Below are positions 1 to 64,000 of a DNA stretch of 64,000 nucleotides, in pieces. Made by a program: the position numbers and the translations under genes. The DNA lies in assembly GCF_026151205.1 (NCBI RefSeq), contig NC_087081.1, positions 15,738,837-15,802,836 on the forward strand. Direction: 5' to 3'. Positions within the stretch are counted from its first letter, which is position 1; each line of letters starts with the position of its first letter. Origin of the DNA: Bolinopsis microptera. Taxonomy: Eukaryota; Ctenophora; Tentaculata; Lobata; Bolinopsidae. The notes below the pieces were generated by a model. That model was not told where the DNA came from. It did no database searches and worked only from the letters and a program-made list of their open reading frames with translations.

Positions 1-353
1 TGTTGGAGCGGGCAAGAATAAAACCCGGTTATAAACCTACATTCATGCCAACCGTCTTCGTCGGTTTGGGACATGTTTCCTGAATGCCGGACACCAGGCT
101 ACCAAAGTAACTATTTGATTGGACACCTGCTCCACGGCCGACAGGATCAGTGGGCGGCAACGAAGAATTGGCGGAACCTGTGTCCTAGAAGAGCAGTAAC
201 ATTCACAGGAGTTCCAGAATTTTATTTGTTAAGGTCCGAGAGTTGGCAGGAAAACCGAAAGAACTCGGAGAGTTATGATACGGACATAGGCGGCAATTTC
301 CTTGGTGCAGGCCAACTCGAAATGATTGAAGGGACCTTATCAAGTATCAAGTA
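1..353 (+). pseudogene. 3' end of a non-LTR retrotransposon ORF2, frameshifted
   Basis: Translating across frame changes gives the C-terminal signature of non-LTR reverse transcriptases: a GHV-like stretch and RMPDTRLPK, then LFDWTPAHGRR and a GRxRxNW-type motif. The reading frame is broken several times by small indels. The coding remnant ends in AAGTATCAAGTAAGTAAGTT, an AAGT-type short repeat that may be the element's 3' tail. The same sequence occurs at about 13,100-13,470, where the upstream polymerase part is also present. It cannot encode a working protein. Confidence 0.75.
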
Positions 354-759
354 AGTAAGTTATCTATGTTTCCTCGATAATTGTACATAGATAGGAGTTT
401 GTTTTATTTTTGATACTTAAAATTAAATTGCAATATTTTGCACCTCTAAGAGAAATAAAACTCAGTATTCAATGTAACTTTAAATATGGTCATTTTAAAC
501 AAACACAAAAAACAAATACATTTCTTTAAGAGATTATCATAAAATTTGGTTTTTTATAGCTTCGGTTACTAAAACAAAAGTATAGTATCAGTAAATAGTA
601 TCGTATAATTAAATAAGAATAAAAGTTAAAATCGCTTTATAGCGAAAAGAAAAACTAACAACTACAAGTTAACAGATTCGGTGAAGCAATTTGATCTATA
701 CAGTTACTTTAAATACTTTACAATTATACTCTAAATACCAAAAAACTATTTTCTGACGC

Positions 760-1035
760 TTATTCTGGAGCTGATCGTCTTTTCTGATTCGTCTTCTGGA
801 ACGATCTTCTTGAGCTGATCGTCTTCTGGTGTGATCGTCTTCCAATCTGTGCGACTGATCGTACTTTGTACTGGGAAATCTTCTACGTTTACGGGGATCT
901 TCACCGTCGGCGTTATCTGGGAATCAGCGGATTCGTTTCCAATAGATGGTTCAGGCTGATCAGCTGATCGTCTTCAAAATCAACAAATTCTTCACCGTTT
1001 CATCGGAATCTGCCTCTGATCGTCTTCTTAAAACT
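760..1035 (+). repeat. Degenerate GATCGTCTTCTGG tandem repeat
   Basis: Short imperfect units built on CTGATCGTCTTCTGGAG recur about ten times. The duplicate lies near 13,865-14,125. No coding meaning is evident. Confidence 0.6.
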
Positions 1036-2593
1036 CTCGCAGGGTTGAAGTTTGGCGTTATTCAATCAGGACCAAAACCGGAAGGATGACACTGAATCAG
1101 AGCGATCAGTCCTTGCACTAGTAGAAAACAAAATTACTTTCGTCATTGCTGCGGGTATATGGTGTTTTTTTAAAAGATAAAGATAATAGGATACGATTAT
1201 GGGGAGGGGGGTCATGTTTTTTCGTCCGTTTTTGTTTCCGGGCGGTACCCTATATTTTCAAGACGGACAAAAATAGGCGGACAAAACGGACAAAAACGAA
1301 CAAAAAATTGTTGAAATAAATTTAATACATCTTTTCTACACGAATTAGGACTCATGCTTACTCAGTTATCAGTATTTTTAACATTCAGTCGATATATCCT
1401 GTCATGTTGTATTACATTAAGGGACGCACAAATTTAGTTACCATAAATTTAGTCAAAAGATTTGAGCTAAATTTTTCGGCGACTAATTTTAAAGGAGACC
1501 AAACTTCAGTAGGCATATTAGCATATTGATATATGACATAAATATTATTGAGCTTACATTGTCTATATTTAATATAATGACAATCACCGGTCCAGACGCT
1601 TCGAACTACTTTGTTGGAGGAAAGACAAATGCACGAAACTTCGAAGCACAAACATTGTACCAAAGTTCCTATTTGCACATTAGAGATCTTCTTGGACATT
1701 ACATTGGACAATACATTTTTAATCGATCCATCCCATATATGTTCTGTTGAATCGGCTGAGGTTCATGAGAATAAACTACGTGTACGACAGAAAGAAATGG
1801 TTAAGTCGAATAGGGTGAAAAAATAAACCGATCTGGCGTACTGAAGAACTTAGTGGTACAGAGTCACTGTATCTGATCTGGTTGTATTGAAATTCCTGAG
1901 TAATGCATTGCAGTTCATCCTGTTAATGCTCAGACGGGTCATTACCGAATTGCTAAATAGAATGTTATTTTTATACACATTATTTGTTTTATTTATTTAA
2001 TGCAACGATCATTTCATCAATTTGCCTAACGTTAAACTATAAAGTTATGACTTTATATGCGATTCGGGGGGTAATAACTAGCTAAATAATCGGAATAAAT
2101 CGAATGAACGGAATGGAACATGGTTTCGAAAAGTCGAAAAAATGTGACCATAATTGTTGTAGACTAAAAATTTTGCGAAATTTGTGACTAAAATTAGGGT
2201 ATCTCAATTTTATTGTGCAACCAAATTTGTTCGTCATATCTAACTCCTAAGGTATTTTGATTATTGGTGAAGTACAATTCTTTATTCCAACTGCAGTTGT
2301 CCCCATGAAATGGAGGCGTTATTATGCATCCCTTGATTAATCATTGCTGACTTTTAATGATATCTCCGAAATTCTTTAATGTAATGTAATGGACCGTTGA
2401 CATTTTGCTTCGAGCCTTTTTGGTATAATTTTTAGACCCTGGTTCCTCTCATTTGAGAGCTTGTTAAGTTTGATTTATTCATGAGCTAAAAACCGTTGAC
2501 CGTTCATCAACCATTAAAATACTTTTCTTCTGTAATTGCGACAGTGAATGAGTAAATTTGATTTACTGATGAGTGAGAATATTATGTTCACTA

Positions 2594-2702
2594 ACGATTT
2601 TTATTCAATTGCATCGTTTCGTATTGTATTGTATCGAAATTGTATTTGGATTGTATCGAATTGTATAGATTGTATGGATTGTTATAGGATATTGTATCAA
2701 CC
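2594..2702 (+). repeat. TTGTATCGAAT-type tandem repeat
   Basis: Imperfect units of 10-20 bp based on TTGTATCGAATTG follow each other. The duplicate is at about 15,726-15,833. Confidence 0.6.
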
Positions 2703-4237
2703 CTGGGGTTTATTATCAAAGTGTCATATTTGATCTTGGCCAGGACAAATATTATTTTAATAACGTCAAAAACATTGATCAAGGAGAAGCCAACTAGCAC
2801 TGGCGGGGTTGATCATCAAGAAGACTATCTATATACGGTCTATGGAAGATGTTGTTCTAAGGTTAACAACTGTGGTTATTTCAGGAATTGGTCATATCAT
2901 TTGTTGTCCATTAGCTGGTATGAAGATTGTTTTGAGCAGGTATGTTTGTGTAAAACTGCTGTCCTCATGTCCTCCATCTGATCTGCCAACGGAATTTAAC
3001 AAGTGCCAGTTGAAACAATAGAAGATGTTGCCAATAAATATACAGAGTATCGATTGAGTTCACAAACAAAGGGGAACAACAAATGTTCCAATCACATACC
3101 ACATACTGTTACTCGAGGGGTGCTTTAACCCAGTAAGTATGTTGTTCACGCAGGAAACTATTGTACCTATCACTGTGTGGTTTTGCTTACCCGACGCCAC
3201 TTTCAGGATCTCTGTTCATGGTATACCGGCTTTAATATTGATTAAGATATAAAAACTCAAAGTAGAGGATTTATTCATTGAATTTAAGTTACTAATGATA
3301 CTTAAATTAATTTAAAAAGACTATCATTATTAAAATTGATATGGTTATATGACTATAGTGCAGTAATTAGGATTCTATAATATTCAATTTCATATCTACT
3401 ATAACATACATTTTAACTGGGCCGCGCTCAGCCTGTCATTCCGCCTAATCTCATTCCCGCCATAATTCTATGATTATGAACATAAATATAATAGCTGAGG
3501 TTCCCCAGGTGACATGCTATAGGCATAGCTATATGTAAGAAGCAGTTCTTACTATTATCTCTCAATCGCGAGAATGCCCTTTTTGCTAAAGTTGGCATGA
3601 CAACCAGATGATTTAACGCACACAATGTAACCTGGACACAAGGAGCTTTTATCCAAAAGATGACTTGTAGAGTAGTCAGAGGGTCAAGGGAGTCAAGAGG
3701 GTAAATGGGAGTCAATTTTCATATTAAGGAGCGATTTCTGAGTTCAAGAAAGACGTCCAGTAGTGTTTGTTTTTGTATTGTCTAATAGTTCATTAATACT
3801 CCACCTGTTCTAAGATTGTTTGGCTCTTCCCTCGGGGAGAGACATTGTCTTTAACTGGATCAGCTCTAGGAACAAATTTGGAGTAACTACCTCGGAAGGA
3901 GAGCTTTGATCATGTGATATGTGTTGTACTTCTTCATTTTAATAATCATTATCCTTAACTATGAGTATCTCAATTGTCCAAACTTTGGCATCATACTTAG
4001 AGACCGCCTGCAATAGCAGTATCTGAACTTGTACAGTCCTAGGGTATTACTTACTGAACTGGGGAATTAACTATGAAGGTCCAAGGATCTGTTAGGCCAA
4101 TCAATTACTCAATTAAGTAACTATTCATCTATCTGAACCAACTAAACTTTGAGTAAATAGACATAGATTTCTCAACGTTATATAATAGACTTATATGCAG
4201 ATGCTCACTATAGCTCTTCATCTGAGTGCTCAGTTGT

Positions 4238-4503
4238 CAGTGCGTAACGTTGCATTTGGCGCCACCCGCGAAAATGCGCCTCCTGTGGGCGCCCCCTCTC
4301 CTTTTGGCCGACCATCCTAAAATTGGACAAATTAGGTGATTTTAGGAGGATACGCCGAAAAATCTCCCTAAAAAATGTGTGTTTTCTGAGCAAATAGTGC
4401 TGTTTTGCAGTAGTAGTCCTCAGTTTTAAGTTTTCCAAAATTTCCCCAATTCAAATCGACGTTTTTGCGCACAGCGGGGCAGCGGGCCTTCGTTACGCCA
4501 CTG
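4238..4503. mobile_element. Non-autonomous hAT-like MITE (copy 1)
   Basis: The left end reads CAGTGCGTAACG (CAGTGGCGTTAACG in the duplicate) and the right end CGTTACGCCACTG, giving terminal inverted repeats of about 13 bp. CAGTGGCG-type ends are common in the hAT superfamily. The 266-bp interior has no transposase frame. No matching 8-bp flanking duplication is visible, so the class rests on the ends alone. The second copy is at 17,371-17,648. Confidence 0.5.
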
Positions 4504-4818
4504 ACCGTGCTACCATTTCCAGCAGATAGTCTGTTACAAATTGTGGAGACAATTTAAATCAAAAGTTACAATTTTGTCTTCAGAAAATAGGGTACCGCAC
4601 GGACAAAAACGGACAAAAATTGTACTTTTGATTTACAATTTCTCCACAAACAGGCATTCTGCAGGAATGGTTAATGACCCATGGTCCTTTCTCAAATGTC
4701 AAACTTTAAATCCTCTGTTAAGGTACAAAGAATAATCTTACACATTTTTTTAATAAACATAAAAAGGATGAAAATCACTTTATTGTTTTAGTTATGAAAA
4801 AATATCGTTGTAACACTC

Positions 4819-5261
4819 TTTCAATACGTATAGTACTGGAGTATAAAATCACTCTGTTTAAAACAAACATCTGATTGAGCACATTTGAGTCAGTAACAGT
4901 AAACATGAAAATATGTTACATGACTCAAATATAATGCTGTTAATAACATTTCAGTAACAATAAATTGTGTAAACAATAACACCAACAATATTTTAAATGG
5001 AAAAAATTACTTGACAAATGAAAGGAACTGACATCATGAAATATAATAAAATGTTTGGTAGATCAATATTCGCTTAATTACTATTGGCTAGGCAGAACTC
5101 GATACTAGATGTAGAGCTAGTGAGCATCTGGCTTTATGTGTATAGTATGTAGTAGATATGGAAATGAATTTGAATCAAAAGTTCAAAATCCCAAAGTAAA
5201 CCAAGCAATGTCTTTAATAAATGCCACAGTGCACTATAGGACCAATTCAGAGTTTTAAGGT
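4819..5261. other. AT-rich interval, nothing recognised
   Basis: No frame, hairpin or repeat family could be supported here. Copy 1 of the long duplication has ended and the inverted partial repeat has not yet begun. Confidence 0.5.
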
Positions 5262-6078
5262 CGAGTCGTTTTTAAATGAATTTTAAGTATAAGTACTCTT
5301 AAATTCAATGAATAAAATCCTTCTAGTTTTTATATCTTTTATCAATAGTTATACCCGTATAACAGAGACTGAAATGACAGTTGCGTCGGGGTAAGCAAAA
5401 AAAAAAAAAATAACCCCCCCAAACATTAAAAAAGGGGTTGTATTAATAAAATGCAATAGGTTACACTGTTTGTCCTTGCGTTAAAAATAACTACTGGTTA
5501 AAGCAACCCTCTCGAGTAACTTGTTGTGGTATGTGAATTTATGTGATTGGAACTTGGAATCGCAATAATTGAACGGACATTAAACGGCTCCAACATTCTG
5601 AGATCACGCAAAACAGGAGTACCAGAAACATTGACGATTAATATAATTTGAGGATTTCAGTTGACTTTAGAAAATTGTTTTAAAGAGTCGGGTAGAGTTC
5701 GCATGATAATTCAGAGGTCTTCGCCGATTATTTAGCTGTCACTCGCCCGTTCCACAGAGCTGCACCTTTAGATCCGCACTTTTACTATGACTTGATGGCA
5801 AAGCTGCTAAATTTTACAGTTTTTTGATTCCCCTTGTTTGTGATATATCAATCGATACTCTGTAGGGATTTATTGGCAACATTTCTATTGTTTCAAACTG
5901 GCAATTGTTAAATAGTTGCAGATCAGAGAGAGACTTGAGGACAGCAGTCTTACACAAACAATACCTGCTCAAAAAGTTCTTCATACCAGCTAATGGGAAA
6001 ACAATGATACTGACAAATTCCGAAATAAAGTGTCCATTACCAACTGTTGTTAACTTTAAGAACAATAGTCGTCCATAG
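5262..6078 (-). repeat. Inverted partial copy of 2,820-3,320
   Basis: Read on the minus strand this matches the segment near 2,820-3,320. Shared landmarks include the run ending in GGTAAGCAAAA beside an A/C homopolymer tract, and the block with AATCGATACTCTGTAG and GGCAACAT. It therefore forms a spaced inverted pair with copy 1 of the long duplication, and a direct pair with neither copy. Confidence 0.75.
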
Positions 6079-6130
6079 AGGACCGTCCGGACGAGTCCAC
6101 TCGGGCGTGTCTTGGTATGTTATATCCCTA
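6072..6130 (+). repeat. Short structured repeat (GGACCGTC..CGAGTCC family), copy 1
   Basis: Contains GGACCGTCCGGACGAGTCC followed by ACTCGG and GTGTCTTGG. Related copies are at 9,950-10,030 and 39,054-39,151. A small hairpin (CGAG-TCCA-CTCG) is kept, with changed bases, in the other copies. Confidence 0.5.
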
Positions 6131-6639
6131 CAAGCAACTTACACGTGAATATTTTTTTTGGACTGCCTTATTAAATATAACTAGAACAGTGACCAAACTG
6201 TAATCTGGACCTAATATAAGCTCATCTACGATCCTGTAAGGATTGTTAGATGGCCTCTAGTTGAACTAATAAATACCCGTATTTGTCGTAAGTACAAAAC
6301 CTGTAAAACAAAATTACTTCTATTACATAATAGATAACTTTACACAAATTAAAACCAATTCCCAACTAAATACCTAATAACTAAAACATTATAAATACTT
6401 ACGATTGGACGGTAGTGTGCTGCAATGTTCACACTCGCTCCCCAGTCCAATCGGTTATCCTTCTTTGCTTGTCAATTGCTAGAAAAGGTAAACACGGTTA
6501 GAAAGTATTTCTGTCTCGAAAGAGCGAGAAAGGTACTCGTGAACAGTAATAACATTCCCGGTTTCTTTTCTGCATTGCTAGCCCCAATTTCTCTACAAGA
6601 TTGCACATATTAAATTACACAAAATTACGCTCGCAAGAT

Positions 6640-7290
6640 CCTCTGTCTGAGCTACAAGCTGTCGTCAGGTTTTTATCAACCAGCAGTGACCTATATGCGA
6701 ACGAACGAATCCATTAAATAATTAAATGACAGTCAACAACCCGTTTTGAGTTATAGCTGTTCTTCAGATTATCACCGCAGTGACCCCTATCTGGACGGAT
6801 CCATTAAAATATTAAAATACAGTCAAACAACACAGTTTGAGTTATAGATGCTATCTTCAGATTATCACCCGCACTGTGACCTATCTGGACGAATTCATTG
6901 AAATAATTTTAAATACAGTTCCAATCTAGCTGTTGGCCCCAGCTCCAGCTGTCTTCAGATTATCACCCGCAGTGACTATCTGACGAAGCAATCAAACAAT
7001 AAACTTGTACCCACAATACGCTCAACAACTGTTGGAGCTAAGCTGTCTTCAGATTATCACACGGCAGTGACCTAAAATCACCCGGACAAATCTACCAAAC
7101 AATAAAACTTGTACCACAAATACGACTCAACAAACCCCGTTGGAGCTGCAGCTGTCTTTAGATTATCACCGGCAGTGACCTATCAAGACCGAAACTGACC
7201 GAAATATTAGAAATAGTCCCTGTATTTTCGCTCAACAACCCGTTGGAGCAGATGTCTTCAGATTATCACCTTGAGTACCCTATCGAGACG
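6640..7290 (+). repeat. Minisatellite, about 97-bp unit, about 7 copies
   Basis: The anchor TTCAGATTATCACC (or a one-base variant) occurs near 6,772, 6,855, 6,954, 7,047, 7,155 and 7,256, and a weaker version near 6,661. The spacing is therefore 83-108 bp. Each unit also carries CAACAACCCGTT and CAGTGACCTATC. The copies differ by many small indels, as elsewhere in the first 18 kb. Confidence 0.8.
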
Positions 7291-7607
7291 AACTTGTTCA
7301 GAACTATATTACAGAGAAAACATTAACGTTCATATTAAAATTTCTTCAAAACCCCGCTAAAATATAAATGCCAACGCAGCACAGCGCGCCATTTTCAAAT
7401 GCTAACACTATAAGTACTTTCTACTCCTACCGAGCTTCAAAATTACCTTGCAACACAGAATTCTTTGTTCTAAAAAAAAATCACAGTACGAGGTTATAAT
7501 TCTAGCTCAAAATAATATACTTAAAAGCGTCCCCATGAACGGAGTAAATGATTGAGATAAAATACTAAAGAAACAAACTCCGGCAAAGTAGTTTAGCTCC
7601 CTAAATT

Positions 7608-8214
7608 AGTACGCGGTGCAACGATAAATAACTTGCTCGGAATTTTCAAAATTTTTGCTACCAGTGTTTTCTAGAGACTGTGAGCAATTTTCACAGTACC
7701 AAATTTAGTATACCTTTTTGGAATGATCAGATGAGTTTCGCCTAGGTGCCATATTTGTGGGGGCGGCTTTTTGGAGCAAAATTAGTGTACAAAGTAGCCG
7801 AATTGACGAAAAATTCGTTGATTTTTGTTAGCTATTATTCTGTCATATCTTCGGTTCATGGAAACATGAATCATGCTGATAATTTGTCGAACTCTTCCAA
7901 TATACTTAACTACCGTTCATAATTTAGTTGGGAGAGATTGGCCTTGATTAAGAGGTCTAAAAATGACATTCAGAAAAAATTAGGTATAATTCGTTGATAA
8001 CTAACATTTCCTGACAATCCAAATTGCTCAAAACCTAAATTAGTTCAGTAGAATATAAGTGTTTAAGTACGCTGACCAATTTCAACAAATTGTTATAGGG
8101 AAGTATTATAATTTTCGATTGCTTTCAACAATATGTGCGTTGGACGATATATAGAGCTAAAAAACCATTCAATGGTCAGCGCGCGCGTACTTTATTGTCG
8201 ATGGCGCACTGCCT
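7608..8214 (+). mobile_element. MITE-like family 'RB', degenerate copy 1
   Basis: Shares TTTTCTAGAGACTGTGAG and TTTCGCCTAGGTGCCATATTTG with copies at 10,057, 11,389 and 23,950. It ends in GATGGCGCACTGCCTA. Ends in better copies are TAGGGGGTGCAC and GCGCACTACCTA, imperfect terminal inverted repeats. There is no coding frame. Confidence 0.65.
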
Positions 8215-8947
8215 AAATTTAGCTACAAACATTATTATATACGCAAGATATATTATTATGCTTTTACCTGGGACCACATTTTTTGCAATGTAAAATGATA
8301 AATACAACTTAAATAACAAATGACGAGGACGAAATAATATATAATATACTCCTGACATTGACCTCAGCAATTAACTCGTAAATAAAAAAAACGAACTAAA
8401 ACACGATTATACGAATCTGGAACTGGAATTACATACGAATATTACTATTATTTCTTATAATCAGACATAATTGATCTTATCAATAAAATATTCGACTCTT
8501 TTCTATATTTATTTTCATAGAATCTCGTTGTCATTACGTTGTATGGACCCGCCGCGCACGACAGTGCGCAGGCTACCACTGTAGGTCGAAGACGCTTCCA
8601 TAGTGAAAGACGCTACTACAGTGAAGACGCTACTTAGTGAAGCACCGTGGGGGTCACACGGATACAAGCATCCGACAAAAAATGCGATTAAAAAACTTAA
8701 AACTCGACACATTAACAAATTACAAAAACATAAAGGCCTGAATAACTCACAATTACTAAAATAGAAACAAACTTCAAAATATTCCAATATTTTCGGTCCG
8801 GGTTATCGGCATTTCAAGCAATAAATTCCTATTTTTCGTCTTATTCACACTCTTGCATGACAGTTGGCGCTCCTACTAAATCGCTCGCACAAATTTTAAG
8901 GAAATTTCTTGTGAAAAAGGCCCTTTGGCATGAAAGTTACTTATAAC
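8215..8947. other. Intergenic stretch with a GACGCTAC-rich repeat
   Basis: Mostly AT-rich with no gene. The part at about 8,541-8,650, with repeated GACGCTAC and GTGAAG words, resembles 11,157-11,245, so a small dispersed repeat is present. Nothing else was recognised. Confidence 0.5.
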
Positions 8948-9270
8948 GGTGTATTTTTGGTTGCTGATTCGATGCACCCCCCATGACGTACGGGTTAAAA
9001 TGTTTTCCCTGGAGAGTTATGGGCAAAAATACCGTTTTGGTCACGTGTCAGGTAGTAAAAATACCGAATTCGATTGTTTAGGGGAACGGCGCGGCCGGGT
9101 TGGGTTTGGGCCGGTAGTGGTAAGGGTTATGGTTAGCTTCGGGTTATGGTTAGGGTTAGGTGGTTGGGATAGGGTTGTGTAAAACGTCGTTTTAGTAGCT
9201 GCCAAATCCATCCAAAAACGAACAGTCACGTGATTTTTTTGGCGCGAGCGACAATAGTAAGAAGCCACAA
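8948..9270 (+). repeat. Dispersed repeat with degenerate TTAGGG motifs, copy 1
   Basis: Contains GGGTTATGGTTAGGGTTAGG next to GTTTTGGTCACGTG. Related sequences are at 39,503-39,625, 43,416-43,560 and 44,934-45,147. The telomere-like words are few and irregular, so they belong to the dispersed repeat rather than to a chromosome end. Confidence 0.6.
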
Positions 9271-9949
9271 GTTGGAGGACTTCGACGCGCGCGCTCGCGC
9301 AAACTACGCCGCGTAAAATACCACCGAGTAGTTTAAAGATCGTTGCTCTGCGACAGCACAGACTGAAGCATCGATCTGGAAAGGTTGACAACGTCAATCA
9401 ATGCTAAAAAAGCTCATATATACAGCTCGACGTTATCCTGCTAATGCATGCCTACACGCGTGAATTTTCGTTATTACAGTTAGTGAAACCTCATGGCGGA
9501 CTATTACATTAACATAAATTACTTGCAGTTACTGTGGCGAGCTCAGCCTGTAAATTCCGCCTAATCTCTATGTTTATGAAATAATATGTAATAGCCTGAG
9601 GTACCCAGGTAAGGAAATGGTGCATCGAGTTACAATGCAATCTGTCATGTTTGATGCACGCTGTAACTTGTATACCTCTTTCGAGTGTACCCGTCTCAAA
9701 CAAGGCTCCGTTTAACAATTAATAATACGCGTACGTGATCAGTTGTCCTTGTTAATGGACTAAACATAACAACCCGCGGCGCGCTACTTTCTAGCAATTG
9801 CCTCGGGATATTTCGAAGAAATTTAAACGAGTTAGTGGTTTGTTCACATATTACGTAATCAATATTTTGGAAATTTTTACCCCTCCGTAATACAACCGTA
9901 ATTCAAGACAAAACACCCCGCCTACGGTGTACGAGAAGGTTAACGGGGT
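9271..9949. other. Interval without recognised gene
   Basis: The stretch 9,530-9,720 shares a few words (CCTAATCTCTATG, GAGGTACCCAGG) with 3,430-3,520 and 16,560-16,650, so a diverged piece of the long duplicated segment may be present. No frame was supported. Confidence 0.4.
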
Positions 9950-10033
9950 GGAGTGATACCGTAAAATATCTGTTTCCACTCGTCGACCGAGTTCCAACTC
10001 GGCCGAGCGCATGGTAGGTTATAAACCTACATA
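9950..10033 (+). repeat. Short structured repeat (GGACCGTC..CGAGTCC family), copy 2
   Basis: Contains ACTCGTCGACCGAGTTCC, then AACTCGG, and ends in the hairpin GTAGGTT-ATA-AACCTAC. It shares its leading CGTAAAATATCTGTT with the copy at 39,054. Confidence 0.55.
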
Positions 10034-10056
10034 TTACTTGTTTAATTGCATTGTAG

Positions 10057-10655
10057 TAGGTAGTGCGCCATCGACAGGTGAGCCGCGGTGCCGACTGGAG
10101 GATGGTTTTTTAGCGTTAAATTTCGGCCAGCTCTATTTTCTTAAAAACATATAGATATTAAGTATCCTTCCCGACTCCGATTGCATACAAATAGGTAAGC
10201 TTACTCATTGTTTTACAAGGAAAGTTTCCGAAAGTTTAAAGGCATATTCCAACCATCAGACATTATGTTACAGCTAAAAGCAGCTTTTTTTGCACCATTT
10301 GATCTCTATATCATCTTCTGATTTCCACCAAATTTTCGGACAGTTGTTGTATGCCCTTTTGGAAGGTCGTCGGCCCAATTTTCAGAATGATCTCAATTCA
10401 ATGGAAATGAAGATAATCCAAATAATACGCAAAAATCAACGAATTTGGTCAAATTTGTCAAATTACGCGACTTTTACAGCTATTTTGCCTCAAAAGCCGC
10501 GCTCCATCAAATATCGCAACTAGGCGAAACTCAATGAATCTTTCCAAAAATGTATGACAAAATTTGGTTTGTGAAAATTCTCACAGTCTCTAGAAAACAA
10601 TGGTACAAAAATTTTAAAATCCCGAGCAAGTTTTTTTCTTATGGTGCACCCCCTA
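10057..10655 (-). mobile_element. MITE-like family 'RB', copy 2
   Basis: Inverted relative to the other copies: it starts TAGGTAGTGCGCCATC and ends GGTGCACCCCCTA. The internal landmarks TTTTCTAGAGACTGTGAG and GCGAAACTCA are present in reverse complement. There is no clear flanking duplication. Confidence 0.7.
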
Positions 10656-11388
10656 CACTATTCGAAACCCTACCCCTCTTTTTCGGATACCAAACCTAAC
10701 CTAAACCCAATCCTAACAAAAGCACATGCTGAAAACCTAACCCTACGAGAAAGTAGAGCTAACTTCCTTATACGGTCATATCACGTGATCGAGACAGTTT
10801 GTTTTCGCCTATATATCGTAGCGGAAGCATTTTTACCCTGTGTCTTGGGGGTGGTGATTCGGAATCAGCGTCGAAAATACATCGATCGAAGTTGGTTTTA
10901 AACTGTCGGGGGCCCTTTTAGGGAACAATCTCGAGAGTTGATGCGTTGCTAATCTTGTTTTGTATATATACACTTTTTGTAATTTTATAAGATGAGATAT
11001 TTCATTATTTTTAATAAGTTTTAAAATTACGATGTTTTGTTATTTTCGCAGCTTATTTGGTTTACAAACCGTGCCAGTACCACCAGTTCCACTAAATAGA
11101 AACAAAGATAAAGTGAAGAGTGTAGCCAGTCCATAGTCTTACCTTGTATCACGTTGCGACCCCCCATTGTCTTACGGTTGTATGACCGCCGAGCACGAAG
11201 TGCGCGGCCCCTGTAGCGTCTGGAGACGCTACAGTGAAGCGGCAGTTGTGAGGATGATAATTAATCACTATACACTCGATGTAACGTGACTATTTAAACC
11301 CGTTCTATAGCTGGTCCTGGAAAGACCTATTTAGCGTTGTGCGCCATCGACAGTGTGCGCGCGTGCCGACTGTGATATAAATTATAAG
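10656..11388. other. Interval without gene; fragment of an RB end
   Basis: 11,330-11,371 repeats the RB terminus (TGCGCCATCGACAG and GTGCCGACTG) in inverted orientation directly before the full copy at 11,389, so it looks like a broken element end. 11,157-11,245 resembles 8,541-8,650. Nothing else was recognised. Confidence 0.45.
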
Positions 11389-12098
11389 TAGGGGGCTTGC
11401 ACCATAAAAAATAAAACTTGCTCGATTTTTAAAAATTTTTGTACATTGTTTTCTAGAGACTGTGAGATTTTCACAATACAAAATTTGTCATACCTTTTTG
11501 AAAAGATCAGTGAGTATCGCCTAGGTGCCATATTTGATGGTGCGCGGCTTATTGGAGCCAAATTTTAGCTGTAAAAAGTTGCGTATTTGACCAAATTGAC
11601 CAAATTCGTTGATTTTTGTAGTATTATTTGGATATTTCGTCGTTCAATTGATGAGCACCATTCTGGAAAATTGGCGAGACCTTCCACTAGGGCTTTCACA
11701 TCTGTCCGAAAAATTTGGTGGATATCGGAGTTGTTTAGTGATCAAAATGGGGCATAATACGCTGCTTTTTTAGCTGTAACATAATGTTGATGGTTGATAT
11801 GCTTTAACCTTTCCCACCCGGACCGGGGGAGGCGACGCCGCGGGGCGGCGTGTTCTCCGGGACGGACCGGTCGGGGGGGCCGCGGCGCCGCCGTGTTCCG
11901 GCCCGGGCGCCGCGGCCCCCACGGGGACACTTTCCTTGTAGTTATGAGTAGCTTTCCATTTTTGTTGCAATCGGTGGTCGGGAAGAATAATTAATAATCT
12001 ATTGTTGTTGACAATGTGCTGGCGAAATTAGCGCTAAAAACCATCCTCAGAACCACAGTCGGCAAGCGCGGCTCGCTGACGATGGCGCACACTACCTA
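11389..12098 (+). mobile_element. MITE-like family 'RB', copy 3, with 7-bp flanking duplication
   Basis: Begins TAGGGGGCTTGCACCAT and ends GGCGCACACTACCTA. TTATAAG flanks both ends (11,382-11,388 and 12,099-12,105), a plausible target duplication. The interior matches the copy at 23,950 except for a GC-rich insert at about 11,815-11,927. There is no transposase frame. Confidence 0.7.
11815..11927. other. GC-rich block interrupting an RB MITE
   Basis: Compared with the RB copy at 23,950, about 110 bp of almost pure G/C sequence interrupts the run between CTTT and GACACTTTCCTTG. Its composition is unlike everything around it. It holds short palindromic words such as GGCGCCGCGG. Open frames across it on both strands are composition effects. 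A chimaeric read or contaminant patch is as likely as a real insertion. Confidence 0.7.
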
Positions 12099-12105
12099 TT
12101 ATAAG

Positions 12106-12486
12106 AGGGATAAAAAATCGATCTATTTATTTCTTTCATTTTATTATATTTATTACGCCTTAACCCCTCCAAGAATGTTAATGTTAGTGAATTGAGTCGG
12201 AGGAGCTGTGAGATATGGGTTATAGGGCTATTATGTTCATAAACATAATTTGAACAAAAGATTGGCGGAATGACGGCTGAGCGCGCGCGCCCAGTAAAGA
12301 TGGCCTGAATGGTTACCGTATTTAGTTATAAATTCCTTTTTTATTGTTTAACTTACTTGTTCTACATGTCATATATATAGTAGTATCGTAGTTATTTGTG
12401 CTGCACTGTACTCTTATCATGGTACATAGATAAGATAATAGTTTCTAAGACTAAACTATTATTTATCCTTTTAATCTATGTATGCG
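12106..12486. other. AT-rich interval, nothing recognised
   Basis: No gene, hairpin or repeat could be supported. Confidence 0.4.
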
Positions 12487-13452
12487 CTGCATCAATGCTG
12501 CGCAGCGGGTGAGGATACAAAAGTGTTGTCACACGGGGCAGTGCTGCAGAGAGCTACCACCAGTCTCTGGTCGGATACAACTCGTCCTGGGATACTGACT
12601 ATGCAGATGATTTGGGCTAATCATGGACAACACAAGGACGGTTCCAGGAGACGATGATCTTTTTTGGCATGTATGCGCTCAGGCTGGCCTCAGAATCAAT
12701 GCGAAAGAAAACTGAGGTTATGGCCATCGGCTAGGATTCACATCACAGAGGCCATATAATGAAGCATCAACAGCGGACATTACATAGGAGACACGGCTAT
12801 CAGCAAGTAAGCAACTTCACTTAACTTGGTAGTTATATCAAGTGATGGGGACTATTGGGACCGGATTGTCTGCACGGATCCAGAAAGCCTAAGGCATTCA
12901 ATCAGCTCGGTAATATTTGGAAGAATCGCAATATCCAAAATACACCAAATACGGATATATGTTGAAGCGAATCTAACCAATATACTTTATGGGAGCGAAG
13001 TCTGGAAACATACTTCAAGCAAAACATACATCGCTTCGAAGTTTTTCATACACAAAACTGTTTGAGGAGAAGCTTCGAATTAAGTGGTTCCACGGGACGA
13101 GCATGTTCAAGAGTGGAGCGGGCAAGAGTATAAACCCGGTTATTATATACATCAGTGCCAACCGTCTTCGTGTTTGGACATGTTTCTGATGCCGGACAAC
13201 CAGGCTACCAAAGTCTATATTTGATTGGACAACATGCTCACGGCCGAAGATCACGTGGGCGGCCAAGAAAGAATGGCGAACTGTGTCCTAGAAGACGCCA
13301 GTAACATTCACAGGGATCCAGACATTTTTTTTTTTATTTCTGATAAGGTCCGTGAGTTTGGCCTGGAAACGAAAAGCACTGGTGAGATATGATACGAAAA
13401 GCCGGCAAGTCCTTGGTGGCAGGCACTCGAATGATTGTGGGAGACCTTATCA
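12487..13452 (+). pseudogene. Non-LTR retrotransposon reverse transcriptase remnant
   Basis: A YADD catalytic motif lies at 12,600-12,611 (TDYADDLG), followed by AGLRINAK and, after a one-base shift, KTEVMAIG. These are the C-box and the following beta-strand of a non-LTR reverse transcriptase. Further on are the NLYGSEVW-type stretch (about 12,980-13,010) and the C-terminal GRPRKNW-like region, shared with 1-353. Several frameshifts and stops interrupt the frame. The N-terminal endonuclease part was not seen. It is dead, but it identifies the element type. Confidence 0.8.
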
Positions 13453-13864
13453 AGTATCAAGTAAGTAAGTTAATCATGTACCTCGATAAAATGTAATAGA
13501 TAGGAGATGTTTTATTTTTGATATTTTAAATTAAATTGCATATTTTGCACCTCTAAGAGAAATAAAAACTCAGTTGTCAATGTAACTTTTTAAAACTATG
13601 GTCAATTTATACAAAAACAAAACAAATACATTTCTTTTAAGGACGATTATCATAAACATATGGTTTTTAAAGACTTGGTTAATTATAAGTATTGTATCAG
13701 TAATAGTATGTATAATAACAATAAGAATAAGGTTAACATCGCTTCTATAGCCGAAAAGAGAACTAACAACTCTTACAAGTTTTAAAGATTCGGTGAAGCC
13801 AATTTGATCTATAAAAGATACTTTAAATACTTTACAATTATACTCTAAATACCAAAAAACTAAT

Positions 13865-14125
13865 TCTGCGCTAATTCTGGAGCTGATCGTCTTTTGATCG
13901 GTCTTCTGGATCGTCTTTCTAAGCTGATCGTCTTATGGAGTGATCGTTCCAATCTTGCGCTGAACGTGTCATGGGAATCCTCACCGTTTACGGTGAATCT
14001 TCACGTCGGGCGTAATCCTGAGGAATCAGTGATAGGTCTTCCCATAGATGGGATCAGAGGCTGATAGCTGATCGTCTTCCAAAAACAACAAATTCTTCAC
14101 GTTTTCTCGGAGGATTTCAGCTGAT
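13865..14125 (+). repeat. Degenerate GATCGTCTTCTGG tandem repeat, duplicate
   Basis: Counterpart of 760-1,035 within the second copy of the long duplication. Confidence 0.55.
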
Positions 14126-15725
14126 AGTCTTCTTAAACTCTCGCGGGTTGAGTTGGCGTTATTCCATCAGCGACCAAAACCCGGGGTGGACACTGAATCA
14201 GAGCGATCAGTCCTAGCATAGTATGAAAACAAAATATTTCGTCATTGCTGCGGGACGGGTATGGTGTTTTTTTAAAGAGTATTGATAATAGGATACGATA
14301 CTGCGGGAGGGGGGGTCATGTTTTTTTTGTCGTCTTCTGTCGTGCGGGGACCCTTGATTTTCATGAAGGGAAAAAAATTAGGGCGGACCAAAAACGGAAC
14401 AAAAAGAACAAAAAATTTGTTGAAATTCTACATTTAAATATTCTTTTCTACACGATTAGACTAATGCTTATTCATATGTTATCAGTATTTTTAACATTCA
14501 GTCGAGAAATCACTGTCATGTTCGTTTTACCTTATGGAAGACTAATTTAGTCGAACATAAATTTAGTCAAAGTTTTGACTAAATTTTTCGGACGACTAAT
14601 TTTATAGAGACAAAAAATTTCAGTAGGCATATTAGCATATTGATTTATGCATAAAATATTATGAGCTTACATTGTCTCATAATTAATTATAATTCGGACA
14701 TCCACCGTCCCATTACTGCTGAAACTACTTTGTTGGGAGGAAAGACAATTGCGAAACTACGAAGCACAAAAATTGTAAACCAAAGTCCTTTGCACATTAG
14801 AGCATCTTCTTGGACATTACATTTGGTCAATTACATTTTTTAATCGATCCATCCCAATATGTTCTGTTGAATTCGGCTGAAGGATCATACGACAGAAACT
14901 ACGTGTACCGACAGAAATGGTAAAGTCCGATAATAGGTGAAAATTAAACCGAACAGCGTACTGAAGAACTTAGTGTGGTACAGAGTCACTGCTCTTGATC
15001 TGGTGTTAGTGAAAATTCATGAGTTATGCATTGCACGCTTATATCTGTAATGCTCAGACGGGTCATTACTAATTGATAAATAGCATTTTCTTGTACAAAT
15101 TAATTGTTTTATTTATGTATTGCAACGAATCATTTTCATCAATATGCCGCTAACGTTAAACTATCAAAGTCTGAACTTTATATGCGATACTCCGGGGGGA
15201 AGGGAGAAATATAGCTAAATAATGGAAAAATCGAATGATCGGATGGAAAATGTTCGATAAGTCGAAAAATGTGACCATAATTGTTTGTGAGCTAAATATT
15301 TGCGAAAATTTGTGACTTAAAATTATGGTAACCAAATTTATGTGAACCAAATTTGTTGGTCTATTCCTAAACTCCTAAGGTATATTGATTCTTGGTTGAT
15401 GAAAGTACATATTCTTATTCCCAACTGCAAGTCATGTAATGGAGGAGATATATGCATCATGGATTAACATTGCTGGGATATTAACTGATACTCTCCGAAA
15501 TTCTTTACTGTAAAATGTAATGGACCGTTTGACATTTTGCGTGAGCCTTTTTCGGTTATTTAGAACATGTCCTCTCATTATGAAGTTGTTCAAGGTTGAT
15601 TATTCATAGAGCTAAATACCGGTGACCGTTACATCAACAAATAAAATACCGTTTTTCTGTATTGCGCCAGTGGAATGAGTTAAATTTGATACTAGGATAG
15701 TGATACTATTACTGTTCCCTAACGA

Positions 15726-15833
15726 TTTTTATTCAATTGCATCGATTCGGTATTGTATTGTATCGAATTGGATTGGATTGTATCGAATTGTATCGATTTG
15801 TAGTGGCTTGTATCGAATTTGTATCAACCCCTG
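15726..15833 (+). repeat. TTGTATCGAAT-type tandem repeat, duplicate
   Basis: Counterpart of 2,594-2,702 within the second copy of the long duplication. Confidence 0.55.
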
Positions 15834-17370
15834 TGGGTATTATCAAAGTGTATATTATGATCTCTGGCATGGACAAAATAAATTATTTAATGGCGTCAAA
15901 AAAACATTATCAAGGAGAGCAAACTTGCTCTGAGGGGTTGATCTTCAGAAGTTTTATATATTACGGTCTATGGAAGGGACTGTTGTTCTTAAGGTTAACA
16001 CACTGTTGGTTTTCAGGGAATTGGTCATACTCATTGTTTGTCAATTAGCTGGATGAAGAATGTTTTGAGCAGGTATGTTTGTGTAAAAACTGCTGTCCTC
16101 AAGTCTCCTTGATCTGCAATATTAACAAGTGCCAGTTGAAAAAATACGGAAGATGTTGCCAATAAATCTACAGAGTATCGATAGAGATTCACAAACAAAG
16201 GGCGAACAAAAAAGTTCCAATCACATTCCACAAACTGTTACTCGAGGGGTTGCTTTAAACCAGTTAGTATGTTGTAACGCAGGACAAAATATTGTTCTAT
16301 ACACTGCTGTTTTGCTTACCCCGGACGCATTTCAGGTCTCTGTTCATGTTTATACGGTTCTAATAGATTGTTTAAAGATATAAAAAACTAAAAGTAGAAG
16401 GATTTATCTCAATTGAATTTAAGTTTACTTATTATACTTTAATTAATTTAAAAAGACTCTACATTATAACTCTGAATTTGGTTCTTATGCTTTACGTGCA
16501 GTATTTAGGATTATATAAATTCAATTTCCATATCTACTATTACATACAATTTATGGTCCGCGATCAGCCTGTCATTCCGCCTAAATCTCATTCCGCCTAA
16601 TCTCTATGATTATGATACAATAAATATAATAGCATGAGGCCCCAGGGACATGCTATAGGCTTAGCTATAAGTAAGATGCAGTTCTGACTATTATCTCTCA
16701 AGCGCGAGAATGCCCTTTTTGCTAAGTTGGCATGCCAACCAGATGTTTAAACGCACAATGTCACCTGACACCAGGGCCATACTACTCCATAAGATTTACT
16801 GTAGAGGTCAATGAGGGTACAGGGAGTCAAGAGGGTCAAGGGGTCAAAATTTCTTTTATAAGAAGCGATTTTGAGTTCAGAAAGCGTCAGTCAGAGGTTT
16901 GAGTTTGTATTGACTAATAGTTTATACTACTCACCTGTTCTAAGATTGTTTGGGCTATTCCCTCGGGGAAGGACAATAGTCTTAACTGGACAGGCTCTAG
17001 GAACAAATTGTAGTAACTCTCCGGAAGGAGAGGCTTTGATAATGTGATCGTGTTGCACTCTTCTTATAATAATTCATTAACTTAGCTATGAGTATACTCT
17101 GTCACAAACTTTGAATCATACTTAGTGACCGACTGCACTAGCGCTCTCTGAAACTTTTACAGTCATCTGCGTTATTTATTACTGAACTGGGGCTTAACCT
17201 CTGAAGGTCAAAGGGATCTTCTAGGCCCTCTATCTCTCAATTAAGAACTAGTCATCTATCTGAACCAACTAAAACCTTTGAGTAAATGACATAGATTTCT
17301 TAACCGTTACATATTTTATAGCAACTTTATTAGCAGATGTCACTTTAGCTCTTCATCTGAGTTCAGTTGT

Positions 17371-17648
17371 CAGTGGCGTTAACGTTGCATTTTAGCGACC
17401 CCGCCGAAAAATGCGCCTCCTGTTGGCGCCCCCTCTCCTTTTGGCCGCACCTCCCTAAAATGGACAAATTAGGTGTTTTGGAACAGATAGCGAAAAAAAA
17501 TCTCTAAAAAGTGTTGTTTCTAGGGAGAAAAACGTGCAGTAGGTTTTGCTAGTTAGTAGTACCTCAGTTAAGTTTTTCAAAATTTCCCCACATTAAAACG
17601 ATCGATTTTGCGCCAGCGGGGTCAGCGGGGCCCTTCGTTACGCCACTG
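17371..17648. mobile_element. Non-autonomous hAT-like MITE (copy 2)
   Basis: Ends CAGTGGCGTTAACG and CGTTACGCCACTG; this is the duplicate of 4,238-4,503 and shows the left end more completely. It was copied with the large segment rather than inserted separately, because the flanks match too. Confidence 0.5.
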
Positions 17649-17966
17649 ACCGTGCTACCCATTTCAGCAGATAGTCTGTTACAATTTGTGGAGACATTGC
17701 TAAATCAAAAGTTACCAATTATGTCTTCTAGAAATAGGGTACCGCACCGGACAAAATACGGACCAAAAATTGTAACTTTTGATTTAAATTTTCTCACAAC
17801 AGGATATCTGCAAGAAATGGTTTAATGACATGGTCCTTTCTCAACAGTAAAACTTTAAATCATCAGGTAGGTACAAAGATAAATCCTACACATTTTTTAA
17901 TAACATAAAAAATGGGATGAAAATCACTTTATTGTTTATTTATGAAAAATATCGTGTGTTGTACAA

Positions 17967-19899
17967 CTGTTATTAGATTAGAATCGAGCTAGTTCTAGCT
18001 CCTCTGATTCTTCTGAACCTTCCACGAGGACCAAATATCTCTTGATATTTACGGGTTAAACCCACTAGTCCGTAAAGAGGACAGTTAAAACCACTAGTTC
18101 GTAGTGAGGATAGTTAAACATCGGTTAAACTACCTTGTTTTAATTATAAACTTCGAACCTCTCCGAACATCGTAGGTTTAGCGTAGGGTCAAGGTTCTGC
18201 GATCTTAGTTTGTTCATTATTCCAAATTATCTGATTTTACCATCATACTATCTTTCACTTGAACTTCGAGATTCTATCTATTCTCCAAGCACGGTGATAA
18301 CAGATTGGCGACGTGGATAAAACGGCGACGAGAATAAAACATGGACGACACGAAGCCACAAAAAAAGAGATGCTCCTTGTCGAACAAGGTTAGCATTCAA
18401 ACTGTTACAGACCAGATGAGTCGTATTTCAATCATAGGTAAAACCTCGCCAGTTTGTACTTACGGGCGATAAACTTTCATCACTTTGCGATCGGTTTCTC
18501 GGAATACATAACATATAATGAATTTAAAGAAAAACCTTGACATGATATGCTATCCTTGGTCAGACAAATTAGAAACACACGCATCTGTGAAATCCGTAGA
18601 ATTGATGATGATGATAAGCACGATGCGGCTAAATCATGCGATGATTTTAAGAACGAATGCCATAAAATACGGTCGTAAGCCAAATGCAAATGCTCTTGCA
18701 AAAATTATATAATCTAAAGCAGAGAAGACGCCATGAATCCATTGACGATTTAATTATAGACTTGGTTCATAGCCCAGGAATCTATATTTTTTCTCCATCC
18801 GACCTTACAAGTCAAAAGTAGGAAGCTTTCTTACAAGGCCTTTAGGAAAACATTGCCATAAAAATAGGAATTGTCGAGGCAGAAATAACTTAACATATGA
18901 CAAGGCAGTAAGTTAGTGCACCAATCTACTCGAGGTTTATTATTGAAGATAACAAAATAATTCGGACGATACATAAATTAAAATTATCGTAATAGCAACG
19001 TGAATAGATCAGCGTCTGTCAGGCCATAGAGCAAGACATTAGATCGAGAAATAGATCATGAATCGTTACAGTTCTAGATCTAGTCAAATCAGTGAGTAAT
19101 ATTGATTCTGATAATTGCAGGAACCATTGAATCTCGGTTCCGAGATAAGAAAAAAATCTTCGTGATAGTTCTAGATCAAGCTCATACCCTGAATCTTTTC
19201 GTACAGATCAATATGAGATAGATATATCGATGGCCACGGGAACAACCCCGGACACCATATCTGCCCAGAACCTGTACTGCTGTGAGTCAACCAGGCCATC
19301 ATTCGCCCGATAACACTATCCTTTGACCGGCATAAACTAGCACGGAAGTAGACCCTACGAGCTAAAATGAAAGCTTATGTATATGAGAGGTTAGCAAGGG
19401 AATATCCCAGGGCTACTAGAAGGTCTACCTTTGATAGGTTTGATTATCGTAATGGACCACGTGACTCGTCATAAAAAGTACAAACAAGGAAAAGGAAAGT
19501 GATTACTTGATTACTGTTAATTCTGCAGATGTTGAGAGTTTACTAAACTAGCAACGAAGTCGTTATTGATCTATTTCTCGGATATTAAATTTTAGGTGTG
19601 CCCTGATCGCTGGGTACCTTTTAAACGGAATTAATCAGTTTAGATCATTATTAACGAAGGACTTGTTTTAATCATGATACTCTGTAGTTTTAGTACTTTA
19701 GCCAGTTAAACTTCTATTTTATATTTTTACACTTGTTTAAATAACCTTTTCTCGGCCACCCTCACTAACCGCCACCTTATTAATTAAGTATAAATAATGG
19801 CGTGTAGCTGGATTATTACAATTACAATTATATATTACAAGGTCAATTAATAAATGACTATTTCCCCGTTTTCGTAACAAAAAAAAAAAAATTCTTCCA
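17967..19899. other. Degenerate, possibly once-coding region
   Basis: Just past the duplication. A frame opens at about 18,342 with MDDTKPQKKRCSLSNK and soon stops. Fragments such as NTRICEIRRIDDDDKHD (near 18,570) and AREYPRATRRSTFDRFDY (near 19,393) look more protein-like than random but lie in different frames. They suggest an old retrotransposon or gene remnant that I cannot name. No terminal repeats were found. Confidence 0.3.
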
Positions 19900-19900
19900 G

Positions 19901-20199
19901 AGAAAGTAAGAGCCCGGACCCCACAGCAGTAACGAACGGAGAGGCCGCAACGATAGAAGAGGAAGCCGACAACAGAAAGCCCAGCAGAGTGACAGACCAG
20001 CAACAGAGACCGAAGGAGCAGCAGAGACAGAAGGCGCAGCAGAGACAGGAAGGAGCAGCAGAGAAGGAGCTCATAGGTGTAACTAGAGAGCGTCACCGTA
20101 ATGGAGACTGATAGCCCCGCTGACGGAGATAACCCCGCAGACGGAGAGAACCCCGCAGACGGAGATAGCCCCGCAAACGGAGAGATCCTTGGTTGTCAG
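19901..20199 (+). pseudogene. Q/E/R-rich open stretch followed by an 18-bp repeat frame
   Basis: After a polypyrimidine-AG (ATTCTTCCAG at about 19,891-19,900) a frame stays open for about 68 codons to a TGA near 20,108. It is rich in Gln, Glu and Arg (for example QQQRPKEQQRQKAQQRQ). A second, overlapping frame starts at ATG 20,100 and encodes four PADGDN-like repeats (18-bp units AACCCCGCAGACGGAGAT) before stopping at about 20,202. This may be one coding region split by a frameshift, or simple-sequence coincidence. No family was recognised. Confidence 0.3.
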
Positions 20200-20207
20200 T
20201 GAACGTA

Positions 20208-21089
20208 AACAAATCGGACTTGCTGCCAGCTAACAAAAGTGGTAAAGAAAGGACCTTTGAACGATTTAGCTAAATATCATGGTCATACTCCAATCACAGA
20301 AGAAAGCTGTCTCGAAAATGCATGGAAAGCGATCTCTGAAAAAACAATCAACTATCATAGTTATCAACACAGGTGCCCCCTGAGCAAGCGCAGGCTACGG
20401 AAGCTAGAGGCCATTATGGGCCGGCATGTGCACCTGGTGACCTGGGCACAAACCCCGCCTTCAAACTTCTTTAAACCGGGGTATCACCTTCTCGCCATGC
20501 TGGGCGGGAGAAAACGCCCCAAACATCCCTGTACCACGCATTCGCCGTCCATAGCGGACCAGAACGAGGTCAGGAAAAGATATCTTGGGTCTGGAACCCC
20601 AAAAACACTAATGGTAAGGACTGACGACACCATAGAAGCGGGTAACTATTTCCACTTGCATTGGTGGGACCGCCAACAGCAGGTGGGATGTAAGTCCTTT
20701 GTGACATATCCCTACATCAAAGTATTTGTCCTTTGTGACATATACCTTATCAAAATAACTTTAGTACTTTGAGAAATATATTTATTATATTAATCATCTT
20801 TTTATTTCACTGTTACTTTGAAAATATTTCACTATTAATTTTACTACCCTTGGCTTGACAGTTATCAAAAAAATGCGTCTATTCATTTCTTGAAAAATAA
20901 AAACCCAAAAACAACATTCAGGGATTCGTTTCTGTTTCAGGGGACGAGATCTCTTTCGTGTTGGGGTAGCCAGTGTTCCTCAAAAAGATCGACAACATGG
21001 TTAACGCAGGAGCTTCTCTAGATGACGCTGTGAGTTACATGGGTATCACATCAGAGAAATACAAAAGATACCAGAAGTACCTGCAATGA
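20208..21089 (+). pseudogene. Unidentified two-exon coding candidate with an internal TAG
   Basis: A frame open from about 20,208 runs to a good donor (GGGAT|GTAAGT, exon end 20,689). It encodes stretches such as RKLEAIMGRHVHLVTWAQ and GNYFHLHWWDRQQQ. A matching acceptor (TTTCTGTTTCAG) ends at 20,940. Joining in phase continues the frame as DEISFVLG, meets TAG at 20,967-20,969, then runs on in the same frame through KKIDNMVNAGASLDDAV to a TGA at 21,087-21,089. The 251-bp intron and matching phase support real splicing in the past. There is no ATG at the 5' end. I do not recognise the family; a transposon protein or a single-base pseudogene are both possible. Confidence 0.4.
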
Positions 21090-21282
21090 ATCTGAATTAT
21101 TTTAATACTTTATTGCTCCAGGGTGACAGTTACTGATTTAAAGTTATGTCGATATTGTATGAACTTATTTACAACTTATTGATTTCTCGAAATATGTTTT
21201 TAATTCGCAAATCAATGTGAACTAATCATCAAAATCATGGAATAATTGGATCAAAATTCTGATATAAGTTTTGTCACTATAC

Positions 21283-21443
21283 TGCCGTGGCACTGCCGTG
21301 GCACTGCCGTGGCACTGCCGCGGCACTGCCGCGGCACTGCCGCCGCACTGCCTCCGCACTGCCGCCGTACTGCCGCCGTACTGCCGCCGTACTGCCGCCG
21401 TGCTGCCGCCGTACTGCCGCCGTACTGCCGCCGTACTGCCGTC
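21283..21443. repeat. 11-bp minisatellite (CACTGCCGTGG / TACTGCCGCCG)
   Basis: About fourteen 11-bp units in order: three of CACTGCCGTGG type, then CGCGG, then CCGCCG variants, ending with GTCGG. Because 11 is not a multiple of 3, both strands are open in several frames and give repetitive Ala/Pro/Arg or Gly/Ser/Val translations that are not genes. Confidence 0.9.
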
Positions 21444-21499
21444 GGTACACTGATGTATGACCAAAGATGCATATCACAAAACACGCAAACAAAAATGTT

Positions 21500-21835
21500 T
21501 ATAATCTATATTATCTCTATTATAATTCAAAGAATTATTTCTGTAGAATGTATGTATGTACGACCGCCCACGTGCAATCAGACGAGAAATAGGAATTTAG
21601 GTAACAACCAAAAGGTTCCATAGCAACGGTGTTTTAATGCACACATGCACGTGCAAAGATTGTTTTAACGTCATTCTGATCGGTATTGTGGTAATTACGT
21701 TGTGTTTAAAGTGTTTTATATTTAAATAGGCTGTATCTTCGGTTGGGATGGATATTTTTTGATGCGATAAATTTTTTTTTCAAAGAATACTACTAGCTTC
21801 GTCCCTGTTACCACGGGCCTTCTAGTAATATATAA
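21500..21835 (-). repeat. 'CCCGTGG' dispersed repeat, single inverted copy
   Basis: Minus-strand match to the ~305-bp tandem units at 43,690-44,650: CTAGAAGGCCCGTGG at the high-coordinate end, then AAAATGACGTTAAAAC-like and GCACGTGC-like words, ending by TACGACCGCCCACGTGC. It also provides the uninterrupted version of the site that holds the mariner element at 52,266. Confidence 0.75.
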
Positions 21836-22473
21836 ATTTCTATAGAACTTTCAAATTTCTATAAAACTGATAAACCTATAATCTATAAGTATATATCACA
21901 ATGCTGGCAAGCATAACCGTTGCCCTTATATTCACAACACTATTTACCCCCTATACTATTATATCCACCAGCGGGCTATATTTTGTCATCTGAGCACTCG
22001 TAGCCCGATGTTACAAGACACAGTGCGCGTCCAGCCCGCTTAAAATACAGCACGCGAGCAGACGACACTTAACGTGACAAGTAACAATACAGCCAATATA
22101 GCCCGCATGAAATTTGTCCAGTAGCGATATATTTTTGTGTCCGGTAGGGCTGATGATACATCTCGTGAGCAGATGACATGAAATCTGAACACTGAACAGT
22201 GTGATTGATCCACACTTACACACTACACTGACACAGTACACTTTAATAGTTCCCACGGCAATATGTGGATGTAAAGTATCAACTCTGAACTATAGCTCTG
22301 AGCTCACCTTATATCACGCAGGTACGTTGCCATGATTGGCTCATAATTAACACGTGACACACTGTTACTATGGTTACCAAATTTCTGTATCAATAATTGT
22401 TTTGTGTTTACCATTTTCAGTTCACTATTTCAGTTGATAAACCTTGAAATTTAGGCCGACATTTTACGTGTTA

Positions 22474-22481
22474 TTCTATTG
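22474..22481 (+). repeat. 8-bp target duplication TTCTATTG, left
   Basis: Identical to 26,347-26,354. The uninterrupted relative at 34,737-34,744 has this octamer once. Confidence 0.9.
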
Positions 22482-22491
22482 GGCACTATCC

Positions 22492-22860
22492 GTCGCGGAG
22501 TAGAGTCCGCGGCGGAGCCGCCGGACTCCGAGCGGACTCCGGCGGTGCTCCGCCAAAATGTATTTACACTGGACTCGAGTACATTTTGGCGGACTCCGAG
22601 CGGAGCCGAGCGGACTCCGAGCGGACTTTAAAGTCCGCCGCGGACTCCGAGCGGCTCCGCGGCGGCTCGGCGGAGTGTCCGCCGCGGACTAAGCCACTAG
22701 GCGGACTCCGGTCCGCCACGGACTCCGGCGGAGTGCTTGGCGGACTCCGCCGGACCTCTCCACCAGACTTGAATCCGGCGGAGCTTGGACTCCGCTCGGA
22801 GTCCGCCGGACTCCAACAGAGTCCACTGACTTCCGACTTCCGACTTCCGACCCTCGGCTA
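22492..22860 (+). repeat. GC-rich 9-bp array in left foldback arm
   Basis: Irregular array of CGGACTCCG, GGAGTCCGC and GGCGGAGCC words. The long open frames on both strands are composition effects. The mirror array is at about 25,950-26,335, and a truncated one at about 40,690-40,887. Confidence 0.85.
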
Positions 22861-23949
22861 AATTTGTCACGTGACATACAACATAGCCAATAGCATTTTG
22901 CGATATTGTGGTCAGATGAAAAGGTCGCTAGTGATAAACCTTAACCATTACCCTCACAATGTCAATAGTGTACAACTCTAGTCCTAACTTTGACCCTATA
23001 ATGTATAAACGTTGACCCTAACCCTCCACCAAACCGCCAGCAGCGAAATATCAATGTCATTGACTGGTCACGTGACCAAAACAATTTTTGTTATCTCATA
23101 TAGGGAAGCGTTTTTAGTTTTACCCTACACGTTGCATGTGGCGTCATTCGGCCGGATCCCAGCAAGCAAAAATACGTCGACCATCACAGGACGACGCCAG
23201 CACTCTCTACGCTCGTCGAGCTCCGATCGTCCTGTGACGAAGTAAGGACGAAGCCTGAGGTCCTCAGGTAACATCGACCACCGATTGAAAATTTAGAGAT
23301 TTTTTGACATAAAGGTCAAATGTAAAACTAAAATCTTGATGTTAATTGATTGACGACGTCAATTTTTGAGCACAGCGCGAGCGCATGCGGAAAAGGACCG
23401 CGTAGCTAGTCAAGATGTTGATAAATATTTAGCTTGTGGCGCGATGTGTTGCTCTAAGTCTAACTATAGCCCTCTCGCTTGCAGTAGCGCGCGACCGCCG
23501 GAGGCGGAAATGACCTGGTTAGCTAGGTAAACGCGATGTGCCTTGTAGGATGAAATCCTACTGTACTAGCTGACGCCACTCGCAGCTGTGCTGCTCGCTG
23601 TACGTCAGCGATCGAAATTTATACGCGTATCACCCGTTAAGATGTGCCACCCGACGTGCCACACAATTTTTCTCGTTGCTCGTCGCACGTCGACGAACAA
23701 CGAAGCTCGTTGCGACGCGCAATGAGCTGCCAGGCTAGGACATCGTCCTGGTCCAACAAATTTTGTCGAGCGATTTTCTCCAAAAATTTAATGAGGGCGC
23801 CGACTTCCACTCTGGCTAGGTTTCTTGTTACCCAGCGCGCGTTCCTTAATGGGATGAGGTAAAATTAGGTAAAAAGAATCCACTGACTTGGCCAGGGTGC
23901 TTTCATAAAACTCTATTACTAGCTTGGCGTTGTAGGATTATATTTATAT

Positions 23950-24536
23950 TAGGGGGTGCACGATAAAAATAAACAATGGTAAAATTTTTTTACCATTGTT
24001 TTCTAGAGACTGTGAGAATTTTCACAATACCAAATTTGTCATACCTTTTGGAAAGATCAGTGAGTTTCGCCTAGGTGCCATATTTGATGGTGCGCGGCTT
24101 TTGGAGCAAAAGTAGCTGTAAAAGTTGCGTAATTTGACCAAATTCGTCCAAATTTGACCATTTTTGTCGTATTATTCGGATTTATCATCAGTTCCTTAAA
24201 TGAGATCATTCTGGAAATTGGCGACGACCTTCCAATAGGGCTTTCACAACTGTCCGAAAAATTTGGTGGATATCAGAGTTGATAAAGTGATCAAAATGGG
24301 GCAAAATACGCTGCTTTTAGCTGTAACATAATGTCTGATGGTTGGATATGCTTTAAACTTTTCGGACACTTTCCTTGTAAGTCTATGAGTAAGCTTACCA
24401 ATTTTTGTCGCAATTGGAGGTCGGAAAGGATACTAAATATCTATTTGTTTGAAGAAAATTGTGCTGGCCGAAATTAGCGCTAAAAAACCATCCTACAGTC
24501 GGCACGCGCGGCTCACTGTCGATGGCGCACTACCTA
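23950..24536 (+). mobile_element. MITE-like family 'RB', copy 4, in the foldback centre
   Basis: Starts TAGGGGGTGCACGAT and ends GATGGCGCACTACCTA. It is the cleanest copy of the family. Flanks TTATAT and ATTATAT could be a short target duplication. It lies in the central spacer between the two foldback arms. Confidence 0.7.
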
Positions 24537-25949
24537 ATTATATACTTTAATTGCTACACGTTGTATACCTCTCGCGCGCTCAAAAGGGGTTACAGCGTGT
24601 GTCAATACTTTAATTTCGGATCCAGGATCGAGTGAAGCGAGTGATACACATTACTTTGATTAAACTCATGCTGATCACAATACAGTACAGGGAAGTGGGT
24701 AATTGTAACACGGCTTGCAGTCGCAGCTGCAGCTCCTCGCTGGCGGTAATATTTCAATGAACAAGAATTAAGAAAAAGAGAATTTAAGAAAAAGAGAATT
24801 TTTCAATACATATAATATACTTCAAAAACTTCAAAATATATTGTAACATGTAAGTTCATCTATCGTTCATAAGATTGGGTACTCTCAATAATCACAAATC
24901 AAGTACATGAGTACCCGACCCGCCGCGCTGGGTAACAAGAAACCTAGCCAGAGTGTGGAGTGGAAGTCGGCGCCCTCATTAAATTTTTGGAGAAAATCGC
25001 TCGCCAAAATTTGTTGGACCAGGACGATGTCCTAGCCTGGCAGCTCATTGCGCGTCGCAACGAGCTTCGTTGTTCGTCGACGTGCGACGAGCAACGAAAA
25101 AAATTGTGTGGCGCGTCGGGTGGCACATCTTAACGGGTGATACGCGTATAAATTTCGATCGCTGACGTACAGCGAGCAGCACAGCTGCGAGTGGCGTCAG
25201 CTAGTAGGATTTCATCCTACAAGGCTCATCGCGTTTACCTAGCTAACCAGGTCATTTCCGCCTCCGGCGGTCGCGCGCTACTGCAAGCGAGAGGGCTATA
25301 CTTAGAGCAATACATCGCGCCACAAGCCAAATATTTATCAACATCTTGATTAGCTACGGCTACGCGGTCCTTTTCCGCATGCGCTCGCGCTGTGCTCAAA
25401 AATTGACGTCGTCAATCAATCAACATCAAGATTTTAGTTTTACATTTGACCTTTATGTCAAAAAATCTTTGAATTTTCAATCGGTGGTCGATGTTACCTG
25501 AGGACCTCAGGCTTCGTCCTTACTTCGTCACAGGACGATCGGAGCTCGACGAGCGTAGAGAGTGCTGGCTGGCGTCGTCCTGTGATGGTCGACGTATTTT
25601 TGCTTGCTGGGATCCGGCCAAATGACGCCACATGCAACGTGTAGGGTAAAACTAAAAACGCTTCCCTATATGAGATAATATGACAAAAATTGTTTTGGTC
25701 ACGTGACCAGTCAATGACATTGATATTTCGCTGCGGACGGTTTGGTGGAGGGTTAGGGTCAACGTTTATACATTATAGGGTCAAAGTTATGACTAGAGTT
25801 GTACACTATTGACATTGTGAGGGTAATGGTTAAGGTTTATCACTAGCGACCTTTTCATCTGACCAAAATATTGCAAAATGCTATGTTGTATGTCACGTGA
25901 CAAATTTAGCCGAGGGTCGGAAGTCGGAGGTCGGAAGTCAGTGGACTCT

Positions 25950-26335
25950 GTTGGAGTCCGGCGGACTCCGAGCGGAGTCCGCCGAGCTGGCGGACTCCGC
26001 CAAGCTCCGCCGGACTCCGCCGGATTCAAGTCTGGCGGAGAGGTCCGGCGGAGTCCGCCAAGCACTCCGCCGGAGTCCGCGGCGGACTGGAGTCCGCCTA
26101 GTGGCTTAGTCCGCGGCGGACACTCCGCCGAGCCGCCGCGGAGCCGCTCGGAGTCCGCGGCGGACTTTAACGTCCGCTCGGAGTCCGCTCGGCTCCGCTC
26201 GGAGTCCGCCAAAATGTACTCGAGTCCAGTGTAAATACATTTTGGCGGAGCACCGCCCGAGTCCGCTCGGAGTCCGGCGGCTCCGCCGGAGTCCGCTCGG
26301 AGTCCGGCGGCTCCGCCGCGGACTCTACTCCGCGA
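25950..26335 (-). repeat. GC-rich 9-bp array in right foldback arm
   Basis: Inverted counterpart of the array at 22,492-22,860. The 216-codon minus-strand frame that crosses it is a repeat translation, not a gene. Confidence 0.85.
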
Positions 26336-26346
26336 CAGATAGTGCC

Positions 26347-26354
26347 TTCTATTG
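26347..26354 (+). repeat. 8-bp target duplication TTCTATTG, right
   Basis: Pairs with 22,474-22,481. Confidence 0.9.
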
Positions 26355-26635
26355 TGTTCCCGAAAGATATTTTGCCCTGTTTTTGTTTTGAAACTGCCAT
26401 TTAAATTGATGTTATAAATTTGATCTTTACCTTTTATATTCAATGTCCATGATCAGACTGTGATCTCGAGCTCTCTGGTTACTACTTTTGATTGTCCAGT
26501 CACTCAGTAGCTGCTACAGAAACTCTAGTAACTGGTTACCCGGGTAACCCTGGTTACCCTGGTAACTGATAATGACAACTCACGTAGTAGTAGCAGCTGC
26601 TCTGTGGCGACTGGCGGTGCTTGTTCTGGTTCCAG

Positions 26636-26832
26636 GGAGGGAGAGAGGTAGAGAAGTAGAGAGGAAGAGAAAGAGAGGGAGAGGAGGAGAGAGGGAGAGG
26701 AGGAGAGAGGGAGAGGAGGAGAGAGGGAGGTAAGGAGAGTGGGAGAAGGAGAAAGGAAGATAGGGAGAGAGTGAGAGAGTGAGAGAGGGTGAGAAGGAGA
26801 TAAGGAGATGAGGGAGAGAGGGAGAGAGGGCC
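26636..26832 (+). repeat. GA-rich minisatellite (GGGAGAGAGGGAGA)
   Basis: Purine-only tract with units of about 14-18 bp. The counterpart in the second element is at 35,028-35,229. The Leu/Ser/Pro-rich minus-strand frame is a repeat translation. Confidence 0.85.
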
Positions 26833-27124
26833 TATATTTTGATCGTTTACAATAAAATTATATGTACATGAAACAATGAGCTGAAACATTGTTTGATAGC
26901 GGCCGGTTTTTCGTTCTATAGTCAGTCATTTTGGCCTGTTCTACATCTTAAACTAAAAGCAACATGATTTTCTCGTAAAATTTCTGAAATCTTGTACATT
27001 AATTTGCTGCAGTGATTGTTGGAAACTGAAGCTTCGTGATAAACGCCCACTTGTTTTATTACATTGTTGATATATTTACATTTATAAAACTTAGTAAATG
27101 ATCATCTAATTAGTGGCATTACAA

Positions 27125-27337
27125 CTACACTTGAGAAGCGCCCGCTCATGGATATACACGATATCATTCCTCGCCATGAGGGCGGAACTATCGTATAGCA
27201 CTCGGGCCCGTTGGGCCCTCCGTGCTATACGAAAATATCTCCGCCTCGGGCTGGAGCCCTCGTGGAGATATAAAATATTGCACGCGCACGCGCGTGCAAT
27301 ATTTAGTACCGCCCTCAAGGCTGCGGTGATATTTATA
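27125..27337 (+). repeat. Hairpin cassette (GTATAGCAC..GTGCTATAC), copy 1
   Basis: Contains the stem CGTATAGCAC-loop-GTGCTATACG, a second arm pair around CTCGGGCTGGAGCCCTCG, and the near-perfect palindrome ATATTGCACGCGCACGCG with its complement. Copies are at 33,926-34,121 and 35,592-35,789. Both strands read open for about 100 codons because the sequence folds back on itself. Confidence 0.8.
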
Positions 27338-27419
27338 TATATCCACTTTATTGTTTTCCAGGCATTAAGATTCATCGAAGGTAGTTCAGCAGGTATATTT
27401 AAGTTCAAAACATTCTAAT

Positions 27420-28011
27420 TCAATGTTAAAGATGACAGGAATAAGAAATGGTTATGTGGAGGTTTTAAAGAAATTTGCGCAAAATACGCGCCAGCATGTT
27501 ATACGAAATTAGGTAAAAAACCCAAAATCGCCATATTCAGGTGCCTTAAAAACCATGTTAAAATTGAGTTAGAGATCTGAAACTTTGCAGGGCGTCTAGA
27601 CCTTGTCCAAATCGACCGTAAAAAAATTTGCATGTTTCAGGAGTATCGGGAAGTGGGTTTTCTGGAACCCCTGTTTTACAACAGATTGTCGTGAAGGATA
27701 TATATATATATGTATGTATAGACGCTTTGGCAGTCAATTGTAGCCTACGTTTAAGTGTCCGTAGATTCAAAAGTATAAAAGATACAGTCATTTGGAACCA
27801 CAGGTTTTAAAGATAATCGTTTATACTTTAGTTTACATTATATCGAAAAATAATTTATCGTCATCATCATCACTTGATGACATCATCAATTTAAGTGTTT
27901 TTAAAACTTGATTTTTGAGAAAATAACAACTTTTCAAATCGATTTTAAACCATTAAGAAGTAATTTTATTTAAAATCTGAGGACATTTTCATCTTAGATA
28001 ATTGTTCAAGC
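27420..28011. other. AT-rich interval, nothing recognised
   Basis: No gene supported. A short (TCA)n run is near 27,860. Confidence 0.4.
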
Positions 28012-28025
28012 ATTCTGAAAATCTA
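28012..28025 (+). repeat. 14-bp target duplication, left
   Basis: ATTCTGAAAATCTA, identical to 29,232-29,245. Confidence 0.85.
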
Positions 28026-29231
28026 ATAATGAGGTCTGATCGTCATCTTCTTACAGCGTTCGATGTCTGTGTGAAGGTAAAATGGTGATATCCTCTGGAT
28101 CAGGCAGAGGTTGAGTGTTATCGGGATTATTTCTTTAGTAGTGGAACAGCAATACTAAGGTAATGGGACTACAGCGGACCCTCTACCGGCCAAACCTTGT
28201 TAACAAAGCCGCAGTCAAGGTTCGGTGAACGGTAGTTAAAAGCGCTTAAGGTAATGGGACTTAGTATTGCTGTTCCACTACTAAAGAAATAATCCCGACC
28301 TCTGCCTGATCCAGAGGATATCACCATTTTACCTTCACACAGACATCGAACGCTGTAAGAAGATGACGATCAGACCTCATTATTGATGATCCCGCTCGTC
28401 GGAGAAGATAAAGGCCTTGCTCAGCAATGGGTAGGGTTTGCAGTTTAGATAGCCATGTGGCACGCTGCAACTAAATTATTCGAGATTCTTCTCGAATAAT
28501 TTTCAAGACTTGATGTCAACTTATTATCGGAGAAAAAGACGATTTATAAAGGAGCAACCTAACATTCTACGGTCTACCCACTCCTCATTTCTTAAGATGT
28601 CCACTACATGATGTTGCTCTACCAATTTGACTTATGTCCCTTAAGCGCTTTTAACTACCGTTCACCGAACCTTGACTGCGGCTTTGTTAACAAGGTTTGG
28701 CCGGTAGAGGGTCCGCAGTAGTCCCATTACCTTAGTATTGCTGTTCCACTACTAAAGAAATAATCCCGATAACACTCAACCTCTGCCTGATCCAGAGGAT
28801 ATCACCATTTTACCTTCACAAAGACATCGAACGCTGTAAGAAGATGACGATCAGACCTCATTATTGATGATCCCGCTCGTCGGAGAAGATAAAGGCCTTG
28901 CTCAGCAATGGGTAGGGTTTGCAGTTTAGATAGCCATGTGGCACGCTGCAACTAAATTAATCGAGATTCTTCTCGAATAATTTTCAAGACTTGATGTCAA
29001 CTTATTATCGGAGAAAAAGACGATTTATAAAGGAGCAACCTAACATTCTACCCACTCCTCATTTCTTAAGATGTCCACTACATGATGTTGCTCTACCAAT
29101 TTGACTTATGTCCCTTAAGCGCTTTTAACTACCGTTCACCGAACCTTGACTGCGGCTTTGTTAACAAGGTTTGGCCGGTAGAGGGTCCGCAGTAGTCCCA
29201 TTACCTTAGTATTGCTGTTCCACTACTAAAA
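28026..29231 (+). mobile_element. Tandem-dimer element with inverted 5' segment
   Basis: Two direct copies of a ~480-bp unit (about 28,262-28,737 and 28,738-29,231) share CTTAGTATTGCTGTTCCAC, CTGATCCAGAGGATATCACC and CCTTAAGCGCTTTTAACTACC. They are preceded by 28,026-28,248, which is the reverse complement of the unit junction. Each unit has a stem built from ATTATTCGAGA and TCTCGAATAAT (the second copy has one change). The 14-bp flanking duplication fits target-primed reverse transcription, and the 5' inversion fits twin priming. There is no coding capacity, so the enzyme would come from elsewhere. Tandem multimers of small non-coding units recall Penelope-mobilised retrozymes, but no hammerhead core was found. 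Confidence 0.75.
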
Positions 29232-29245
29232 ATTCTGAAAATCTA
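29232..29245 (+). repeat. 14-bp target duplication, right
   Basis: Pairs with 28,012-28,025. Confidence 0.85.
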
Positions 29246-29946
29246 CCGGAAAAGTTTCCTACCTTACTCCTTCATAAAGATATTTGCTATTGAAGTTAGT
29301 GCTTTTTTGAAGAATAATTTTATAAAAACACAAAAGTTGTGAATTAGTATTCTCTGGTGTTGGACCATCCCTCGGGTTGTGGAGCTCAATTTTGCTTCTT
29401 AAAGGTCTAAATTGTGTTATAGGCTAGTTTTAAAGTTTAAAATCGAAAATTTGCACACGTGGGGACACGCCCAAATTGATTTAAAATAGCTTATATCACT
29501 GAAAATTGTTATTTTCACGATTTTTATCAACTTTGGAGTCCCGTTGTGATCCAAGTTCTTTTTGAAATCTTCTGAAACTTTGCATGCTTATCAAACTATA
29601 TATTAAATACCACTATTCAAAAATTTACGATGATTCAATATTGTATGCGCACGCAACGTCCGCTCAAAGTTTGCACGTGCGAAAGGTGAGAATTTTGCTC
29701 ATTTGTGATTTCGAATATATTCTGCTTTCCCACGATATTTAAATGGCATTATATATGAATTAAATGCCAACTTGAATGAGTAAGCTGTAAGAAGTGCCAT
29801 ATTCAGTCTGTTATCGACAGATATACCTACCTAAACACAAGGAAATGTTTTCAAAGGTAAAATTTCGAAATCGTTGAAATTACCTCCTTATTAATGAAGT
29901 TTCGACTGTGTAAATTATCCTGACATTATAATCAAAAAGAGATGAT
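29246..29946. other. Interval without recognised gene
   Basis: AT-rich; no supported feature. Confidence 0.4.
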
Positions 29947-30275
29947 ATTTGACCAAAACCCATAATCATGGGTAGAGTGAACCGCTGCCAGTGTCTCTCT
30001 TTTCCAAACAAAAGGAAATGATATTAATTTGAGGAACCGTCCGCAAATGCAAATTGATACCGAGAATGAAATCGGTCGCTCGCTTTTCCCATTCATTCAC
30101 GGCTTACGAATTGTAATAAAGCTTATTGAGTGGGAAAAGCGAGCGACCCATTTCATTCTCGGTATCAATTTGCATTTGCGGACGGTTCCTCAAATTAATA
30201 TCATTTCCTTTTGTTTGGAAAAGAGAGACACTGGCAGCGGTTCACTCTACCCATGATTATGGGTTTTGGTCAAAT
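29947..30275. mobile_element. Near-perfect palindromic MITE, about 329 bp
   Basis: ATTTGACCAAAACCCATAAT at the left is mirrored by ATTATGGGTTTTGGTCAAAT at the right. The two arms (about 29,947-30,085 and 30,132-30,275) pair almost throughout, leaving a ~45-bp loop. The 75-codon frame inside is part of the palindrome. A diverged single arm is at 45,490-45,670. The flanking duplication is not resolved. Confidence 0.8.
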
Positions 30276-30699
30276 TAATATATCTATTCATTTTGCACCC
30301 AGAGAAAGATGTGATCACAGAGGTACTATAGTATCGATATTATGTTCATGACAAGGTATGGGGCTGCTGCAAGTTATGTTTTGTTAAGATATTACAGCTT
30401 TTGTAAGCTTTAGTAATCTAGGCAAGGTCAATTTTAAAAGCCCCCTCTCGGGTTGCAACATTGCCATGTTACGCAAATAATTGCCGCACTAACGAAATAT
30501 TTGCCATCTTAGCAAAATATGCGCCGTGTTATGATGTATTTGCCAGGCTGCGCGTGATGATGCAAATATTTCATAAGGAGGCGAATTTTACGTTAGGAAA
30601 ATGCGCATTCTTATTTCTTACTCTTAGCAAAATATTTGCCAAACGGTCTGACGCGCGTTGCACGCTTCTTTTTAGTTTGTTTACGCGAGAATGAAATCT
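30276..30699. other. Interval with diffuse TTAGCAAAATATTTGCC words
   Basis: From about 30,470 short words such as AAATATTTGCC and TTAGCAAAATAT recur irregularly, leading into the tandem block at 30,700. No gene. Confidence 0.45.
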
Positions 30700-30965
30700 T
30701 CGCATTGTTAGCAAAATATTCGCCTCCTTATAACTTATTTGCGCGAGAGTTAAATCTACGCTTTCTTAGCAAAATATTCGCCACCTTATAATTTATTTGC
30801 GCGAGAGTTAAATCTACGCTTTCTTAGCAAAATATTCGCCACCTTATAATTTATTTGCGGGAGAGTTAAATCTACGCTTTATTAGCATAATATTTGCCGC
30901 CTTATAATTTATTTGCGGGAGAGTTAAATCTACGCTTTCTTAACAAAATATGTGCCGCCTTATGT
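30700..30965 (+). repeat. 59-bp tandem repeat, about 4.5 copies
   Basis: Units contain TTAGCAAAATATTCGCC, CTTATAATTTATTTGCG and GAGAGTTAAATCTACGC. Copies 2 and 3 are nearly identical. The same unit appears in both arms of the large palindrome (32,750-32,850 and 39,150-39,240), so this block is probably a related remnant. Confidence 0.85.
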
Positions 30966-32520
30966 TTTACAAATACATGTCCTTATAGTTATACTTATGT
31001 TTAAACTACTCATGTTAACATATTGATTTAATATTTGTTGAACTGGAAGGCACGGTAATTGAACTTTAGCTCTTTATACACTGAAGTACACCAAGAAGCT
31101 ACATATTAATCTTTAAGTTCAAAGTTGTTATAGTGTTAGCAGTTAAAACTTTGAAGTTCATCCCGTTTCAAATTTCAAACTTCAGTACGAATTATTGTTG
31201 ATACATGTTACGTATCACAAATATCAGAGATATTATATATTTTTCCGCCTTCGCACTTCGGCGGCGCGCGCTTCGCGCGCGAAAAGTGGCATGCAACGTA
31301 TGTCAAAATTATTGCACTTATGCGCCGGACGCCGGTTATCTTACTATATATAAAGCGAGACGATATATATATATATATGTGTATATATCCGTGCCATTTT
31401 ACTGACACCACGGCATCAATTTTAACGCGACTTTCCGCAAAAACCGTAAAACATATACAACTGAAACTTTTTTGACTGGGTCAAATGCTTTAATGGCTTT
31501 CAAATCAGCATGAAAATTAAAAAATAAAAAATTGGCCAAGGAATAAAAATTTTAGTGCCCAAAATTTGGACTCGCAAGTGGTGTCAAAAACGCGAATTAA
31601 ATAGGTAATAATTATTTTAGTCTCTCGAGTCTTGACAACACTTTAGGGTTAGACGGGTTCCTGCTAGTACTTATAATGAGGTCCAGAACACACGCTTAAA
31701 GTTAATATGTGTTTATTTACCAATTGAACTTTAGTTGATGTTAATTATAACTGTGTACGATTATAACGGTAACAGCTTTGATGTTTTTACAAAACAGCAT
31801 ATTTTTGACCTAGACTTTACTCCGCTAGAAACAATAAAATTCAAAGAATTGGACACTAGGGAAGCTACCTAGCGAACTTTAGTGTTCGAAATAGAACTTA
31901 GAGTTTCAGTACGTCCGTATCGCGCGTTTCAAACCACAGCACGTGAATCAATAGGTAGGTAATGCCGGATATAATGAGCTGGCACACACGTTGAATAATG
32001 TATGATTATGTTCATTTACCCATTGTAGTATGTTCTCATGCACTAACAACTAAGTGCTGTGCATCGTGGGAACGACAACTTCGAAGTCTTTGCAGAACCT
32101 GAACATTAGGTACCGGAACTAAAGTTGACCAGAACTAAAGTCAACTATACTGAACACGCACTGAAGTCCACCAGGGGAATATATTGAAACATCTAATCTG
32201 ACGAACTAAAGTCGTCCGATGAAGTCATTGTGCGCTTCAGCTACCATAATTTATTATTATCACCTGGCCCTGGCCTCACATATTGGAATTATGCTAAAAA
32301 CTAGTAAAAAGTGAAAGAGATCATGATGTGTAGGTACGACACCGACTTTACGTTTAATTTTAACACAATACATTGATCAATCAATATGATTGCAACTAGG
32401 TACCGATCACATATTATATTATTAAGAGGTAGTAAGATTTAAATATTGACACAATTATATAACATCACAACATGGTGAAAATATGTTTATTTTGTTAAAG
32501 AACAATTATTAGTATTACTC
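30966..32520. other. AT-rich interval with one hairpin, no gene
   Basis: 31,200-31,410 contains a fold-back GC stem (GGCGCGCGC / GCGCGCG) and an AT microsatellite. It shares GAAAAGTGGCATGCAACG with 39,297-39,314. The rest, to 32,520, shows no supported gene or repeat. Confidence 0.45.
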
Positions 32521-33925
32521 CTTGTGAATTAAGTTATGTTCATAAAATAGCTAATTCATCTATGGATATGATGATCCAATAACATTATATCCTAATTGAG
32601 TTACGTTTCTTTACAAACTTAAAACTCCGTGATATTTCAATCGATTTTACTCGAATTCTTTAAAAAATATTTGCCTAATAACGGTCTGACGCGCGTTGCA
32701 CGCTCCTTTTTAGATTGTTTAGTTTTACGCGATAATGAAATCTTCGCATTGTTAGCAAAATATTCGCCTCCTTATAATTTATTTGCGCGAGAGTTAAATC
32801 TACGCTTTCTTAGCAAAATATTCGCCTCCTTATGATTTATTCGCGCAAGGATTGAATATAAATCAAGAGGCTTGCATATAATGAACATATTGACACGGGT
32901 GCAGAGTTGAGTCTGTACGGAACCTAGTAGTTTCAGATCCTTGTTTAACTTGCCGTACAGCAAGGTCATCCACTACTTTAGCCCGGCGAGGGACATAACT
33001 CCCTCTACAACTCCATGACAAATGTTTCATATATACTAGCCGAGTTCACAAGTTATATCCTTGTGTTTGAGAAGAGTTCGTTAGAACTGCTTCCTTTCCC
33101 TTCAGTATCCCACAGTCTCTCGAGTTTCGTAACTGCCAGAGAACTCTCTTAAACAATTACTAGACTCGGTGATTATAAATCAAGAGGCTTGCATATAATG
33201 AACATATTGACACGGGTGCAGAGTTGAGTCTGTACGGAACCTAGTAGTTTCAGATCCTTGTTTAACTTGCCGTACAGCAAGGTCATCCACTACTTTAGCC
33301 CGGCGAGGCACATAACTCCCTCTACAACTCCATGACAAATGTTTCATATATACTAGCCGAGTTCACAAGTTATATCCACCAGCGTGCGCTTTTTCGCATA
33401 GCGGGCTCTCACCAGCCCGCTGTCAAAGGGCCCGATATCTCTACAGCCCGCTCATGATATAGCCCGCTAACAAGTGACATTTAATTTGACCAGTAGCAAT
33501 ATAGCCCGGAGTTCTCTAAAATATTTTCAGTTTCTGTATCGTCTCCATGTGAAATTCCTTATTACACTGACTATATATACATTTTATTATTGTGTCCGGT
33601 AGGGCTGCTCATGCAGCTCGTGAGCAGATGACATGATACTTTGATTTATATCAACGTTATTATAACACACTACATAATACACATCAGCACTATAATCCCC
33701 CTATATTATTGATATTCATCGTCACTGACATTACATTCATTATTCCCACGGCCCAGGAATGCAGTGCATCTCCAGCCCCTATATACGACACAGCCCTTTA
33801 TGATTGGCTTACATTGAACACGTGACGTGTTACCATGGTTACAACAATTAGTGGCGACCTTTTCTAGAGTTGACTTTTATACAAGCTCCATTGTTTATTT
33901 ATAAAATTATATATTAACTGTAATA

Positions 33926-34121
33926 CGCCCGCTGGTGGATATAATCCACATCACCTCGACCCGCGGGCGGAAAAATCGTATAGCACTCGGGCCCGATGGG
34001 CCCTCCGTGCTATACGAAAATATGTCCTCCTCGGGCTAGCGCCCTCGGGGACATATGAAATATTGCACGCGCGTGCGCGTGCAATATTTTGTTCCGCCCG
34101 CGAGTCTCCGGTGATATGTAT
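33926..34121 (+). repeat. Hairpin cassette, copy 2
   Basis: Starts GCCCGCTGGTGGATATA, the inverse of the TATATCCACCAGCG boundary, then has CGTATAGCACTCGGGCCC with its mirror, and the palindrome ATATTGCACGCGCG/CGCGTGCAATAT. Copy 3 at 35,592 is virtually identical. Confidence 0.85.
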
Positions 34122-34736
34122 ATATATCCACCAGCGTGCGCTTTTTCGCATAGCGGGCTCTCACCAGCCCGCTGTCAAAGGGCCCGATATCTCTACAGCC
34201 CGCTCATGATATAGCCCGCTAACAAGTGACATTTAATTTGACCAGTAGCAATATAGCCCGGAGTTCTCTAAAATATTTTTAGTTTCTGTATCGTCTCCAT
34301 GTGAAATTCCATAAGACAACAACTTACAAGTTACTTAGAACTATAGTTAAAACCGGTTTAATTCATTAATGATGAATTCAATTGCAATAATCGTACAGTG
34401 AGCTAATTAGTGTAGTTTCTGTTTCTAAATTCCCACGGCAATATGCAGTGGATGTAAAGAATGTATCAACTGTAAACTCTGAGCGCACCCTCTATCGGAC
34501 GCTATATTAGTTGTCACGCAGTTTGCCATGATTGGCTCATAATGAACACGTGACACTGACACACTGTTACTGTGGTTACCAAATTCGTGGAGACGTCCAG
34601 ACTAAATTCTAAGCCGGTGATCTCTATTATAGTATCGATAATTGTTTTGTGTTTACCATTTCAGTTGTGTTTACCATTTTCATTTCACTAGTTCAGTCGA
34701 TAAATCTTGAAATGTAGGCCGAAATTTTACGTGTTA

Positions 34737-34744
34737 TTCTATTG
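34737..34744 (+). other. Empty target site for the foldback transposon
   Basis: TTTTACGTGTTATTCTATTG runs straight into TGTTCCCGAAAGATATT here. At 22,482 the same flanks are split by 3.9 kb. The octamer is single here and duplicated there. Confidence 0.9.
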
Positions 34745-35027
34745 TGTTCCCGAAAGATATTCTGCCCTGTTTTTGTTTTGAAACTGCCATTTAAATTGAT
34801 GTTATGAATTTGATCTTTAACTTTCATATTAAATGTCCATGATCAGACTGTGATCTCGAGCTCTCTGGGTTACTACTTTGAAGTGTCCAGCCACTCAGTA
34901 GCTGCTACAGAAACTGTAGTAACTGGTTACCCGGGTAACCCTGGTTACCCAGGTAACTGACATGATAATGACAACTAACTTGGTAGTAGAGGGCTCTGTG
35001 GCTACTGGTGGTGCTTGTTCTGGTTCC

Positions 35028-35229
35028 AGGGAGGGAGAGGGGAGAGAGGTAGAAAAGTATAGAGGAAGAGTAGGAGAGAAAGATGGGGAGAGGAGGAGAG
35101 AGGGAGATAAAGAGAGAGGGATAGAGGGAGAGAGGGACGTAAGGAGAGTGGGAGAAGGAGAGAGGAAGATAGGGAGAGAGGGATAGAGGGATAGAGGGAG
35201 AGAGGGAGAGAAGGAGAGAGGGAGAGAGG
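35028..35229 (+). repeat. GA-rich minisatellite, second copy
   Basis: Counterpart of 26,636-26,832, with GGGAGAGA and GGGATAGA units. Confidence 0.8.
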
Positions 35230-35591
35230 CCTATATTTTGATCGTTTACATTAAAATATGTACCTGAAACAATGAGCTGAAACATTGTTTGATAGCAGCC
35301 GGTTTTTCGTTCTATAGTCAGTCATTTTGGCCTGTTTTACATCTTAAACCAAAAGCAACATGATTTTTTCGTAACTTTTCTGAAATCTTGTACATTAATT
35401 TGCTGTGATTGTTGCAAACTGAAGCTTCGTGATAAACGCCCGCTGATGGATATACACGATATCATTCCTCGCCTCGAGGGCGGAACTATCGTATTAGAAA
35501 CATGTTGAAACTGAAAGTAAAAGTGAAACTAAATTAAAAACGGATCTCTTGAAGAAACTAAAGTAAAAACTAATATCTGTAAGAAAAAGCT

Positions 35592-35789
35592 CACGCTGGT
35601 GGATATAATCCACATCACCTCGACCCGCGGGCGGAAAAATCGTATAGCACTCGGGCCCGATGGGCCCTCCGTGCTATACGAAAATATGTCCTCCTCGGGC
35701 TAGCGCCCTCGGGGACATATGAAATATTGCACGCGCGTGCGCGTGCAATATTTTGTTCCGCCCGCGAGTCTCCGGTGATATGTATAATA
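35592..35789 (+). repeat. Hairpin cassette, copy 3
   Basis: Same structure as 33,926-34,121. A truncated cassette start (CGCCCGCTGATGGATATA) lies just before it at about 35,438-35,495. Confidence 0.85.
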
Positions 35790-36654
35790 TATATCCTTGT
35801 GTTTGAGAAGAGCTCGTTAGAACTGCTTCCTTTCCCTTCAGTATCCCACAGTCTCTCGAGTTTCGTAACTGCCAGAGAACTCTCTTAAACAATTACTAGA
35901 CTCGGTGATTATAAATCAAGAGGCTTGCATATAATGAACATATTGACACGGGTGCAGAGTTGAGTCTGTACGGAACCTAGTAGTTTCAGATCCTTGTTTA
36001 ACTTGCCGTACAGCAAGGTCATCCACTACTTTAGCCCGGCGAGGCACATAACTCCCTCTACAACTCCATGACAAATGTTTCATATATACTAGCCGAGTTC
36101 ACAAAATATGCGCGTTTTTAAGTTCTTAGCAAAATATTTATTCGAACGAAAGCTCAAAATTTACCGTGAAATCGACCGTTTTATTAACTCATTTTGATGA
36201 CTGTTTCTGATCAGAAATTGAACGAAAAATCGATTTAACTAGGTTTCAGAACCTATAAACAATTCCTTATCCCTCAAAATTGATTTTTTATAGTTAATAC
36301 GAGCAATTACAAGCAACATATATTTTGATCCTATGGTTCTACTCATGATATGACCTAGGGAGTAAAGTTGAAACCGAAAGATCGAGGCAATCGAACAAGT
36401 ACTAGTAGGTACTAACACAATTTTCAGATAGAAATGTTCGTTGCAATATGTTTATTGCAGCTTTGCAACTTGAGCGTAAGAAGCAAAGTACGAAAAAACA
36501 CAGCAGGCAAGCAACTCATTTTGGTGACTATTCCTCATTTAACTGCTAACGTTGCACGAGAAATCGATTTTAGTTGGTTTTACAGCCCAATAACGCTTTT
36601 ACGCTTCCTTATTCCTGAAAATTATTATGTTACTCAAACAAACAACCTCGCTCT

Positions 36655-38505
36655 AGTCCTAATGCTCTCTGGTCCTGAATTTATCTCTCTGATCCTGACT
36701 CTCTCTCTGATCCTGACTATCTCTCTGGACCTGACTCTCTTTCTGGTCCTGACTCTCTCTCTCTGGTCCTGACTCTCTCTCTGGTCCTGACTCTCTTTCT
36801 GGTCCTGACTCTCTCTCTGGTCCTGACTCTCTCTCTCTCTCTCTGGTCCTGACTCTCTCTCTTATCCTGACTCTCTCTCTGGTTCTGACTCTCTCTCTCT
36901 GGTCCTACCCCGTATGATTTTGGGCCTCGCTCTGGTTCTGACTCTCTCTGGTCCTGACTCCCTCTCTCTGGTACTGACTACTGCCTCTCTATGGTTTTGG
37001 GCCTCGCTCTGGTTCTAACTCTCTCTAGTCCTGACTCTCTCTATGGTCCTGACTCTCTCTCTGGTCCTGACTCTCTCTCTCTGGTCGGTCCTGGTTCTCT
37101 CTCTGGTCCTGACTCTCTCTCTGGTCCTGACTCTCTCTCTGGTCCTGACTCTCTCTCTCTCTCTGGTCCTGACTCTCTCTCTTATCCTGACTCTCTCTCT
37201 GGTTCTGACTCTCTCTCTCTCTGGTCCTACCTCTGTATGATTTTGGGCCTCGCTCTGGTCCTGACTATCTCTGGTCCTGACTCCCTCTTTTTGGTACTGA
37301 CTACTGCCTCTCTATGGTTTTGGGCCTCGCTCTGGTTCTAACTCTCTCTAGTCCTGACTCTCTCTATGGTCCTGACTCTCTCTCTCTGGTCCTGACTCTC
37401 TCTCTCTGGTCGGTCCTGGCTCTCTCTCTGGTCCTGACTCTCTCTCTGGTCCTGACTCTCTCTCTGGTCCTGACTCTCTCTCTCTCTGGTCCTGACTCTC
37501 TCTCTTATCCTGACTATCTCTCTGGTTCTGACTCTCTCTCTCTGGTCCTACCTCTGTATGATTTTGGGCCTCGCTCTGGTCCTGACTCTCTCTGGTCCTG
37601 ACTCCCTCTGGTCCTGACTCTCTTTGCTTCTTTGGTCCTGACTCCCTCTCTCTGGTACTGACTACTGCCTCTCTATGGTTTTGGGCCTCGCTCTGGTTTT
37701 GGGCCTCGCTCTGGTTCTCTCTCTCTCTGGTCCGGACACTCTCTGGTCCTGACTGTCTTTGGTCCTAACTCTCTCTGGTCCTGACTGTCTCTGATCCTGA
37801 CTGTCTCTTGTCCTGACTGTCTCTGGTCCTGACTCTCTCTGATCCTGACTCTTTCTGGTCCTGACTCTCTCTCTCTCTGGTCCTGACTCTCTCTGGGTTT
37901 CAGACTTGCTCTGGTCCTGACTCTCTCTCGTGTCTTAACTATCTCTCTCTGGTCCTGACTCTCTCTCTCTGGTCCTGACTCTCTCTCTTGTCTTAACTAT
38001 CTCTCTCTGGTCCTGACTCTCTCTCTGGTCCTGCCTCTCTATGATTTTGGGCCTCGCTCTGGTCCTGACTCTCTCTGGTCATGACTCTCTCTCTCTCTCT
38101 GGTCTTGACTCTCTCTCTCTGGTCCCGACTCTCTCTGGTCCTGACTCTCTCTCTGGTCCTGACTCTCTTTGGTCCTAACTCTCTCTCTGGTTCTGACTGT
38201 CTCTGGTCCTGAGTGTCTCTTGTCCTGGCTGTCTCTGGTCCTGACTCTCTCTGGTCCTGATTCTCTCTGGTCCTGACTCTCTCTCTCTGGTCCTGAATCT
38301 CTTTGTGTTTCAGACTTGCTTTGGTCCTGACTCTCCCTCTGGTCTTGACTCTCTATCTGGTCCTGACTCTCTCTCTCTGGTCCTGACTTTCTCTCTCTGG
38401 TCCTGCCTCTCTATGATTTTGGGCCTCGCTCTGGTCCTGACTCTCTCTGATCCTGAATCTCTCTGGTCCTGACTATCTCTCTGGTCCTGACTCTCTCTCT
38501 GGTCT
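36655..38505 (+). repeat. GGTCCTGACTCTCTCTCT minisatellite in palindrome loop
   Basis: About 1.85 kb of units of 14-26 bp built on GGTCCTGACTCTCTCT. There is a higher-order unit of roughly 320 bp marked by ATGATTTTGGGCCTCGCTC (near 36,913, 37,238, 37,558 and 38,041). Leu/Ser-rich open frames are repeat translations. Confidence 0.9.
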
Positions 38506-39053
38506 CTAATGAAGCGTAAAAGCGTTATTGGGCTGTAAAACCAACTAAAATCGATTTCTCGTGCAACGTTAGCAGTTAAATGAGGAATAGTCACCAAAAT
38601 GAGTTGCTTGCCTGCTGTGTTTTTTCGTACTTTGCTCTTTACTTCGCTCAAGTTGCAAAGCTGCAATAAACATATTGCAACGAACATTTCTATCTGAAAA
38701 TTTTGTTACTACCTACTTGTTCGATTGCCTCGATCTTTCGGTTTCAGCTTAACTCCCTAGGTCATATCATGAGTAGAACCATAGGATCAAAATATATGTT
38801 GCTTGTTGCTCGTATTAACTATAAAAAATCAATTTTGAGGGATAAGGAATTGTTTATAGGTTCTGAAACATAGTTAAATCGATTTTTCGTGCAATTTCTG
38901 ATCAGAAACAGTCATCAAAATAAGTTAATAAAAAGGTCGATTTCTCGGTAAATTTTGAGCTTTCGTCCAAATAAATATTTTGCTAAGAACTTAAAAACGC
39001 GCATATTCAATCCTCGCGCGAATAAATCATAAGGAGGCGAATATTTTGCTTTA

Positions 39054-39151
39054 ACGGGTGATACTCGTAAAATATCTGTTCCATATACAGGACCGTCGAC
39101 GAGTCCAACTCGGCGCGCGTCCTTGGTCCTGGTAGGTTGTAAACCTACAAA
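39054..39151 (+). repeat. Short structured repeat (GGACCGTC..CGAGTCC family), copy 3
   Basis: A ~100-bp insert in the right palindrome arm, absent from the left arm. It contains GGACCGTCGACGAGTCCAAC, a CGAGT-CCA-ACTCG hairpin, and ends in GTAGGTT-GTA-AACCTAC. The left arm gives its empty site. Confidence 0.65.
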
Positions 39152-39502
39152 TTTTGCTAAGAAAGCGTAGATTTAACTCTCGCGCAAATAAATTATAAGG
39201 AGGCGAATATTTTGCTAACAATGCGAAGATTTCATTATCGCGTAAACAAACTAAAAAGGAGCGTGCATTTTCGAGCGTGCATTTTCGGCGCGCGCGAAAA
39301 GTGGCATGCAACGTATGTAAACGCGCGTCAGACCGTTATTAGGCAAATATTTTTTTAAAGAATTCGAGTAAAATCGATTGAAATATCACGAAGTTTTAAG
39401 TTTGTAAAGAAACGTAACTCAATTAGGATATAATGTTACTGGATCATCATATCCATAGATGAATTAGCTATTTTATGAACATAACTTAATTCACAAGTAT
39501 AT

Positions 39503-39625
39503 GGATAGCTTCGGGGTTATGGTTAGGGTTAGGGTTGGGATTAGGGTTTTGTACAACCGTTTTGTACGGCAGCAAAACCAAAAAAACCAAAGTCACGTGA
39601 AATTTTTGGGCGAGCGATTTAGTAA
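39503..39625 (+). repeat. Dispersed repeat with degenerate TTAGGG motifs, copy 2
   Basis: CTTCGGGGTTATGGTTAGGG followed by irregular GGTTAGGG words and AGTCACGTG. Matches 9,117-9,250. Confidence 0.6.
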
Positions 39626-39639
39626 GAGCCAATTCTACC

Positions 39640-40887
39640 TCATCCTATTAAGGAACGCGCGCTGGGTAAAAAGAAACCTAGCCAGAGTGGAAGTCGGGCG
39701 TCGGCGCCCTCATTAAATTTTTGGAGAAAATCGCTCGCCAAAATTTGTTGGAACAGGACGATGTCCGGCGTAGCCTTGCAGCTCATTGCGCGTTGCAACG
39801 AGCTTCGTTGTTCGTCGACGTGCGACGAGCAACGAGAAAAATTGTGTGGCGCGTTGGGTGGCACATTTTAACGGGTGATACGCGTATAAATTTCGATCGC
39901 TGACGTACAGCGAGCAGCACAGCTGCGAGTGGCGTCAGCTAGTAGGATTTTATTTTACTATATAAGGCACATCGCGTTCACCTAGCTAACCAGGTCATTT
40001 CCGCCTCCGGCGGTCGCGCGCTACTGCAAGCGAGAGTGCTATAGTTAAAGCAACACATCGCGCCACAAGCCAAATATTTATCAACATCTTGACTAGCTAC
40101 GCGGTCCTTTTCCGCATGCGCTCGCGCTGTGCTCAAAAATTGACGTCGTCAATCAATCAACATCAAAATTTTAGTTTTACATTTGACCTTTATGTCAAAA
40201 AATCTCTGAATTTTCAATCGGTGGTCGATGTTACCTGAGGACCTCAGGCTTCGCGTCCTTACTTCGTCACAGAACGATCGGAGCTCGAAGAGCGTAGAGT
40301 GCTGGCGTCGTCCTGTGATGGTCAACGTATTTTTGCTTGCTGGGATCCGGCCGAATGACGCCACATGCAACGTGTAGGGTAAAACTAAAAACGCTTCCCT
40401 GTTGCCTATATGAGATAATATGACAAAAATTGTTTTGGTCACGTTACCAGTCAATGACATTGATATTTCGCTGCTGACGGTTTGGTGGAGGGTTAGGGTC
40501 ATGTCAACGTTTATACATTATATGGTCAAAGTTAGGACTAGAGTTGTACACTATTGACATTGTGAGGGTAATGGTTAAAGTTTATCACTAGCGACCTTTT
40601 CGTCTGACCACAATATCGCAAAATGCTATGTTGTATGTCACGTGACAAATTTAGCCGAGGGTCGGAAGTCGGAAGTCGGAATTCGGAAGTCAGAAGTCAG
40701 TGGACTCTGTTGGAAGCCGGCGGACTCCGCCAAGCTCCGCCGGACTCCGCCAGATTCAAGTCCGGCGGAGTCCGCCGACCACTCCGCCGGAGTCCGCAGC
40801 GGACCGGAGTCCGCCTAGTGGCTTAGTCCGCGGCGGACACTCCGCCGACCCGCCGCGGAGCCGCTCGGAGTCCGCGGCGGACTACTG
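39640..40887 (-). mobile_element. Truncated single arm of the foldback transposon
   Basis: Same orientation and order as 24,931-26,346 (right arm), including TTAACGGGTGATACGCG, TCGCTGACGTACAGCG and GGTGGTCGATGTTACC. It runs into the GC-rich array and stops at about 40,887, lacking the terminal GATAGTGCC. It extends further at its inner end (TTAAGGAACGCGCG), matching the left arm. No target duplication. Confidence 0.85.
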
Positions 40888-41250
40888 ATTTAGAGTTGTT
40901 TTTAAGTGAGCATAATGGGTATATTTTTGGACCTAAAGGCTTTATTATGGCAACTTTAAAATTGTTTTTTTAATCATTTATTAAATATCAATTTAAAAAT
41001 ATATAAATCTGGAATCTGTTCACACTGTGAACCAGTCCTATAAAAAAAACCCTCTTAAATTAAATATTAAAAACGTCTCAATAATGGAAACAGTCATACA
41101 ATTAAAAATTTACCAAATTCTTAATATCTACCTTAAGAGAAAAATACCTACCTAAGTCAATGTCTACCTGTAATACACTAAATATTAGGTTTTAAATACA
41201 TAGGTGGTGGAGTCAGCACTCATTTACCAAAATCAAAATTTTTTAATAAG
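40888..41250. other. AT-rich interval
   Basis: Nothing recognised except a possible splice acceptor (TTTTTTAATAAG) at its right edge. Confidence 0.4.
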
Positions 41251-41252
41251 AG

Positions 41253-41417
41253 GAACCTGTGGGCCTAGAACACTGGATTAAATTTGTTGAAGGGGAGTGT
41301 TATCAAATGACAGCTGCATTATGTTACAATCACTTGAAGTCCATGCTGAATCATTATAAGCATGTTGCAGCTTTTGTTGACTCTAGTGAAAGTGCTGGTG
41401 ACGGAAAAAGACCATAA
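41253..41417 (+). pseudogene. Coding-like fragment cut by the (CCCTCT)n tract
   Basis: A frame of about 54 codons begins EEPVGLEHWIKFVEGECYQ after a possible acceptor at 41,250 and ends ...[13 protein letters not shown] before TAA at 41,415. Its last part resembles the frame at 50,738-50,914 (SSESTGDDEKDHKS). They look like pieces of one protein family, either a transposon or a host gene. Here the related sequence stops exactly where the microsatellite begins. No family recognised. Confidence 0.4.
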
Positions 41418-42897
41418 ACCTCTCCCTCTCCCTCTCCCTCTCCCTCTCCCTCTCCCTCTCCCTCTCCCTCTCCCTCTCCCTCTCCCTCTCCCTCTCCCTC
41501 TCCCTCTCCTCTCCCTCTCCCTCTCCTCTCCCTCTCCCTCTCCCTCTCCCTCTCCCTCTCCCTCTCCCTCTCCCTCTCCCTCTCCCTCTCCCTCTCCCTC
41601 TCCCTCTCCCTCTCCCTCTCCCTCTCCCTCTCCCTCTCCCTCTCCCTCTCCCTCTCCCTCTCCCTCTCCCTCTCCCTCTCCCTCTCCCTCTCCCTCTCCC
41701 TCTCCCTCTCCCTCTCCCTCTCCCTCTCCCTCTCCCTCTCCCTCTCCCTCTCCCTCTCCCTCTCCCTCTCCCTCTCCTCTCCCTCTCCCTCTCCCTCTCC
41801 CTCTCCCTCTCCCTCTCCCTCTCCCTCTCCCTCTCCCTCTCCCTCTCCCTCTCCCTCTCCCTCTCCCTCTCCCTCTCCCTCTCCCTCTCCCTCTCCCTCT
41901 CCCTCTCCCTCTCCCTCTCCCTCTCCCTCTCCCTCTCCCTCTCCCTCTCCCTCTCCCTCTCCCTCTCCTCTCCCTCTCCCTCTCCCTCTCCCTCTCCCTC
42001 TCCCTCTCCCTCTCCCTCTCCCTCTCCCTCTCCCTCTCCCTCTCCCTCTCCCTCTCCCTCTCCCTCTCCCTCTCCCTCTCCCTCTCCCTCTCCCTCTCCC
42101 TCTCCCTCTCCCTCTCCCTCTCCCTCTCCCTCTCCCTCTCCTCTCCCTCTCCCTCTCCCTCTCCCTCTCCCTCTCCCTCTCCCTCTCCCTCTCCCTCTCC
42201 CTCTCCCTCTCCCTCTCCCTCTCCCTCTCCCTCTCCCTCTCCCTCTCCCTCTCCCTCTCCCTCTCCCTCTCCCTCTCCTCTCCCTCTCCCTCTCCCTCTC
42301 CCTCTCCCTCTCCCTCTCCCTCTCCCTCTCCCTCTCCCTCTCCCTCTCCCTCTCCCTCTCCCTCTCCCTCTCCCTCTCCCTCTCCCTCTCCCTCTCCCTC
42401 TCCTCTCCCTCTCCCTCTCCCTCTCCCTCTCCCTCTCCCTCTCCCTCTCCCTCTCCCTCTCCCTCTCCCTCTCCTCTCCCTCTCCCTCTCCCTCTCCCTC
42501 TCCCTCTCCCTCTCCCTCTCCCTCTCCCTCTCCCTCTCCCTCTCCCTCTCCCTCTCCCTCTCCCTCTCCCTCTCCCTCTCCCTCTCCCTCTCCCTCTCCC
42601 TCTCCCTCTCCCTCTCCCTCTCCCTCTCCCTCTCCCTCTCCCTCTCCCTCTCCCTCTCCCTCTCCCTCTCCCTCTCCCTCTCCCTCTCCCTCTCCCTCTC
42701 CCTCTCCCTCTCCCTCTCCCTCTCCCTCTCCCTCTCCCTCTCCCTCTCCCTCTCCCTCTCCCTCTCCCTCTCCCTCTCCCTCTCCCTCTCCCTCTCCCTC
42801 TCCCTCTCCCTCTCCCTCTCCCTCTCCCTCTCCCTCTCCCTCTCCCTCTCCCTCTCCCTCTCCCTCTCCCTCTCCCTCTCCCTCTCCCTCTCCCTCT
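41418..42897 (+). repeat. (CCCTCT)n microsatellite, about 1.48 kb
   Basis: Pure pyrimidine hexamer array. At about eight places one C is missing (CTCTCCTCTC, for example near 41,506, 41,774, 41,965, 42,138, 42,276, 42,401 and 42,472), which shifts the phase. The 516-codon frame reading Leu-Pro, Ser-Pro and Ser-Leu blocks is produced by the repeat and its phase shifts. Such tracts can form triplex (H-) DNA. Confidence 0.97.
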
Positions 42898-43415
42898 ATG
42901 AAAGAACAGTAAAGTATAATAGTATAGAATGTAAGAATGTATAAGCTTATAACTTTATAAGAGGCGCGGTCATGCTTACCAGCACCTGCACTGGGATAAG
43001 CTGTGAGCTCTTGTGAGTTGTGGGTACACCGTTTTCCTGAAATATTTGCTTAAAACTATGATCTGTATTATACTAGCAACCTCTGTGAATAGCATTAGCA
43101 CGTTAAGAAATCTGTCCCGCCAACCAGGGCTCTCAGAGAGAACGAGGTAAAACTCACGATCGCGATTGGTGGATTGCTAGCACGTCATGTCCATGCCTAA
43201 TGGTAATGTGGACCATTTTCTGTAGCATTAGCCATGAGACTGAGAGCGAACTCTCTCCAAGGTCACCACAACTAAGTTCATCCCTTTGCCTTTGCGTTCA
43301 ATTCTATAGTCCGGAGAAGGCGTGTGTTGACAAGATGAAGATGAAGATGTCAATAATATTAGCTTCGTTCGTTGTATTTTGGACGCTGATTCCGAATTAC
43401 CCGCTATAAACTTAT
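42898..43415. other. Interval without recognised gene
   Basis: No supported frame. Confidence 0.4.
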
Positions 43416-43560
43416 AAATATAGGGTTGAAACGCTTGCCCGAGAAGTTATCGGCAAAAGCTGTTTTGGTCACACGACAGGCTTGTAAAACACGAATTACG
43501 GTCATATTGATCAGCTTCGGGGTCATGGTTACTGGATAGGATTTGGGTTTATAAAACCGG
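43416..43560 (+). repeat. Dispersed repeat (TTTTGGACGCTGATTCCG), copy 1
   Basis: About 145 bp nearly identical to 44,934-45,147: GGACGCTGATTCCGAATTAC, TTTTGGTCACACGACAGGC and CTTCGGGGTCATGGTTACTG. Distantly related to 8,948-9,180. Confidence 0.85.
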
Positions 43561-43585
43561 GGGGTGGGGGGGGGGGGGGGGGGGG
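43559..43585 (+). repeat. Poly-G run (G6-T-G20)
   Basis: Twenty uninterrupted G, preceded by six G and a T. It starts where the flanking repeat would continue as in the copy near 45,133. Possible G-quadruplex; its length is unreliable in sequencing. Confidence 0.95.
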
Positions 43586-43689
43586 TTCACCCTGATTTTT
43601 TTGTGATACTTGGTTTCGAGATAGCAGTTGACCAACAAACTAGGACCGGTGTAGGAACCTCCCGTGGGGGTAACTACTAACTAGCTAAC

Positions 43690-44650
43690 TAGAAAAGTAG
43701 AAAACCCGTGGTCACAGGGAGGAAGCTAATAGTATTTTTTGTTAGTAAGTTTAAATCACGTCAAAAAACTAAAAAATATCCTACACAACCGAAGATACAG
43801 CCAATTAAAATGTTGTTCGTACCAAACACAGCGTAATATCAACAAAACCGATCAAAATGACGTTAAAACTTTAAAACAATCATTGCACGTGTACGTGCGT
43901 TTAATAACCCTGGTTACCATGGTTACTACGCAACTCGCAAGTTCATATTTTTCGTTTGATTTGCACATGGGCGGTCGTACAGTGTACAGTGTACAAAGGG
44001 AATTCTCTGAATTACATATATACTAGAAAGCCCGTGATCACAGGGAGGAAGGTAAAAGTATTCTTTGGTAGTCAGTTTTTATAGCATCAAAAAATATCCG
44101 TCACAACCGAGTGAACAGCCCATTAAAATGTAGCTCGCAATGAACACAACGTAATATCAACAAAACTGATCAAAATGACGTTAAAACAATCATTGCACGT
44201 GCACGTCCGTGTAACAATCCTTGTTACCATGGTAACTACGCAACTTCCTATTTTTCATCTAATTTGCACGTGGGCGGTCGTACGTACAGTGTACAGTGTA
44301 CAAAAACAATTCTCTGAATTATAATATACTAGAAAGCCCGTGGTAAAAGGGACGAAGCTAATAGTATTCTTTGAAAGAAAGTTTTAATCGCATCAAAAAA
44401 GATCCATCCCGACCGAAGATACAGCCGATTTAAATATAAAACACTTTAAAAACGACGTAATTACCACAAAACCGATCAAAATGACGTTAAAACAATCTTT
44501 GCACGTGCATGTGTGTATTAAAACACCGTTGCTATGGAACCTTTTGGTTGTTACCTAAATTCCTATTTTTCATCTAATTTGCACGTGGGTCGTACAACTA
44601 CAAACATTGTACAGACTTACAGACAAAAACAATTTTCTGAATTATTATAA
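43690..44650 (+). repeat. 'CCCGTGG' repeat, three tandem ~305-bp units
   Basis: Units start at about 43,690-43,705, 44,025 and 44,330 with TAGAAA(A/G)CCCGTGGT. Each holds GATCAAAATGACGTTAAAAC, GCACGTGC-type words, the palindrome GTTACCATGGTAAC (or one change) and CACGTGGGCGGTCGTAC. Single inverted copies are at 21,500 and 52,230. No protein frame is conserved between units. Confidence 0.85.
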
Positions 44651-44712
44651 TATATATCCACGCAGCCTAGCGGGCGGATATTTATATCGCCCGCGCCCTG
44701 ATCGCAGCGATA
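44650..44712 (+). repeat. Hairpin related to the TATATCC family
   Basis: TATATCCACGCAGCC, then GCGGGCGGATATTTATATCG and CCCGCG form a strong stem. It looks like a short remnant of the TATATCC-bounded elements. Confidence 0.5.
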
Positions 44713-44933
44713 TAATATCTTTATAAGTTTATAAGTCGTTTTTGAATTGCAAAGATTTTATTCAGCTTATGTTTAGGGATCCCACCCCAGCAACTTATAC
44801 AATAGCTAAGATGTGACATAAAAAGAGCATTGTATAGTTTAAAATATTCAGATTTGGGAATGAATTTGCAAATTCTCTTAATCGATACAATACTGGTGTT
44901 CAGCTTTAAAGATAAATGATTAAGATGTGGTTC

Positions 44934-45147
44934 GATGTATTTTGGACGCTGATTCCGAATTACCTGCTATAAATATATAGGGTTGCTATAAATGTATAGG
45001 GTTGAAACGCTTGCCCAAGAAGTTATAATCGGCAAAAACTGTTTTGGTCACACGACAGGCTTGTAAAACACGAATTACGGTCATAGTGATCAACTTCGGG
45101 GTCATGGTTACTGAATAGGATTAGGGTATATAAACCGCTGCAAATAC
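44934..45147 (+). repeat. Dispersed repeat (TTTTGGACGCTGATTCCG), copy 2
   Basis: Pairs with 43,416-43,560. A TATATAAA near 45,127 lies at its right edge, about 150 bp before the signal-peptide exon, and could serve as a promoter element. Confidence 0.8.
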
Positions 45148-45277
45148 ACAAATTTATTTAATTCACGTGATAGCGAGTTATAATTAGTAAACTTGTATTA
45201 CTATTATGTACTTTCCTCAATCTTCAGTTGTTGATATTTCGTTAAAAGTTAAACATCGATTTTTCTAACAATGTAGA

Positions 45278-45344
45278 ATGGCAGACATGCGGAATCTTCA
45301 AACGAAGTTAATATTCCTACAAATCATCTCGCTATCTCTCTGTG
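45278..45344 (+). CDS. Candidate first exon encoding a signal peptide
   Basis: ATG at 45,278 begins 22 codons ending in a hydrophobic run (LIFLQIISLSLC), then a donor G|GTAAGC at 45,344/45,345 in phase 1. This is the same layout as exon 1 of the gene at 48,441: a short signal peptide, a phase-1 junction and a G|GTAAG donor. A TATATAAA is about 150 bp upstream. I could not find the following exons between here and 48 kb. One open segment (about 45,842-45,953, with DRDQTEKNQDLNDNIENPS and a GTAATT donor) has the wrong phase to follow directly. It may be an orphan exon of a decayed neighbour gene, or chance. Confidence 0.35.
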
Positions 45345-45489
45345 GTAAGCTACGTGACATGTGCAATGCATGAGCTGCTATTTTACTTATCATTGATCAA
45401 AAATAGATCAATAATTTATCGTTATAGAAAATAGAAATAGTATCATTTATAGATTTATACCCGGTGAAATGAGATAATTATAGTATTAA

Positions 45490-45670
45490 ACATTTTTCAC
45501 CAAAACCAAAAATTGGGTAGATTGGACCATCGACAGTATCTCCTTTTTCCAGACACAAAGGAAGTAGATCAATTTAAGTTACTGGTGTCAAATTTATGCA
45601 AAATGATACCGGGAATGTAATCGGTCGCTTGATTTCCCCATTCATTCACGGCCTGCAAATTGTAACGAAT
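45490..45670 (+). repeat. Diverged single arm of the 329-bp palindromic MITE
   Basis: Shares CACCAAAACC, AGTATCTCCTTTTTCCAGAC, GATACCGGGAATGTAATCGG and CCATTCATTCACGGCCT with the left arm at 29,950-30,110, but the mirror arm is missing. Confidence 0.65.
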
Positions 45671-46642
45671 TTAGTTTTACTACATTGATCAAACTCAGTA
45701 GAAATCTTCTTGAGCTGCTTTCGGGCTGATACTTAGTGTACGTCGGGATAAGAGCTGTAGGTAGTGTGTCCAATGAGGTGAAGTTTATCTAGTAGAAGTG
45801 CAAGTGTCGAAAGTATTATCTTTGAATTGACCACAGGGTGACAGGGATCAAACAGAAAAGAATCAAGACCTAAATGATAACATTGAAAATCCATCTGGTG
45901 TCACTACAATAAGTTCAAATTGTTTAATTCTCGGTAATTCACTCCTCTGTTTGCTTCATGCTATAAATCTAACAGCTGAAACAAACAGGGGTCTGACTCT
46001 GAGTTAACAACTTATACTCAAAACGGCATTTTCTAGATGTCTCAGCCTACATATCATAGACTTAATTGCTGTGGCTTGTGTACTTAGTACTTACATTATC
46101 TGATTGGAGATACATCTGTTGTTAAATAAGTGTTAATTAAATATAAGGACACGTTCATTTGAGTTTGAAGATATTGGTAAACAAAAATGATAACGTTTTC
46201 GACGATTTGATAGTGGCTTAATTTTGACATCTATTAAAGTATTAACCTAGCACGTTCAGAAGTTCTGAACATTAGCCACGTAACCCATACTCCCATATGC
46301 ACTGCTCAGAAAGAAAATCTATTGTTGTTAGGCACTATAATAGCAATAGATCTAAAGAAAAATGCAAGTAGACACATTTTTGAGGTCATCAAAATAATTA
46401 TAATTAATATCTGCTGTACAATCGACGAGCTGGATAAAGTTACCTTAACAGGACGATGTTTTAGTCTTCTTCCCAAACGCATAACTTCGATTCTGAAACA
46501 CCTCAGGTATTCTTTTACTGAGAGCCTCGCTAGTCGCTACCTTCCTCCGGCAAACTAAAGACCATAATGTTTTTGCTTAGCTCATGCCTCCTCCTCTTCT
46601 ACAAGCTGTTTAGCTATGCACTAACATGTGCTCGCATATTTC
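45671..46642. other. Interval without a supported gene
   Basis: Contains the possible exon-like segment at 45,842-45,953 and otherwise AT-rich sequence. Possible introns or intergenic DNA of the 45,278 exon. Confidence 0.35.
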
Positions 46643-46862
46643 TCAATTTCTAATAAACATTTCTTGTCTCTCAATCAATTGTAAGGAACGCACTAGTTGT
46701 TTGGCAAGCACATCCTTATTGCCAATCTTCATCATGTTCTCTAGTTTGACGTCCTCAACTGATACTGTTTTACACTGTTTGAGCATTTCTCTGATGAAAG
46801 ACTGTCCATCCTCCTCCACCGTTGGTAAATTGTATCGTTCCGAAGCAGTCGGCAAAATTAAG
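46643..46862 (-). pseudogene. Unidentified coding-like fragment, 3' end
   Basis: Minus-strand frame containing ERYNLPTVEEDGQSFIREML and KLENMMKIGNKDVLAKQLVR, ending at a stop at about 46,643. The composition (charged, amphipathic) looks more protein-like than random AT-rich sequence. Upstream on the minus strand, pieces such as GLFLGSIAARNIENQLQELG (near 47,120) and DTINILIDRLDPILFTASWNQ (near 47,000) lie in other frames, so an old gene or transposon broken by frameshifts is likely. No family recognised. Confidence 0.3.
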
Positions 46863-47784
46863 ATGTATATTGTGGTCACTTCCCCAGTAACTTATAGACG
46901 GTGTTACCATAACGTTACAATATAGCGTTACAATATCGTGCACCTTCCTAAATCAACCATCTAAGTTTGGAGACATATTATAGTTATTGATTCCAAGACG
47001 CTGTGAACAAAATGGGATCGAGTCGATCTATCAAAATATTAATTGTATCAAGGTGCCTCTCCAATCTCTAAACCAACATAGACTTCTCAAATAGTTAAAC
47101 CAAGCTCCTGTAGCTGATTTTCTATATTTCTAGCTGCGATTGAACCGAGGAACAATCCTTTAGTCGGATTCATGAGTCCACAATTTTACCCTGTTTGTTT
47201 TGTGCGAACTCTACTAGACGGCAAAATTATCATAAATATTACAAGAGCTACCACATTAGTCAGCCAGGTTACTCTAACAGGGCTGCCTGGAGCTGGTAAA
47301 TACTATGGGCATAGTGGTGTTTCTCAGGTGGTTAGTCACCTTCGGGAATGGGGAGTCTCAGCTTTTCACCCATAAAAGGAGTTGTTGTAGCAGAGAAATT
47401 CAAAGTCTAGTTTGTGTTGAGAGCTCTATCCAGGGTCGGGAGTTAGCTAAAGGATTACAACCCTTTCACTCTTTAGTCTTAAAGTTCCTCCTCTCAGCAT
47501 ATTTCCCTCAATACAATGATAAGCCCCTACTAATAAACCGGTAAAACTAACGACAAATCTCAGATAAGATTTGTATATTGTTAAGGTCATATTTCAAGCA
47601 GAGCTCTCTTTTGAGATGATTTCTCTGCTCGCCAGACTGACTATCTGTTCAGCAAGCGTTATGTCCAGGATGATTAGTACTCATAGTGACTTGGTCCTGT
47701 GAGCAGTAACAGCTAGTTTAACTGCTCCTCTCTCTCTCTCTCCCTTAGTCTCATGGGATTAGCGAGGTGAGCAACTTAGGGAGC
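46863..47784. other. Degenerate coding-like interval
   Basis: Minus-strand fragments as described for 46,643-46,862, and a plus-strand stretch at about 47,250-47,370. No continuous frame. Confidence 0.3.
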
Positions 47785-47785
47785 A

Positions 47786-47886
47786 AATCACGTGACTGCT
47801 AGACCTGACCACGTGACATATGAACAACTGCACGTGCAACAACTGCACGTGCAACAACTGCACGTGCAACAACTGCACGTGCAACA
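47786..47886. promoter_or_regulatory. Cluster of six CACGTG E-box palindromes
   Basis: TCACGTGA (47,789), CCACGTGA (47,811) and four GCACGTGC in 15-bp tandem units (AACAACTGCACGTGC, 47,822-47,885) fall within 100 bp, about 560 bp upstream of the start codon of the secreted-protein gene. CACGTG is the core site of basic helix-loop-helix factors. GCACGTGC is also frequent in the local repeats, so a mere minisatellite origin is possible. Confidence 0.45.
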
Positions 47887-48440
47887 TGGGGAACTTGTTT
47901 ATAACGGAGCAGTCTCTCAAATTTTATAATTCGACGAATTGTTTTGCTGCAAGAACGCTTAGTTATATTAAGCAATTCCAATCCAGTGATTTTTCTAAGT
48001 TGTTCTTTTCAACTCAACCTAAATTCATAATCTTCTACCTTTTTTTCTCTTGAACTTTTCGTTTCCCTAATGGTGTGAAGTGACTAGAACTTACCTAAAT
48101 TTATAAATTTTACCCTCGTTATTATCAGTTTTCCATTCTCTTACAGATATCGTGACTTATTAACTTGTTAACTTATTTCATCAGTTTTAGGACTGTCTGC
48201 TCTGCATAATCAAGATTCTAGAATGATGGACTATGAATTACAGTTTGCACTCAGATAAGAATAATACTGTGAAATATTGAAATATCCGTTGACTGATACC
48301 CGGTAAAGACTAATATGTTTATTACTTTAACTATCAGATTTAGTTCCACACTTACATTATGTGTTCAGATTACGCCAAATTATCAGGTTCTTAACTGAGA
48401 TTTAACTCAACCATAAACCCTGATCAGTTCTATTAGCAGT

Positions 48441-50276
48441 ATGTTTCTGTTGGTGTTCCTGACAAGTGTTCCTCTAGTCCAGTCTATTGGTGTAGGTAAG
48501 TCAACATTAAATCATCTAATCAAACCCACACCAAACTTTTTACTGTACGGCTTAAAATGCGTCAGAATTGTTGAACCTGTGTTGTGGTGACCTATTTCTT
48601 GCTCAAAAATCCACTTAATTTGCACGTGCATGAATAAGTGACACAAGGCGCGCACAGCTCATAAGTCATAACGTAACCACCTTTATCAGGGTGGACAGAA
48701 TGGCAGGAGATAACAATCAGGGACACCTGGATGGACATAACACCTTTAGATGGATATCTCTTCTCAGTGCAGACTGATATCGTGGCTGGCACAACTGGTA
48801 TACGTTTCTATGCAATTGTCAATACTTACGAAACTCTCATCAACATCAATATCCCTGCCAATTCAGGTAAGACTGTTAAGTAAAGGACAGTAAGCCAGCC
48901 AATGCAAGTAAGACTATAAACTATATAGCTCCTTCCCTTTGTGGTTCAGAAATTAACGCACTGATTAGTGACACAATTAGTAACGCTCTTGTTGTAGTGT
49001 ACGAAAGTTATTTCATTTTCTCTTCAGATGGCATACTGTCGGTGGCTATATTAGGTTGCTCCTCGGAAATAGACATCCCCTTCAGTAACTTAATATCTGG
49101 ATCTAGTACTATGGACTGGTACTTTTACAAAACAGCAGAAGAGTTTCAAGTGTGGTGTCAAGGGAAAATGGTAAATGTTAAATATAGAAATATGGTATAG
49201 ACAATGCATCAAAATATAAAATGGACATGTTATCAAAATATGAAAGAAAAGCTTCATCGGAGATTGTATAAATTTTTTCAACTGTACAGTTTTATCGTTA
49301 TTCTTACTACCAATCATAATAGTATTCATAACTTGCTTTTCACCAGTACCACAGCCAAAAGTTTGCTGACGCAGGAGATCCTGTTGGCTGCATTGCCAAG
49401 ATGGCCTCTGATGTGACACACGTCAAATTCAGACATTATGTTTATGATGCAAGCAAGAAAATAAGACACCCTCAGGAAAAGGAGGCGGAGCTTATTAATC
49501 CAGGTTTGTAACTAATCTAAAAGATAATCTGTTGGTAGTGGCTCAGGTTAAAATTAATTTTACTAGAGACTTAGTCCCCCGCACTATATACCATGGCCCG
49601 GCTCGTTCGCACCATCAAAAGTACCCACAAAGCAGTTGGGAAACTGGGCGAGAGAAAGGAATTTGGACGGGGAATAGTATACTTAACTCAGATATCACTG
49701 CAAATATTACCCGGGTGCAGTTCTTGAGCAGGGGAAACTGGAATATAATATATTATAGGACACAATTGGTCAGTTTGGATAAACTCCTCAGTTTGGGGTA
49801 GAAACGCAAGGGAGGTTCAAGCTTTTGGTCGTTCTGAATTCAATATTGACAATAAATATTTGGATTTTGACTTTTTTTAAATAGGCTTGGAAAAGCTTTA
49901 TAAATATTTTCATTTTAAAACATCGAGCTTGCAAGGCCATAGTGATAGAGGGCACAACACGGGATGTTTTCCTAAACATAGTAAATCTAGAGTGTTATTA
50001 GTGATCTGTCCCAACAGTGTGATTTGCAAAAATAACAGCGCAGCTACTAACCTACTAAATATCGATATAATTGAAGATGCACATTTATTGTACTAACAGA
50101 ATTATAGGAACCGACCAGTGCAGTTAACAAGGAAAACACAAAAGGGTTACTTAACGCAAGGACACTTAATTAACTAAGGTATGGCACGATTTCAAGAATC
50201 AGTTTCCTTGACAGCAGGACAGTATCTAATCCGACTAGAGCTAATTAAGCCATCCCCTCCCCCACCCCAACTATAA
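48441..50276 (+). CDS. Secreted protein of unknown family, five exons
   Basis: Five exons join with matching phases and GT-AG borders: 48,441-48,495; 48,690-48,866; 49,028-49,170; 49,347-49,503; and 50,215 (or 50,218)-50,276, giving about 197 residues. Exon 1 is a signal peptide (MFLLVFLTSVPLVQS). The mature part starts WTEWQEITIRDTW. It continues through GYLFSVQTD and ININIPANS to W-YFYKTAEEFQVWCQGK, DPVGCIAK and HVKFRHYVYDASKKIR, and ends in a Pro-rich tail (PSPPPPQL). Four cysteines lie after the signal peptide, and no membrane segment follows. The second half, with spaced Trp, V-x-C-x-G, Cys and V-x-F motifs, faintly recalls beta-sandwich domains of invertebrate secreted proteins; that is an impression only. 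The last acceptor is a tandem CAGCAG, allowing one residue more or less. AATAAA follows 35 bp after the stop. No frame disruption is seen, so it is probably functional. Confidence 0.72.
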
Positions 50277-50310
50277 AGTCTGTGATATCCGCACAATCAT
50301 CTGAGGCAGA

Positions 50311-50316
50311 AATAAA
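50311..50316 (+). terminator. Poly(A) signal AATAAA
   Basis: Canonical hexamer 35 bp after the stop codon at 50,276, fitting the 3' end of the five-exon gene. Confidence 0.6.
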
Positions 50317-50454
50317 TTAGATGGATCTCGAATTTGCTTTGCATCACAGTGCCTTGCTCAACTTAATCGTAGAGAGTGTTTTAGAAATACAACAAAATGC
50401 CGAATTTTCACCGTGACCGAACCGGGATTGTTTTCTAAATTTAAATTATATCTT

Positions 50455-50690
50455 CAAGGTAGGTGCTACTTGTGATGAACTTTAGAAGGATGGGATGGTA
50501 ATACTCAGTCTGGCCGTCTGGAAGCCAATAGAATTCCAGTTCAGAAACCGAGTAAGGAGGTGCGGCTACTGATGAGAAGCCTCTTTAAAGTTTATTTGGG
50601 TTAGAAACGACATTTGGGTCCCTACCCTCGCACAAGATTATTTTCAATTATCTTGTTGTGTTCCACAACTGTACTTATAGTTCTGTACAC
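50455..50690 (+). repeat. ~235-bp dispersed repeat, intact copy
   Basis: AAGGTAGGTGCTACTTGTGAT to TTGTTGTGTTCCACAACT. The second copy is split: 50,866-50,983 and 52,119-52,232, interrupted by the LINE. This intact copy shows the empty site (GGCTACT|GATGAG at 50,570/50,571). Confidence 0.85.
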
Positions 50691-50737
50691 TTCAGTGATT
50701 GGGCTGATGACTAAAATAGAAGCGCTGGTGACTCTAG

Positions 50738-50914
50738 TCTTCTAGTGAAAGTACTGGTGACGATGAGAAAGACCATAAAAGCATAAACCAGGGATTCCTT
50801 CGGGAGCATGTAAGATTATATCCAAAGTTTGTTCGCCAATGGGGTGTGTCTGGTTGTCAAAGATTTTCAAGGTGGGTGCTACTTGTGATTAACTCTAGAA
50901 GGATGGGATGGTAA
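50738..50914 (+). pseudogene. Coding-like fragment related to 41,253-41,417
   Basis: Frame SSESTGDDEKDHKSINQGFL, then REHVRLYPKFVRQWGVSGCQ, ending at TAA 50,912. The beginning matches the end of the fragment at 41,253. It runs into the dispersed repeat at 50,866. Together the two pieces suggest a dispersed protein-coding element of unknown type. Confidence 0.4.
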
Positions 50915-50983
50915 TACTTGGTCTGGCCGTCTGGAAGCCCATAAAATTCCAGTTCAGAAACCGAGTAAGGAGGTGCGGCTACT

Positions 50984-52118
50984 ATTACTACTACTATGTC
51001 GGAGCTAAGTCCGATCTACGACAGAAAACCCCTTCCATATATCCCTGTCCCGCATCAGGGTTCGCAGTTCCTCTTTAGAGTTTGTCCCAACTTCCTTCAG
51101 TAACATAGACAAGTAGCTTTGTCTTGGTCGGCCTTGCTGTGCTCTACCGTGCGTAGGTTCCCATAAGACTAAATCACTGGCAAGTAGCTCAGGATGTCGG
51201 ATGCAGTGTCCCGTCATTTTTAATCTCCTGCTTCGTAACTTGTTTGACAGCCTTGGGAGGCTACCATACAATGTTATATTGCTGACCTTGTCCTTCCATG
51301 AGATACCCAGCACCATACGCAACATCTTTGTGTATGTCCCGTCCAAACTTTTCTCGTGAGCCTTTGTCAGTGTCTAGGTTTCTGATCTGTAGAGCGGTGC
51401 TGATTCACAAGCCGCTATGAACAATCTAATCTTGAGGCTCTTTGAGAGTTTGGATTTCCAGATATCCTTCAGTCTATGTAGGGCACCCCACGATTTTCCC
51501 TTTCTGACCCTTATCTCCCTATCTGTGCTCTCAATCCAGGAGCCTAAATCATCTACATTTTCTATGGCTTCCCCGGATCGACTTTGTAGGTCGCTAGATC
51601 GATCCTCCATATTCAGTGTCATGACCTTGGTCTTGCCTTCGTTTATGTGTAGTCCCACGCTTGCTGCCGCCGATTCTACTCCGAGCAGGAATTCGTTAGC
51701 CTTGTCCATGTCCTCAGATATATTAAGTGCTATATCATCTGCAAAGTCCACATCGGTGATGATCTTGGGCCCCACTCTTCTGCTTTTTCTACGTTCGAGA
51801 GTGAGTTCAAGTCGCTCCGCATCATCGCCTATGGCTTGCCTCATACAGTAGTCGATGACTATTGCAAAGAGGTAAGGTGCTAAGGTATCACCCTGTAACA
51901 CACCTGCAAGTATCTCGAACAATTCAGTTTCTCCGTCTGGAGTTAGGACTTTGGCCATTGTCTTCTCGTACATGAGCCGTATAAGCTGCACGATTTTGAC
52001 TGGAATGCCGTACGCTTCTAGAATCTTTAGCATTTTCCCACGATGTACACTGTCGAAAGCCTTCTTAAAGTCTATAAATGTCAGAACAGCTGGCAGTTTC
52101 CGACTCTTGACACCCTCT
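50984..52118 (-). pseudogene. 5'-truncated non-LTR retrotransposon (LINE) reverse transcriptase
   Basis: Minus-strand frame of about 370 codons covering the RT core: LTFIDFKKAFDSV (block A), LQGDTLAPYLFAIVID (block B), DVDFADDIAL (catalytic FADD), then GLHINEGKTKVM and a C-terminal GRPRQ-type region ending at 51,005. One TAG (51,374-51,376), where the family has Trp in the LYxSETWTLT-like motif, splits the otherwise continuous frame. The element starts abruptly at 52,118. Its 3' end runs into a (TAG)n-like tail at 50,984-50,999, both typical of target-primed insertion. The host repeat is rejoined without a clear duplication. Confidence 0.85.
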
Positions 52119-52229
52119 GATGAGATCGAGCCTCCTTAGTTTATTTTGGTAAGTTTATTTGAGTAAGAAACGACATTTGAGTCCCCACCCTCGCACAGGA
52201 TTATTTTCAATTTTCTTGTTGTGTTCCAA

Positions 52230-53320
52230 AACTAATTCAAAGAATTATTTTTGTATAAAAATGTACAGGGTGGGCCAAAATTCAGTGTGCAAACGTTGGC
52301 CTTGATAGCTCAGTCACTGAGTGCCCAAGTGAAATAATTTGTTCTGGTATGACTTACTACCACCACCGGTTCGAGAAATTTGTCAAATCGAAACATATTT
52401 GTGTTCATTTTTTTTCAAAAGAAGGTTCATTTTCGTATTTATTTGATAGTTTGGATAGTCGGATCGAGCCAAATTTTATTGAATTGTGTTTGGCCATTTA
52501 AATTACGTTTGCCCTGAAAAAATGAGAGTTCTAGCTTCTCAGATGACCGAGGTATGAACCTTAACGATGTTATTCATTACGTGTGATCAGGTGATTGGCT
52601 TACCTGATCATGTGATTAGGTGACCCCGTTAACCAACCCATTAAACATTATGGGAATCGTTAAGGCTGGCCTGCCCAATTAAGGTGTCATGTCACGGTGT
52701 CACATAATCACCCAGTCAATTTTGTTAACGAGATACACAAAATGCTTGATAACTTCGTCATTTCTAATCCGTTTCACTTCATTTTTTCAGATCAGATGCA
52801 ACATTTAATAATCTACCATCTCTGAAAAAATTAGACATCTAGCATGTTTGGGAAGAACAATATAAGTGTTTTAATATTGAATGAGCGTGGTCTAAAATAT
52901 TCGAATTTTCAAATTTTGGTGACGTAATCCTCGAACCAGTAGGTACAGTAAACCATCTGCAAAGCAACAACCCTCAAATATAAAACACGGCGGAGGTATA
53001 ACCCCCAACGTTTGCACACTGACTTTTGGCCCACCCTGTATGTACGACCGCCCACGTGCAAATTAAGTAAAAAGCAAAAGTTGCACAGTAACCATGCTTA
53101 AGAGAATTGTTACACGCACGTGCACGTGCAATTATTGTTTTAGAGTCATTTTTATCTGTTTTGTGGTAATTACGCTGTGTTTAGTGCGAGCAACATTTTA
53201 CTATTTTAATTGGCTGTATCTCCGGTTGTGTAGGATATTTTTTGACGTGATTTAAACTTATTAAACATATTATTAGCTTCTTTCCTGTGACCACGGTTTT
53301 TTTTAGTAAACTTATAAAGC
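52230..53320 (-). repeat. 'CCCGTGG' dispersed repeat, inverted copy split by a mariner element
   Basis: Left part TTCAAAGAATTATTTTTGTA and right part TGTACGACCGCCCACGTGC to CCACGG match 21,520-21,830. The interruption is 52,266-53,038. Confidence 0.8.
52266..53038. mobile_element. Tc1/mariner-type non-autonomous element (773 bp)
   Basis: Begins CAGGGTGGGCCAAAA and ends TTTTGGCCCACCCTG, with the inverted match continuing for about 34 bp through GTGTGCAAACGTTGG. TA flanks both ends (52,264-52,265 and 53,039-53,040). The ends and TA target are diagnostic of the Tc1/mariner superfamily. No transposase frame. The uninterrupted site is visible at about 21,550. Confidence 0.9.
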
Positions 53321-53586
53321 ATAACTCGACAACGCTTGTTGCTAATTTTTTCTTGCTCGCAATCTCTTAAAGTCTTAATAATGCTATTAACTTATTTGCA
53401 ACGGCGCAGTAAACTTAAAGAAATTACGAAATTATTCTAACGTATATTTTACCTCACTTCTGACGTTAATTATAGAAAGTTTAAAGCCTTAATCAAAATT
53501 CTTAGAATGCCATAGCCAATTCCTATTATTTTTTACAACCCTGCTAAAAATGGCGAGGTTTCAACTTCATTTGCGAACTAAAATTA

Positions 53587-54405
53587 GTGTTACACTACTA
53601 GTTACCATAGTTACACTACTAGTTACCATAGTTACACTACAAGTTACCGTAGTTATACTACTAGTTACCATAGTTACACTACTAGTTACCAAAGTTATTG
53701 TAGTTACACTACTAGTTACCGTAGTTACACTACTAGTTACCATAGTTACATTACTAGTTAGTAGTTACCATAGTTACACTACTAGTTACCATAGTTACAC
53801 TACTAGTTACCATAGTTACACTACTAGTTACCATAGTTACATTATTAGTTTCATATTAAGTAACTAGTAGTGTAACTATGGTAACTAGTAGTGTCACTAT
53901 GGTAACTAGTAGTGTAACTATGGTAACTAGTAGTGTAACTATGGCAACTAGTAGTGTAACTATGGTAACTAGTAGTGAAACTATGGTAACTAGTAGTGTA
54001 ACTATGGCAACTAGTAGTGTAACTATGGTAACTAGTAGTGAAACTATGGTAACTAGTAGTATAACTATGGTAATTAGTAGTGTCACTATGGTAACTAGTA
54101 GTGTAACTATGGTAACTAGTAGTGTAACTATGGTAACTAGTAGTGTAACTATGGTAACTAGTAGTGTTACTACGGTAACTAGTAGTGTAACTATGGTAAC
54201 TAGTAGTTTAACTATGGTAACTAGTAGTGTAACTATGGTAACTAGTAGTGTTACTACGGTAACTAGTAGTGTAACTATGGTAACTAGTAGTGTTACTACG
54301 GTAACTAGTAGTGTAACTATGGTAACTAGTAGTTTAACTATGGTAACTAATAATGTAACTATGGTACACTACTAGTTACCATAGTTACACTAATAGTAAC
54401 CAAAG
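53587..54405. repeat. 21-bp tandem arrays in opposite orientations
   Basis: Units built on GTAACTAGTAGTGTAACTAT, about 13 copies read in the minus direction (53,587-53,845) and about 24 in the plus direction (53,861-54,366). After 54,366 two units are again in the minus direction. The arrays can pair into a long hairpin. Val/Thr/Leu- and Ser/Val/Thr-Met-rich open frames on both strands are repeat translations. Confidence 0.95.
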
Positions 54406-55279
54406 TTTAGCAGAGAAGCGTGTTAATTGTTATGTGTCAATAATCTGTTGTACTATTATTTGGGTGTATTATTGTTTGGTACTCCGCTTATTAAGATGAC
54501 CGTTACAAAAGATTCGGGTCAAAAAACACTTATAACTTATTAACTTTGCTTTTGTGAATTTTGTTTATTATTATTAAGTTTTCATTAAGCTTTTATTTTC
54601 AGCCGATTTGAGAAGATGAAGTGCTTGACCGGTTAATTTTCATAAGTTTCAGCACTGACCACAGATTCATCTTTTGAGTGATTTCCTTCTTTTAATATGA
54701 CTTTATTACAACCATTAATGGAATTCCATGCAATAAATAAAACACACATTATTTGGAGACAGGCCAAGAAATAAATTTACTCTCGCAGGAAACAAACACT
54801 TGCAGACAGTAGACTATAGACTTATAAAGTGTAGAACAATTTGTATGTTAAGAAAATATGCCCTCAAAAATAAAATGAAATAAAAAGAAATTATTCACAG
54901 ATTTACGTATTGAACGAAATTGCAAACCCAAAAACATAAAATTAATTTAGTTTAAAGATTATATTTTTTATTGATGCTTTTCATACAAAGTTAAAACAAA
55001 TTCTTCATTTTGTGCATCCTGGGTTTGGACAGGATATGCCCGCCTAAATTATTCCCATCACGTTACATTACATAATTCTCAATAAATGTAATAGAATTGT
55101 AGTGTTGTAATTAGTTTAATTAAGTTTCACCAAATTCAAATACAAAATATATGATCCTAATGAAATTATCACTAATTCAATGTTCCTTAATTTTATATTT
55201 AATCTAAAATGTTGCTTCAAAACATTTTGCAGTTCGAAGGACCTAAAAATTGTCTCGAAATTGTCCGGTCCATCGCTGC
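54406..55279. other. AT-rich interval, no gene recognised
   Basis: No supported frame or repeat. Confidence 0.45.
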
Positions 55280-56430
55280 TCAGACATATAACTTTAAATG
55301 TCCTTTAGTTTCGCTATCTCATCATGAAGTGCCTCATTAGCTTATTGCATTTTGGAATGCAGTCTTTTCACAGTAGTTGATGTTCTGATTGTTGCTCAAC
55401 TATATGCGCCCTGAAATTATCAATGTAAAACTTCGCTCCAGTAGGTACAACAAACAACTATTTCATCATTAATGACCTGCAGTGTCACAAAGTTAATCAC
55501 TAGTGTCATAAAGTTAATTACCAGTGTTACAAAGTTAATTGATTATATAATAACTTAAACACTATTGTATGCTGATTTCAATCCTGTTTTCACCCAACTG
55601 TCATCCTATAATCACTGTGCTCAAAGATTTGAAGTAGTTGAATGAGCAGTTTAATTTGAGAAAGCGCCCGTTGGTTAGCATTTGAATATTCATGTTTTAG
55701 GGTCGTTTACCTGGCCTGATGAACGTGGGTTTCTTTGTTTTACCTTGCATGGAGAAAAGAACAGCTCCTTCTTGGTTTACAATATTTGAATAATCATGAT
55801 TTAAGGTGACATTACCTGATTACCTGGCCTGCTGTTTTATCTTACCTTGTGTGGACGAAGGAACCGCGTTTTGGGCTGTGTCTGCATGATACATTAGGTC
55901 CGACTTTAACAATACACCTGTAAATGTCCATGTTAAGAGTGACATTAAACTATACCCTGGATTGTTCTGAGGTACTAAAGTAAGAACTTTTGTCTTTCCC
56001 TCAGAAAGGCTAGTGTAAATTCAAAATCACAGATTAGCTAAGATAAAGATACTCTAAAGGATCAATTCTTATCTTGGGTATTTGAGAATGATTGTGAACA
56101 AACTCAGAAATAGCAGGAAAATTCTCCAACATTGTATTGTCAGTGAAACAAGGCTAATCGCTAAGTACTATGAAAAGCACAATCATTCGATCAAAATATT
56201 ATGTGTCTTACCATCAAGTTACACTTAATAGGTCCGACGGACCTAAGGTCCGTGTTAGTACGCTTGCTGTCGTCGAGAAGAATCTGATCCCTTCAGAAAC
56301 GAGAGGATCGTAAACTTCTTTTTTACTGGGTTAACTCTTGGAAAGAATTGAACATTGTTACACTAATAATAGGTTTTTGTGAATTTCAAAGATCTTAACA
56401 AGTGAATAAGTAAATAAACAATATTTTTAG
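55280..56430 (-). repeat. Tandem unit 1 (diverged) of the 1.38-kb array
   Basis: Shares ACTATACCCTGGATTGTT, AATCACAGATTAGCTAAG, CACAAGGCTAATCGCTAAG and GCTTGCTGTCGTCGAGAAG with later units but is much more diverged. It has two versions of the 73-bp exon-like segment (about 55,745 and 55,855-55,913), one with a one-base frameshift. Confidence 0.75.
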
Positions 56431-56891
56431 GTAACTTACTTTATTGATACTGGTGATCTAGTCTCGCTAGCTCATCATTGTACTTCATTGCTTCAAGAAG
56501 GCAGCCTTTTCGCAATTGTTCTTTGTTACTAAATTATAAGCACCTGAAATTATCAATGTACAAATTTGTTGCAGTACAACAACAACTTATTTTATCATTA
56601 ATCTTCACTATCACCATGGTGTTACAAAGTTAATTGAATATAATACCAACATACTATTTCTGCTGATTTCCTCTTCGTTTCTTACGAACCAATTGTTTTA
56701 CTGTAATCACTTTGCTTTTCCAGATGCACCATAATATAGATTTGAAGTAATCGGATTCTAACATAAGTAATATTGAATCATGAGCCGTTTAACTTTATTT
56801 TGAGAAAGCCCCCTTTGGTCTATAGTATTTAAATATTCATGTTTTAAGGTGACATTACCTGACTTGATAAACGTTGGTTTCTTTGTCTTAC

Positions 56892-56964
56892 CTTGTATTG
56901 ACGAAGGAACAGCTCCTTCTTGCGGTGTCTGTATGATACATTAGGATCGTTTACAGCAATAAAC
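56892..56964 (-). pseudogene. 73-bp exon-like segment (also 58,709-58,781 and 61,486-61,558)
   Basis: On the minus strand it is framed by a TTCCAG acceptor and a GTAAGAC donor, and reads FIAVNDPNVSYRHRKKELFL, then RQYK. Copies in units 3 and 5 keep the length and most residues; unit 4 (60,092-60,171) has a 7-bp insertion that breaks the frame. The introns are equally conserved between units, so similarity does not prove selection. Another exon-like piece (DLSELISNSRHEADQILLDD) lies in the same strand near 57,290-57,390 in units 2-5. No family recognised. Confidence 0.4.
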
Positions 56965-57791
56965 CTGGAAAATTTCCTTGTTAAATGTGACATTAAACTA
57001 TACCCTGGATTGTTGAGAGATATTAAGGTTAGAATTTCGTCTCTCCCTCAGAAAACCTAGTGTAAGTTCAAAATCACAGATTAGTTAAGATAAAGATACT
57101 TTTAAGGATCAATTCTTATCTTGGGTACTTGAGAATGATTGAGAACAAACTCAGAAATAGCAGAAAAATTCCCCATTAAACATTAAATCGTCAGTAACAC
57201 AAGGCTAATCGCTAAGTGCTATAAAACGCACAATTATTCGATCAAAAGCTTGAGTGTCTTACCATCAACTATCACTCAATAGGTCCGTGTTAGTACACTT
57301 GCTGTCGTCGAGAAGAATGTGATCCACTTCATGACGAGAGTTGCTAATAAGCTCCGACATATATCGTCTGATTTTATCTTTTTAAGATATAAGGCGTCTA
57401 CGTCAACACCTGTGATGGTGAATTGTTGTGAATTTTTACTCGACCATGTGGAGAAATAGCTGATAACAAGAAAAACGCGAGAAAACGATAGCTAATCGAA
57501 ATATAACATTCAAATTATATCATGGCCTAAGCTGCAAAAGGAATACGTGATGCTACGCCAACATAAAAGTGTTCGATAATTTTACTTCGTTCAATATTCC
57601 GTTAACTCACGTTTTCATGTTCATAACTTAGATTGCCATCTTAACATATGAGCGTACGCTTCTTTTTAACTGGGTTAACTGCGTCTCGGAAAGAATTGAA
57701 CATTGTTACACTAAAAGTTTTTTGTGAATGTCAAATATCGATTTAAGTCTACAAATATTTTGCGAAAAGATCTTAACAAGTTAATAAGTAA

Positions 57792-57799
57792 ATAAACAA
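57792..57799 (+). repeat. 8-bp target duplication ATAAACAA, left
   Basis: Repeated at 58,228-58,235; other array units have it once before their start. Confidence 0.85.
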
Positions 57800-58227
57800 C
57801 AGACGTGGACACCGCCGAAAATGCTGCAGTGGCGGCGTGAGGCCGTATTTCGCTCGGCGGCGGCGGCTGGAACCAATTTTTGGCAACATAATCATTGTAC
57901 CACTGACTGACATCTTATAAGCTAATGTACACTTTGTATGCTAAGGTTCATTTCAAAATTGAATGACGATTTGAAAGAGCAACTATTTATACTCTGTTCA
58001 GCAACAAACAGATATTTGGCTACGATAACGGCAAAACTGATGTTACGAAATGTAGTATCAAATTCTTTTGTAACACCCGAATGTCAAGACTTGGAGGCTG
58101 GCCAAATTAAATTATTACTGTTTAGGCAAAAATTTGACATTCGGCGCGCCGATCGAAATTTATCGGCGGCGGCGGCGTGTCGAATTTATCGGCGGCGGCG
58201 GCGTACCGGCGGCGGCTCCCACCTCTG
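57800..58227. mobile_element. Non-autonomous hAT-type element (428 bp)
   Basis: Begins CAGACGTGG and ends CCACCTCTG, imperfect terminal repeats of hAT type (CAGAGGTGG), flanked by the 8-bp duplication ATAAACAA. Both ends are GC-rich with GGCGGCGGCG runs. The 96-codon plus-strand frame inside has no recognised transposase motif. Absent from all other units of the array, so it inserted after the array formed. Confidence 0.88.
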
Positions 58228-58235
58228 ATAAACAA
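58228..58235 (+). repeat. 8-bp target duplication ATAAACAA, right
   Basis: Pairs with 57,792-57,799. Confidence 0.85.
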
Positions 58236-58244
58236 TAATTTAAG

Positions 58245-59619
58245 GTAACTTACTTTATTGATACTGGTGATTTAGTCTCGCTAGCTCATCATTGTACTTC
58301 ATTGCTTCAGGAAGGCAGCCTTTTCGCAATTGTTCTTTGTTACTAAATTATAAGCACCTGAAATTATCAATGTACAAATTTGTTGCAGTACAACAAAAAC
58401 TTATTTTATCATTAATCTTTACTATCACAATGGTGTTACAAAGTTAATTGAATATAATACCAACATTCTATTTCTGCTGATTTCCTCTTTGTTTCTAACG
58501 AACCAATTGTTTTACTGTAATCACTTTGCTTTTCCAGATGCACCATAATATAGATTTGAAGTAGTCGGATTCTAACATAAGTAACATTGAATCATGAACC
58601 GTTTAACTTTATTTTGAGAAAGCCCCCGTTGGTCTATAATATTTAAATATTCATGTTTTAGGGTGCCTGCATTAACTGACTTGATATACGTTGGTTTCTT
58701 TGTCTTACCTTGCATGGACGAAGGAACAGCTCCTTCTTGCGGTGTCTGTATGATACATTAGGATCGTTTACAGCAATAAACCTGGAAATGTCTTTGTTAA
58801 ATGTGACATCAAACTATACCCTGGATTGTTGAGAGATATTAAGGTTAGAATTTCGTCTCTCCCTCAGAAAGGCTAGTGTAAGTGTAAAATCACAGATTAG
58901 CTAAGAAAGAGATACTTTTAAGGATCAATTCTTATTTTGGTTATTTGAGAATGATTGTGAACAAACTCAGAAATAGCAGAAAAATTCCCCATGAAACATT
59001 AAATCGTCAGTAACACAAGGCTAATCGCTAAGTGCTATAAAACGCACAATTATACCATCAACTATCACTCAATAGGTCCGTGTTAGTACACTTGCTGTCG
59101 TCGAGAAGAATCTGATCCGCTTCATGACGATCAGAGTTGCTAATAAACTCCGAAAAATCTCGTCTGCTTCTATCTTTTTAAGATATAAGGAGTTTACATC
59201 AACACCTGTGATGGTGAATTGTTGTAAAATTTTACTAGACAATGTTAACGCGGAGAAATAGCTGATAACAAGAAAAACACAAGAAAAATGATAGCTAATC
59301 GAGAAATAACATTCAAATTTAATTATGGGCTCAGCTGCAAAAGGAATACGTGATACTACACCAACATAAATGTGTTCGATAATTTTCCTTCGTTCAATAT
59401 TCCGTTAACTTACGTTTTTATGTTCTTAACTAACTAGGTGGCCATCTTAACGAAGGATCGTACGCTTCTTTTTTACTGGGTTAACTGCGTCTCGGAAAGA
59501 ATTGAACATTGTTACACTAATTTAAATAGGTTTTTGTGAATGTCAAATATCGATTTAAGTCTACAGATACTTTGCGAAAAGATCTTATCAAGTAAATAAG
59601 TAAATAAACAATATTTTAG
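58245..59619 (-). repeat. Tandem unit 3 of the 1.38-kb array
   Basis: About 1,375 bp, roughly 95% like unit 2 by eye, introns and exon-like parts alike. Confidence 0.9.
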
Positions 59620-61009
59620 GTAACTTACTTTATTGATACTGGTGATTTAGTCTCGTAGTTTATCATTGTAGGTACTTCATTGCTTCATGAATGTAGCCTT
59701 TTCACAGTTGTTTTTTGTTACTCAATGCACCTTATAAGCACCTAAAATTATTAATGTAAAAATTTGTTCCAGAACAACAAACACCTATTTTATCAATAAT
59801 ATTTAGTGTCGCAATGGTGTTACAAAGTTAATCGATTATATAATACCAAAATACTATTTCTGCTGATTTCCTCCTTGTTTCTAACGAACCAATTGTTATA
59901 CTGTAATCACTTTGCTTTTCCAGATGCACTGTGATATAGATTTGAAGTAATCGGATTATAACATAAGGCATGTTGGATCGTGAGCCGTTAAACTTTATTT
60001 TGAGAAAGCCCCCGTTGGTCTATAGTATTTAAATATTCATGTTTTAGGGTGCAATTACCTGACCTGATAAACGTTGGTTTCTTTGTCTTACCTTGTATGG
60101 ACGAAGGAACAGCTCCTTCTTGCGGTGTCTGTATGAACTATGATACATTAGGATCGTTTACAGCAATAAACCTGCAAATGTCTTTGTAAAATGTGACATT
60201 AAACTATATTCTGGATTGTTCTGATATATTAAGGTTAGAATTTCGTCTCTCCCTCAAAAAAGCTAGTGTAAGTTCAAAATCACAGATTAGCTAAGATAGA
60301 GATACTTTAAAGGATCAATTCTTAACTTCGGTTTTAGTGAATGATTGAGAACAAACTCAGAAATAGCAGAAATATTCCCCAACATTAAATCGTCAGTAAC
60401 ACAAGGCTAATCGCTCAGTGCTATAAAACGCACAATTATTCGATCAAAAGCTTGAGTGCCTTACCATCAACTTACACTCAATAGGTCCGTGTTAGTACAC
60501 TTGCTGTCGTCGAGAAGAATCTGATCCGCTTCATGACGAGAGTTGCTAATAAGCTCCGACAAATCTCGTCTGCTTTTATCTTTTTAAGATATAAGGAGTC
60601 TACGTCAACACCTGTGATTGTGAATTGTTGTGAATTTTTACTATACCATGTGGAGAAATAGCTGATACCAAGAAAAACTTAAGAAAACGATAGCTAATCG
60701 AGAAATAACATTCAAATCATATCATGGGCTCAGCTGAAAAAGGAATACGTGATGCTACGCCAACATAAATATGTTCGATGATTTTCCTTCGTTCAATATT
60801 CCATTAACTTACGTTTTCATGTTCTTAACTTAGGTTGCCATCTTAACATTGGAGCGTACACTTCTTTTTTACTGGGGTACTGCGTCTCGGAAAGAATTGA
60901 ACATTGTTACACTAATAGTTTTTTGTGAATGTCAAATATCGATTTAAGTCTACAAATATTTTGCGAAAAGATCTTAACAAGTAAATAAGTAAATAAACAA
61001 TAATTTTAG
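59620..61009 (-). repeat. Tandem unit 4 of the 1.38-kb array
   Basis: About 1,390 bp. Carries the 7-bp insertion in the exon-like segment and an altered first exon-like piece (59,690-59,740). Confidence 0.9.
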
Positions 61010-62368
61010 GTAACTTACTTTATTGATACTGGTGATTTAGTCTCGCTAGCTCATCATTGTACTTCATTGCTTCAGGAAGGCAGCCTTTTCGCAGTTGTTC
61101 TTTGTTACTAAATTATAAGCACCTGAAATTATCAATGTACAAATTTGTTGCAATACAACAAAAACTTATTTTATCATTAATCTTCGATTCTTCACCTATC
61201 AGTATCACAATGGTGTTACAAAGTTAATTGAATATAATACCAACATACTATTTTTTCTGATTTCCTCCTTGTTTCTAACGAACCAATTGTTTTACTGTAA
61301 TCACTTTGCTTTTCCAGATGCACCATAATATAGATTTGAAGTAGTCGGATTCTAACATAAGTAATATTGAATCATGAGCCGTTAAACTTTATTTTGAGAA
61401 AGCCCCCGTTGGTCTATAGTATTTAAATATTCATGTTTTAGGGTGCCATTACCTGACCTGATAAACGTTGGTTTCTTTGTCTTACCTTGTATGGACGAAG
61501 GAACAGCTCCTTCTTGCGGTGTCTGTATGAAACATAAGGATCGTTTACAGCAATAAACCTGCAAATGTCTTTGTGAAATGTGACATTAAACTATATTCTG
61601 GATTGTTGAGTGATTTTAAAGTTAGAATTTCGTCTCTCCCTCAGAAAACCAAGTGTAAGTTCAAAATCACAGATTAGTTAAGATAAAGATACTTTTAAGG
61701 ATCAATTCTTATTTTGGGTATTTGAGAATGATTGTGAACAAACTCAGAAATAGCAGAAAAATTCCCCGACATTAAATCGTCAGTAACACAAGGCTAATCA
61801 TTAAGTACCATAAAACGCACAATTATTCGATCATGAGATTGAGTGTCTTACCATCAACTTACACTTAATAGGTCCGTGTTAGTACACTTGCTGTCGTCGA
61901 GAAGAATCTGATCCGCTTCATGACGAGAGTTGCTAATAAGCTCCGACATATCTTGTCTGCTTTTATCTTTTTAAGATATAATGAGTCTACGTCAACACCT
62001 GTGATGGTGAATTGTTTTGAATTTTTACTCGACCATGTGGAGAATTAGCTGATAACAAGAAAAACGCAAGAAAAACGCAAGAAAAACGCAAGAAAAACGC
62101 AAGAAAAACGATAGCTAATCGAGAAATAACATTAAAATTATATCATGGCCTCAGCTGCAAAATGAATACGTGATGCTACACCAACATAAATGTGTTCGAT
62201 AATTTTCCTTCGTTCAATATTCCGTTAACTTACGTTTTCATGTTCTTAACTAACTAGGTCGCCATCTTAACCAAGGATCGTACTCTTCTTTTTAACTGGG
62301 TTAACTACGTCTTGGAAAGAATTGAAGATTGTTACACTAATAGTAGGTTTTTGTGAATATCGGTATTT
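61010..62368 (-). repeat. Tandem unit 5 of the 1.38-kb array
   Basis: Full-length-like unit. It has a private expansion of the 11-bp word AAGAAAAACGC (five copies, 62,055-62,111), present once in other units. Confidence 0.9.
62055..62111 (+). repeat. (AAGAAAAACGC)5 microsatellite
   Basis: Five 11-bp copies, unique to unit 5. Confidence 0.9.
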
Positions 62369-63400
62369 CTAATTCTAATATAAGTAATGTTGGATTATGA
62401 GCCGTTTGAGAATGCCCCGTTGGTCAGTATTAGAATATTCATGTTTTAGGGTGTCATTACCTGGCCTGCTTCTTTGTCTTACCTTGAGTGATACAAACTC
62501 AGAAAATCTGAAGATGTCTCCGTATTAATGACACAAGGCTCATTGCCAGTTTCACAATACGCACAACCATTTGATGATCAAATATTGATCACGCAATAGA
62601 ATATTAGATGATTGGGATAAAAATCTTGTGTATTTTATTGTCAACTTACATTATAGTTAAGCTTAGTCGTCGAGAATTAGGGCCTGATCCGTTTCAATAT
62701 GATGAGGAATGCTCATAAGCTCCAGGAAATCTCGTCTGCCTTTATACTTATAGTAATGGACTTCAGAACTTGTGTTGCAGAAAATTGTTGTGAATTTTGC
62801 TCGAACATGTGGAGAAGCGCGGCTGGTATCAGAAATAAGCGCAGGAAAACTTTTTAAAATCGAGGAGTAACGTTTTTAATGCTATCAGTGGGCTCGGCTG
62901 AAAAAAGGTTCAAGATACTGCGCCAAAATAAATTCTTTTAATGATTTTCTTATCCAGTACTACTTCTTTGTTGATTTACATTTAAGACCGTTTTTTACGC
63001 AATTTCATGCTCATAACTTTTTCGCGATCCAGGATTACAGACTTTTACATTCGCGCGGTCTTACAGGATATTGGTTCATTTGCAATGAACTCGGTGAACT
63101 GAATTTCGAAAAGAATCGAATTATGTTACACTAATAAAGTTTAGTTAATCTTAGATTTACGTCAAAATAAGTATTTCCGGAAGATGTCAAGAATTAAGTA
63201 TTAGTAAGGAAACAAATTTTGCAGGTCGATAACTTACTTTTTGGATTCTGGTCACTGCAAGACTCTATAAATTCCATATCTTCGTGCAAATCAGTTATAG
63301 TGGTCTGGTACTACTCCAGGGATCCTCGTGCTACTCTGTACTCTGTAGTCGAATAGTTAGTTGATTTCTTCATGGTTATGTCTATTATTTATCCTGAAAA
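62369..63400 (-). repeat. Diverged, shortened unit 6 and start of a unit 7
   Basis: Resumes in mid-unit (TAAGTAATGTTGGATTATGAG) and keeps the TCGTCGAGAA and GACGAGATTTCCTGGAGC parts. It then reaches a new start near 63,229 (TAACTTACTTTTTGGATTC). On the minus strand a short open segment (TDLHEDMEFIESCSDQN) ends in a GTAAGT donor near 63,232. Confidence 0.7.
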
Positions 63401-64000
63401 GAAGATCAGTTAACGCACCGATCTTTATTTTCTGTTGACACTTGCAAATATACCAAGCAAATTGGGGTACCTTAGTTCCCAAAAATTTGTGTGCCATTAT
63501 ATTGAGCACAATTTATTTGAGCCCGAAAAATTTGGGCAGAAAATTTGAACTCATTTGGGCGACCGAAAATTTGGGCACAAATTCTTCGAAAAATGAACGA
63601 TTTTCCACTAAAATTTCAGTTAGATATTTGCCTTAGTTCATTATTATTCCTTATTATTCCAGTCATTTTGCTTTCAATTTTAAGCATGTAGGTGGTAGTC
63701 TGAGTTGTTTCACATTATGAAATTTACGATCTGCCCAGTAACTACTAAAAAATACAGTGATGATGGCAGTGCACAGTACAAAATGATAGATATACAATAG
63801 TGATATTTAGTGTCTCAATCAGATAGTTTATTCTACTTACACTCAGCATATCTTATCATACCCCTTTCACATACAATTATCATTATGACGCCTCACCAGG
63901 TGGTCGAAAGGTTTGACCAGTGTCCAGTTCTTTGAGAAAATCCTTCTTCCCCATCAACAACCCTGAGCAGAAAGCGCTACTGATATCAGATGTGTTTCGG
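63401..64000. other. Right end of window, no gene recognised
   Basis: Contains irregular GAAAATTTGGGC words at about 63,475-63,585. The window ends without a recognisable gene boundary. Confidence 0.4.

What the first reader, a model, noticed from the sequence alone, without database searches (positions are those of the whole stretch)
28012..29245. Non-coding tandem dimer with 5' inversion and 14-bp target duplication: possible retrotransposed multimer
Two ~480-bp direct units plus an inverted 5' piece lie between exact 14-bp duplications. A 14-bp duplication and a 5' inversion are what target-primed reverse transcription with twin priming gives. A multimeric, non-coding template suggests a circular or self-processing RNA, as in Penelope-mobilised retrozymes. 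I could not find the hammerhead core, so a different ribozyme or a new mechanism is possible. This is the best candidate here for an undescribed element.
Basis: partly seen in the sequence, partly recalled or inferred. Interest (0 to 1): 0.78.

Follow-up and report, generated by a model that had tools for sequence, protein, structure and literature searches.

The report
Circle-copied retroelement without known ribozyme
The repeat is one copy of a young mobile element that seems to be copied round and round from a small circular RNA starting at two fixed points, much as Penelope-type retroelements do, yet it carries no ribozyme we can recognise.

Summary
Window 28012-29245 is one copy of a dispersed, non-coding family with a 474-nt period; I merged the hits into 43 clusters.

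Of 26 insertions analysed, 22 have the same anatomy. Two arms of one monomer point outward, head to head. One arm ends at site A (q471-473) and the other at site B (q104-111, 108 nt past A). None is A/A or B/B; four lack one of the two ends.

The inner joint varies, and the longest arm holds about 7 units. TSDs are 11-15 bp (mode 13) in 22 of 22 loci tested; 0 of 450 mispaired controls reach 10 bp.

In some insertions, all units of both arms share variants seen in no other analysed insertion. This points to one monomer template, hence rolling reverse transcription of a circle. Some arrays are not uniform.

Two fixed start sites fit the Penelope-like (PLE) mechanism (PMC11167929) better than LINE twin priming. 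GIY-YIG ORFs abound in the genome.

No hammerhead or other Rfam ribozyme was found. I call it a retrozyme-like element inserted in PLE fashion. How the circle closes and which PLE is the partner are open.

The parts
28012..28025 (.). Left target-site duplication, 14 bp
28021..28251 (-). B-primed arm (inverted): outer end at site B (q~108), then q1, then q473 down to q356
28246..28261 (.). Inner head-to-head junction with a short template-switch patch (TAAGGTAATGGGACT)
28260..28757 (+). A-primed arm, inner unit (10-nt deletion near its start, seen by eye; 7-nt insertion at q289)
28758..29231 (+). A-primed arm, outer unit of 474 nt; used as the reference monomer (q1-474)
29206..29231 (+). Site A, predicted stem-loop with TTCCACTACTA; outer terminus of one arm in the 22 two-arm insertions
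28845..28869 (+). Site B region (GATCAGACCTCATTAT, predicted hairpin); outer terminus of the other arm in the 22 two-arm insertions
28473..28502 (+). Hairpin with 13-nt arms (q197-226); inner junctions of other insertions cluster at its 5' side
28864..28888 (+). TTGATGA-TCCCGCTCGTCGGA-GAAG: closest approach to a hammerhead core; two core positions wrong and no stem I; judged not a hammerhead
29232..29245 (.). Right target-site duplication, 14 bp

Best explanation
A young, non-autonomous, non-coding retroelement with a 474-nt circular RNA. An enzyme of Penelope type cuts both strands of an AT-rich target about 13 bp apart, leaving two 3' ends. Each end primes reverse transcription at its own fixed internal RNA site, one at A and the other at B (108 nt apart). 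Both reverse transcriptions run around the same small circle, for up to about 7 turns in the longest arm seen. The two cDNAs then meet head to head and are joined at a variable point, often by 1-6 nt of microhomology. SHOWN from sequence: fixed A and B ends, one of each in 22 of 26 insertions, outward same-sense arms, TSDs, variable inner joints, and unit homogeneity within many insertions. INFERRED: RNA intermediate, circularity of the template, cutting of both strands, and the PLE enzyme. UNKNOWN: how the circle is closed, since no known ribozyme was found.
For: 22 of 26 analysed insertions have one A and one B end, 0 A/A, 0 B/B; 11 more loci show outward A and B ends by coordinates alone. 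TSD 11-15 bp in 22 of 22 tested loci versus 0 of 450 controls at 10 bp or more. Target half-sites are partly alike from both sides. Variants private to one insertion and present in all covering units of both arms: C11:36964 221T>C 6/6; C6:13582518 84A>T 6/6 and 342insT 6/6. Variants shared between insertions are mixed within an insertion in 7 of 48 cases, against a mean of 95% (minimum 84%) in 500 shuffles of segments. Full units keep the whole period apart from scattered small indels (33 of 39 are 471-475 nt, extremes 456 and 487), which argues against back-splicing with an excised piece. PMC11167929 (text parts 1, 2 and 4 of 4): an anole PLE cleaves and extends both strands and starts at two internal RNA sites, which explains the 'tail'. 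PMC3846280 (passages): PLE insertions with head-to-head pLTRs, a 31-bp tail and 8-10-bp TSDs. This genome holds many GIY-YIG ORFs, a number of 820-1043 aa, two pairs of them head to head by coordinate.
Against: The one PLE junction read here (L080, 1 kb) shares no clear sequence with the monomer. No A/B site was seen directly beside a listed GIY-YIG ORF; the nearest are 3-4 kb off (C11:36964-39992 to C11:43215; C8:14318469 to C8:14322462) (my comparison by eye, all capped lists). The A-to-B distance of 108 nt exceeds the 30-40-bp tail of described PLEs. Not every array is uniform: C7:10188434 has q215 T in 3 of 8 full units listed, the two full units of C13:11642209 differ at several sites, and the window copy's units differ and share no private variant. 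53 private variants are in one unit only, against 14 in all covering units. The right-hand target half-sites are weaker (C at -1 in 6 of 19, against 13 of 19 on the left). The RT domain of the GIY-YIG ORFs was not checked. No expression data.
Confidence: 0.66

Rival explanations
1. PLE-type two-site priming on a linear multimeric transcript read from an already homogeneous genomic array; no RNA circle.
For: Genomic arrays exist and could be transcribed; PLEs themselves are thought to use multi-copy transcripts (PMC11167929). The near-identical set (C7, C8:18338553, C6:1145038) could be its own source. Arrays such as C7, mixed at q215, fit a multimer of unlike units.
Against: Insertion-private variants fixed in all covering units of both arms need a prior homogenised source with the same variants; none was seen among the 26 analysed (of 43 clusters). 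Old arms diverge freely (C3:13818004: 20 one-unit variants), so homogenisation in place looks weak.
Confidence: 0.22
2. LINE-encoded twin priming of a tandem transcript.
For: RVT_1 matches are abundant (150 of 6502 candidates scored, 150 matches); inverted arms and TSDs are also seen in L1 (recalled).
Against: Twin priming leaves a random outer breakpoint for the inverted part (recalled); here both outer ends are A or B in 22 of 26 insertions. No long poly(A) at the ends printed.
Confidence: 0.05
3. DNA-level event: local tandem duplication, satellite, or a DNA transposon with internal repeats.
For: Tandem period; palindromic outline.
Against: Dispersed on 12 contigs, TSDs of variable length, variable inner joints with microhomology; sites A and B differ in sequence.
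Confidence: 0.03
4. A circular RNA replicon (viroid-like) that is only occasionally reverse transcribed into the genome by host PLEs.
For: Full-period 474-nt units and no coding capacity.
Against: No ribozyme found on either strand; circular-fold z only -2.6 (+) and -1.1 (-); many near-identical copies look like genomic amplification.
Confidence: 0.04

Closest known systems
Metazoan non-LTR retrozymes (Cervera and de la Pena 2020, PMC7229834)
   Same: Small non-coding tandem repeats from dimers to multimers, dispersed, GC below 50% (0.39 for window 28001-30000), TSDs longer than 4 bp; circular RNA proposed as template and PLEs proposed as helpers
   Different: No type I hammerhead found here; monomer 474 nt (reported repeats 150-450 bp, circRNAs about 170-400 nt); a two-site, head-to-head insertion anatomy is not mentioned in the passages I read ('inverted' has 0 occurrences in the main text)
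Penelope-like elements, Penelope/Poseidon type (PMC11167929, PMC3846280)
   Same: Head-to-head same-sense arms, two fixed RT start points giving a 'tail' on one side, TSDs (8-10 bp in the A. vaga passages; 11-15 here), AT-rich targets
   Different: No ORF; tail-equivalent 108 nt rather than 30-40; the one PLE junction read in this genome is unrelated in sequence
Short nonautonomous Penelope elements of heliconiine butterflies (PMC6685494, two passages seen)
   Same: Short elements assigned to Penelope without their own enzyme
   Different: The passages describe no tandem, head-to-head or two-site structure; no comparison of sequence made
L1 twin-primed 5' inversions (recalled)
   Same: Inverted arm and TSD
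   Different: Fixed outer end of the inverted arm, no poly(A), multi-turn arms

Membership tests
Non-LTR retrozyme | Self-cleaving hammerhead ribozyme (type I) in each monomer | tested here: not met
   Rfam lax search of 27900-29400: only two chance snoRNA hits; five older loci at E<=5: one chance hit; core scan: only TTGATGA..GAAG. No positive control for hammerheads in this genome (search did not complete)
Non-LTR retrozyme | Small non-coding tandem monomers, dispersed, with TSDs | tested here: met
Non-LTR retrozyme | Expression as circular RNA | not testable with these tools
   No RNA reads; indirect support from unit homogeneity
Penelope-like element (insertion mode) | Two fixed RT start sites, head-to-head same-sense arms | tested here: met
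   22 of 26 insertions A/B; the RT start itself is inferred from the ends
Penelope-like element (insertion mode) | TSDs and AT-rich target | tested here: met
Penelope-like element (insertion mode) | Enzyme cuts and extends both target strands | not testable with these tools
   Inferred from TSDs and two outward arms only
Penelope-like element (as a family member) | ORF with RT and GIY-YIG | tested here: not met
   No frame above 49 codons in the circular monomer
Non-autonomous partner of a named PLE | Termini shared with an autonomous PLE in the same genome | tested here: inconclusive
LINE with twin priming | Random outer breakpoint of the inverted part; poly(A) or LINE 3' end | tested here: not met

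The most novel reading that the evidence does not exclude
The element carries an undescribed self-cleaving or self-circularising RNA. This makes lossless 474-nt circles without any known ribozyme, and a PLE enzyme copies each circle from two dedicated start sites at once, one per target strand: twin-primed rolling-circle reverse transcription.
Probability: 0.27. Interest if true: 0.85.

Novelty: new variant of a known kind. Interest (0 to 1): 0.66.

Why it matters
That PLEs mobilise animal retrozymes has been a suggestion based on co-occurrence, tandem copies and shared hammerheads (PMC7229834 and PMC7761336 passages). Here the insertions themselves carry a PLE-like signature: two fixed start sites, one at each end of the insertion. 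Some also carry a mutational record that the insertion came from a single monomer. That makes circular-RNA-templated retrotransposition testable from genomes alone. It also gives a candidate for a new ribozyme or another lossless circularisation route.

Tried and rejected
Hammerhead by eye and script: one near-core only, rejected because C3 and A15.1 are wrong and stem I is absent. Rfam on the window (gathering), on 27900-29400 (lax), on five old loci (E<=5) and on the PLE junction (lax): nothing near a gathering score. Back-splicing as circle maker: disfavoured because full units keep the whole period. An indel cluster at q356-360 (L061, L012, L063, L070, L079) was considered as a scar of an RNA ligation joint. 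Similar small duplications occur elsewhere in the unit, so it stays a lead. Shared ends with the abundant PLE family 1: no match. A hammerhead search of the whole genome (RF00163) did not complete, so there is no positive control for hammerheads in this genome.

Rows dropped: of 43 clusters merged by hand had flanks and 26 were analysed. Left out were C1:14836787, C3:2403549, C5:744616, C6:13292734, C6:14681311 (fragmentary or composite), C3:2930857 (duplicate of C3:2866279) and C8:18344409 (shares its right flank with C8:18338553). One search tested 22 of the 26. Of the other four, C7:10188434 and C11:36964 are split over loci (13-bp TSD read by eye), C6:14678419 has 12 bp, and C1:3695195 has none above 6 bp. 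One search used 19 target sites, one per target family. One search lists 8 of 9 full units of C7; one was lost in removing duplicates. One search leaves out short self-matches of the q197-226 palindrome.

Full report
WHAT IS THERE. The window copy has a 14-bp TSD (28012-28025, 29232-29245), a minus arm (28021-28251), and a plus arm of two units (28260-28757, 28758-29231). A circular monomer has no frame above 49 codons. The window is C10:15738837-15802836 of a 264.65-Mb genome in 232 contigs.

A FAMILY. The monomer gives 141 matches in the genome. Merged by hand these make 43 clusters on 12 contigs. The first look scored only 40 of 347 candidates, so this is a lower bound. Pattern counts at up to 2 mismatches: site A 347 (reversed-pattern control 45), site B 262 (control 8). 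Several clusters are identical or nearly so, which implies recent activity.

ANATOMY. Of 26 insertions analysed, 22 have two arms of the same polarity pointing outward. One arm ends at A (q471-473 of the 473-nt reference) and the other at B (q104-111). A is on the left in 13 and on the right in 9. None is A/A or B/B. Of the four others, three have only a B-ended arm and a TSD. One (C1:3695195) ends at A on one side and at q240 of a 23-nt inverted stub on the other, and lacks a TSD. In one of the 22 (C8:1368562) the B arm is only 20 nt.

Further loci are known only as coordinates, from the first 100 places listed. Five (C3:11369894, C4:2089164, C6:6980569, C6:16740765, C9:13941670) show A, an inverted A, then B 108-112 nt on. 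Six (C4:4759344, C4:6734752, C5:1893748, C8:9259905, C8:16216558, C9:1994596) show one outward A and one outward B. Many other A or B places stand alone in these capped lists and were not resolved.

TARGET. TSDs are 11-15 bp in 22 of 22 loci tested, 13 bp in 13 of them. Mispaired flanks never reach 10 bp (0 of 450). Nineteen target sites give a half-site of about TTTYNRRC|AWW. C stands at -1 in 13 of 19 left sides but only 6 of 19 right sides, so the symmetry is partial. Five insertions with different inner joints, in both orientations, hit the same nucleotides of another repeat. These are the window copy, C13:3943496, C1:12934284, C3:2866279 and C11:36964. That repeat has 1210 sites at up to 3 mismatches, and the matched flanks of the five are 84-97% alike.

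ORIENTATION OF COPYING (inference). In both arms the target 3' end abuts a copy of the same RNA sense, so both strands would prime on the same RNA. The staggered cut would leave 3' overhangs of about 13 nt. The inner joints are variable. 13 of 22 show 1-6 nt overlap. Of 44 inner ends, 8 lie at q191-214 (5' side of a hairpin at q197-226) and 9 at q422-459, as expected where reverse transcriptase stops.

ONE TEMPLATE PER INSERTION. The longest arm has 3209 nt, about 7 units. Insertion-private variants occur in every covering unit of both arms in C11:36964 (221T>C, 6/6), C6:13582518 (84A>T and 342insT, 6/6 each), C3:13818004 (seven at 2/2), C1:12934284 and C3:2866279 (one each, 2/2). In all, 14 private variants are fixed (12 over both arms, 2 over one arm), 53 are in one unit only, and 1 is intermediate. 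Of the 53, 20 lie in the old copy C3:13818004. Variants shared between insertions are mixed inside an insertion in 7 of 48 cases; shuffled segments give 95%. Relatedness of arrays explains part of this. But variants private to one array and fixed in it need amplification from a single unit at or near the insertion. A circle does this in one step. Against it: C7 is mixed at q215 (3 of 8 full units listed), C13:11642209's units differ, and the window's units share no private variant.

MACHINERY. PMC11167929 (parts 1, 2 and 4 of 4) reports that an anole Penelope protein cuts and extends both DNA strands and starts reverse transcription at two internal RNA sites. The stretch between those sites is the PLE 'tail'. 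PMC3846280 (passages) describes head-to-head pLTRs, a 31-bp tail and 8-10-bp TSDs. The match in mode is close; the spacing of 108 nt is larger. The genome gives 147 GIY-YIG matches at E<=0.001 (150 of 524 candidates scored), a number of them in ORFs of 820-1043 aa. By coordinates two pairs are head to head (C7:4870310/4871099 and C2:19246795/19247510) and others are in direct tandem. Their RT domains were not checked; that they are PLEs is inferred from the GIY-YIG match, the ORF lengths and, for L080, the look of the two ORF ends. L080 has no clear similarity to the monomer. So 'inserts like a PLE' is well supported; 'mobilised by PLE family X' is not shown.

RIBOZYME. None of 4227 Rfam families matches the window copy above chance at E<=10. 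Five old loci give none. The best hammerhead look-alike fails at two core positions and has no stem I. It is the same in the young copies and altered in four older ones (L067, L070, L071, L077). Circular-fold z-scores are -2.6 (+) and -1.1 (-) on 60 shuffles each. How a circle of exactly one period forms is therefore open.

PRIOR ART. PMC7229834 (text parts 1-2 of 6 and passages) and PMC7761336 (passages) propose that PLEs mobilise animal retrozymes via circular RNA. The searches, judged by their listings, show no paper on non-autonomous PLE-type elements with two fixed ends. One listed paper (PMC6685494, two passages seen) mentions short nonautonomous Penelope elements in butterflies, without structure. 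The library holds open-licence papers only.

On recount I corrected the one-unit variants of C3:13818004 (20), the contig count (12), the unit-length count (33 of 39) and the statement on the hammerhead look-alike. I stated the non-uniform arrays and the weaker right half-sites more fully, and lowered confidence in the best explanation slightly for them.

Noticed in passing
window flanks of 28012-29245; genome-wide: The target repeat (TTCAAGCATTCTGAAAATCTACCGGAAAAG) has 1210 sites at up to 3 mismatches; its own identity was not worked out.
   Followed up: partly
L061, L012, L063, L070, L079 at q356-360: Small insertions or deletions recur at GTCCC-TTAA-GCGC; a possible reverse-transcriptase stumble at a ligation joint or hairpin.
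   Followed up: partly
C7:10188434-10193313: Position q215 is T in 3 of 8 full units listed and C in the rest, in both arms; not explained by a single template.
   Followed up: no
window 51374-52135 (-): Open frame with reverse-transcriptase-like motifs by eye (FADD box); not searched.
   Followed up: no
window 41.3-43.0 kb and 53.9-54.4 kb: Long simple-repeat tracts, read as open frames on both strands; the first with strong strand skew.
   Followed up: no
window 30040-30190: Inverted repeat with a short loop, seen by eye; possibly a foldback element.
   Followed up: no
C9:1635656-1636663 and C6:13292734-13293583: Two copies with roughly 400 bp inserted near q170 of the monomer; a longer subfamily or a shared duplication.
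   Followed up: no
L012 flanks (C8:535462): Insertion lies inside a tandem satellite with a period of about 52 bp.
   Followed up: no
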